Positions 1-40,666 of a stretch of 40,666 nt of DNA are shown here, piece by piece. The notes beneath the pieces are model-generated. The model saw nothing but the letters and a program-made list of their open reading frames with translations, had not been told where the DNA came from and did no database searches. This stretch comes from Pseudohongiella sp. (GTDB lineage: Bacteria; Pseudomonadota; Gammaproteobacteria; Pseudomonadales; Pseudohongiellaceae). The DNA is taken from NCBI GenBank assembly GCA_013204155.1, contig JABMOK010000176.1, forward strand, positions 1 to 40,666, read 5' to 3'. A program made the translations under genes and the position numbers. The first letter of the stretch is position 1; every line of letters starts with the position of its first letter.

Positions 1-14
1 ATACTGTAGCCCCT

Positions 15-800
15 ATGATCAGTTCAATTCACCCTATTCCCGCTTTCTCAGACAATTACATCTGGATAGCCACCGAGGAAGGTAGTAATAAGGCTTGTGT
101 CGTTGATCCTGGAGATGCCGCGCCGGTTCTGCAATATCTCGAAGCAAACAATCTAAGCTTGTCCGATATTTTTATCACTCATCACCATCCCGACCACACG
201 GGAGGCATTCGAGAGCTAAGTGCCAAGTACTCGCCCAGGGTCGTAGGTCCACAAGCAAGTAATATTCATGGGATCACACAGCCTGTTCGAGAGGGCGATC
301 AAATACAGCTTTTCGAGCAGAATTTTTCTGTGATAGAAGTGCCTGGTCACACTCTTGATCATATCGCCTTCTTTTGCAATGACTGTTCGAATGATTCTCC
401 TATTCTCTTTTGTGGCGATACACTTTTTGCAGCGGGTTGCGGCAGATTGTTTGAAGGCACTGCCGCGATGATGTTTGAGTCATTAGCAAAACTTACTGTC
501 CTGGAACCCGATACAAGAGTTTATTGCACTCATGAATATACGATGGCTAATTTAAGATTCGCATTACAGGCAGACCCAGAAAACCAGGTATTGAGAGATC
601 GCATACTGCGCGAGCAACAAAAACGGGATGCTGACATTCCCACTCTTCCGAGCAATGTCGAATTGGAGCTCGCTACCAATCCCTTTCTGCGATGTGTAAG
701 CCCAGCATTAATTAAAAGCGCCGAACATCAACTTGGCCATAATCCAGATAACGAAGTTGAGGTATTTGCTGCTTTGAGATCATGGAAAGACAATTTCTAG
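15..800 (+). CDS. gloB: Hydroxyacylglutathione hydrolase (glyoxalase II)
   Basis: Hydrolyses S-D-lactoylglutathione to D-lactate and glutathione, the second step of cytosolic methylglyoxal detoxification. The 261-residue protein is the usual length for the family. It shows the metallo-beta-lactamase metal signature THHHPDH at about residues 55-61, then GHTLDH near 112, a GDTLF motif with the bridging Asp near 135, and THEYT near 173, so the binuclear metal site looks complete. The C-terminal region has the glyoxalase II substrate-binding helices. The start at 15 gives the typical N-terminus (IPAFSDNYIW). Only 9 bp separate it from mltD, so it probably heads a gloB-mltD-transporter transcript; its own promoter lies outside the window. 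Confidence 0.95.
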   Translation: MISSIHPIPAFSDNYIWIATEEGSNKACVVDPGDAAPVLQYLEANNLSLSDIFITHHHPDHTGGIRELSAKYSPRVVGPQASNIHGITQPVREGDQIQLFEQNFSVIEVPGHTLDHIAFFCNDCSNDSPILFCGDTLFAAGCGRLFEGTAAMMFESLAKLTVLEPDTRVYCTHEYTMANLRFALQADPENQVLRDRILREQQKRDADIPTLPSNVELELATNPFLRCVSPALIKSAEHQLGHNPDNEVEVFAALRSWKDNF

Positions 801-809
801 CGGCTTGTT

Positions 810-2417
810 ATGAATTTAAGACCATCGAAGATAGTCACTCGGCATAGAAGCATCAGGAATGGTTTACTACTGTCAGTTCTTGCTATTCTGGTCGCCTGTC
901 AAAACATAGGCTCGCCTACAACGGCAACGTCGCCGGGGATTATTGCTAGCAGAACTATTAAACCTGAATCTAAAGTAACAACAATTTCCGCTCCTCGCCA
1001 AAATCAAGTAGCCGAGCAAATCGTTTATGAAGACCTATGGGAGAGAATGCGCGCCGGCTTCCAACTCAATGACTTGTATACGCACGAATCCGTTGTTCAA
1101 CAGATCGAAGAGTACGCTGATAATCAGCGATTTTTCGATCTCATCACCGAACGAGCAGCACCTTTCCTGTATTGGATAATTGAAGAAATTGATCGCCGTC
1201 AGTTACCGCTGGAGCTGGCACTGCTGCCTATTGTTGAGAGCACTTTTAATCCCAATGCCCGTTCCCGAGAACATGCAGTGGGTCTCTGGCAGTTTTTAGG
1301 AGCCACCGGCAAGAGTTTTGGCTTACAGCAGGACTGGTGGTATGACGGGAGGCGCGATCCGCGCGCCTCTACCGTCGCCGCTCTCGATTATCTGGAAGTA
1401 CTGTATAAGCAATTTGACGAAGATTGGTTGCTGGCCCTGGCGGCCTACAATACCGGCGATGGCAATCTCCGAAAGGCTATTCGGCGCAACGGGGGCAAGC
1501 CCGGCGAAATTGACTTTTGGGATTTGCGACTACCTGGCGAGACGCGTGCTCATATACCAAAATTGCTGGCACTTGCCGCGATAATCTCTAACAGTGAACA
1601 GCATGGAATTGCATTAATGCCGCTGCCCAATCAGCCCGCTTTGCAAACGGTTGATATTGGCTCCCAAATTGATATCTCCCAGGCCGCCGAACTGGCCGAG
1701 ATGGATTACGCTGAATTACGCGCACTAAATCCCGGTTATCTGCAATGGGCTACTCATCCAGATCACCCTCAGCAACTGCTCTTACCCCATGCCAATGCTA
1801 GCGCGCTGCTGAACAGAGTTGATGAACTGAGTGACACGACATTAATAAGTTGGGATCGTTATGAAATTTTAGCCGGCGATACCTTAGGCGGTATTGCGCG
1901 CAAGTTAGGCATCTCAGTGGATGTTCTGCGATCAGCAAACGCCTTGCAAGGCAGTCGAATTATTGCTGGAGATTCCTTACTAATACCTCGTAGCAGTGAC
2001 GCCGACTTGTCAGCACTGGCACCCGCTACTCGTAATAGTAGAAACCTTGGTCTGAATATTCCGGCACAATACACCATAAAGCGCGGTGATAGTCTCTGGA
2101 GTATCGCACGACGTTATAATTTAAAGTCGAAGGAAATTGCCGCCTTGAATCAGATAGCACTCACTCAAATTTTGCGCCCGGGCCAAACGCTGGTTTTGCA
2201 CTACGCCACACAAAGTGACCCAGAGTTTTTCCAGGCTTTGCTCACCGAAGCCCAGGCAACTTATTTAGTTCGATCAGGCGATAGCATGGCTCGAATAGCC
2301 AAACAGTTTAATCTTGACTTGCAGGACCTGTTACGTTGGAACGGTATAAGCATTAACCAACTAATTTATCCCGGTCAGACGATCCAGTTTCAACCACAGG
2401 ATTCCGAAATAAATTAG
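810..2417 (+). CDS. mltD: Membrane-bound lytic murein transglycosylase D with LysM repeats
   Basis: Cleaves the MurNAc-GlcNAc bond of peptidoglycan, forming 1,6-anhydro ends; expected to be anchored to the inner face of the outer membrane. The N-terminus has a basic and hydrophobic lipoprotein signal ending in the lipobox LVAC, with Cys at about residue 30. The SLT catalytic domain covers roughly residues 120-270, with the Glu in PIVESTFNP and the AVGLWQF and AAYNTGDGN motifs. Three LysM peptidoglycan-binding repeats follow at about 350-395, 420-465 and 485-530, each with a GD(T/S) core. The gene follows gloB by 9 bp and is separated from the transporter gene by only 2 bp, which indicates co-transcription and probable translational coupling. 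Confidence 0.95.
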   Translation: MNLRPSKIVTRHRSIRNGLLLSVLAILVACQNIGSPTTATSPGIIASRTIKPESKVTTISAPRQNQVAEQIVYEDLWERMRAGFQLNDLYTHESVVQQIEEYADNQRFFDLITERAAPFLYWIIEEIDRRQLPLELALLPIVESTFNPNARSREHAVGLWQFLGATGKSFGLQQDWWYDGRRDPRASTVAALDYLEVLYKQFDEDWLLALAAYNTGDGNLRKAIRRNGGKPGEIDFWDLRLPGETRAHIPKLLALAAIISNSEQHGIALMPLPNQPALQTVDIGSQIDISQAAELAEMDYAELRALNPGYLQWATHPDHPQQLLLPHANASALLNRVDELSDTTLISWDRYEILAGDTLGGIARKLGISVDVLRSANALQGSRIIAGDSLLIPRSSDADLSALAPATRNSRNLGLNIPAQYTIKRGDSLWSIARRYNLKSKEIAALNQIALTQILRPGQTLVLHYATQSDPEFFQALLTEAQATYLVRSGDSMARIAKQFNLDLQDLLRWNGISINQLIYPGQTIQFQPQDSEIN

Positions 2418-2419
2418 TT

Positions 2420-3979
2420 ATGACAGCGATTGTGAACAGCCAGACATCCGCGAAGGAATTTATGGGGCACCCTCGGGGGCTGGTCATTTGCTTTCTTACA
2501 GAGATGTGGGAGCGGTTCAGTTATTATGGAATGCGCGCCCTGCTGATTTTCTATTTAACTCAGCATTTCCTGTTTTCAGATCAGCTCGCTGCCGGAATTT
2601 TAGCCGCCTATATTTCCCTGGTTTACGTAACTCCTGTCATTGGCGGCATCGTAGCTGACCGATACCTGGGACCGGTAAAGGCTGTTGTTCTCGGCGCGAT
2701 TTTGCTTGTGGCAGGGCACTTCGGCATGGCGATAGAGGGCTCACAAGCCGTCGAAGCCAGCGTTAACGGCCAGCTCGAAATTCAGCGTGACCCCTTCTAT
2801 TTGCAGCTATTCTATTTTTCACTAGCCCTGATCATCATGGGCGTCGGCTTCCTGAAAGCGAATATTTCCACGCTGGTTGGCTCTCTGTATGAGCGCAAAG
2901 ACCCGCGTCGAGATGGTGGGTTTACCTTGTTTTACATGGGCATTAATTTGGGCTCATTTCTCGGCGCCATTATCTGCGGCTTCCTCATGCAATATAAGGG
3001 TTTTAGCTGGGGCTTTGGTGCCGCTGGTATTGGCATGCTGTTTGGATTGGTAGTATTTCTTAAGGGTCATCATTTATTTGGTGATGCAGGAACGCCCAAG
3101 CAACCGGACCGACTAAGACAAAAGATTGTTCCGGGGATATCAAGAGAAACATTGATCTATCTGATGACTATTATCGGGGTGTTCGTATTCTGGCAGTTGG
3201 TGCAGCGGCCTCCAGTAGTCGGAGGCATACTCGGCACCTCGCTGATAATAATGACTCTGGTTGTGATCAGTTACGCATTCACCAAGTGCGAGTCGGAGGA
3301 CAGGGACAGGATGTTGGTGTGTCTATTTCTAATGAGTTACCAAATTATATTTTGGTCACTCTTTGAACAAACCGCCAGTTCCCTCAATTTGATGACCGAC
3401 AGAAATGTCGACCGGATAATTTTTGGCTTTGAACTTCCCGCGGCTGTATTCCAATCCGTGAATGCATTTTTCATTGTCACCTTGGCGCCTGTGTTTAATA
3501 TGATCTGGATAGCGCTGGCCCGCCGAGGGTGGGAGCCCTCCACCCCGATGAAGTTTGCCCTGTCACTTATTCAACTGGGGCTAGGATTTCTGTTTCTGGT
3601 ATACGGTGCCTCACTGGCAACTGACCCAACTCAGGTCGCGTTGATTTGGCTGGTGCTGCTTTACCTGCTGCACACCACGGGAGAACTTTGCATCTCACCG
3701 GTAGGGCTTTCCATGACGACCAAGCTATCCGTGCCTGGTGTGGTCGGCATGATGATGGGATGCTGGTTCCTCGCTTCTGCTGCAGGAAACTATGTATCGG
3801 GTACTATCGCCGCCATGACAGGCTCAGATACTGTCGGTGGTGAGGTTGTCGATCCTGCGGCGGCGCTCACTACCTATATGGACGTCTATTACACCGCAGG
3901 GCTCTACAGTATCGCCGTTGGTGTGTTTGCTATCTTTTTGGTGCCGGTATTGAAACGCTTCATGCACGGAATAAAGTAG
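2420..3979 (+). CDS. POT-family proton-dependent oligopeptide transporter
   Basis: Predicted inner-membrane importer of di- and tripeptides driven by the proton gradient (POT/PTR2 branch of the major facilitator superfamily). The 519-residue protein has about 12-14 hydrophobic segments. Near the N-terminus it carries the ExxERFxYYG motif (EMWERFSYYG), which in this family couples proton and substrate binding. ADRYLG and the FYMGINLGS segment of helix 5 are also family signatures. It starts 2 bp after the mltD stop, so peptide import is placed beside murein breakdown; uptake of cell-wall-derived or environmental peptides is a reasonable inference. I cannot assign one of the E. coli paralogue names (dtpA-D). 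No terminator is clear in the 158 bp that follow. Confidence 0.9.
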   Translation: MTAIVNSQTSAKEFMGHPRGLVICFLTEMWERFSYYGMRALLIFYLTQHFLFSDQLAAGILAAYISLVYVTPVIGGIVADRYLGPVKAVVLGAILLVAGHFGMAIEGSQAVEASVNGQLEIQRDPFYLQLFYFSLALIIMGVGFLKANISTLVGSLYERKDPRRDGGFTLFYMGINLGSFLGAIICGFLMQYKGFSWGFGAAGIGMLFGLVVFLKGHHLFGDAGTPKQPDRLRQKIVPGISRETLIYLMTIIGVFVFWQLVQRPPVVGGILGTSLIIMTLVVISYAFTKCESEDRDRMLVCLFLMSYQIIFWSLFEQTASSLNLMTDRNVDRIIFGFELPAAVFQSVNAFFIVTLAPVFNMIWIALARRGWEPSTPMKFALSLIQLGLGFLFLVYGASLATDPTQVALIWLVLLYLLHTTGELCISPVGLSMTTKLSVPGVVGMMMGCWFLASAAGNYVSGTIAAMTGSDTVGGEVVDPAAALTTYMDVYYTAGLYSIAVGVFAIFLVPVLKRFMHGIK

Positions 3980-4104
3980 TAGTAACAGTCGTAGCGCTCC
4001 CGGTACAGACCCGAATCAGCTAAGACAAACCCGTAGCAAGCAGGGGTATTCCTAATCAATTTGCAGTAAAATAGCACGCTAACACCACGGTCAATCTAGC
4101 AGAG

Positions 4105-4140
4105 TAGTTATATAAGGTAGTTATATAGGATAGTTATATG
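4105..4140 (+). repeat. 13-bp tandem repeat across the fabI start codon
   Basis: Nearly three copies of TAGTTATATAAGG lie head to tail, at 4105-4117, 4118-4130 and 4131-4140. The last copy contains the fabI ATG. The first two copies end in purine-rich AAGG and AGGA, so the repeat carries two Shine-Dalgarno-like sequences; the second (about 10 bp before the ATG) is the better placed. This part is visible directly. An effect on fabI translation is inference. Confidence 0.85.
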
Positions 4141-4938
4141 GGTTATTTAGCAGGAAAGCGCATCTTGATTCTTGGTGTCGCAAGCAAGTTATCAATCGCT
4201 TCGGGAATCGCGGCCGCTATGCATCGTGAAGGCGCCGAGCTGGCATTCACCTATCAGGGCGAAAGACTTAAGGAGAGAGTTCTAAAATTTGCTGCCGACT
4301 GGGATTCAGATTTGGTGTTTCCCTGCGATGTCAGCAGTGATGAGGAAATCGAGAATCTGTTCTCTGAGTTGTCTAAAAGCTGGGATGGATTAGACGGGGT
4401 TGTGCATTGCCTCGCATTCGCTCCAGGCAATGAACTGGATGGAAATTACGTCGATGTAACCACCAGAGAAGGCTTCCTGACGGCCCATGAAATTAGCTCA
4501 TACAGCTTTGTCGCGCTTGCCAAGGCGGCCAAACCACTCATGGAAGGAAGAAACGGCTCCCTATTGACCTTAAGCTATCTGGGCGCCGTTAGAAGCCTGC
4601 CTAATTACAATGTCATGGGCTTGGCCAAGGCGAGCCTGGAAGCCAATGTGCGTTATATGGCCGCCAGCCTGGGGCCATCCGGCACGCGGGTCAATGCCAT
4701 ATCCGCGGGACCGATAAAGACACTGGCGGCGGCTGGAATTAAAAGCTTTCGGAAGATGCTGGAGCACAATGCCAAGCAAACACCACTGCGCAGAAACGTG
4801 ACTATCGAGGAGGTGGGAAACGCGGCAAGCTTTTTGTGCTCTGATCTCGCCTCGGGAATCAGCGCGGAGATCTTGTACGTCGATGGCGGCTTTAATACAA
4901 CCGCCATGGGATCTCTGAATGACCTGGCGGCCGATTAG
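4138..4938 (+). CDS. fabI: NADH-dependent enoyl-[acyl-carrier-protein] reductase
   Basis: Catalyses the last reduction of each fatty-acid elongation cycle (trans-2-enoyl-ACP to acyl-ACP) and is the target of triclosan-type inhibitors. The 266 residues form a short-chain dehydrogenase-like Rossmann fold. The N-terminus has the FabI nucleotide-binding pattern [13 protein letters not shown], then [12 protein letters not shown]. The catalytic Tyr-x6-Lys is in YNVMGLAKA. The motif [13 protein letters not shown] and the C-terminal ILYVDGG are also typical. A Ser stands in SIASGIA where E. coli FabI has Tyr, probably a tolerated change. Transcription converges on ppiD, and no clear terminator lies in the 41-bp gap. 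The start is unusual in sitting inside a 13-bp tandem repeat. Confidence 0.96.
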
Positions 4939-4979
4939 GCATTCGGGCAGGATTCGGCACTAGCAGGTCGGGAAGGCGG

Positions 4980-6869
4980 TTAGAAAGCTTCCTCGGTTAC
5001 CCGAGATTCAATATCGGCATTCTGCTGCAGGTTACTCATAAAAGCCTGAAAGTCGCTATTACCCAGATCGGCGATTATAGCGTTCGTCATCCCTTCGCGC
5101 TCGGCCTCGGCCATGGAGTCCAGTGTTCCTGGATTGATCTTGTTCAACTCGATCAAGACAAATGTACCGTTAGCCAAGCTGACAGTAGCGTGCTCTGAAT
5201 CTCCCGTGACAGGTTCTGGCATCGCGAATACCTGCGTCAATATTTCCCGATTCACATTCGCTGCGCCTCGGTTAGCGGCCTCTATTGTGAGCCACTCCAA
5301 TGCATTGTCAGCCAGCAGTTGATCGAGTCCAGCGTTTGCTTCCAGGGCAGTCAGGATTTCATCACCTAAGGCCTGTACCGCTTCTCGTTCCATCTCGGTT
5401 CTTAACAATACCGCAATTTCTGGCTCAACCTCTTCCAGAGGCAGGATGCTGGCCTCATTGAATTCAAGTACATTCAGCACCAGTGCCCGTGAAGAACTTA
5501 GCTCGATAACTTCACTATTATTTCCATCCAGCAAGACTTCTTCGGAAAAAGCCTGCGAAATAAGGGAAGGGTTGGAAAAAATACCATTCCCACCTGCCCG
5601 CCCAAAGGCTTCACTTTGTAAAATAACCAGATTCAGCTCTTCCGCAACAGCCTCCAGATTCCCGCTTTCAAATGCCAGGTTCGATAAATTCTCCAACCGC
5701 TCTGCATAAATCAATTCGACTTGCGCGCTCTTCAATTCTCTTTCGATCCTTTCTGAAACTTCCTCAAAGCTCTGAAAAACAACCTCAGAATCCTCGGTCA
5801 GCTTCACCAGGTGCACGCCAAATTCGGAAACAACCGGAGTGGAAACCTCATTAAGCGCTAGCGCCTCCAGCGCCACTTCAACCGCTTCCGGGAAAGCACT
5901 CCCGTCCGTGTAGCCTATATCCCCGCCATCCTGTGCGGAGCCAGTATCACTGGAGAGTTCAAGGGCCAGGGCGGCAAAATCTTCTCCTGCCTGTAATCTC
6001 TGTAGCGACGCATTCGCCAACTGCACGGCCGCTTCTTCGGATAGATTTGCCCCTACTTCAAATAGTATGTGTGATGCTCGTTTCTCAGCAGAGCCCTCGA
6101 AAGCGGCTCTTTCCTCTTCATATTGAGACCGTAACTCACTTTCATCAACTTCGATTTCCTCGGCGATAACATCCTTATCCAAAAGCACATAACGAGCAAC
6201 AACTGTTTCATCCTGGGTAAAATCCACCTGATGGGCGGCGTAATAACTCTCAATTTCCGCATCGCTAATAGCTGTGTCCAAAGTGCGAACACCCAATGGA
6301 ATAGTCACATAACGAAAATCTCTGCTTTGAGCTGAAAGTTCAGCCATCCGGCTTAGCTCGGTATCTATTACAAAACCGGAACTGGTATACGCACTTGCTA
6401 CTTGAGAGAGCAACATTTGTTGCTTCAACGACTCTCTGTAAGTAGCGGCGCTAAATCCCTGGCTCGCCATAGTTCTGATTGCCAGATCCGGATCAAATAC
6501 GCCATTAATCTGAAATTGCGGACTATCGATGATTGACCTATCTATTCTGTCACTCGATATGGACATCGATGCATTCTGCGCCGACTGCCTTAGTATCACC
6601 TCTTCGATGATCTGACCCAGCGCAACCTGTTCCAACAAACTCTGATCTAAAGAATCGGCGCTTGCCCCCAGGGAATTGAGTAATGTTTGCACACTCGCTT
6701 GCAGCTGTGCTTCGGATATCTCCTCACCGTTGACTTCCGCAACAGGTGGCAAGCTTGTAAATCCCCCGATGATTGACTGGACACCAAAAAGTGAGAACAT
6801 GGCAACGATGAGACCAATAATGATCTTCGCTATTACACCTTGTGAATTGTCCCGAATGTCTTGCAGCAT
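4980..6869 (-). CDS. ppiD: SurA N-terminal/PpiC-domain periplasmic chaperone, PpiD type
   Basis: Inner-membrane-anchored periplasmic folding factor that meets proteins leaving the Sec translocon. The 629 residues start with a short cytosolic stretch (MLQDIRDNSQG), a transmembrane helix at about 15-35, a SurA-N-like chaperone region, and one parvulin domain near 260-360 recognisable by RASHILFEV, DGGDIGYTDGSAFPEAVE and SEFGVHLVKL. A long helical C-terminal chaperone region follows. A good ribosome site (AGGAAA) precedes the ATG. It lies last in the tig-clpP-clpX-lon-hupB-ppiD order that is conserved in gammaproteobacteria. PpiD parvulin domains often have little isomerase activity, so its main role may be as a chaperone. 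Confidence 0.93.
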   Translation of the reverse strand: MLQDIRDNSQGVIAKIIIGLIVAMFSLFGVQSIIGGFTSLPPVAEVNGEEISEAQLQASVQTLLNSLGASADSLDQSLLEQVALGQIIEEVILRQSAQNASMSISSDRIDRSIIDSPQFQINGVFDPDLAIRTMASQGFSAATYRESLKQQMLLSQVASAYTSSGFVIDTELSRMAELSAQSRDFRYVTIPLGVRTLDTAISDAEIESYYAAHQVDFTQDETVVARYVLLDKDVIAEEIEVDESELRSQYEEERAAFEGSAEKRASHILFEVGANLSEEAAVQLANASLQRLQAGEDFAALALELSSDTGSAQDGGDIGYTDGSAFPEAVEVALEALALNEVSTPVVSEFGVHLVKLTEDSEVVFQSFEEVSERIERELKSAQVELIYAERLENLSNLAFESGNLEAVAEELNLVILQSEAFGRAGGNGIFSNPSLISQAFSEEVLLDGNNSEVIELSSSRALVLNVLEFNEASILPLEEVEPEIAVLLRTEMEREAVQALGDEILTALEANAGLDQLLADNALEWLTIEAANRGAANVNREILTQVFAMPEPVTGDSEHATVSLANGTFVLIELNKINPGTLDSMAEAEREGMTNAIIADLGNSDFQAFMSNLQQNADIESRVTEEAF

Positions 6870-6941
6870 AGTATTTCCTGAATTTTCTGCGCAGCCGATC
6901 CAGTAGATGGTTTGTTAGCTGGTAAGCGTGAAGCGTAAACT

Positions 6942-6966
6942 AAAAAAGGCGCATCATGGATGCGCC
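6942..6966 (-). terminator. Rho-independent terminator downstream of hupB
   Basis: On the minus strand a perfect 8-bp stem (GGCGCATC/GATGCGCC, plus positions 6948-6966) with a 3-base loop is followed at once by six T residues. It lies about 150 bp after the hupB stop and before ppiD, so it should end hupB transcripts and separate ppiD into its own unit. Confidence 0.85.
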
Positions 6967-7060
6967 CTACAAAATATTTATAACCAGTTTCGGCGGAATT
7001 GCCTTGCCTGAACTATTCTAACTACCGGAGCTATCAATAGAATATCGGTGGTCAAAATTG

Positions 7061-7084
7061 TTGCCAGAAAATAACTTCTGGCAA
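7061..7084 (-). terminator. Weak terminator-like hairpin after hupB
   Basis: A 9-bp inverted repeat (TTGCCAGAA/TTCTGGCAA) with a 6-base loop lies 32 bp after the hupB stop. On the minus strand it is followed by CAATTTT, a poor T tract. It may help stabilise the 3' end of the mRNA or terminate part of the transcripts, with the stronger hairpin at 6948-6966 as the main stop. Confidence 0.45.
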
Positions 7085-7115
7085 CGTCGTCACGCTAGCG
7101 ATTAAGTCAGCTCAA

Positions 7116-7391
7116 TTAAGAGTTGACCGCATCCTTAAGTGCCTTGCCTGCTTTAAAACTAGGGACACGGGCAGCCTTAATTTGAATAGGCTCGCCAGTT
7201 TGGGGATTACGACCAATTCTAGCCGCTCTATCTTTGGTTGCAAACGTGCCGAAGCCTACAAGCACAACTGGCTCTGCTTTCTTCAACGAATCTGTAATTG
7301 CCTCAATCGTTGCATCAATGGCTCGGCCCGCAGCGGCTTTGGGTAGGTCTGCACTGGCAGCGACCGCATCTATTAATTCTGATTTATTCAC
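7116..7391 (-). CDS. hupB: DNA-binding protein HU-beta
   Basis: Small nucleoid protein that bends and compacts DNA. The 91-residue length is standard. [11 protein letters not shown], the VLVGFGTF turn and the DNA-clamping arm with [10 protein letters not shown], followed by [19 protein letters not shown], identify the HU family. The start codon is GTG (minus strand of 7389-7391), preceded by AAAGGGG, a strong ribosome site. It lies between lon and ppiD as in E. coli and Pseudomonas. It has its own sigma70 promoter near the end of lon, a leader of about 160 nt, and a terminator downstream, so it is probably mostly monocistronic. Confidence 0.97.
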
Positions 7392-7559
7392 GTTATCCCC
7401 TTTCTTCTTTATTGGAAGTTATTTCCTGATCAATGAACGCCTAAAAGAATGCAGTTGTGTTAGTACGCAACTACTAAGTCCAAATGCACATTATTTAAGC
7501 TTTGGAGTGCTCTGTTTTTATTTCCTAAATGTGAATCATACCTGCTGTATGGCCGAGTC

Positions 7560-7589
7560 TTTATACCAATTGCTAGAAAGCCATGTCAA
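7560..7589 (-). promoter_or_regulatory. Sigma70 promoter of hupB
   Basis: Minus strand: a perfect -35 box TTGACA (plus 7584-7589), an 18-bp spacer and the -10 box TATAAA (plus 7560-7565). Transcription would start near 7553, giving a leader of about 160 nt before the GTG. It is the best sigma70 match I found in the window and suits an abundant nucleoid protein. Confidence 0.75.
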
Positions 7590-7605
7590 CACAAAACATG
7601 CAGTC

Positions 7606-10047
7606 TTAGTGGGTATTTATGTGTTTCTCGTCACTACTTTTATCATTATCCTCTTTCTTCCCATCTTTTTCCGATGAAGGGCTTCCATCATCACTTAAAG
7701 CAGTGGGTTGATACTGAAGTGCATGCTCTAATACTTGATCAATCCATCGTACTGGAACTATCTCCAAATCGGCTTTTATATTGTCTGGAATTTCCGCCAA
7801 GTCCCTTTCATTGTCGGCAGGAATGATTACAGTTTTAATATTTCCACGATGCGCCGCCAGCAGTTTCTCCTTCAATCCGCCGATTCGAAGCACCTGACCA
7901 CGTAAGGTAATTTCGCCGGTCATTGCCACATCGGCACGAACGGGAATCGAAGTCAAACTGGATACCAGGGCGGTGCACATGCCGACACCAGCACTAGGTC
8001 CATCTTTTGGAGTAGCGCCCTCGGGCACGTGAATATGTAAATCATATTTTTCGTGAAAATTCGAAGCCAGACCCAGCGCTTTAGCCCGCGACCTGACTAC
8101 TGTAAAGGCGGCTTGAATCGATTCCTGCATGACCTCGCCGAGCGAACCCGTCTTAATTATTTTACCCTTACCCTCAACCGCCATTGCTTCGATTGTTAAC
8201 AATTCACCACCTACTGAAGTCCAGGCGAGGCCGTTGACCTGACCTATCATGTTCTCCTTTTCGGCTTTGCCATAGTCATACTTTCGAACACCAGAATATT
8301 TCTCCAGTATTTCTGCTGAAAGATGAACAGACTCTGCGTCCTTGCTCGATGGCTGATGTAATGAGTTGTTCTTCACCACTTTACGACAAATCTTGGCTAT
8401 CTCACGCTCCAATCCACGCACACCCGCTTCTCGGGTGTAGTAACGAACCAGGTCCTGTATCGGCGACTGATCAAACACCAATTCATCATCGCGAACACCG
8501 TTGTTCTTCTTCTGCTTCGGGATCAAATAGCGCTCGGCAATATTGACCTTTTCTTCTTCCGTATAACCAGGAATTCGTATTACTTCCATTCGATCAAGTA
8601 AAGGCTCCGGGATATTCATACTATTTGAAGTACAGACAAACATAACTTCAGATAAATCATAGTCAACTTCAAGATAGTGGTCATTGAATCTGTTATTTTG
8701 TTCCGGATCGAGTACCTCGAGTAATGCGGAGGCTGGATCGCCGCGATTATCCATACCCATTTTGTCGATTTCATCGAGTAAGAACAGAGGGTTCTTCACC
8801 CCAACCTTGGATAGCTTTTGCAGCAACTTACCTGGCAATGAACCGATATAGGTGCGCCGGTGACCGCGGATTTCTGCCTCGTCTCGTACTCCGCCTAAAG
8901 CCATACGCACAAATTTGCGGTTAGTGGCCCGCGCAATAGATTCGCCCAAGGACGTTTTTCCCACGCCGGGAGGACCTACCAAACACAATATTGGGCCTTT
9001 AAGTTTTTTAACCCGTTGTTGAACGGCCAGATACTCCAGAATTCGTTCTTTGACTTCTTTCAGCCCATAGTGATCATTCTCCAGAATCTCTTCCGCTTTA
9101 ACCAGATCCAGCCTGACCTTGCTCCTTTTTTTCCAGGGAATATTCACCATCCAGTCCAGGTAGGTTCTCACTACAGAAGCTTCGGATGACATCGGCGACA
9201 TTAGTTTTAGCTTATTGAGTTCGGAAGTTGCCTTCTCCTTTGCCTCTTTTGGCATGCCAGCATCGTCAATACGCTGCTTCAGCTCTTCGGCTTCGTTAGG
9301 CACATCATCCATCTCACCCATTTCCTTTTGGATGGCTTTCATCTGTTCGTTTAAATAGTACTCCCGCTGGCTTTTTTCCATCTGCTTTTTGACCCGGCCA
9401 CGAATGCGCTTCTCTACCTGAAACAGGTCAATCTCAGACTCGATCAAAGCCATCAAATGTTCGATTCGGGCTTGCAGGCTCGCCAACTCCAAAAGGTTTT
9501 GTTTTTCCGGTAGTTGCAGCGACATATGCGATGCAATTGTATCCACTAATCTACCAGGCTCGTCGATGCTTGATATCGAGGTCATGACTTCGGGGGGGAT
9601 TTTCTTGCTTAATTGCACATATTGATCGAATTGCGACAACAGTGAACGGATCAGTAACGCCGACTCTTTTTTAGGCATCTCGTCCGTATTCAAGACATTG
9701 ATTTCTGCTCGAAAGTGATCTGATTCAAAGCTGACATTTTTAATTTGAGCCCGATCCAGACCTTCGACCAACACCTTGACCGTGCCATCGGGCAAGCGGA
9801 TCAGTTGCAAGATGGATGCGACCGTACCAATATCATAGAGATCGTCGGCGGCCGGCTCATCATCCGTTGCATTCTTCTGCGCCACCAGCAGCACTTGCTT
9901 GTCACTGGACATAGCAATTTCCAGCGCTTTGATCGACTTTGGCCTGCCTACGAATAAGGGCTGAACTATTTGAGGATAAACCACTACATCTCGCAGTGGC
10001 AGGAGAGGGAATACTGTATTGCTCGAATCTTCCACGGACATGTTCAT
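7606..10047 (-). CDS. lon: ATP-dependent Lon protease
   Basis: Cytosolic AAA+ serine protease that removes damaged and short-lived regulatory proteins. The 813-residue protein has the Lon N-terminal substrate domain (FPLLPLRDVVVYPQIVQPLFVGR), a coiled-coil middle part, the AAA+ module with Walker A GPPGVGKTSLG and Walker B LFLLDEIDKMG, and the C-terminal protease domain with the catalytic Ser in KDGPSAGVGM and the Lys in GGLKEKLLAA. It ends in a charged tail of about 30 residues rich in Ser, Asp and Lys, which is probably disordered. Two ATGs (residues 1 and 3) lie behind AGGGTGG; the upstream one is used here. A heat-shock-like promoter precedes the gene. Confidence 0.97.
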   Translation of the reverse strand: MNMSVEDSSNTVFPLLPLRDVVVYPQIVQPLFVGRPKSIKALEIAMSSDKQVLLVAQKNATDDEPAADDLYDIGTVASILQLIRLPDGTVKVLVEGLDRAQIKNVSFESDHFRAEINVLNTDEMPKKESALLIRSLLSQFDQYVQLSKKIPPEVMTSISSIDEPGRLVDTIASHMSLQLPEKQNLLELASLQARIEHLMALIESEIDLFQVEKRIRGRVKKQMEKSQREYYLNEQMKAIQKEMGEMDDVPNEAEELKQRIDDAGMPKEAKEKATSELNKLKLMSPMSSEASVVRTYLDWMVNIPWKKRSKVRLDLVKAEEILENDHYGLKEVKERILEYLAVQQRVKKLKGPILCLVGPPGVGKTSLGESIARATNRKFVRMALGGVRDEAEIRGHRRTYIGSLPGKLLQKLSKVGVKNPLFLLDEIDKMGMDNRGDPASALLEVLDPEQNNRFNDHYLEVDYDLSEVMFVCTSNSMNIPEPLLDRMEVIRIPGYTEEEKVNIAERYLIPKQKKNNGVRDDELVFDQSPIQDLVRYYTREAGVRGLEREIAKICRKVVKNNSLHQPSSKDAESVHLSAEILEKYSGVRKYDYGKAEKENMIGQVNGLAWTSVGGELLTIEAMAVEGKGKIIKTGSLGEVMQESIQAAFTVVRSRAKALGLASNFHEKYDLHIHVPEGATPKDGPSAGVGMCTALVSSLTSIPVRADVAMTGEITLRGQVLRIGGLKEKLLAAHRGNIKTVIIPADNERDLAEIPDNIKADLEIVPVRWIDQVLEHALQYQPTALSDDGSPSSEKDGKKEDNDKSSDEKHINTH

Positions 10048-10112
10048 AAACCACCCTAAGTATTAAAACTGGACGTATACTGCTGAACCGAGAAACTTTT
10101 GTCTCCAGGGGA

Positions 10113-10140
10113 AGATGGTGGCTAGCACTTAAATATCAAG
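10113..10140 (-). promoter_or_regulatory. Sigma32-like heat-shock promoter of lon
   Basis: Minus strand: CTTGATA (plus 10134-10140), a 13-bp spacer, then CACCATCT (plus 10113-10120). The consensus is CTTGAAA, 11-16 bp, CCCCATNT, so each box differs at one position. The start would be near 10106, about 60 nt before the lon ATG. E. coli lon is a known sigma32 gene, which supports the reading. Confidence 0.55.
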
Positions 10141-10200
10141 GCCTGCAGCGATTTTATTCAGCGCTTTACCGTGCTGCCTGAAGCCCGTATTGTGGCTTAT

Positions 10201-11487
10201 TTATTCATCCGCAGCAGATTTACTCTTCTGCTTAATATTCTCATACATCAGCAGGGGCTCAGACACACCTTCGATCACCGCCGAGTCAATAACGACTTTA
10301 CTTACCTTGTCCAGGGACGGGATCTTGTACATCGATTCCAGCAGTACCGCTTCCATTATCGAGCGCAATCCCCGGGCTCCGGTTTTACGTTCCCGAGCTT
10401 TTTTAGCGATTGCCTGCAGGGCATCTTCACGGAACTGAATTTCCACGCCCTCCATCTCGAATAGCTTGGCATATTGTTTGGTAAGCGAATTTTTTGGCTC
10501 ACAAAGGATTCGGACCAGAGCATCGAGGTCCAACTCATCCAGAGTCGCTATCATTGGTAGTCTGCCAACAAACTCAGGAATCAGCCCATATTTGACCAGA
10601 TCTTCCGGCTCGACTTTACGCAGAGTCTCTCCTACTTTGGTCTCGGCATCCATGGATCTGACTTCTGCGCTGAAACCGATACCACTTTTCTCGGAACGAT
10701 CACGAATGATCTTATCGAGGCCGGCAAATGCGCCGCCACAGATGAAGAGAATATTGCTTGTATCAACCTGCAGGAATTCTTGTTGAGGGTGTTTCCTTCC
10801 TCCTTGCGGTGGAACAGATGCCACCGTCCCTTCAATAAGTTTTAATAGCGCCTGTTGCACACCCTCACCCGATACGTCACGGGTTATTGACGGGTTGTCA
10901 GATTTACGAGAAATCTTGTCAATCTCATCGATATAGACTATCCCAACTTGCGCCTTCTCCACATCGTAGTCACATTTTTGCAGTAACTTCTGGATAATAT
11001 TCTCTACATCTTCACCGACATAGCCAGCCTCGGTTAGAGTAGTCGCATCGGCAATGGTAAATGGCACATCAAGTAGCCTGGCGAGTGTCTCTGCCAGCAG
11101 AGTCTTGCCCGTGCCGGTAGGCCCCACCATCAGGATATTGCTCTTGCTTAGCTCTACCCCATCGCTAGACTTGTCATAATTCAGGCGCTTATAGTGATTG
11201 TAAACGGCCACGGCAAGCACTTTTTTAGCGCTTTCCTGGCCTATCACATACTCATCCAGTGTGTTCTTTATCTCTTCGGGAATCGGTAGCTTGCGGCTTG
11301 TGGTATCGGAATCCTTCTCTTGAATTTCTTCACGGATGATATCGTTACAAAGATCCACACATTCATCACAGACGAACACCGACGGACCCGCAATAAGCTT
11401 GCGTACTTCGTGCTGGCTTTTGCCGCAAAAGGAGCAATACAACAATTTGCCATTGTCGTCTCCCTTGGTGAAATTATTATCTGTCAT
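10201..11487 (-). CDS. clpX: ATP-dependent Clp protease ATP-binding subunit ClpX
   Basis: Hexameric AAA+ unfoldase that feeds tagged proteins into ClpP. The 428 residues begin with the zinc-binding domain (CSFC near residue 18 and CDECVDLC near 40). The AAA+ domain has Walker A GPTGTGKT, the pore loop GYVG, Walker B VYIDEIDK, the RKH loop (GRKHPQQEF) and the ClpP-docking loop KSGIGF. All key motifs are intact. It lies downstream of clpP with a 218-bp gap, longer than usual for a simple operon, and that gap contains a 9-bp inverted repeat. There is no strong ribosome site before the ATG. Confidence 0.97.
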
Positions 11488-11523
11488 ATTTTAACTAACG
11501 CTCAATTTGTCTAATGTATTCAA

Positions 11524-11556
11524 TTTGAAACCCGGAATCGCTGGAATGGTTTCAAA
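11524..11556. promoter_or_regulatory. Inverted repeat upstream of clpX
   Basis: Perfect 9-bp arms TTTGAAACC (11524-11532) and GGTTTCAAA (11548-11556) are separated by 15 bp, centred about 50 bp before the clpX ATG. It could be an operator or a hairpin in the clpX leader. No T tract follows, so a terminator is unlikely. Confidence 0.4.
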
Positions 11557-11705
11557 AGCCGTTTAATGACTTATGCAATTTATCCATTATCCTAATTACG
11601 ACCGACAAGCGCCTTTACCTGACTAATTAAATTCAATAATTTTATCGGCCTCAAGCCTGTTAAATGGTGACAATAAGCTCGAATTGCAAGCTCGACCTGC
11701 CGAAT

Positions 11706-12350
11706 TTAGTCTTTAGACGGGCCTTTTATATCTAGTTTATCTACTCTTGGCTGAATTACTTTATCCACTAAGCCGTATTTACAGGCCTCATCAGCGCTCA
11801 TAAAATTATCCCGCTCGGTATCCTTGGCTATTGTCTCTTCCGATTGCCCGCTATGTTCCGCCAGTAAAACATTAAGTTCTTTCCGTAACTTAATGATTTC
11901 ATTGGCCTGAATTTCTATATCAGACGCCTGCCCCTGGGCTCCACCGCTGGGCTGGTGGATCATAATTCTCGAATGAGGCAGAGCTAGCCTTTTCCCCTTG
12001 GCGCCGCCTGCCAGAAGCATTGCGCCCATGCTCGCGGCCTGCCCGATACACATGGTGCTTACATCTGGCTGTATAAACTGCATTGTGTCATAGATAGACA
12101 GTCCAGCTGTCACCGAGCCGCCAGGGGAATTGATATACAGGTGGATATCTTTGTCCGGGTTTTCCGATTCCAAAAACAACATTTGAGCCACGATTAAATT
12201 GGCCATGTGATCTTCGACCTGCCCAGTCATAAATATCACCCGGTCCTTAAGCAAACGCGAGAAAATATCGTATGAACGCTCGCCCCTCGCGGTTTGTTCA
12301 ACCACCATAGGGACCAAAACCGCTCTGGGTTCATTTTGTGGATTTAGCAT
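11706..12350 (-). CDS. clpP: ATP-dependent Clp protease proteolytic subunit ClpP
   Basis: Serine peptidase that assembles into the 14-mer chamber of ClpXP and ClpAP. The 214-residue length includes a short N-terminal propeptide. The nucleophile Ser is in [14 protein letters not shown] and the catalytic His in [18 protein letters not shown]; the Asp is expected in the following helical region. The N-terminal [23 protein letters not shown] is characteristic. An AAAGGA ribosome site lies just before the ATG. The 80-bp gap after tig is short, so tig-clpP-clpX may share transcripts. Confidence 0.97.
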
Positions 12351-12416
12351 TAACTGGATATCCTTTAATCATTACCGCCGCTAAACGGGTTTTACGCGCC
12401 AAGTGCCTGATTGTCC

Positions 12417-12443
12417 AAGATTTAGATTGTCTAAGATTTAGAT
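12417..12443. repeat. 16-bp imperfect duplication at the tig stop codon
   Basis: AAGATTTAGAT occurs at 12417-12427 and again at 12433-12443, a 16-bp period that includes the tig stop codon (12431-12433). It is a short visible duplication with no evident function. Confidence 0.6.
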
Positions 12444-13768
12444 TTACTCTTATCTTTATCAGCAGATTTCGCTTCAGGTTGAATTACTTCTTGATAGGTC
12501 ACTTGCCTATCATTCACTTCCGATTGTTCGACAATATAATCAAACACCTGATCTTCAAGTACAGCAGACTCGATAGTGGCGAGTTGCTCTTTATTACCGT
12601 AGTACCAGTTTATGACGTCGTCCGGCGATTCATAGGTTGCTGCCAGTTCTTCAACGGATTCGCGAACTTTCGCCGGATCCGCTGCCAAACTTTGCTGCTG
12701 GATAACCTCTCCCAGCAAAAGACCGAGTAAAACCCGCCGTCTGGCTTGATCCCTGAACAGTTCATCCGGCAGCATAGTGGGATCCAGATTTTGACCCCCG
12801 CCCATTTGCTGCAACGCCTGCTGTCGCAATTGACTAATTTCAGCAACCACAAGCGCATCGGGCACTGCCACATCAACCGCATCAACGAGTGCATCCATAA
12901 CTTTGGTTTTCAGTTTGTTGCGACTGGCCGTTTTCATTTCCCGCCGCATATTGTTCGATATTTCTTCCCGAAAAGCTTCCAGGCCTCCTTCTTCAACGCC
13001 GAAACTTTTGAAAAACACTTCATCGACCTCGGGCAAGACTTGCTCGCTTACTGAATTAAGCGTTATTTCAAATTCTACTTCTTTACCGGCAAGCTCTTTA
13101 CTGTGATATTCAGCCGGAAATTTCACCTTAAAGCGAAAGTTATCCGTAGGATTTTTGCCCTCGATTCCCGCCTCAAACCCCGGAATCATGCTTTCCGAGC
13201 CCAACAGCAGATTCGTCCCACTGGCCTTCCCGCCTTCAAATTCTTCCCCATCAAGACGACCAATATAATCAATATTAACTCTGTCCTGTGCAGCGGCCGC
13301 CCGTTCTACCACTTCCCAGGTCTGACGCTGTTTCCTGAGAGTAACAATCATCTCATCGATGTCAGAATCGGTAAGCTGCGCACTTAACCTCTCTACTTTA
13401 AGCTTGGAAAAGTCCGGCAGAGCAATTTCCGGGTATACCTCAAAAATTGCCACAAACTCTAGATCCCCTCCCTCTTCAAGGTTGGTCGGATCAATGGTTG
13501 GTTGACCGGCTGGCTTTAAACTTTGCTGGTTAATCGCCTCGTAGAAAGACTGGCTCATCATCTCGCCAACCACTTCCTGCCGAACACCTTTGCCGTATTT
13601 GCTCTTAACAACCTTGAACGGTACTTTGCCTTTTCTAAACCCATTCAATTTCACATTTCGAGCCGCTTCCTGCAGGCGAGCATTAACCGCGGTGTCCACC
13701 TGTTCTCTGGGAACAGCAATAGTCATCTTTCTTTCTAATCCTTGAGTAGTTTCAACTGAAACTTGCAT
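12431..13768 (-). CDS. tig: Trigger factor, ribosome-associated chaperone and prolyl isomerase
   Basis: Binds the ribosome exit tunnel and shelters nascent chains. The 445-residue protein has the ribosome-binding N-domain with the GFRKGKVP signature (residues about 43-50), an FKBP-type isomerase domain around 150-245 (DRVNIDYIGRLDGEEFEGG, MIPGFEAGIEG), and the helical C-terminal chaperone domain, ending in a Lys/Ser/Asp-rich tail. AAGAGG precedes the ATG. It heads the minus-strand block and is divergent from mobA across 310 bp. Confidence 0.97.
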   Translation of the reverse strand: MQVSVETTQGLERKMTIAVPREQVDTAVNARLQEAARNVKLNGFRKGKVPFKVVKSKYGKGVRQEVVGEMMSQSFYEAINQQSLKPAGQPTIDPTNLEEGGDLEFVAIFEVYPEIALPDFSKLKVERLSAQLTDSDIDEMIVTLRKQRQTWEVVERAAAAQDRVNIDYIGRLDGEEFEGGKASGTNLLLGSESMIPGFEAGIEGKNPTDNFRFKVKFPAEYHSKELAGKEVEFEITLNSVSEQVLPEVDEVFFKSFGVEEGGLEAFREEISNNMRREMKTASRNKLKTKVMDALVDAVDVAVPDALVVAEISQLRQQALQQMGGGQNLDPTMLPDELFRDQARRRVLLGLLLGEVIQQQSLAADPAKVRESVEELAATYESPDDVINWYYGNKEQLATIESAVLEDQVFDYIVEQSEVNDRQVTYQEVIQPEAKSADKDKSKSKS

Positions 13769-14078
13769 CTATAAACCTCTTCATACCTGAGTGTGTAAAA
13801 CCCACGATTGTCTGTGTAAAAATCTTGTGTTGATTAATTCCGGGTGAATGATTTACGGTAGTTGTAATTTTTGATCGAGTAAAACCATTGATTTTCAAAA
13901 AATTCAACAAGTTAACGACTATCAGTATGCCCGCAAAGTGCGCGATTTTCCCATATCGATACCCTAGTTTCAATCAGAGAATAGCCCATAGGCAGACAAT
14001 AACCCGGCGTGCGGAACTGAGTCGAGACAGGATCGCGCCTAATTTAATCCTGATCTGGAAACAGGCACGGACTCAGCC
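13769..14078. other. Intergenic region between tig and mobA
   Basis: This 310-bp stretch separates divergent genes and must hold the promoters of both. I see no tRNA, no strong hairpin and no consensus promoter on either strand. Short open frames exist on both strands but show no recognisable protein, so I do not call them. Confidence 0.5.
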
Positions 14079-14702
14079 ATGATTCAACGCGCGGAAATAG
14101 CCGCTGTCATTCTGGCCGGCGGCAAAGGCTCGCGAATGAACTACCAGGATAAGGCCTTGCTTACCTTACATAAAAAACCACTTATCGAGCACGTAATAGC
14201 AAATGTCAGAAATCAAGTGGGTAGTCTGTCAATCAGCGTCAATCACAACCCCCATCTCTATGAATATTTGCAACTCCCCTTAGTGCCAGATTACGGCAAT
14301 CAATACGCCGGCCCACTGGTAGGAATCTATAGTGCCATGCGCCGTATCTGCGAAACGCGGCAACAAAGCGGTATAAAGTATCTCGCCTGTTTTGCGGCTG
14401 ACGTGCCCTACTTCCCGAGCAAGTTGGTCGCTTCCCTGTATGAGAATTTGATGGATACCAATTCCCAATTCGCCTGCTGTGTCTGCGACAATCAATTACA
14501 ACCGCTATTTTCACTCTGGAAGCTGGAGACTATTAGCTGCATTGAATCGGCAATAAGCAAAGGCGTTTTTGGGCCGAAATTGTTATTGCCAGAACTTTCA
14601 CATGTGCTGGTAGAAATTCCGTTCGATGATCCTGGGTATTTTCTAAATATCAATTCAGCAGAATCTCTGGCTATGGCTGAAAGAATGATTCCAGCCAACT
14701 AA
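14079..14702 (+). CDS. mobA: Molybdenum cofactor guanylyltransferase
   Basis: Transfers GMP from GTP to molybdopterin cofactor, giving the dinucleotide form used by DMSO-reductase-family enzymes. The 207 residues begin with the nucleotidyltransferase signature AAVILAGGKGSRMNYQDKALL. QYAGPLVGIYSAM, the FAADVPYFPS segment with the metal-binding Asp, and the C-terminal LNINSAESLAMAE are typical of MobA. The ribosome site is weak, but the start gives the expected N-terminus. No other molybdenum gene lies nearby. An AT-rich palindrome (TGAAATTAATTTCA) follows the stop but is a poor terminator. Confidence 0.93.
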   Translation: MIQRAEIAAVILAGGKGSRMNYQDKALLTLHKKPLIEHVIANVRNQVGSLSISVNHNPHLYEYLQLPLVPDYGNQYAGPLVGIYSAMRRICETRQQSGIKYLACFAADVPYFPSKLVASLYENLMDTNSQFACCVCDNQLQPLFSLWKLETISCIESAISKGVFGPKLLLPELSHVLVEIPFDDPGYFLNINSAESLAMAERMIPAN

Positions 14703-14757
14703 TTCGATCTGAATGAAATTAATTTCACTTTAAAATAGAATTTATTTTTTTAAAAAT

Positions 14758-14832
14758 ACTTCCTATCTTGTTGTTTAATCTCAAGAAATAGAACGTTGTG
14801 AATTTTCAAAACAACTTCTATCCTGTTGTTTT
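14758..14832 (+). promoter_or_regulatory. Direct repeats, probable enhancer sites of a sigma54 promoter
   Basis: ACTTCCTATCTTGTTGTTT (14758-14776) recurs as ACTTCTATCCTGTTGTTT (14814-14831), 55 bp apart, close to five DNA turns. The second copy is also a dyad, AAAACAAC/GTTGTTTT with a 9-bp spacer (14808-14832). They lie about 60-145 bp upstream of the -24/-12 element, where enhancer-binding activators usually bind. The activator is not encoded in the window. Confidence 0.5.
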
Positions 14833-14888
14833 TTGGTTCTTTTTAGAGAATCTCAGTTCTCTAGCAAGCAACCCCCCTTTTTTTGAAA

Positions 14889-14904
14889 TGGCATATTTAT
14901 TGCG
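14889..14904 (+). promoter_or_regulatory. Sigma54 (RpoN) -24/-12 promoter
   Basis: TGGCATATTTATTGCG matches the RpoN consensus TGGCACGNNNNTTGCW, including both invariant elements, GG and GC, exactly 10 bp apart. Transcription would begin near 14915 and run through the structured RNA towards the DUF6316 gene at 15121. Confidence 0.6.
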
Positions 14905-14931
14905 CTCTTTCAAAATTCAGCAACAGGCATT

Positions 14932-15006
14932 ATGGTGCTCTCACTCGTTAGCTTAAGGTTACCTCCCAGCTCTTGGGCTGGGGCTGATTTAAGTACTCGA
15001 CAGTAG
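14932..15006 (+). other. Possible 24-residue leader reading frame
   Basis: An ATG at 14932, about 17 nt after the predicted RpoN start and behind a short AGG, opens a frame of 24 codons ending in TAG at 15004-15006. The stop lies just before the closing strand of the large stem. The frame may be translated as a leader peptide that controls folding, or it may be chance. The predicted peptide resembles nothing I know. Confidence 0.25.
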
Positions 15007-15020
15007 CCTTAAGCTAGCGG
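14945..15020 (+). ncRNA. Predicted three-way-junction structured RNA
   Basis: TAGCTTAAGG (14949-14958) pairs perfectly with CCTTAAGCTA (15007-15016), and GC and wobble pairs extend the stem to about 14 bp (14945-14958 with 15007-15020). Inside lie hairpin CCCAGC/GCTGGG (14965-14982, 6-base loop) and a smaller TACT/AGTA hairpin (14994-15005). The arrangement looks like a leader RNA or small RNA. I do not recognise a known riboswitch class, and no T tract follows the stem, so it is not a simple terminator. Confidence 0.45.
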
Positions 15021-15120
15021 AGACCAATTAAATGCCTATACTGGTGTTCATAGACTACATTGATCTTCATACATAGGTATACTCAGAAAACAATAACAAT
15101 AAAGAGAAGATCACTGCACT

Positions 15121-15327
15121 ATGCCCAATACTCGTGAACAAGACAGACTCCAGTCTTTGGCTCCCGATCGTAGCGATCGAATATTCAGTCAGCAGGATCT
15201 TTGGTATTTCAAAATCCGTGAAGGCGATGAAATAGGACCCTTCAGATACCGTTCCGAAGCGCAAAGTAATCTCGATGGCTTTATGGAGCAACTCAGAAAT
15301 AAGCTAAAACACACTCAACAGGCTTAA
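15121..15327 (+). CDS. Small DUF6316-family protein
   Basis: A 68-residue soluble acidic-basic protein with no signal or membrane segment. The core WYFKIREGDEIGPFRYRSEAQ matches my memory of the DUF6316 family, short proteins of gammaproteobacteria whose function is unknown. That core resembles the pattern of small PilZ-adjacent or GYF-like beta folds, but I do not assign a fold. An AGAGAAG sequence precedes the ATG by 11 nt. It follows the sigma54-type promoter and structured leader and precedes an HD-GYP phosphodiesterase gene, so a link to cyclic-di-GMP or motility control is possible but is only inferred from context. The stop codon lies in a 9-bp tandem repeat (AACAGGCTT). Confidence 0.75.
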   Translation: MPNTREQDRLQSLAPDRSDRIFSQQDLWYFKIREGDEIGPFRYRSEAQSNLDGFMEQLRNKLKHTQQA

Positions 15328-15339
15328 CAGGCTTAACAG
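15317..15339. repeat. 9-bp tandem repeat at the DUF6316 stop codon
   Basis: AACAGGCTT occurs at 15317-15325 and 15326-15334, followed by AACAG. The TAA stop of the upstream gene lies within it. Confidence 0.6.
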
Positions 15340-15379
15340 ACACTAAACCCAGAACTTCCGGGTAAAAAGTACCGCTCCA

Positions 15380-15405
15380 ACCCTCTATCTCTACCCTCGA
15401 TCTCT
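15380..15405. repeat. 13-bp tandem duplication before the HD-GYP gene
   Basis: ACCCTCTATCTCT (15380-15392) is followed directly by ACCCTCGATCTCT (15393-15405), differing at one base. It lies in the 198-bp gap between the DUF6316 and HD-GYP genes. Confidence 0.7.
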
Positions 15406-15525
15406 CCCCGATGACAGCGACATTGATCTGGCCTATTTCTGCCAGCCAACACTAACCGGGACTATCGCTTCTCTAAACACTGTGCGTTAAACTCCCCACT
15501 GATTCCGTTGTATGGCAGTACTTCA

Positions 15526-17505
15526 ATGAATACAGCCCCCAATACGCAACACCCTATAAGCATCGCTTATGGAACCGACTATGCGAAGAGTGAAGTCTGG
15601 GGCAATCTCAAGTCCACGTTAATTATTCCCACTGAAATAGACTCTTTCACGGCCGCTCAATGCTGCAATCCGGCATTGATACTACTGGATCAACACCTGG
15701 TTCAGGAGATGGATTACAGCGCGTGGGTGCAAGAATTCCCTGATTCAATTTTCCTCTGTAACGATTCTATGGACCTGGATGCAGATCTGATTCTCACTGC
15801 TAATTTGCCTTATCGTCAAACCTGTAAACTATTGGAAATGGCTTGTTACCAATGGGTTCTTAAGGGCCAGGAAACTGAGCACGCCAATTTGCGTGACACC
15901 AACTTTCGCTACCTGAATAAACTTGCTGACATAGGCATCTCCCTCTCATCTGAAGACGATCTTATGACCCTGCTGATGAAAATTCTGAACGAGGGACAAA
16001 ATATTGCCTGTTGCGACGCCGCTTCACTATTTCTAATAAACGAATTTAATGATCGCGAACGTGATTTACTCTTTAGACTAACTAAAAATGATTCCATGGA
16101 ATTCCCATTTGAAGAAATGCGATTCCCTTTGGATGATTCTTCTATCGCTGGATATGTGGCACTAACCGACAGCGCTTTAAATATTCCCGATGCTTATCAA
16201 ATTCCAGATACGGTTCCCTACAAATTCAATCGGTCTTTCGATCAAAATACCGGCTACCGAACCAAATCGGTTTTTGCGATTCCCTTTGCCAACAAGCAAA
16301 AAGAGGTCATCGGTGTTTTAGAGTTCATTAACCGAAAAAAGGCGCGCTCGCTCAAAATTATTGACGAAAAGTCAGCCGCTGCTTATACCCTACCATTCGA
16401 TAGTGATATTAATATTCTGCTTAGAGCCCTTGCTAGCCAAGCAGGCATCGCTATCGAAAATACAATTTTGCAAAATGACATTAAGGCGCTATTTGAAGGC
16501 TTTGTAAACGCATCAGTAGCGGCAATAGAACAAAGGGATCCAACCACCAGCGGCCACTCGTTCAGGGTCGCAGATCTTTGTGTCGAACTAGCCGGATCTG
16601 TATCTGCATCTAATATAAGCAAGCTGCGAGATATAAACTTCAGCGTGGCCGAGGTCAGGGAGTTAAGATATGCCGCATTACTGCATGATTTCGGCAAGGT
16701 TGGAGTACGGGAATCGGTGCTGGTAAAAGAAAAAAAATTAACCGAAGGAAGTTTAAATAACATCCAATACAGGATCTTGCTAGCACAGGAAAGATTGAAA
16801 TCTGAGGCACTAAGCAAGCAATTAACGATGTATCGAAATGGCAATGTTAATGAATCTGAAATGGAATTAATAAACGCACAGCTCGCCTTAGATAGTCAAA
16901 TGCTTAATGTATTCTACGCAGACATAGTGCAGGCTAACGAGCCTAGCATTCTAAACCGAGACAATAGAGAAATGTTGAAAAAAATTAATGCCTATGGCTT
17001 CAATGGTATTGGTGGTGAACTGACAATAATAAGCGCAGAGGAATTAAACTTTCTAAGCATTAATAAAGGCAACCTGTCTGCTTCTGAGCGCAAAGAAATA
17101 GAGTCTCATGTAGTGCATACACAAAACTTTTTAAACCATATTCCCTGGACCAAGGAGTTTAAAAATATACCAACTATCGCCGGCAAGCATCATGAAAAAC
17201 TTAATGGCAGCGGCTATCCCCTCGGTATAACTGCCGCGCAAATACCAACCGCCTCAAAAATAATGACCATTTGTGATATCTACGATGCGCTTACAGCATC
17301 TGATCGTCCCTATAAACCAGCAATGAACGCGGAAGCGGCGCTCGATGTACTGCAACAGGAATCCAAGCAGGGGTTTCTTGATGGGGATTTAGTTCAGGTT
17401 TTTATCGAAGCCAAGGTTTTTCGCTGCATCGACTCGAAGAAATATTCTACTGACGCTCCATCCGGCATTACCAATAACCATCCCTGCGATCCCGATCTTC
17501 ACTAG
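15526..17505 (+). CDS. GAF/HD-GYP cyclic-di-GMP phosphodiesterase with insertion
   Basis: Predicted cytosolic enzyme that degrades cyclic di-GMP. From the ATG at 15526 the protein has 659 residues (a TTG at 15508 would add six). Residues 1-115 look like a degenerate receiver (PALILLDQH). A GAF sensor domain spans about 130-320 (CCDAASLFLIN, KSVFAIPF, VIGVLEFINRK). The HD-GYP domain has DPTTSGHSFRVADL, the catalytic HD at 387-388 in LLHDFGKVGV, HHEKLNGSGYP at 555-565, and DIYDALTASDRPYK. All expected metal ligands appear present. HD and HHE are about 168 residues apart rather than the usual 60 or so; the extra helical segment follows KKLTEG. No transmembrane segment is seen. Confidence 0.9.
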   Translation: MNTAPNTQHPISIAYGTDYAKSEVWGNLKSTLIIPTEIDSFTAAQCCNPALILLDQHLVQEMDYSAWVQEFPDSIFLCNDSMDLDADLILTANLPYRQTCKLLEMACYQWVLKGQETEHANLRDTNFRYLNKLADIGISLSSEDDLMTLLMKILNEGQNIACCDAASLFLINEFNDRERDLLFRLTKNDSMEFPFEEMRFPLDDSSIAGYVALTDSALNIPDAYQIPDTVPYKFNRSFDQNTGYRTKSVFAIPFANKQKEVIGVLEFINRKKARSLKIIDEKSAAAYTLPFDSDINILLRALASQAGIAIENTILQNDIKALFEGFVNASVAAIEQRDPTTSGHSFRVADLCVELAGSVSASNISKLRDINFSVAEVRELRYAALLHDFGKVGVRESVLVKEKKLTEGSLNNIQYRILLAQERLKSEALSKQLTMYRNGNVNESEMELINAQLALDSQMLNVFYADIVQANEPSILNRDNREMLKKINAYGFNGIGGELTIISAEELNFLSINKGNLSASERKEIESHVVHTQNFLNHIPWTKEFKNIPTIAGKHHEKLNGSGYPLGITAAQIPTASKIMTICDIYDALTASDRPYKPAMNAEAALDVLQQESKQGFLDGDLVQVFIEAKVFRCIDSKKYSTDAPSGITNNHPCDPDLH

Positions 17506-17522
17506 AGGTGATTTAAAGCCGC

Positions 17523-18479
17523 TCAGGCAGCACTCGCCCATTGAGGACTAAGCACCATTCGAAGCCGACAGAATACCTCGTCCATATTTTGCAGAAAGAA
17601 GAAATGTCCGCTGTTAGGAACCCGGTAAAAATTAGCCCTTGGGAGTCTGGAAACCAGATATTCACAATCCGAGCGTTGCGAGAGTCTGTCTGCACCACCC
17701 TGCCATATCAACGCGGGCACCTCGACTTCCTGCAAGCCAAAATCTAACTTGCGAAAGCAGAGCGCGGTGTCCTGAGCAATGCCTCGGCTACCTTGTCGAA
17801 CGGCCTCATTTTGATCCAGAGTCAATATTTTTATCAGACGCGGATTAGCCAGCACTTTTCGATCGGTATAGCTTAAGTATTCCCGCAAGCGTCGCAAACT
17901 TAGTTCCGCACCGACTGGGAAAAAAGTCTGTTTCAAATTAACCAGTAATTTCACCATGGCTGGTGTTGCGCTATTAATAAAATTTGTCAGATAGGAAGAC
18001 TTGCTCCTTTGTTTAAACACATTGCCTGGTATCCCGCCTAGAAAAAGCTGAATCTCGACTCTCTCAGGAGCCATGTGAGCAAGGCTTAGTCCGTATACCC
18101 CACCTGCCCCCAGCGACATGACTCCGAATTGCTTGAAACCGAGCGCATTGGCCAGCAGAAGAATATCCTCACAAAACTGCGCACAAGACCGAAGCGGATA
18201 AAAAGTTGAGCCACCTATTCCAGGACGATCGACCGCGATTAGACGATATCCCTGTTGGCGCGCACTGCGATGATAGAAGGAACTCTCAAGCCGGGAACTG
18301 CCGTTATCGTGAAAATAGAATAGCGGGTATCCGGATCGACTGCCGTATTCGTCATAAGCCAGTTCATGGCCTGTTGGCAGCTTAAAAAATCTTGATGGTG
18401 TTGGGGACTGAGGTTTACTGTGTTCGCCCAGCTTGTCCGAGATCGAATCGGCTGTCTTATTCAGTGGTGCGACATGCAT
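17523..18479 (-). CDS. Degenerate alpha/beta hydrolase
   Basis: An alpha/beta-hydrolase-fold protein of 318 residues with a 30-residue polar N-terminal extension. The oxyanion region reads YFHDNGSSRLES, where relatives have FHGxPGSR. DRPGIGGS, the acid D264 (GGADRL) and the base H292 (NSGHFF) are present. The nucleophile elbow reads VMSLGAGGVYG; aligned with the usual VLGxSGGGPY, Gly124 takes the place of the nucleophile Ser and Ser122 that of the first Gly. The enzyme may be inactive, may use a shifted Ser, or may act as a ligand receptor. A GGAG ribosome site lies 10 nt before the ATG. It is divergent from a DUF6502 gene and shares paired operators with it; its 3' end nearly meets the HD-GYP gene. 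Confidence 0.85.
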   Translation of the reverse strand: MHVAPLNKTADSISDKLGEHSKPQSPTPSRFFKLPTGHELAYDEYGSRSGYPLFYFHDNGSSRLESSFYHRSARQQGYRLIAVDRPGIGGSTFYPLRSCAQFCEDILLLANALGFKQFGVMSLGAGGVYGLSLAHMAPERVEIQLFLGGIPGNVFKQRSKSSYLTNFINSATPAMVKLLVNLKQTFFPVGAELSLRRLREYLSYTDRKVLANPRLIKILTLDQNEAVRQGSRGIAQDTALCFRKLDFGLQEVEVPALIWQGGADRLSQRSDCEYLVSRLPRANFYRVPNSGHFFFLQNMDEVFCRLRMVLSPQWASAA

Positions 18480-18527
18480 TTCGGCCGATCTCCAGAGTTT
18501 TGTCCCGATGGCGCAAGAGCTGTTCTT

Positions 18528-18556
18528 ATACTAAGTGGGAAATATTCCCACGTCAA
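18528..18556 (-). promoter_or_regulatory. Sigma70 promoter of the hydrolase gene
   Basis: Minus strand: -35 TTGACG (plus 18551-18556), a 17-bp spacer and -10 TAGTAT (plus 18528-18533). The start would be near 18521, about 42 nt before the ATG. The 17-bp palindrome at 18535-18551 fills the spacer, a classic repressor position. Confidence 0.65.
18535..18551. promoter_or_regulatory. 17-bp palindromic operator, copy 1
   Basis: GTGGGAAATATTCCCAC: perfect 7-bp arms around 3 bp. It sits between the -35 and -10 boxes of the hydrolase promoter. A second copy lies 63 bp away, centre to centre, which is six DNA turns. Confidence 0.8.
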
Positions 18557-18597
18557 TCCTTATTGGGCGCACAGGTAAACCTTGCCGATCATCAAAT

Positions 18598-18614
18598 GTG
18601 GGATTTATTCCCAC
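18598..18614. promoter_or_regulatory. 17-bp palindromic operator, copy 2
   Basis: GTGGGATTTATTCCCAC: 6-bp arms around 5 bp, 15 of 17 positions identical to copy 1. It covers the -35 position and most of the spacer of the DUF6502 promoter. Confidence 0.8.
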
Positions 18615-18628
18615 CTAATGAGTATACT
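18600..18628 (+). promoter_or_regulatory. Promoter of the DUF6502 gene
   Basis: A good -10 box, TATACT (18623-18628), lies just before the gene, with a poor -35 (GGGATT at 18600-18605, 17-bp spacer) embedded in operator copy 2. The start falls at about 18634-18637, so the mRNA would have almost no leader. Confidence 0.55.
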
Positions 18629-18636
18629 GTCGGCCT

Positions 18637-19500
18637 ATGCCTGTAAATCCTCAATCAAATACCGGTGCACCCCCCCCGCTGTTGGTCTCGGCAATAAAGA
18701 AGATATTGCGGCCTTTAGTGAAATTAATGCTGTCCTACCAGATCACCTACCCCTATTTAATCGGAATACTAAAATCCATCTATGTAGATGTCGCCGAAAA
18801 CGAATTCCAGGTTGATGACAAGCGCCCCTCAGACAGTCGTATCAACTTACTCACCGGCGTTCACCGAAAAGATGTTAAAAGATTAAGAGCCGAAGGCAGT
18901 CAAAAATTCGAAATTCCAGAAAATATATCTATCGGTGCCCAGTTGGTAGGAGAATGGTTAGGGTCAAAGGAATTCATAGATTCCAAGGGCAAGCCCAAGA
19001 CTCTGCCGCTGAAACCTGGCGCGGGCAAAGACATTAGCTTCGACACTCTTGTCAGGAAAGTCTGCAAACAGGATATACGTCCCAGAGTAATCCTGGATGA
19101 ATGGTTACGATTAGGTATTGCCCACATTGAGAATGATGAGGTGGTATTGAATACCGGTGCATTTACCCCGGATAAAGGCTTTGATGAGAAAGCCTTCTTT
19201 TTCGGAAAAAACCTGCAAGATCATATTTCAGCAGGTAGCGAAAACTTAAGCGGAAGCCGGGCCCCCTATTTCGATAGAAGCGTCTATTATGACAATTTGT
19301 CCGAAACTTCAGTGCAAGAGCTCGAGGAATTGGCCAATTATTTGAGCATGCAGGCTCTAACTGAAATGAACAAAGAAGCACTTAGCAGGCAACGTGGGGA
19401 TAAAGGCCAGTCACAATCGAAATTCAGAATCAATTTTGGGGTGTTTAATTACAGCACTGAAGCAGTGAATGAGAATCCTGAAGACGAGGGAAGCAATTGA
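18637..19500 (+). CDS. DUF6502-family protein, possible DNA-binding regulator
   Basis: A 287-residue soluble protein. The N-terminal pattern (ILRPLVKLMLSYQITYPYLIGILKSIYVDVAENEF) is what I remember of DUF6502, a family of unknown function. Residues 66-83 (DSRINLLTGVHRKDVKRL) look like a helix-turn-helix with a recognition helix. Together with the operators over its own promoter, this suggests an autoregulated transcription factor, which is inference. A variable middle part and a C-terminal region with ELEELANYLSMQALTEMNKEAL follow. No Shine-Dalgarno sequence precedes the ATG, and the predicted transcript starts within a few bases of it, so it may be leaderless. The next plus-strand gene is 126 bp downstream. 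Confidence 0.8.
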   Translation: MPVNPQSNTGAPPPLLVSAIKKILRPLVKLMLSYQITYPYLIGILKSIYVDVAENEFQVDDKRPSDSRINLLTGVHRKDVKRLRAEGSQKFEIPENISIGAQLVGEWLGSKEFIDSKGKPKTLPLKPGAGKDISFDTLVRKVCKQDIRPRVILDEWLRLGIAHIENDEVVLNTGAFTPDKGFDEKAFFFGKNLQDHISAGSENLSGSRAPYFDRSVYYDNLSETSVQELEELANYLSMQALTEMNKEALSRQRGDKGQSQSKFRINFGVFNYSTEAVNENPEDEGSN

Positions 19501-19626
19501 AATTGCCACACTCGCGAAGTCATTATTGATAGTTATGACTTATACAAGTCGTTATACTTCAACGGCTAAAGTAAGCCGCCAGTCAGGTTTACCCGAAATG
19601 GCACAAGCAGAGTTACACAAATAAAT

Positions 19627-20559
19627 ATGCAGATAGCCAGCGCCAAAGCCACCTTGAACATCAGTGCGCAGAAACACACTGAAGCCCTGAGCGTTATCGC
19701 CGGCATTTTGCTGCTGGTCCTGCTGCTGGTGAACTACCCGAGCGCAGGTGTTGTTCGAGAGGGTGATGAAGGCAGCGGCATTGGCGGCACTGGACGAATG
19801 GCGGCCCCTGGAAGCGGCTTTGGGGGAACGGGTCTTAAACCATTTTTAGGCCTGAACGCGCAAAATGAAATTGAAATACTGCAATCATTAGATCGACGCG
19901 GTGCCGCCATTACCGCATCTATCGAACCTGTCTTCGAACCGGAGAACGCCGCTGAACTCGCCGTGGTAGATCCGCAATTTAAGTTGCTAGCAGAGACGGC
20001 CATTACACGCGACTCTTCTGCCATCACTATCGCCGAGTCTATGCAACTTGCCGCTAATAACAACGCACTTTACTTTCAGCAGGTTCTGCAACTACAAGTT
20101 CTGCAACTACAAGTTCTGCAACTCCAACTTCCACAACCACCCAGTGATCAGTGGGGCATTCCAGCTGTCGATTCCTCGACCCAGCGTAGCGTCGATCTGC
20201 GGCAGAGTATGTCCGAGCAGAAGCTCGAACTGGCGGGGGGTTTTTCAATAACGCCGGAGCTTGAACTCAGCCTCGACGAGGCTACACGGCCTGCCATGAC
20301 TGACAGTGGCCAAGCAGACTCCGACAATAACGCTATTAGCTGGGATTCAATCGCGCGGCTTCTGACAAAAAATGCGCAGACACAGACGGCCCAAAGCAGC
20401 CCGGCTGATGCGCAGGAAATCAGCGTAACTGCCGACTACACCGGCAGCTTATCACGACCGATGAAGATTCAAAGGCCTGAGCTTCCCCCAGTACAGCGCC
20501 TCCGGCCCATCCAGAGAGCTTCCATTTTGCCCCCAAGAGTACAGCCTATGCGGCTTTAG
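19627..20559 (+). CDS. Membrane-anchored GIGGTG-motif protein of unknown function
   Basis: I do not recognise a named domain. The 310 residues start with a polar stretch, a hydrophobic segment at about 21-38 that could be a signal sequence or anchor, and then two Gly-rich motifs, SGIGGTGR and SGFGGTGL. Similar GIGGTG motifs occur near the N-terminus of exported DUF5666-type proteins, but the rest of that domain is not evident here. The remainder is low-complexity, rich in Gln, Ala, Ser and Asp, and probably disordered. It contains three VLQLQ repeats encoded by a 15-bp tandem repeat, and a Pro/Arg-rich C-terminus. It follows the DUF6502 gene and is probably co-transcribed with it. The ribosome site is weak. 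Confidence 0.65.
   Translation: MQIASAKATLNISAQKHTEALSVIAGILLLVLLLVNYPSAGVVREGDEGSGIGGTGRMAAPGSGFGGTGLKPFLGLNAQNEIEILQSLDRRGAAITASIEPVFEPENAAELAVVDPQFKLLAETAITRDSSAITIAESMQLAANNNALYFQQVLQLQVLQLQVLQLQLPQPPSDQWGIPAVDSSTQRSVDLRQSMSEQKLELAGGFSITPELELSLDEATRPAMTDSGQADSDNNAISWDSIARLLTKNAQTQTAQSSPADAQEISVTADYTGSLSRPMKIQRPELPPVQRLRPIQRASILPPRVQPMRL
20083..20127 (+). repeat. 15-bp tandem repeat encoding VLQLQ three times
   Basis: GTTCTGCAACTACAA is present three times in tandem (20083-20097, 20098-20112 and 20113-20127, the last with one change). Because 15 is a multiple of three, copy number changes would lengthen or shorten the protein without shifting the frame. Confidence 0.9.
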
Positions 20560-20632
20560 CCTTTTTAGCCCTATTCGACTCCTCTTTATCTTGCTCTGTA
20601 CTGATTGGTGCCCGTCGTCTTTTAGACGGCGC

Positions 20633-21427
20633 TTACCACCGATAACTGAGTTGCCCAAGTGCCGTCACATTGGCACTGGCGTCGGTAAAACCCCAGCTGG
20701 TCATCCCTGTAAATGTCCAATTGCGAGAGAACTGCCAGCTAAAATAAGGCGCCAACTCGTGGATTTCGGATGAAAATACGGAAGCCTGCGCTCTAAAATC
20801 GTAAAACACCCCGATATTCCAACGCTGGGACAGCGGCCTGGCCATTCCAAATTGAATAAACTCCGAATCCATAAGTCCCGGGTAAATATTGGATTTCCCG
20901 CGGAACGAGTAGCCAAATGTGGCGAACAGCACCGAACTACCCGCATTTTTCGACAAATCCAGCTGCACGCTATAGTCAGTTTCACCCGTTCCTAGCCCTC
21001 TGTTTTCGTCAGCCGAGGGCAGTTTTACGTCCAGCCGTAGGTCGACGAACAGCGCCGCGGCGGAAACTGGCTCCATTTGGTAGGTCATGGATAAGACAGA
21101 ATCGCCTATTCCGCTCGATTTCTCTCGCTGTGTCCCTGCTACCGCGCGATGGACACCCCCCACATTGACCAGCACATTGCCGACTCCACTGACCTGCAGG
21201 TGAGGAACCGAGAGCTGAACGCCAAACTTGCCATAATTTATCGCGTAACTGAGTGGAACGTACAAAATTTCGGTGTCAGTAGACTCAGCATAATCACCCT
21301 TACTGTAGTAAGACGCCAAACTAAACGTTTGAAATAGGTCATCCGGCTCCTCAGAGAATGCCGGCATGGACTGCATCAAAAGCGGCAAACTTAATAGAGG
21401 CAGGCAGTTGAATTTTAGATTCAGCAT
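20633..21427 (-). CDS. Outer-membrane beta-barrel protein
   Basis: From the ATG at 21427 the protein has 264 residues, with a signal peptide (LNLKFNCLPLLSLPLLMQSMPAFSEE, cleavage probably after AFS). An ATG at 21502 would add 25 residues that spoil the signal, so I prefer the inner start. The mature protein shows alternating amphipathic strands (LSYAINYGKFGVQLSVPHLQV, VELRLDVKLP-like segments, YSVQLDLSKNAG, WNIGVFYDFRAQ) and ends in LGQLSYRW, a terminal aromatic residue typical of barrels. It resembles the porin-like families of phenol-degradation and transporter clusters (PF13557 type), which act in outer-membrane uptake. It is convergent with the GIGGTG gene and divergent from the SLAM-like gene. 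The exact substrate is unknown. Confidence 0.75.
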   Translation of the reverse strand: MLNLKFNCLPLLSLPLLMQSMPAFSEEPDDLFQTFSLASYYSKGDYAESTDTEILYVPLSYAINYGKFGVQLSVPHLQVSGVGNVLVNVGGVHRAVAGTQREKSSGIGDSVLSMTYQMEPVSAAALFVDLRLDVKLPSADENRGLGTGETDYSVQLDLSKNAGSSVLFATFGYSFRGKSNIYPGLMDSEFIQFGMARPLSQRWNIGVFYDFRAQASVFSSEIHELAPYFSWQFSRNWTFTGMTSWGFTDASANVTALGQLSYRW

Positions 21428-21602
21428 CAAAGTCCACTCGGATCGGGTAATCGCTACGAATATTAGACTGTGCCGCGCCAAAGAGGAACCGCGCAACATC
21501 AATAGACTACCGTCATTGAGTAAACCGAGACTTCTTCATGCAATTTGATACAATCCCCATGCTTACAGATATCGTAGGCTCCGCGATTTGCGCTCCATTT
21601 GC

Positions 21603-21633
21603 ACAACGATTGCTACAACTATTGGTACAACGG
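21603..21633 (+). repeat. 12-bp tandem repeat before the SLAM-like gene
   Basis: ACAACGATTGCT (21603-21614), ACAACTATTGGT (21615-21626) and the partial ACAACGG (21627-21633) lie directly upstream of the start codon at 21642. Confidence 0.65.
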
Positions 21634-21641
21634 AAGAAGCA

Positions 21642-22988
21642 ATGAACAAGCACCGCCTTCTCTTCGCACTAATAGCTGTCTTGTGTTTTCAGCAGCAGAT
21701 TTTCGCGGCGGAAAACACTTCACCGATCGCCGAAATGATTGAGCTGAATGCCGCTCAGCAATACCAGCGAGCCTACGAGCTCGGCACTGCCAATCTCAAT
21801 CAATGGGAGGGTGAGCCTGATTTCGATTTCTTGTATGGCATGGCGGCGCTGGAATCTGGTAATGCTAACCAATCCGTATTCGCATTTGAGCGAGTGCTTT
21901 CAAGTTCAACGAGTACAACGCTTCGAGAAAGAGCCAGACTGGAGCTCGCCCGGGCCTATTTTGTTACTAACAATCTAACGGCGTCAGAGAGTCTTTTTAA
22001 CGCGGCGCTGGAGACAAACCCGCCGCAAAACGTTCAACAAAATATTCAGGCGTTTCTGCAATTAATACAGGTGCGCAAAAATTCACAAGTTCCAACTATC
22101 AGCTGGACCCTGTCGTCTATATTAGGTTCGGATGACAATATCAACAGCGCAACCAGCAATGGCTTAATCGATACTCCTTTAATAGGACAAATCGAACTCA
22201 ATCAAGATGCTCAGGAAACTGATGATAATTTTTCCAATTCAACTATTACCATGGCGTACAAATATCCGTTTACCAGAGACCGCTCATTAGATTTAACCGT
22301 CAATCTTGTACACCTGGATAACTTAAGCACCAATCAATTTGATATCGACAATATTCGCGGAGAAGTGGCCTATAATTGGGGTGATCAGGTAAACCGTTTT
22401 AAACACAGCGCGTCTGTTGGCAAGGTAAATCTGGATCAGAATTCTTTTCAGAAATCTCTCGCTATTAACTCGTCCTGGCAACGAGCGGGGAACAACGGCT
22501 GGTATCAATCTCTAACAGGGTCCTACTCTCAAATTCGATATGACACCGGCAATGGCGGAGCTCTAAACGATCTTAGAGACGTGAACCAATTGCTTATCAC
22601 TGGCGGGTTCAGCAAGATCTCCGGCGCTTTTACCCATTCACTGAATCTTTATCGTGCAGACGAGAGCCCGCAAGCCGCTAATGGCGGCGACCACAACGGG
22701 AGAGATTTCAGCGGCCTAGCCTATAGCCTACTGTACCGATTGAATCCGCAGCACACCCCATATTTTCGCGTATCCGCTCAGAGTGTTAATCACGACAGTG
22801 AACATCCTGTTTTTTTTAATACCGTTCGAAGTGATGACACGGAGTCAGTTTCCCTTGGCTGGTTTTGGCAAGCTGGCAGAAATTTTCTGCTCACCGGTGA
22901 AGCGGCGTATACGGACAACAACAGCAATATACCGTTGTTCAATTATTCAAGGGTTAAGTATCAAGCGGGATTTATAATTCAATTTTAA
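21642..22988 (+). CDS. SLAM-like TPR and beta-barrel outer-membrane protein
   Basis: From the ATG at 21642 (GGAAGAAG before it) the protein has 448 residues with a clear signal peptide (LLFALIAVLCFQQQIFAAE). Residues about 30-150 form tetratricopeptide helices (FLYGMAALESGNANQSVFAFERVL, ARLELARAYF, ESLFNAALETNPP) ending in NVQQNIQAFLQLI. This pattern precedes the barrel in surface lipoprotein assembly modifier (SLAM, DUF560) proteins. The rest is a beta-barrel of about 14 strands that ends in Phe. SLAM proteins move lipoproteins to the cell surface. No lipoprotein substrate gene is obvious beside it; the GIGGTG protein and the barrel protein are neighbours worth considering. An ATG at 21588 lacks a ribosome site. 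Confidence 0.75.
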   Translation: MNKHRLLFALIAVLCFQQQIFAAENTSPIAEMIELNAAQQYQRAYELGTANLNQWEGEPDFDFLYGMAALESGNANQSVFAFERVLSSSTSTTLRERARLELARAYFVTNNLTASESLFNAALETNPPQNVQQNIQAFLQLIQVRKNSQVPTISWTLSSILGSDDNINSATSNGLIDTPLIGQIELNQDAQETDDNFSNSTITMAYKYPFTRDRSLDLTVNLVHLDNLSTNQFDIDNIRGEVAYNWGDQVNRFKHSASVGKVNLDQNSFQKSLAINSSWQRAGNNGWYQSLTGSYSQIRYDTGNGGALNDLRDVNQLLITGGFSKISGAFTHSLNLYRADESPQAANGGDHNGRDFSGLAYSLLYRLNPQHTPYFRVSAQSVNHDSEHPVFFNTVRSDDTESVSLGWFWQAGRNFLLTGEAAYTDNNSNIPLFNYSRVKYQAGFIIQF

Positions 22989-23164
22989 GCGTTACTTTCG
23001 TCTCAATGCTGCAAATTATCAAACCAGGGCGCTATCGGAATTTGATAGAAAAATTCTTTTCCACACTATCCCCTGAGCTTTTTTACTGAGCATGGCCAAC
23101 GAAGATCTTTAGATATACTTTTCCAAGCACAAGCTATTTACACAGCCCTTTGCGTCGAGGGTCC

Positions 23165-23563
23165 CTATTCCTCGTCCTTTTTAAAATCAAGCGACGCCGA
23201 GTTAATGCAATAACGAAGCCCGGATTCAGGAGGACCATCCGGGAACACATGCCCTAAATGGGAATCGCATTTACTACAAACGACTTCGGTTCTTGTCATT
23301 CCGTGGGAATGATCATCGTTTTCAACAACACTCTGCGTACTGGCAGGCTGGTAAAAACTTGGCCATCCGGAGCCAGAGTCATACTTGGTCTCAGAAGAAA
23401 ATAGGGGCTCTGCACATACCGCACAATTGTAGGTGCCATTATCTTTCAGGTTCCAGTATTTGCCAGAGAATGCTGCTTCAGTGCCTCCTTCTCTGGTTAT
23501 ATGATAGGTCTCCCTATCGAGCTCTTGCTTCCACTGCTGTTCGGTTTTATCTGACTTATTCAC
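23165..23563 (-). CDS. msrB: Peptide-methionine (R)-S-oxide reductase
   Basis: Repairs R-methionine sulfoxide in oxidised proteins in the cytosol. The 132-residue length is normal. Two CxxC zinc pairs are present (Cys47/50 in CAVC and Cys96/99 in CSKC), with the GSGWPSF motif and the catalytic Cys119 in RYCINSASL. The resolving Cys found in some MsrB enzymes is not obvious, so thioredoxin may act through another route. It is monocistronic and divergent from the aminotransferase gene. Confidence 0.96.
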
Positions 23564-23793
23564 TATTCTCTAATCCTCTCTGTGTTTGCCCCGACTGGTA
23601 GTGCCATTGGTCTGATTGCATAGATATTGTAGAATTAACTGCTACCGAATCAGGGTAACTTGGCCGCCGTTCATTTTAGCAGCATAAACCTCAAGCCTTG
23701 GCATATAAAGTAGTTATTCTACGGCGCAAGCTGCCGATTACCTTGTAGGGTTTGCAACCACTGGCAGGCCTCGATAACAATGGATTAGGAAAC

Positions 23794-25005
23794 ATGAAGA
23801 AGATAATGCAATCAGACAAACTGCAAAATGTCTGTTATGAGATTCGCGGCCCCGTTTTAGAGGAAGCGAAGAGATTGGAAGAAGAAGGTCACCAGATATT
23901 GAAGCTCAATATCGGTAATCCGGCTCCTTTTGGGTTTAATGCGCCCGACGAGATTCTATATGATGTCATTCACAACCTCTCCGGTGCTCAGGGCTACAGT
24001 GACTCCAAGGGCCTGTTTTCTGCCCGTAAGGCTATAATGCAAGAATGCCAACGGCAAAATATCCTTAACATTGAGGTGAACGATATCTACCTCGGCAACG
24101 GTGTCAGTGAGCTGATTAGCATGTCCATGCAAGCCTTGCTGAATAACGGTGATGAAGTATTAATCCCTTCCCCTGATTACCCACTATGGACCGCCTCGGT
24201 GAGTTTAGCTGGCGGCCAGCCTGTGCATTATATCTGTGACGAAAGTTCTGACTGGTTTCCCGATATTGCCGACATCGAGTCCAAGATCAGTAAAAATACC
24301 CGCGCACTAGTGATAATCAACCCAAATAATCCGACCGGAGCGGTGTATAGCAAAGAGCTTTTGCTGCAACTGATCGAGCTCTCTCGTAAACACGGGTTTG
24401 TCCTGTTTGCCGATGAAATTTATAGCAAAATCATCTATGACGATGCCGTTCACGTGCCACTGGCGTCTTTGTGTGATGATTTATTCATGGTGACGTTCAA
24501 CGGCCTGTCCAAGTCCTATCGTCTGGCAGGTTTTCGGTCGGGCTGGATGATTCTGAGCGGCCCAAAAGACAATGCCAGCAGCTATATCGAAGGCTTGGAA
24601 ATACTCACCAATATGCGCCTATGCGCCAATGTGCCCGCGCAATTTGCGGTGCAAACAGCTTTGGGTGGATACCAGAGCATCAATGACCTGGTACTACCCG
24701 GAGGACGCCTTCGGCAACAGCGAGATACTACCTGGGAACTGCTTACTCAAATTCCGGGTGTGACTTGCGTGAAACCCAGGGGAGCAATCTATATGTTCCC
24801 GAGACTCGACCCATCAGTTTACAAAATAGAAGATGATGTCGCATTGGTACTTGATATTTTAGATCAGGAGAAAATATTACTGGTACAGGGCAGCGCGTTC
24901 AATATCAAAGACCAGCAGCATCTACGCCTGGTATTTTTACCTCGGGAAGATGAACTGATACCGGCTATAGGAAAAATCGGACGCGTACTGGAGCAGTATC
25001 GATAA
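23794..25005 (+). CDS. alaA: Pyridoxal-phosphate aminotransferase, glutamate-pyruvate type AlaA
   Basis: Class I/II aminotransferase of 403 residues, almost identical in length to E. coli AlaA, which makes alanine from pyruvate and glutamate. The start at 23794 (GGA before it) gives the typical N-terminus MKKIMQSDKLQNVCYEIRGPV; an ATG at 23752 would add 14 atypical residues. LKLNIGNPAPFGF, NPNNPTGAVYS and the PLP lysine at about residue 240 in LSKSYRLAGFRSGW are visible, and Arg in LRLVFLPR would bind the substrate carboxylate. Convergent with pdxB across 42 bp. Another substrate preference is possible, but the family assignment is firm. Confidence 0.92.
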   Translation: MKKIMQSDKLQNVCYEIRGPVLEEAKRLEEEGHQILKLNIGNPAPFGFNAPDEILYDVIHNLSGAQGYSDSKGLFSARKAIMQECQRQNILNIEVNDIYLGNGVSELISMSMQALLNNGDEVLIPSPDYPLWTASVSLAGGQPVHYICDESSDWFPDIADIESKISKNTRALVIINPNNPTGAVYSKELLLQLIELSRKHGFVLFADEIYSKIIYDDAVHVPLASLCDDLFMVTFNGLSKSYRLAGFRSGWMILSGPKDNASSYIEGLEILTNMRLCANVPAQFAVQTALGGYQSINDLVLPGGRLRQQRDTTWELLTQIPGVTCVKPRGAIYMFPRLDPSVYKIEDDVALVLDILDQEKILLVQGSAFNIKDQQHLRLVFLPREDELIPAIGKIGRVLEQYR

Positions 25006-25047
25006 ATACTAACGAAGCCCGCTATAAGTCTGGCAGACATTGAAACG

Positions 25048-26196
25048 TCATTCAGCGAAATTGAATCCCAGCAAGCAAAGGAATCTGGTCTGCTCTTTAC
25101 TGCAGTCCTGAGCATTGATTGTCATACTCTTGAATTCCCGCCGACCTAGAAATTGCTGGCGGATTCTTTCGAATGCCGCGCTGCCTTCGCCCTCCTTGAT
25201 CGCCTGCTTAAAATTCAGACTCAACTGATCAATAGGGAACGCAGCTAGCAATATCGCCCAGTGTTGATCTTCTGACTTACCTATATCATTAACGGAGAGT
25301 TTTACCGCCCTCTCATTCATGCCATCAGGATCGATCTCGCCTAATTTGAAATGCATCTGGAATGCCTGTCTTAAAACACCCGTCGCAGCGGTTTTCGCCT
25401 CCTGGCTATAACCTGCAATATGTGGCGTAGCAATATCAACCTGATCTGCACTACGCTGATCAATTTTCGGCTCTCTATTCCATACATCAAATACACAGCT
25501 CACATCGTGGCTTTCTTGCAGGAACTGCCTAAGAGCTGCTTCATCTACTACCCCACCCCTACTGGTATTAATTAATAACGCACCATCTTGCAATAAATGT
25601 AACTTCTCAGCATCAAGCAAATTCTCTGTCGGGAACTTGCCAGATTTAGTCAATGGAACATGCAGCGAAACCACATCACATTGCAAGACTTCTTCGAGAG
25701 TGCTGTATTGAATTTGACTATCACTTTTTTTTACAGCGTTTTGCATAGCCAGAAATGGGTCGTAAACCCGGTAATTGATATGCATGGCAGCGAGCTTTGA
25801 AGCAAACAAGCCTCCTACTTTGCCCCCTCCTATGATTCCTACTTCGCAATTTTCGATTTTAAGTTTTTTGTTCAGCACGGCATAGGCAAGTGCAGCGAAA
25901 CAATACTCCACAACCGCATTTGCGTTACTACCCTTGGCATCGGCGAAATGAATCTCATTTTTTTCAAGATATGCCAAATCGATATGATCGGTACCACTGG
26001 TGGCCGTTCCAACAAATTTAATATTGCTCCCTCTGAGCAAGGATTCATCTACCACGGTAACAGAACGCACCAATAACGCATCTGCATCCCGCAGGTCTTC
26101 ACGTTGAATCTTTCTTCCATCAACTAAACACAACTCACCGTATTGGCCGAAACCATTTTCAACAGAAAGGATGTTTTTGTCGGCAATGATTTTCAT
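25048..26196 (-). CDS. pdxB: Erythronate-4-phosphate dehydrogenase
   Basis: Oxidises 4-phosphoerythronate in the DXP-dependent pyridoxal-phosphate pathway. The 382 residues belong to the D-2-hydroxyacid dehydrogenase fold. The N-terminus MKIIADKNI and FVGTATSGTDHID are PdxB signatures. The NAD motif reads GIIGGGKVGG, and the catalytic Arg, Glu and His are seen in NTSRGGVVDE, NREPKID and TPHIAGYS. A C-terminal PdxB dimerisation domain follows. The ATG directly follows the TAA stop of the exonuclease gene, so the two genes are translationally coupled. Confidence 0.94.
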   Translation of the reverse strand: MKIIADKNILSVENGFGQYGELCLVDGRKIQREDLRDADALLVRSVTVVDESLLRGSNIKFVGTATSGTDHIDLAYLEKNEIHFADAKGSNANAVVEYCFAALAYAVLNKKLKIENCEVGIIGGGKVGGLFASKLAAMHINYRVYDPFLAMQNAVKKSDSQIQYSTLEEVLQCDVVSLHVPLTKSGKFPTENLLDAEKLHLLQDGALLINTSRGGVVDEAALRQFLQESHDVSCVFDVWNREPKIDQRSADQVDIATPHIAGYSQEAKTAATGVLRQAFQMHFKLGEIDPDGMNERAVKLSVNDIGKSEDQHWAILLAAFPIDQLSLNFKQAIKEGEGSAAFERIRQQFLGRREFKSMTINAQDCSKEQTRFLCLLGFNFAE

Positions 26197-27147
26197 TTAT
26201 ACACGTGAAAACTGATTTGCAACGGATAATAAATAGGCTCTATCGTTCTGTGAAAATCTATACTCGAACAGAAATTGCTCAAATGACTGCAAATCAATGC
26301 CCGACTGCCTGAGTGAGTCGGGAACAGCATTAGCAAAATCCTCATGCTCTTCGACAGCATCGCAAACGATAGTAGCGAGTGATTTGCTTAACTTAGCTAA
26401 CTCATGGTGCTCCTCAAGCACACTCGCCAATCGTCCTGCCCCTCGTAGAGGAAGTTGAGAAATCAAGTCCAGATTCTGATAAACCCCCTCCAGGCTCTCG
26501 AAATTCTTAAGTAGCTCCCTCGCCTTCACTGGACCAACACCCGGCACCCCGGTGATGCAATCTACAGCATCCCCAACCAAACCGAGATAGTCGGGAAATT
26601 GTTCCGGCGTGACCCCATATTCCTGCTGAATATCGGTTCTGTATCTCTTTCTATTACTGCTGTAGTCCCAAAGATAGTCTTTGCTGGTTTTCAACAGTTG
26701 GGCTAGATCCTTGTCTCTGGAAACAATGCACACAGCGATCTCATCATCACTGTGCTGATACATTCGGGAGCTTAGCGTACCAATGATATCGTCCGCTTCA
26801 TATTTCTTGCTGGAGTAGGCGCTCAGGCCGATTATCTGGCAAACTTCCGCGCAGGCATTAAGCTGCATCGCCAGGTTTTCATCAGGCAACTCTCTGTTTG
26901 ACTTGTAGTTCGAGCACAAATCATGGCGAAAACCGCAAAACAGACTCTCGTCCATGGCGATTCCGATTCGTTCGGGCTTAATCCTGCGCAAGAATTGCAA
27001 TAGAAATTGGATAAAGCCATAGACGGCACTCAGCTCATTACCCTCATCATCAACACATTCAATATTAGGCGAAAAATGCGCTTGAAAAATATAGATTGAT
27101 GCATCTATAAGATAGATTATTTGATTTTGTTGAGGCTGTTCAGACAA
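26197..27147 (-). CDS. 5'-3' exonuclease / flap endonuclease (ExoIX-like)
   Basis: Structure-specific nuclease related to the 5' nuclease domain of DNA polymerase I and to E. coli ExoIX (Xni). The 316 residues contain a PIN-like domain with acidic metal ligands in YLIDASIYIF, YEADDIIG, SRDKDLAQL and GDAVDCITG, and the DNA-binding helix-hairpin-helix GVPGVGPVKARELL near 220. The length exceeds E. coli ExoIX (about 250) by a C-terminal extension, so I leave the symbol empty. A role in Okazaki fragment or repair processing is likely. It overlaps in expression with pdxB (adjacent stop and start). Confidence 0.9.
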   Translation of the reverse strand: MSEQPQQNQIIYLIDASIYIFQAHFSPNIECVDDEGNELSAVYGFIQFLLQFLRRIKPERIGIAMDESLFCGFRHDLCSNYKSNRELPDENLAMQLNACAEVCQIIGLSAYSSKKYEADDIIGTLSSRMYQHSDDEIAVCIVSRDKDLAQLLKTSKDYLWDYSSNRKRYRTDIQQEYGVTPEQFPDYLGLVGDAVDCITGVPGVGPVKARELLKNFESLEGVYQNLDLISQLPLRGAGRLASVLEEHHELAKLSKSLATIVCDAVEEHEDFANAVPDSLRQSGIDLQSFEQFLFEYRFSQNDRAYLLSVANQFSRV

Positions 27148-27197
27148 GCTCAGCCAGCCCTATGGAAAATAACATGTATGCTCCCTTGAGCCCGCAC

Positions 27198-27473
27198 TCA
27201 GGATTCGCACTTACGAATTAGATACTGATATTTATCTTGTTGTTCCGTGCATTCGACTAGTTCGTGCCCAAGAAAGAGGCAGAATTTCGGCACGTCGCGC
27301 GTAGTTGAGGGGTCCGTGGCCGTCAGTCGCAATAGATCTCCCGGCACCATGTCTCGGATTTTATTGTGCAATAACATAACAGGTTCAGGGCAAAACAGGC
27401 CGCTGGCATCCAACTCCAAAGGCTTGCCCTCCGTGATTTTGTCACGGCTTGTTTGATCCGATGTTTTTGACAT
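27198..27473 (-). CDS. tusA: Sulfurtransferase TusA
   Basis: Small persulfide carrier of 91 residues. In E. coli TusA receives sulfur from IscS and passes it on for 2-thiouridine formation in tRNA and for other sulfur pathways. The signature [13 protein letters not shown] has the active Cys at about residue 28 in the CPxP motif, and the rest shows the SirA/TusA fold ([22 protein letters not shown]). It lies 50 bp upstream of the exonuclease gene, in the same direction, and near ttcA, another tRNA-thiolation gene. Confidence 0.95.
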
Positions 27474-27569
27474 TTCTTAAACTATTTTCCAGTGACTCTA
27501 TTGACGATCGGTGTCTTAAGAAAAAATCACCGGCTGTATAAATTGATCTCTATCTTTCGGTTTAACCCA

Positions 27570-27779
27570 TCAAGAAAGCTTCGATTGCAGATGACAACTT
27601 TGAGAATCGACATCGTAATTAATTACAATTTTACCTAGCTGTAATTGCGCCTTAATTTGCTCGATCTTTTGTTGCAGAGAATATTCATGCGCACCATACT
27701 CGGTACCTTCACGCGTTATGAACTCTTCTATGATCGCCTGCAACGCATCATCCGAGAGATCTTTATAAGGTATTTCCAT
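27570..27779 (-). CDS. YheU family protein (UPF0270)
   Basis: A 69-residue protein with the family pattern (M)EIPYKDLSDDALQAIIEEF and FITREGTEYGAHEYSLQQK, close to E. coli YheU. The function is not established. AAGGCGGT lies just before the ATG. It is between tusA and ttcA, but transcription together with them is unproven. Confidence 0.88.
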   Translation of the reverse strand: MEIPYKDLSDDALQAIIEEFITREGTEYGAHEYSLQQKIEQIKAQLQLGKIVINYDVDSQSCHLQSKLS

Positions 27780-27850
27780 ACCGCCTTTTGCCTATCCGGA
27801 TCTGTTAGATCAAAGCTCGAATTAAAGCGCCCAAGCCAGGGCAACTCTGC

Positions 27851-27947
27851 CAATTCAACTGCTTTACCAGTTCAACTACTCTACCAATTCAACTACTCTA
27901 CCAATTCAACTACTCTACCAATTCAACTACTCTACCAATTCAACTAC
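27851..27947. repeat. 17-bp minisatellite at the 3' end of ttcA
   Basis: About 5.7 head-to-tail copies of a 17-bp unit (CAATTCAACTACTCTAC on the plus strand). Units start at 27851, 27868, 27885, 27902, 27919 and 27936. Units 3-5 are identical, units 1 and 2 differ by one or two bases, and the last breaks off after 12 bases. The ttcA stop codon (27927-27929) is inside the array, which encodes the last residues of the protein. Confidence 0.95.
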
Positions 27948-28787
27948 GTCCAATTTTTTCATTTGCTGTGGCATGGCTCTGAGCTCAGAAAAAGGGAAAA
28001 GTTTGGTGTCGGCAAGCTGCGATAGCGACACATTCGCAATACTCCGAAATATAGTCTCGACACGGCCGGGATGAGCTCTATCCCACCCCTGTAGCATTTC
28101 TTTAATTACCTGTCTCTGCAAGTTATCCTGAGAGCCACAAAGATTGCAGGGGATTATTGGAAAGTCGCTCAGCGCGGCATAACGGGTAATTTCTTTTTCC
28201 TTGCAATAGGCCAGAGGTCGAATAACTACATTTCGTTTGTCATCACTTAGTAGCTTGGGAGGCATAGCCTTAAGCTTGCCGCCGTAAAACATGTTTAGAA
28301 ACAGGGTCTCAACAATGTCATCCCGATGATGACCAAGTGCAATCTTGGTTGCCCCAATCGAGTCGGCATAGTTATACAGAATCCCGCGCCGCATCCTTGA
28401 GCACAAGCCACAATAGGTTTTCCCCTCAGCAACCTTTTCGGTGACTATAGAATAGGTGTCCTGCTCAATAATCTTGTACTCCACACCGATACTGGAGAGA
28501 TAGTCTGGCAGTACTTGCTGAGGAAATCCGGGCTGTTTCTGATCAAGATTTACTGCGTGAATCCGAAAATCAATGGGGGCGTGCCTTTGCAGTGTTAGCA
28601 ATATATCCAGCAAGGTGTAGGAATCTTTGCCTCCCGAAAGACAAACCATCACTAAATCACCCTCTTCAATCATATTGTAATCGGCAATGGCACGACCAAC
28701 ATCCCGGCGTAAATTTTTACGGCAGCGATTCAGCTTTAACTGGGCTTGCACCTGAGCCAAGGATTCTGTTTGATCTGTAGCTTGCAT
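27927..28787 (-). CDS. ttcA: tRNA 2-thiocytidine(32) synthetase
   Basis: ATP-dependent iron-sulfur enzyme that converts C32 of certain tRNAs to 2-thiocytidine. The 286 residues contain the PP-loop SGGKDS near residue 52, the Cys pair in [11 protein letters not shown] and the conserved CNLCGS motif, all diagnostic of Ttc[17 protein letters not shown] is typical. The last six or so residues (VVELVE) are encoded by the 17-bp repeat array. The ribosome site is weak. It follows fadA by 40 bp on the same strand and may be read through from the fadBA transcript. Confidence 0.95.
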
Positions 28788-28827
28788 ATTTATAGAGTTA
28801 GCAACAAAGCGCGCTAGCCGCCGTTGG

Positions 28828-30006
<1,179 letters not shown>

Positions 30007-30058
30007 TTATCCTAATAGTCTATAGAGAGTTTACGTTGAGGAGTTAAACCTACGCCGC

Positions 30059-32200
30059 TCACGCGTAATACTTCTCGTTACCAGTCGCCATAGATCGCAT
30101 CTTGTCAGTTACCCGATAGATCGCACCCAAATCGGCATACTTGTCTGCAATATCACAAAACTGCGACAGACCAATACTGTCCATATAGCGCAGTGCACCG
30201 CCACGAAATGCCGGATACCCCAATCCTAGAACAAGCCCCATGTCCGCTTCGATAGCCGTTTCAACGATGCCGTCTTCCAGACAGCGTGCCGTCTCCAAAC
30301 ATAAAGCTATCATCATCCGCTCAACGATTTCCTGATCGTCAAACTCTCTCGTTTCCGATTGCACTGACAGCAACACTTTATCCATCTCTGAATTAATCAG
30401 TTTCTTCAGTTTACCGCTTTTGTCTGGCGCATACAGATAGAACCCACTGCCAGTTTTTTGACCAAAATTTTTCTGTGCATACAATTTGTCTATCGCACTG
30501 TCGAAGTCCAGCGACATCCTCTCAAATCCGGCCGCCATAACATCTTGACAATGGAAGGCTGTGTCCAGACCCACCACGTCAAGCAAATATGCCGGGCCCA
30601 TCGGCCAGCCAAAACGTTCCATGGCCTTATCGATTTGCTTGAAATCGGCGCCATCGTGAATCAGGCGAGAGAATGCACCGAAGTAAGGAAATAAAATTCT
30701 GTTTACCAGAAAACCGGGGCAATTGTTAACCACAATCGGTATTTTCCCCATCTTCTTGGCGTAAGCGACAGTGGTCGCAATGGTCTCCTCGCTACTCTGC
30801 GCGCCACGAATAACCTCCACCAGGGGCATAACTGGAACCGGGTTAAAGAAATGCATGCCGCAGAAATTTTCCGGTCGCTTTAATGCCGTAGCCAAATCAT
30901 CAACTGAAATTGTTGAAGTGTTAGTGGCGATGATCGTATCTTCACTTACCAGAGATTCGAGCTCACTCAATACTGATTTCTTGATGTTCAGGTTTTCAAC
31001 AACCGCTTCCACGACGATATCAACTTTATCAATCCCGTCGTAACTAAGCGTGGGGCGTATGCTGGATAAAATGCTAAACATCTTATTTCCATCAATCCTT
31101 CCCCGATCCACTTGCCTGTCCAGCAATTTCTTTGCTTCCGCCATCCCCAGATCGATGCCCTCCTGGGCGATATCTTTCATCAGGATTGGCGTCCCTTTGA
31201 GCGCAGATTGGTAAGCAATTCCGCCCCCCATTATGCCCGCACCCAATACCGCCGCCGATATTATTGGCTTGGCCTTGGCAAGTTGCTGCTTGACTTTACC
31301 GGCAAGAAACTGATCGTTTAGAAACATCTGTATCAGGTTCGCTGCCGTCTCAGAGGTCGCGAGCTTTATGAAGCTCTGGTGCTCTATCCTAAGCGCGCCG
31401 GCACGATCCAGTGTTGCCGCCTCTTGCATGGCCTGTACCGCCGTTATCGGCGCCGGGTAATTGGGGCCAGCCTTGGCTGCCACCATGCCTTTGGCAGTTT
31501 CGAAGGCAACATTCAACTCGATTGGCGCTAAAGTTAACGGCGATGTCTTCCTGTTCCTGACTTCCCTATAATCCAGTTTCCCCTGTCTGCATTGATCGAT
31601 AATTTTTTCTGCCGCGTCAATTAATATTTCCTGATCGACAATGCAATCCAGCGCGCCTTCGGCAAACGCCTGCGCGGCCTTAATGTGAGACCCGCTACTT
31701 ATCCATTGATTGGCGTTATCGGCGCCAATTAACCGCGGCATTCTTACCGTGCCGCCGAAACCCGGCAAGATTCCCAATTTCACTTCAGGAAAGCCAAGCA
31801 CAGCATTTTCGCTAGCAACACGATAATCAGTTGCAAGCGCCAATTCCATGCCACCGCCCAATGCAACACCATTGATTGCTGTGACTGAGGGTACCGGCAG
31901 ATCTTCTATGTCGGAAAATATTTTGTTGGCCTCAAGCAGCCAGTCGAGGATTTGTTGTTCGCCTTTCTCAAACATTGCGCTGAACTCGGTAATATCAGCA
32001 CCTACAATGAATGACGACTTGGCACTGGAAATTATCAGACCGGTAATTTCCGCTGACTGCAAGGCGACTACGGCTTCCTGCAATTCACGCAAGGTTTGTT
32101 GGTCAAATTTATTTACCGAAGAGCCCTGCAGATCGAAAATCAGATGGGCAGTGCCTGTAGGCAATAGTGCAACGCTAAGCGCCTTGCCTGTATAATTCAT
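30059..32200 (-). CDS. fadB: Multifunctional fatty acid oxidation complex subunit alpha
   Basis: Carries enoyl-CoA hydratase, isomerase and 3-hydroxyacyl-CoA dehydrogenase activities. The start at 32200 (GGAG about 10 nt upstream) yields 713 residues, the Pseudomonas FadB length; an in-frame ATG at 32296 would add 32 atypical residues. The N-terminal crotonase domain has NGVALGGGMELALATDYRVAS and FPEVKLGILPGFGGT with the catalytic Glu. The dehydrogenase domain has the NAD motif GAGIMGGGIAYQ, NTSTISVDDLA and the His in CGMHFFNPVPVMPLVE. The full C-terminal duplicated domain is present. It forms an alpha2beta2 complex with FadA. Confidence 0.96.
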   Translation of the reverse strand: MNYTGKALSVALLPTGTAHLIFDLQGSSVNKFDQQTLRELQEAVVALQSAEITGLIISSAKSSFIVGADITEFSAMFEKGEQQILDWLLEANKIFSDIEDLPVPSVTAINGVALGGGMELALATDYRVASENAVLGFPEVKLGILPGFGGTVRMPRLIGADNANQWISSGSHIKAAQAFAEGALDCIVDQEILIDAAEKIIDQCRQGKLDYREVRNRKTSPLTLAPIELNVAFETAKGMVAAKAGPNYPAPITAVQAMQEAATLDRAGALRIEHQSFIKLATSETAANLIQMFLNDQFLAGKVKQQLAKAKPIISAAVLGAGIMGGGIAYQSALKGTPILMKDIAQEGIDLGMAEAKKLLDRQVDRGRIDGNKMFSILSSIRPTLSYDGIDKVDIVVEAVVENLNIKKSVLSELESLVSEDTIIATNTSTISVDDLATALKRPENFCGMHFFNPVPVMPLVEVIRGAQSSEETIATTVAYAKKMGKIPIVVNNCPGFLVNRILFPYFGAFSRLIHDGADFKQIDKAMERFGWPMGPAYLLDVVGLDTAFHCQDVMAAGFERMSLDFDSAIDKLYAQKNFGQKTGSGFYLYAPDKSGKLKKLINSEMDKVLLSVQSETREFDDQEIVERMMIALCLETARCLEDGIVETAIEADMGLVLGLGYPAFRGGALRYMDSIGLSQFCDIADKYADLGAIYRVTDKMRSMATGNEKYYA

Positions 32201-32251
32201 ATCTTGCGCTCCAAACAATGATGGACCTGCTCCTGTGGTCCCGAGGCGGTT

Positions 32252-32257
32252 ATTATA
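32252..32257 (-). promoter_or_regulatory. Perfect -10 box upstream of fadB
   Basis: Minus strand TATAAT (plus 32252-32257) lies about 45 nt before the predicted fadB mRNA start codon. The -35 is poor, suggesting activator dependence or a weak promoter. I see no FadR or PsrA type palindrome next to it. Confidence 0.4.
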
Positions 32258-32357
32258 GCGTTGCCAGCACAAGATAAGAAGCCGCCCATTACACACACAG
32301 CTGTCATCGATTTTAGGTTATCATCTGAGTCTGTACAGCAATCCACCTGGTGTCAAA

Positions 32358-33413
32358 ATGCGCTTCCGCCCGCTTGCTCGAATTTTCCCTAATTGCCTCG
32401 TTTCGGTGCTATTCCTTCTGCTTCTCGGGCAGGCGCGGGCAGATGAGCACGGGGTAATTCTGCTATACCATCATGTCGCCACCGATACTCCCGCCTCCAC
32501 CTCAATTTCTCCCGCAGACTTCACCCGCCACCTGCAATACCTGAAGGATAACAACTTCAACGTGATAGCTCTGGAGCGCATGATTGAGAGTCTTAAATCG
32601 GGTCGGCAACTGCCAGAGAGAGCAGTGGCAATTACTTTTGATGACGGATACAGCTCTATCTACTCAGAGGCATTCCCCTTACTACAAGCGTTCTCTTTTC
32701 CCTTTGCACTGTTCCTCAGCACGGGGCCCATCAACCAACAACAAGCCAATTACATGAATTGGGATCAGGTAAGGGAAATGGCGGATGCCGGCGTACTGAT
32801 CGGCAATCATATGATCGATCATCCCTATATGCTGACGCGCAATAGCGGAGAAGATGAATCGCAGTGGCTGCAAGGTCTGCGGCGCGAGCTACTGCAAGCC
32901 GAAGCAACAATCGCCAGGGAGACCGGGCAATCACACCGCTATCTGGCCTATCCTTATGGAGAGTATGATCCCGCAATTAAGAGCATGTTGTCTGAATTGG
33001 ACTTTACGGGACTGGCGCAAAATTCAGGTGCAATCGGAAAAGACTCCGACTTTCTTGCATTGCCCCGTTTTCCCCTGGCCAGTATTTATGCCAACCTCGA
33101 TACAGCCAAAACAAAATTCGCGACTCTGGCTTTCAATGTGAGCCAGTTAGAGCCGCAGTCGCCGGTAACTTCGAATCGAAGCCCCAGCGTAACTCTGCAG
33201 TTCGAACCGGGTAATTATAGTCCATCGCAGATTGCCTGTTTTGCCAATAGCCGCCCGATTCCAATGACATGGATTGATGCGGACAAGGGGATTTTACAAT
33301 TGGCTCCGCAAGAAAGTTATAGCGGACGACGCTGGCGTTATATTTGTACTGCGCCAGAGAGGGATTCCGATCGTTTTTTCTGGCACTCGGTACAATGGAT
33401 CAATCTGAATTAA
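32358..33413 (+). CDS. Secreted polysaccharide deacetylase
   Basis: Carbohydrate esterase family 4 protein of 351 residues with a signal peptide ending near GQARA. The NodB-type domain has the catalytic motifs TFDDGY (about residue 95), NHMIDHP (metal His pair, about 155) and YPYGEYD (about 200). The enzyme would remove N-acetyl groups from a cell-wall or exopolysaccharide such as poly-N-acetylglucosamine, peptidoglycan or chitin; the substrate is not evident. After about residue 260 there is a C-terminal beta-rich region of unknown role (SVTLQFEPGNYSPSQIACF). Divergent from fadB; convergent with the Bax-like gene. Confidence 0.88.
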   Translation: MRFRPLARIFPNCLVSVLFLLLLGQARADEHGVILLYHHVATDTPASTSISPADFTRHLQYLKDNNFNVIALERMIESLKSGRQLPERAVAITFDDGYSSIYSEAFPLLQAFSFPFALFLSTGPINQQQANYMNWDQVREMADAGVLIGNHMIDHPYMLTRNSGEDESQWLQGLRRELLQAEATIARETGQSHRYLAYPYGEYDPAIKSMLSELDFTGLAQNSGAIGKDSDFLALPRFPLASIYANLDTAKTKFATLAFNVSQLEPQSPVTSNRSPSVTLQFEPGNYSPSQIACFANSRPIPMTWIDADKGILQLAPQESYSGRRWRYICTAPERDSDRFFWHSVQWINLN

Positions 33414-33454
33414 GGCCGCTCAATAGTTAGTCCTGCTCACCCTGTCCTACTGGC

Positions 33455-34276
33455 CTAGCTATTATCCCGGCTCTTTAAATCGTTCTGCAATATCAGGTTT
33501 TGCACCTCATCAACGTAGTGGTCGCCGCGCTGGGAATAAGCCCCCAGACCGAAGGCCAAAACCAGCGAATCCAGATCTTGTTGCTGGTCGCGCATAAAGG
33601 CGCGCAATTCACGAAAGTAATCATAGGGCTGGTTACTATTGATATTGAGAAAATAGGCTTCTACCGCCTCCTCAATCGAGACAAAACTCTTAACTTCATG
33701 GATAGCGCCTGTCGCTCGTCGCTTTGGCACAATTCCACAACCTTCCACGAAACACCATTGACCGAAGATATTATTGCCTTCAGTGGCAAACCGGGAGGTG
33801 CCCCAGGCCGACTCATTGGCCGCCTGCGCCAGCACCAAAGAGACAGGAATTTCGTCAACTCTTAGAAGCAAGTCTTGCACTATTTCCTTATCGCTATCCA
33901 AGCCCACCTGCGGCCGATAAGTAGCTTCCAATCCAAATAGCCACTCTCGTTCATGACGACTTAAGGCCGCCCCACTGTTTACTATATCTGCATAGCTCAA
34001 TAGCTGTTCGCGAACGCTGGCAATGCGAATGTTTTCGGCATTGATATAGTCTTGCAGATAATCAAAAAATTGCTGCTTCTTTGCATTCACGCTAACAATT
34101 GATGCAAAGTCCGGGAACACCACGATAGGAGTATATTCCACGATAGCAGTAGGAGTTGTGATTTTAGCTGGAGCGGTTAATTGTTGTAGCAACAAAATTA
34201 ATACAATCATCGCCACAGACATTGCAGCAGCAACCAATAATTCAAGCTTGCGTTGATGATCTTGTGTAGTGCTCAT
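33455..34276 (-). CDS. Bax-like glucosaminidase-domain protein
   Basis: A peptidoglycan hydrolase-like protein of 273 residues from the ATG at 34276 (AAGG before it); a start at 34384 would add 36 residues with no signal. A transmembrane helix at about 15-35 (LLVAAAMSVAMIVLILLLQQL) anchors it in the inner membrane with the rest in the periplasm. The C-terminal glucosaminidase domain has SLVLAQAANESAWGTSRFATEGNNIFGQWC, with the catalytic Glu in ANESAWG. E. coli Bax has this domain; its role is poorly known. The proximal periplasmic part includes an 18-bp duplication at DNA level (34120-34155). Confidence 0.85.
   Translation of the reverse strand: MSTTQDHQRKLELLVAAAMSVAMIVLILLLQQLTAPAKITTPTAIVEYTPIVVFPDFASIVSVNAKKQQFFDYLQDYINAENIRIASVREQLLSYADIVNSGAALSRHEREWLFGLEATYRPQVGLDSDKEIVQDLLLRVDEIPVSLVLAQAANESAWGTSRFATEGNNIFGQWCFVEGCGIVPKRRATGAIHEVKSFVSIEEAVEAYFLNINSNQPYDYFRELRAFMRDQQQDLDSLVLAFGLGAYSQRGDHYVDEVQNLILQNDLKSRDNS
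34120..34155. repeat. 18-bp imperfect duplication in the Bax-like gene
   Basis: CCACGATAG occurs at 34120-34128 and 34138-34146 and is followed by similar bases, an 18-bp period that keeps the frame. It encodes part of the segment just after the membrane anchor. Confidence 0.5.
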
Positions 34277-34605
34277 AGACCTTACTTTTAACCCATTACA
34301 CAGCATAGAAACCGCTGAGAATTTATCATTAATAGAAACTGCGCTAGTTTCTCTTTGATAATTAAAATTAACTAAGCAACACATCTTGTTGAATTTTAAG
34401 GAGTTCGTCTCTTAGTCTAGCTATAAATCAAGACGTTCAAAGGAAAGATGTTACTAGAAATCGAGCAAAATCTATATAGTAGATGTTGCGAAAAATCCAG
34501 CCGGACGAAACAGACAATTCGCTAACCGGCGGTGCAGCGCCCTGCCCCGACAGGAAAATTGGAAAGTATTTATCTGAACGATTGGTCTGCTATATTTTTA
34601 GGTTG
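34277..34605. other. Intergenic region between the Bax-like gene and bolA
   Basis: These 329 bp lie downstream of bolA and upstream of the Bax-like gene. A GCCGG/CCGGC pair near 34499-34530 could form a short hairpin. I see no convincing promoter, terminator or RNA gene. Confidence 0.4.
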
Positions 34606-34917
34606 TCATATTTTGCTTCCGCCCCTGCAATCCGGAGATGCTGGTGTTACTTGCTGGCGTCGGTCCCACTCAGCAGGAGTATATAGATGCAATGCCAAGG
34701 CGTGCACGCCAGCCGCCAATTCGTCCGATAATAAGCTGTACACATGCTGATGACGCTTCACCAGAGCTAGCCCATCAAACCGGGTCGATACAGCGGTTAT
34801 ATTGAAATGTGATTCTGTCGCTGGCCCACCGTGCCTATGGCTTTCATTTTCGATAAGCAGAGAATCCGGCTGCAAATCCTGCTGCAACTTCAGCTGTATT
34901 GTCTCTTGTAGAGTCAT
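34606..34917 (-). CDS. bolA: BolA family protein
   Basis: Small regulatory and iron-sulfur-trafficking protein that works with monothiol glutaredoxin. From the ATG at 34917 it has 103 residues: a helical start MTLQETIQLKLQQDL, then HGGPATESHFNITAVSTRFDGLALVKRHQHVYSLLSDEL, which is the BolA class II-type KH fold with the conserved His residues and the VKRHQ motif. A start at 34953 adds 12 atypical residues. The C-terminal tail with Arg/Gln is unlike most relatives. It is not near glutaredoxin here. Confidence 0.9.
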   Translation of the reverse strand: MTLQETIQLKLQQDLQPDSLLIENESHRHGGPATESHFNITAVSTRFDGLALVKRHQHVYSLLSDELAAGVHALALHLYTPAEWDRRQQVTPASPDCRGGSKI

Positions 34918-35132
34918 AGTCCAGCGCCCCCTTTTGACTTCAATTTGTAACATCCCATTATTCTATGTTTTCCTTGTACCTGACTGGAGAATCGATAAGC
35001 CGCTATGTCATGTAATCGGGTCAGGCAACGCCAACAGCGAGCACAGTATAGCGCAAAATTGTGGCTGAATTTGACAGTGGTGTTAGTCGCCAAGCCTAGT
35101 TAAACTGTCGCCCACACGGAGCCCCCCACTTA

Positions 35133-35966
35133 ATGGCCATTTCCTGGTACCCCGGACACATGCATAAGGCCAGCAAAGAGCTGACTAAAATTATGCGCGA
35201 AACTCAAGCTGTTATCGAGGTTTTGGATGCGCGCATCCCGCAATCGAGTTGCAATCCCCTGCTCGCTTCAATTCGGCAAGAACTGCCATGCATTCGAATA
35301 CTGAACAAGGCAGACCTTGCAGATAATGAAGTTACAGAAGCTTGGCGCGTCCACTTCGCGCAACAAAAAGACTCCGCCTGCCTAATCAATGGTCGCGACA
35401 GTCAGTTGAGCAAAGCGGATCTGGTAAACGCCGCCAAACGCCTGGTTAAAGCCGGCAGTAAATCCGGGCTTGCACGGGGACAGCTGGTTATTGAAGGCAT
35501 TCCCAATGTCGGTAAATCGAGCTTGCTCAATCAGCTCATGGATCGAAAAGTCGCCAAAACCGGAAATGAGCCGGCGGTTACCCGAGGACAACAACGGGTT
35601 AAGCTGGATGACGATTGGTACCTGATCGACACTCCCGGAATGCTTTGGCCGAAACTGGCCGACCAAGCCAGCGCCTATCGATTGGCCGCTACGGGTACGA
35701 TACGTAATACCGCGGTGCAAGCGGACGACATTGCCTGGTTCCTCGCTGAGCTGTTACTCGCCAATTATGCTGAAAGACTAGTCCAGCGCTATGAATTGAA
35801 TGATAGCAATATCAAACCAGAGCAATTATTTACCCATATCGCAACCTTGAGAGGATCTCTCGGCAGAGGTGGCAAGCCCGACTTCAACAAAACGGCTGAA
35901 ATATTACTAAACGACTTCCGCTCAGGTAAACTAGGCAGGTTCAGCCTGGAATCTCCCCCCCCATGA
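35133..35966 (+). CDS. ylqF: Ribosome biogenesis GTPase YlqF/RbgA
   Basis: Circularly permuted GTPase needed for late assembly of the large ribosomal subunit in Bacillus, here of 277 residues. The order of motifs is permuted as expected: G4 LNKAD comes first (near residue 57), then G1 GIPNVGKSSLL (about 126) and G3 DTPG (about 170). AISWYPGHMHKA is the family's N-terminal signature. CGGAGC precedes the ATG. The gene is followed by the M16C protease gene after 71 bp on the same strand. Confidence 0.93.
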   Translation: MAISWYPGHMHKASKELTKIMRETQAVIEVLDARIPQSSCNPLLASIRQELPCIRILNKADLADNEVTEAWRVHFAQQKDSACLINGRDSQLSKADLVNAAKRLVKAGSKSGLARGQLVIEGIPNVGKSSLLNQLMDRKVAKTGNEPAVTRGQQRVKLDDDWYLIDTPGMLWPKLADQASAYRLAATGTIRNTAVQADDIAWFLAELLLANYAERLVQRYELNDSNIKPEQLFTHIATLRGSLGRGGKPDFNKTAEILLNDFRSGKLGRFSLESPPP

Positions 35967-36037
35967 TGCAATAGTTCAACGATTATAGCCTCTGAGAGGC
36001 AACCCACAGCTCACAGTAAAATAAGGCGCCATACAGA

Positions 36038-39007
36038 ATGACAGAAGTCAGTATTCAGGAAACCGACAAGCAAGGTAGCTCTCATCAGCCCCGGGATTTA
36101 CATCCAGCCTTCGAATGGCGGCGTAGCGAAGTAATATCCTCACTAAATATTGTGATGGAAGAATATGATCACCGCAAAACCGGTGCCAAGCACTTTCACC
36201 TGAGCAGCGACAATCCTGAGAATGTATTCCTGGTCGCGTTTCGCACCGTCCCGATGGACTCGACGGGCGTAGCGCATATCCTCGAACATACGGCCTTATG
36301 TGGCAGCAAAAAATTTCCAGTGAGGGACCCTTTCTTCATGATGATACGGCGCTCACTAAATACCTTTATGAATGCGTTTACCAGCAGCGATTGGACCGCC
36401 TACCCCTTTGCCAGTAAGAACAGAAAAGATTTTAACAATTTGCTAAGCGTGTATCTGGACGCTGCATTTTTTTCCAGACTGCATCGGCTCGATTTCGCGC
36501 AGGAAGGCCATCGGCTTGAGTTTTCTGATACAGATAATAGTGACAGTGAATTGCAATACAAAGGCGTTGTCTTCAATGAAATGAAAGGCGCCATGAGTTC
36601 CACAAATAGCGTGCTCTGGCAAACCATAAGCAAATACCTTTTTCCAACCACTACCTACCATTTTAATAGCGGCGGAGAACCCGAGCATATTCCCGATCTG
36701 AGCTACGAAGAATTAGTAAGTTTCTACAAGAGTCACTACCATCCAAGCAACTCTGTGTTTATGACTTATGGAGATATACCTGCTAGAGAACATCATCAAA
36801 AATTCGAAGAGATGGCTCTTTCTCAATTTGAAAAACTGGATATTGAAATCAGCGTCGGCAATGAAAAAAGATATTTGTCTCCAATCAACATTGAAGAGTC
36901 CTATGCTGCCGATGCCGCAGACAAGCCGCAAAGCCATGTCGTGCTTGGCTGGCTGCTTGGACCAAGCACGCAGCTGGATGAGCTGTTCAAGGCCGAGTTA
37001 CTCTCTAGCGTGTTATTGGATAATAGCGCCAATCCGCTGCTCAAAGCACTGGAAACTACCGAGCTAGGTAGTTCTCCCTCGCCAATGTGCGGGCTGGAAG
37101 ACTCCAATCGAGAAATGAGCTTCATGGCCGGCCTCGAAGGTTGTGATGGCGAGTCAAGCCTCGCCATAGAAAAGTTAGTTATCGACACACTTGAAGATAT
37201 TGTAAAAACAGGCATCCCCTTCAAACAGGTTGAGGCGGCCTTGCATCAGCTGGAATTGAGTCAAAGAGAGATTTCGGGCGATAACTATCCTTATGGTCTG
37301 CAACTTATCCTCGCCGGCCTGTCCACGGCCATGCATAGAGGCGATCCGATAAATCTTCTCAATATCGATCCGGTATTAGCGCAATTACGCGAGCAAATCA
37401 AAGACGATCGCTTTATCCCAAATTTAATCCAGAAATTATTACTCGACAACCCCCATCGGATAACCCTCACCTTAAACCCGGACCCGGAGCTGGCCAATCG
37501 AAAAATTAGCAACGAAATGCAGCGACTGGCGGCTATCAAAGATTCGCTAAGCGAAGAAGAGAAACATCAAATCATCGATCAATCCAGGCAACTCGCGCAA
37601 CGGCAACAGGATGAAGACGATCCTGGTTTACTGCCGAAAGTAGATTTAAGCGATGTTCCGGAAACCCTAAGTGAACCCGAGCGGCTGAATGCCAAATTAG
37701 CCAATAGTGGCTTCGCCGTGAATTTTTACGGACAGGGAACCAACGGCCTCTGTTATCAACAGGTAATAATGGATCTACCGGCGCTTGATTCAGAATTACT
37801 CGATATCCTGCCGCTGTATACAAGTTGTCTCACAGAATTCGGTATCGCAGAGAAGGATTACTCCGAGGTGCAAGCATGGCAGGCGCAGGTAAGCGGTGGC
37901 ATTAATTGTTTCAGCAGTATCCGCAGCAATTTAGATGACGTACAGCGTACCAAGGCGGTAATTGTTTTCTCATCTAAGTGTCTACTGGATAATCACGCCG
38001 CCCTTAGCGAGCTAATACACGAGACTATTCATAATGTCAGATTCGATGAGGGCCAGCGACTGCAAGATCTGATCGAGCAAATTTGTGCGCGTAAGGAGAA
38101 CAGCATTACTGGTCAGGGCCACAGCCTGGCTATGAGCCTTGCCTCCAGCAAGATGAGTCCGACCGCACAATTAGCGCATAACTTTGGTGGTCTTGAGGGT
38201 ATTCAACGTCTAAAAATGATTAGACCACAGCTGCAATCCGAGCAAGCGCGACAGGCAATGCTTAACAAATTTCAGCAATTGCACAGGCTGGTGTTAGCGA
38301 CCAATAAGGAATTTCTGTTAGTAGCTGAACCCGAAAAGCGCGCGTACGTAAGCCAGGATATCGACAAAATATGGCAGGCGGACAGCCGTATTCATCACAA
38401 CTCCAAGCTCAGCCTGCCGCCGATCAGGGAACGCCTGTGTCAGGCGTGGACCACGTCTACTCAGGTGAATTTCTGCGCCAAGGCCTATCCTACCGTCCCC
38501 TCGGCCCATGAAGATAATGCGACGCTTCAGGTTTTGGCCGGCTTTATGCGCAATGGCTTTTTGCACCGTGCTATTCGTGAGCAAGGCGGTGCTTACGGTG
38601 GCGGCGCTAGTCAGGACTCGAATTCTGCCTCGTTCAGGTTCTATTCCTATCGAGACCCCAGGTTACAAGAGACATTGGATGATTTTGATCGCGTCGCGGA
38701 CTGGGTAATTTCCAATAATCATCAGCCCCATCAGCTTGAAGAAGCGATTCTCGGCGTCATTGCCGGTATGGATAAACCGGCCTCTCCCGCTGGCGAAGCG
38801 AAACAAGCCTATTACAACCACCTGTTCGGTAGATCATTAGCTCATAGAATGGCCTTCAGGAAGCGGGTTTTGAACACCTCGCTGGCGGACCTGAGAGCGG
38901 TTACCGAGCGTTACTTCAAGCCCGAACAGGCCAGTATCGGCATAATCAGCAGCCGAGAGTCGGCTGAGGCTCTCGATATTGGGAATTTGGAACTAATAAA
39001 TCTGTAA
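36038..39007 (+). CDS. M16C metallopeptidase (PreP-like)
   Basis: Zinc peptidase of 989 residues, the size of mitochondrial presequence protease and of its bacterial relatives. The inverted zinc motif HxxEH is at residues 80-84 (HILEH), and the distal Glu ligand is in FNEMKGAMSS near 180. Two homologous halves form the closed chamber; the second half lacks the zinc site, as expected. The C-terminal region has the substrate-binding GGAYGGGA motif. No signal peptide is seen, so it probably degrades small peptides in the cytosol. AAGG lies before the ATG. A long intergenic region with a strong terminator follows. Confidence 0.93.
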   Translation: MTEVSIQETDKQGSSHQPRDLHPAFEWRRSEVISSLNIVMEEYDHRKTGAKHFHLSSDNPENVFLVAFRTVPMDSTGVAHILEHTALCGSKKFPVRDPFFMMIRRSLNTFMNAFTSSDWTAYPFASKNRKDFNNLLSVYLDAAFFSRLHRLDFAQEGHRLEFSDTDNSDSELQYKGVVFNEMKGAMSSTNSVLWQTISKYLFPTTTYHFNSGGEPEHIPDLSYEELVSFYKSHYHPSNSVFMTYGDIPAREHHQKFEEMALSQFEKLDIEISVGNEKRYLSPINIEESYAADAADKPQSHVVLGWLLGPSTQLDELFKAELLSSVLLDNSANPLLKALETTELGSSPSPMCGLEDSNREMSFMAGLEGCDGESSLAIEKLVIDTLEDIVKTGIPFKQVEAALHQLELSQREISGDNYPYGLQLILAGLSTAMHRGDPINLLNIDPVLAQLREQIKDDRFIPNLIQKLLLDNPHRITLTLNPDPELANRKISNEMQRLAAIKDSLSEEEKHQIIDQSRQLAQRQQDEDDPGLLPKVDLSDVPETLSEPERLNAKLANSGFAVNFYGQGTNGLCYQQVIMDLPALDSELLDILPLYTSCLTEFGIAEKDYSEVQAWQAQVSGGINCFSSIRSNLDDVQRTKAVIVFSSKCLLDNHAALSELIHETIHNVRFDEGQRLQDLIEQICARKENSITGQGHSLAMSLASSKMSPTAQLAHNFGGLEGIQRLKMIRPQLQSEQARQAMLNKFQQLHRLVLATNKEFLLVAEPEKRAYVSQDIDKIWQADSRIHHNSKLSLPPIRERLCQAWTTSTQVNFCAKAYPTVPSAHEDNATLQVLAGFMRNGFLHRAIREQGGAYGGGASQDSNSASFRFYSYRDPRLQETLDDFDRVADWVISNNHQPHQLEEAILGVIAGMDKPASPAGEAKQAYYNHLFGRSLAHRMAFRKRVLNTSLADLRAVTERYFKPEQASIGIISSRESAEALDIGNLELINL

Positions 39008-39182
39008 TAAATACAATCAGTTAACTGCTTCCTGTCGAGAAAATGCAAGAAATAGAAATAATTTGCACATTTTTTTGAAAACAAAGGAACTTAGTAACTT
39101 ACGGGCAGTCTTATTAAATGTAGGTAGATGTAATACAAAATTGTGGGTTTTGTTTCATTTATCTCTCCCTTGATAGTATATT
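39008..39182 (+). other. 3' region of the M16C gene, possible small RNA
   Basis: AT-rich stretch between the M16C stop and a strong terminator. It has an ACAAAA/TTTTGT pair near 39135-39153 and weak -35/-10-like elements (TTAGTA, 17 bp, TTAAAT). It could simply be a long 3' untranslated region, or the body of a small RNA that ends at the terminator. Confidence 0.3.
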
Positions 39183-39216
39183 AAGCCCAACACCGATGGT
39201 CGTTGGGCTTTCTTTT
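39183..39216 (+). terminator. Strong Rho-independent terminator after the M16C gene
   Basis: AAGCCCAAC pairs with GTTGGGCTT (39183-39191 with 39202-39210), and ACC/GGT in the loop extends the stem to 12 bp with a GAT loop and one bulged C. A TCTTTTTTG tract follows. The T tract is on the plus strand only. Confidence 0.85.
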
Positions 39217-39295
39217 TTGTTATTTCCCTACATGCTCATTCTCTGCTGGCTTAATCCCCTACACGGCAACCTTTGCTGCCACAGCCCATCACGCT

Positions 39296-40462
39296 ATGAA
39301 TAAACCAAGTCCCGCATTTGAAGCCACGCGTGTCACTCTGATAGGCATGTGCCTGGATTTGATTCTGGGCTTTGGCAAGATAGCGGGCGGCATGTATACC
39401 CAGTCTTTTGCTCTCATCACAGATGGCATACATTCACTGACTGATGCATTTACCGATGTCTTCGTCGTGATTGTTACCCGCACAGCCTATTCAGACCCGG
39501 ATAGAGAACATCAGTATGGTCACGGCAGATTTGAAACTATCGGCACCATCGCCATGGGAATCCTGTTTTTCATTATCGCGGGCATCTTGTTATACGACAG
39601 CATTAATCGCCTGAGAGCAAGCGAATCAATACCTGTTCCAGCGCTGGCAGGGGTCGTTATCGCCGCCATTTCCATCGCCAGCAAGGAATGGATTTACCAA
39701 TACACGATGCGTGTCGCCAGGCGCTTAAATTCCAACCTTCTCAAGGCGAATGCCTGGCATAGCCGCTCCGATGCGTTTTCCTCCATTGCCGTTTTAATTG
39801 GCATAGTCGCCGCCCAACTAGGTTACGTGTGGATGGACATAGTCGCGGCCATGTTTGTAGCCTTGATTATCGCCAAAATAGGTTGGGAGCTCTGCGCTGA
39901 CAGTCTCAAAGAACTGGTCGATACCGCCGTGCCGGATCACCGGCGCGCCCAATTCGAAGCCTGTATTTTAGCCGTCGAGGGAATACAGGGAATTACCAAT
40001 CTGAGAAGCCGGTTATCCGGGGGAAGAATTATCCTGGAAATCAGATTGCTGGTTAATCCGCGAATATCCGTCTCCGAGGGTCACCAACTGGGCGAAATCG
40101 TCAGCCGGTCTCTGATCAGTCAATTTAGTGATATTTCAGAAGTCCTCGCACATATAGATCCAGTGACCCACGGCGAAGAACGCAGTATTCCCGCATCCCT
40201 GGTGGATCTGCCCGCTCGGGCAGAAATAATCGATAACATCAAACACAATTGGAAGGGCTTACTGACTGAGGCAGATATTGGATCCATCTATCTCCACTTT
40301 CTCGGCGCGGGGATTGAAGTAGACCTGATACTCAATCAGGACGAGATCCCCCCAGGGTTGGCGCGCGATCTAGAAACTGCTATTCAAACTACCGACTATA
40401 TAGTCTGCCTGCGTATATTCCACAAACTGTATGAATCGAAAATCGACTGCCAAGACGCATAA
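39296..40462 (+). CDS. Cation diffusion facilitator family transporter
   Basis: Inner-membrane proton-antiport exporter of divalent metals (Zn, Fe, Mn or Co class). From the ATG at 39296 it has 388 residues; a TTG at 39203 lies inside the terminator stem and is rejected. Six transmembrane helices are visible, with the metal sites DGIHSLTD in helix 2 and AWHSRSDA in helix 5, plus the cytoplasmic signature HQYGHGRFET. The C-terminal domain of about 180 residues is longer than in E. coli FieF and seems to contain the usual dimerisation part and a second alpha-beta region. The ribosome site is poor. Confidence 0.9.
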   Translation: MNKPSPAFEATRVTLIGMCLDLILGFGKIAGGMYTQSFALITDGIHSLTDAFTDVFVVIVTRTAYSDPDREHQYGHGRFETIGTIAMGILFFIIAGILLYDSINRLRASESIPVPALAGVVIAAISIASKEWIYQYTMRVARRLNSNLLKANAWHSRSDAFSSIAVLIGIVAAQLGYVWMDIVAAMFVALIIAKIGWELCADSLKELVDTAVPDHRRAQFEACILAVEGIQGITNLRSRLSGGRIILEIRLLVNPRISVSEGHQLGEIVSRSLISQFSDISEVLAHIDPVTHGEERSIPASLVDLPARAEIIDNIKHNWKGLLTEADIGSIYLHFLGAGIEVDLILNQDEIPPGLARDLETAIQTTDYIVCLRIFHKLYESKIDCQDA

Positions 40463-40586
40463 TAAGAAGCCCAGAAAGTGCTTACAAATGCCATGCATTT
40501 CCCTATACTAAGCACGCTCTTGATTCAGCGACCCTGGGGCGTTGAACTCAGTATTAACATGCTAAACCGGTAGTTGCGACTTACAG

Positions 40587-40666
40587 ATGAAACCGACCAA
40601 TATCGCCGACCCCAATTACTTCCACAAAGTAGTTGATTGTCAGTGGGCCTGCCCCGCTCATACTCC
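40587..40666 (+). CDS. GltD-like FAD/NAD(P) oxidoreductase, start only (partial)
   Basis: An ATG at 40587 opens a frame running off the window. The 26 visible residues contain NIADPNYFHKVVDCQWACPAH, a pattern I know from the N-terminal iron-sulfur segment of proteins related to the small subunit of glutamate synthase. The Cys residues would bind an Fe-S cluster. The rest cannot be judged. Confidence 0.65.
   Translation, partial: MKPTNIADPNYFHKVVDCQWACPAHT

Follow-up and report, generated by a model that had tools for sequence, protein, structure and literature searches.

A predicted DUF6502 autorepressor and its putative operators in Pseudohongiella and related bacteria

In a contig of Pseudohongiella sp. 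(JABMOK010000176.1), the genes encoding an alpha/beta hydrolase and a protein of the family DUF6502 diverge from an intergenic region with two copies of the palindrome GTGGGA-N5-TCCCAC, which raises the question of which protein binds them and with what effect. The window, i.e., the entire stretch of 40,666 nucleotides analysed here, had been the subject of an earlier note, which regarded the palindromes as operators of a repressor shared by both genes, possibly acting by DNA looping, and named DUF6502 as the possible repressor and a degenerate hydrolase as its ligand-sensing partner.

Palindromes, promoters, and the DUF6502 protein of the window

The two palindromes are located as originally described, each 17 bp long and 63 bp apart (Table 1). 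Operator 1 fills the spacer of a sigma70 promoter and thereby lies on the promoter of the divergent target gene, although the promoter search on the hydrolase side yielded one hit compared with 0.8 expected in shuffled sequences. Operator 2 precedes the TATACT element on the promoter of the putative regulator itself, where the place of the −35 element lacks the consensus (GGGATT at a 17-bp spacer). Within the 3.48-Mb genome (94.65% complete), GTGGGAN5TCCCAC has three exact matches, two at this locus and one, with the G/C-rich centre CCAGC, in an apparent coding sequence; the copies of the window are the only exact ones with an A/T centre. A scan of 32 sequences (298,667 bp) with a position weight matrix detected 62 sites with at least 12 bits, including the 44 exact sites on which the matrix had been trained, compared with 0.8 expected from Markov shuffles.

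The DUF6502 protein matches PF20112 over residues 16–275 with 101.2 bits (curated cut-off, 27). Structure models place a predicted helix-turn-helix (HTH) at residues 66–85, where a helix-turn-helix-like segment had been noticed previously (residues 66–83), and 12 residues of positions 66–84 are invariant among 18 DUF6502 sequences. HTH proteins with solved structures, such as Fis, are possible fold relatives. There is no match to TetR, MarR, GntR, IclR, or other named regulator families (only PF20112 in Pfam at E 0.001, none in NCBIfam); sequence searches against solved structures return matches only at E above 0.6, and Foldseek returns none at E ≤ 0.001 (rows for HetR, with an rmsd of 10 or more, were disregarded). 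The Pfam text describes no function for DUF6502. A literature search, which left most subscription journals outside its reach and hence does not prove absence, found no mention of DUF6502 and, with various spellings of the operator motif, nothing on that subject among the papers listed.

Table 1. Features of the hydrolase–DUF6502 locus (positions in the window)
Feature	Position	Strand	Remarks
Alpha/beta hydrolase, divergent target gene	17523–18479	minus	PF00561, E 2e-12
Hydrolase promoter TTGACG-17-TAGTAT	18528–18556	minus	−35 TTGACG at 18556–18551, −10 TAGTAT at 18533–18528, 17-bp spacer; position conserved; 9/12 consensus letters
Operator 1, GTGGGAAATATTCCCAC	18535–18551	.	Spacer between −35 and −10 of hydrolase promoter
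Operator 2, GTGGGATTTATTCCCAC	18598–18614	.	Covers −35 position and spacer of DUF6502 promoter
DUF6502 −10 element TATACT	18623–18628	plus	8 nt before ATG (18637)
DUF6502 protein, 287 aa, proposed autorepressor	18637–19500	plus	PF20112, E 6e-29
Predicted HTH, residues 66–85, DSRINLLTGVHRKDVKRLRA	18832–18891	plus	Helices 66–73 and 77–85 in models
Second winged-helix-like unit, residues 97–173	18925–19155	plus	Seen in models; structural matches weak
GGxGGTG secreted or membrane-anchored protein	19627–20559	plus	SGIGGTG at 19774–19794; downstream of DUF6502

Conservation of the operator in the family and the class

The absence of the palindromes from orthologous loci had been named beforehand as an observation that would speak against the proposed role. 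Both the pattern GTGGGAN5TCCCAC and DUF6502 (PF20112) were scored in 146 genomes, 91 of which, many of them incomplete, belong to the GTDB family of the window. Within the family, DUF6502 is present in 34 genomes, the exact 17-mer in 33, and both in 32 (Fisher 5e-21), i.e., the palindrome occurs in 32 of 34 genomes with DUF6502, an outcome in favour of the proposed role, but in only 1 of 57 without. The two DUF6502-bearing genomes that lack the exact pattern have close variants (two sites with 11 of 12 letters in G027, one such site in G105), and in the sole genome with the pattern but without DUF6502 (G074), the hydrolase-side site is located 41 bp from the contig end. Among the other 55 genomes, all from the same order, eight have DUF6502, six the pattern, and three both. 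All 17 named relatives are metagenome bins, three of them labelled Pseudohongiella. Because the sites lie at the DUF6502 gene, their co-occurrence alone documents conservation, not cause.

The position of the sites is conserved as well. On the hydrolase side, an operator is located in or beside the promoter in 31 of the 34 family loci, either between TTGAC and the −10 element (21 loci) or abutting the −10 element (10 more). On the DUF6502 side, the −10 element (TATACT or TATAAT) lies 6–8 nt before the start codon in 28/34 loci and is directly preceded by an operator in 27/34, although some of these operators match at just 10 or 11 of 12 letters. This arrangement of operator, −10 element, and close start codon is absent from L116 and from five related loci. 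Because the −10 element is followed by the start codon after only 6–8 nt, the DUF6502 mRNA is predicted to be leaderless, as is known for transcripts of lambda cI and some tetR genes.

In the sampled genomes of the class, DUF6502 is present in 99 of 369, with 136 matches listed. All but 26 of these (the match in the window itself, fragments, and matches with low scores) supplied the 110 upstream regions for a count of all palindromic dyads made without prior choice, in which GGGA-N6-TCCC ranks first (44/110); it is absent from all 110 coding controls, and no dyad exceeds a count of 7 in ten Markov shuffles. The search upstream of DUF6502 genes in relatives that the earlier note had suggested finds the palindrome in the family and its N6 form in the class. 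A site with 9 or 10 of 10 half-site letters is present at 59 of the 110 loci, and inspection of the remaining 51 by eye revealed variants such as CGGGA-N6-TCCCG (L237, L239). Other palindromes near the DUF6502 start occur in L270 and L272, which also belong to these 51, and in L119 (GTGTTATAATATCACAC; TGGAA/TTCCA repeats). The sequences suggest that some DUF6502 paralogues may have diverged operator specificities.

Proposed mode of action and probable binding protein

In the mechanism that we consider likely, DUF6502 is an HTH repressor, probably a dimer, that would bind GTGGGA-N5-TCCCAC and occlude both its own promoter and that of the hydrolase gene. At operator 2, it would keep RNA polymerase off its own promoter, a block that would limit the downstream GGxGGTG gene too; at operator 1, it would occlude the −35/−10 region of the divergent promoter. 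The repression would be relieved by a signal, for which the C-terminal half of DUF6502 is presumably the sensor. Computation documents the sites, their conserved promoter positions and co-inheritance, their association with DUF6502 genes in two proteobacterial classes, the clade-linked spacing, and HTH-like units in models; direct binding, repression rather than activation, dimerization, and the signal are inferred.

That DUF6502 binds the sites but activates transcription, or represses one promoter and activates the other, is unlikely. A missing −35 consensus in the DUF6502 promoter, with an operator at that very place, would suit an activator, but on the hydrolase side, the operator sits inside a promoter whose spacer has the normal 17 bp or, at ten loci, abuts the −10 element from downstream, and upstream of DUF6502 at several class loci (L197, L202, L203), the site overlaps the −10 element of a TTGAC-type promoter and ends near the ATG. 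Such places within or over promoter elements suit occlusion.

It is quite improbable that the palindromes are bound by a different transcription factor encoded elsewhere, with DUF6502 being merely one of its targets. Such an outside factor would be compatible with the 51 class loci without a clear site and with the presence of the 18-mer TTGGGAN6TCCCAA in 25 of 270 class genomes without detected DUF6502, although the reversed-motif control is similar (26/270); among the genomes with DUF6502, the 18-mer is found in 36/99 (p 5e-9 compared with those without) and its reversed control in 10/99. Against an outside factor stand the predicted HTH of DUF6502 itself, the near absence of the family pattern from genomes without DUF6502, and the correspondence between operator spacing and DUF6502 clade.

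This correspondence was evaluated with a FastTree phylogeny of 142 DUF6502 proteins, from which the HTH columns had been removed beforehand (N5, 32 rows; N6, 55 rows; 55 unlabelled; ten labels read by eye). The spacing changes once, at the deepest split (support 98), compared with a mean of 26.1 changes under shuffling (0 of 500 shuffles as low as one); because one change is one event, the match between spacing and clade is in itself a correlation. Position 76 is His in all 32 N5 rows (TG[IV]HRK type) and mostly Thr (27), Ser (15), or Asn (10) in the N6 rows, with Tyr, Asp, and His once each; His at this position is also seen in unlabelled rows, and an independent-pairs test of His76 against spacing comprises a single pair and has no power. 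In three genomes that harbour both clades, each paralogue keeps its own spacing (G042: L114, L121; G281: L290, L254; G057: L111 and L120, the latter with 9/10 letters), which a single outside factor would not explain. Outside the class, all six alphaproteobacterial loci sampled (from 10 listed of 71 matching plasmid records) encode a DUF6502 of the HRK type; the exact N5 17-mer precedes the gene in four of them but in neither of the two Rhizobium loci.

Because of the conserved sites, the dyad count, the clade-linked spacing, and the separate spacings of paralogues, DUF6502 is very probably the protein that binds the sites, an HTH autorepressor. The role as repressor of both promoters, which the earlier note had put forward, gains support from the positions of the sites, the predicted HTH, and the clade-linked spacing.

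Cooperation of the two operators by DNA looping is very unlikely. The 63 bp between the sites of the window do correspond to six helical turns, as had been pointed out, and loci of the family often have at least two sites, but this spacing is not conserved across loci: pairs are 30 to 242 bp apart, several loci have just one site, and there is no significant helical phase (Rayleigh p about 0.09 for 22 pairs that include near-relatives; the test excluded four further pairs, spaced by 30, 168, 169, and 206 bp). That the palindromes are products of chance or RNA hairpins instead of operators can practically be dismissed, because chance is excluded by enrichment and conservation, and although inverted repeats could pair in RNA, there is no terminator-like site within 18300–18900 and the DUF6502 transcript is predicted to begin downstream of operator 2.

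Candidate target genes of the DUF6502 family

The hydrolase has a homologue in 33 of the 34 DUF6502-bearing genomes of the family (G105 has an MMPL protein in its place), and close homologues are found only alongside DUF6502 or, in G074, at the contig end; in G059, the hydrolase gene with its site and DUF6502 are on different contigs, possibly an effect of assembly. Yet when 11 loci with DUF6502 were inspected in the order's other families (L111, L114, L119–L124, L132, L134, L138), none had a gene labelled as a hydrolase homologue, which speaks against an obligatory partner and leaves the proposed ligand-sensing partner unsupported. Because Ser122, Asp264, and His292 are all present, the description as degenerate is doubtful for the copy of the window, although the nucleophile or the His is replaced in part of the homologues: of 29, 21 have Ser at the nucleophile position, 28 have Asp or Glu as the acid, and 17 retain the His. 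Instead of a co-sensor, the hydrolase appears to be a target specific to the family.

The earlier description did not include the gene downstream of DUF6502, the leaderless mRNA predicted for DUF6502, or the N6 form of the operator, which is located at further genes for DUF6502 and DUF5666 proteins. The next open reading frame after DUF6502 encodes a GGxGGTG-type motif at 33 of 34 family loci and SGMGGTG at the remaining one; among the class loci with a next reading frame, the motif is present at 22 of 29, whose remaining seven members have ETGTG (four loci), GIDGTG, DISGSG, and RGTG in its place. The protein of the window has no match in Pfam or NCBIfam, and its gene contains a short in-frame tandem repeat (20080–20140) encoding VLQLQ units. 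Similar tags, located soon after a signal peptide or membrane anchor, are common to secreted proteins of different families encoded beside DUF6502, namely DUF5666 proteins, a beta-propeller, and the short protein of the window. In appearance, the tag resembles a signal for recognition or processing.

Sites of the form TTGGGAN6TCCCAA were examined at 30 listed loci, 18 in genomes with and 12 in genomes without DUF6502. Of the 18, six adjoin the start of a DUF6502 gene, recognized by its HTH motif in five cases and by position in L317; a DUF5666 core follows 199–263 nt downstream of nine others, and the last three (L315, L320, L321) have neither. A DUF5666 lipoprotein gene thus accompanies 9 of the 12 sites away from DUF6502 in genomes with DUF6502, compared with 1 of 12 in genomes without; the sole exception (L304) stems from a family in which a relative has DUF6502. 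Pfam confirms DUF5666 at nine of these ten loci (L308 was not submitted). N5 sites precede genes of beta-propeller lipoproteins in G057 and G128, which represent two other families, and on named plasmids of Methylocystis, Pseudoroseomonas, and Azospirillum, DUF6502 overlaps the DUF5666 gene by 4 nt. The upstream DNA examined for the one DUF5666 gene of the window's genome (contig C64) contains no such site, and the distal N5 sites L099, L101, L102, L103, L106, and L108 have no clear target. The N6-form palindrome is also kept in three related genomes of the L165-type genus (G165 C49:71488, G312 C11:6311, G419 C1:39021); the last of these (L315) is upstream of a gene for a glycine-zipper protein.

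A neighbourhood consisting of a GAF-HD gene, the hydrolase, DUF6502, the GGxGGTG gene, an outer-membrane protein, and a TPR/beta-barrel protein is conserved between the window (15508–22988) and L109, L125, L127, L128, and L150. In G025, G064, and G105, the palindrome is present also at the divergent promoter between the genes of the outer-membrane and TPR/beta-barrel proteins, where it is absent from the window. PADLOC gave no hit that would indicate a defence origin; in a search for a phage origin, PHROGs hits were limited to an esterase family (hydrolase) and a weak one of unknown function.

Divergently oriented autorepressors with the regulator gene beside its target are exemplified by TetR and tetA. 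The DUF6502 gene likewise adjoins a divergent target, with palindromes over both promoters and a predicted HTH. Unlike TetR, however, DUF6502 matches neither TetR nor other named families in Pfam or NCBIfam, its models have two HTH-like units in the N-terminal half, it has its own operator (GGGA-N5/6-TCCC), and it is usually accompanied by a GGxGGTG/DUF5666 gene downstream, not by a transporter gene. MerR-type regulators have their operator inside an over-long spacer of 19–20 bp, whereas that of the hydrolase promoter is 17 bp. By analogy, DUF6502 would work like the classical divergent autorepressors, yet outside the named regulator families.

In a wider reading, to which we give even chances as a whole, DUF6502 would be an undescribed, proteobacteria-wide family of autorepressors devoted to secreted proteins with a GGxGGTG-like tag (DUF5666 lipoproteins, beta-propellers, and a membrane-anchored protein restricted to the family of the window), with an operator code of two forms, in which an HRK-type helix corresponds to GTGGGA-N5-TCCCAC and a TRK-, SRK-, or NRK-type helix to TTGGGA-N6-TCCCAA; the tag may denote a step, be it processing or sensing, from which the repressor receives feedback. 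The role of DUF6502 as a DNA-binding repressor would be new. A widespread family without an assigned function thereby gains a testable role, for which the operator and the targets are predicted and one feature of the protein goes along with operator spacing. This role would also help in approaching the secreted DUF5666 and GGxGGTG proteins, as the condition that lifts the repression should show when the cells need them.
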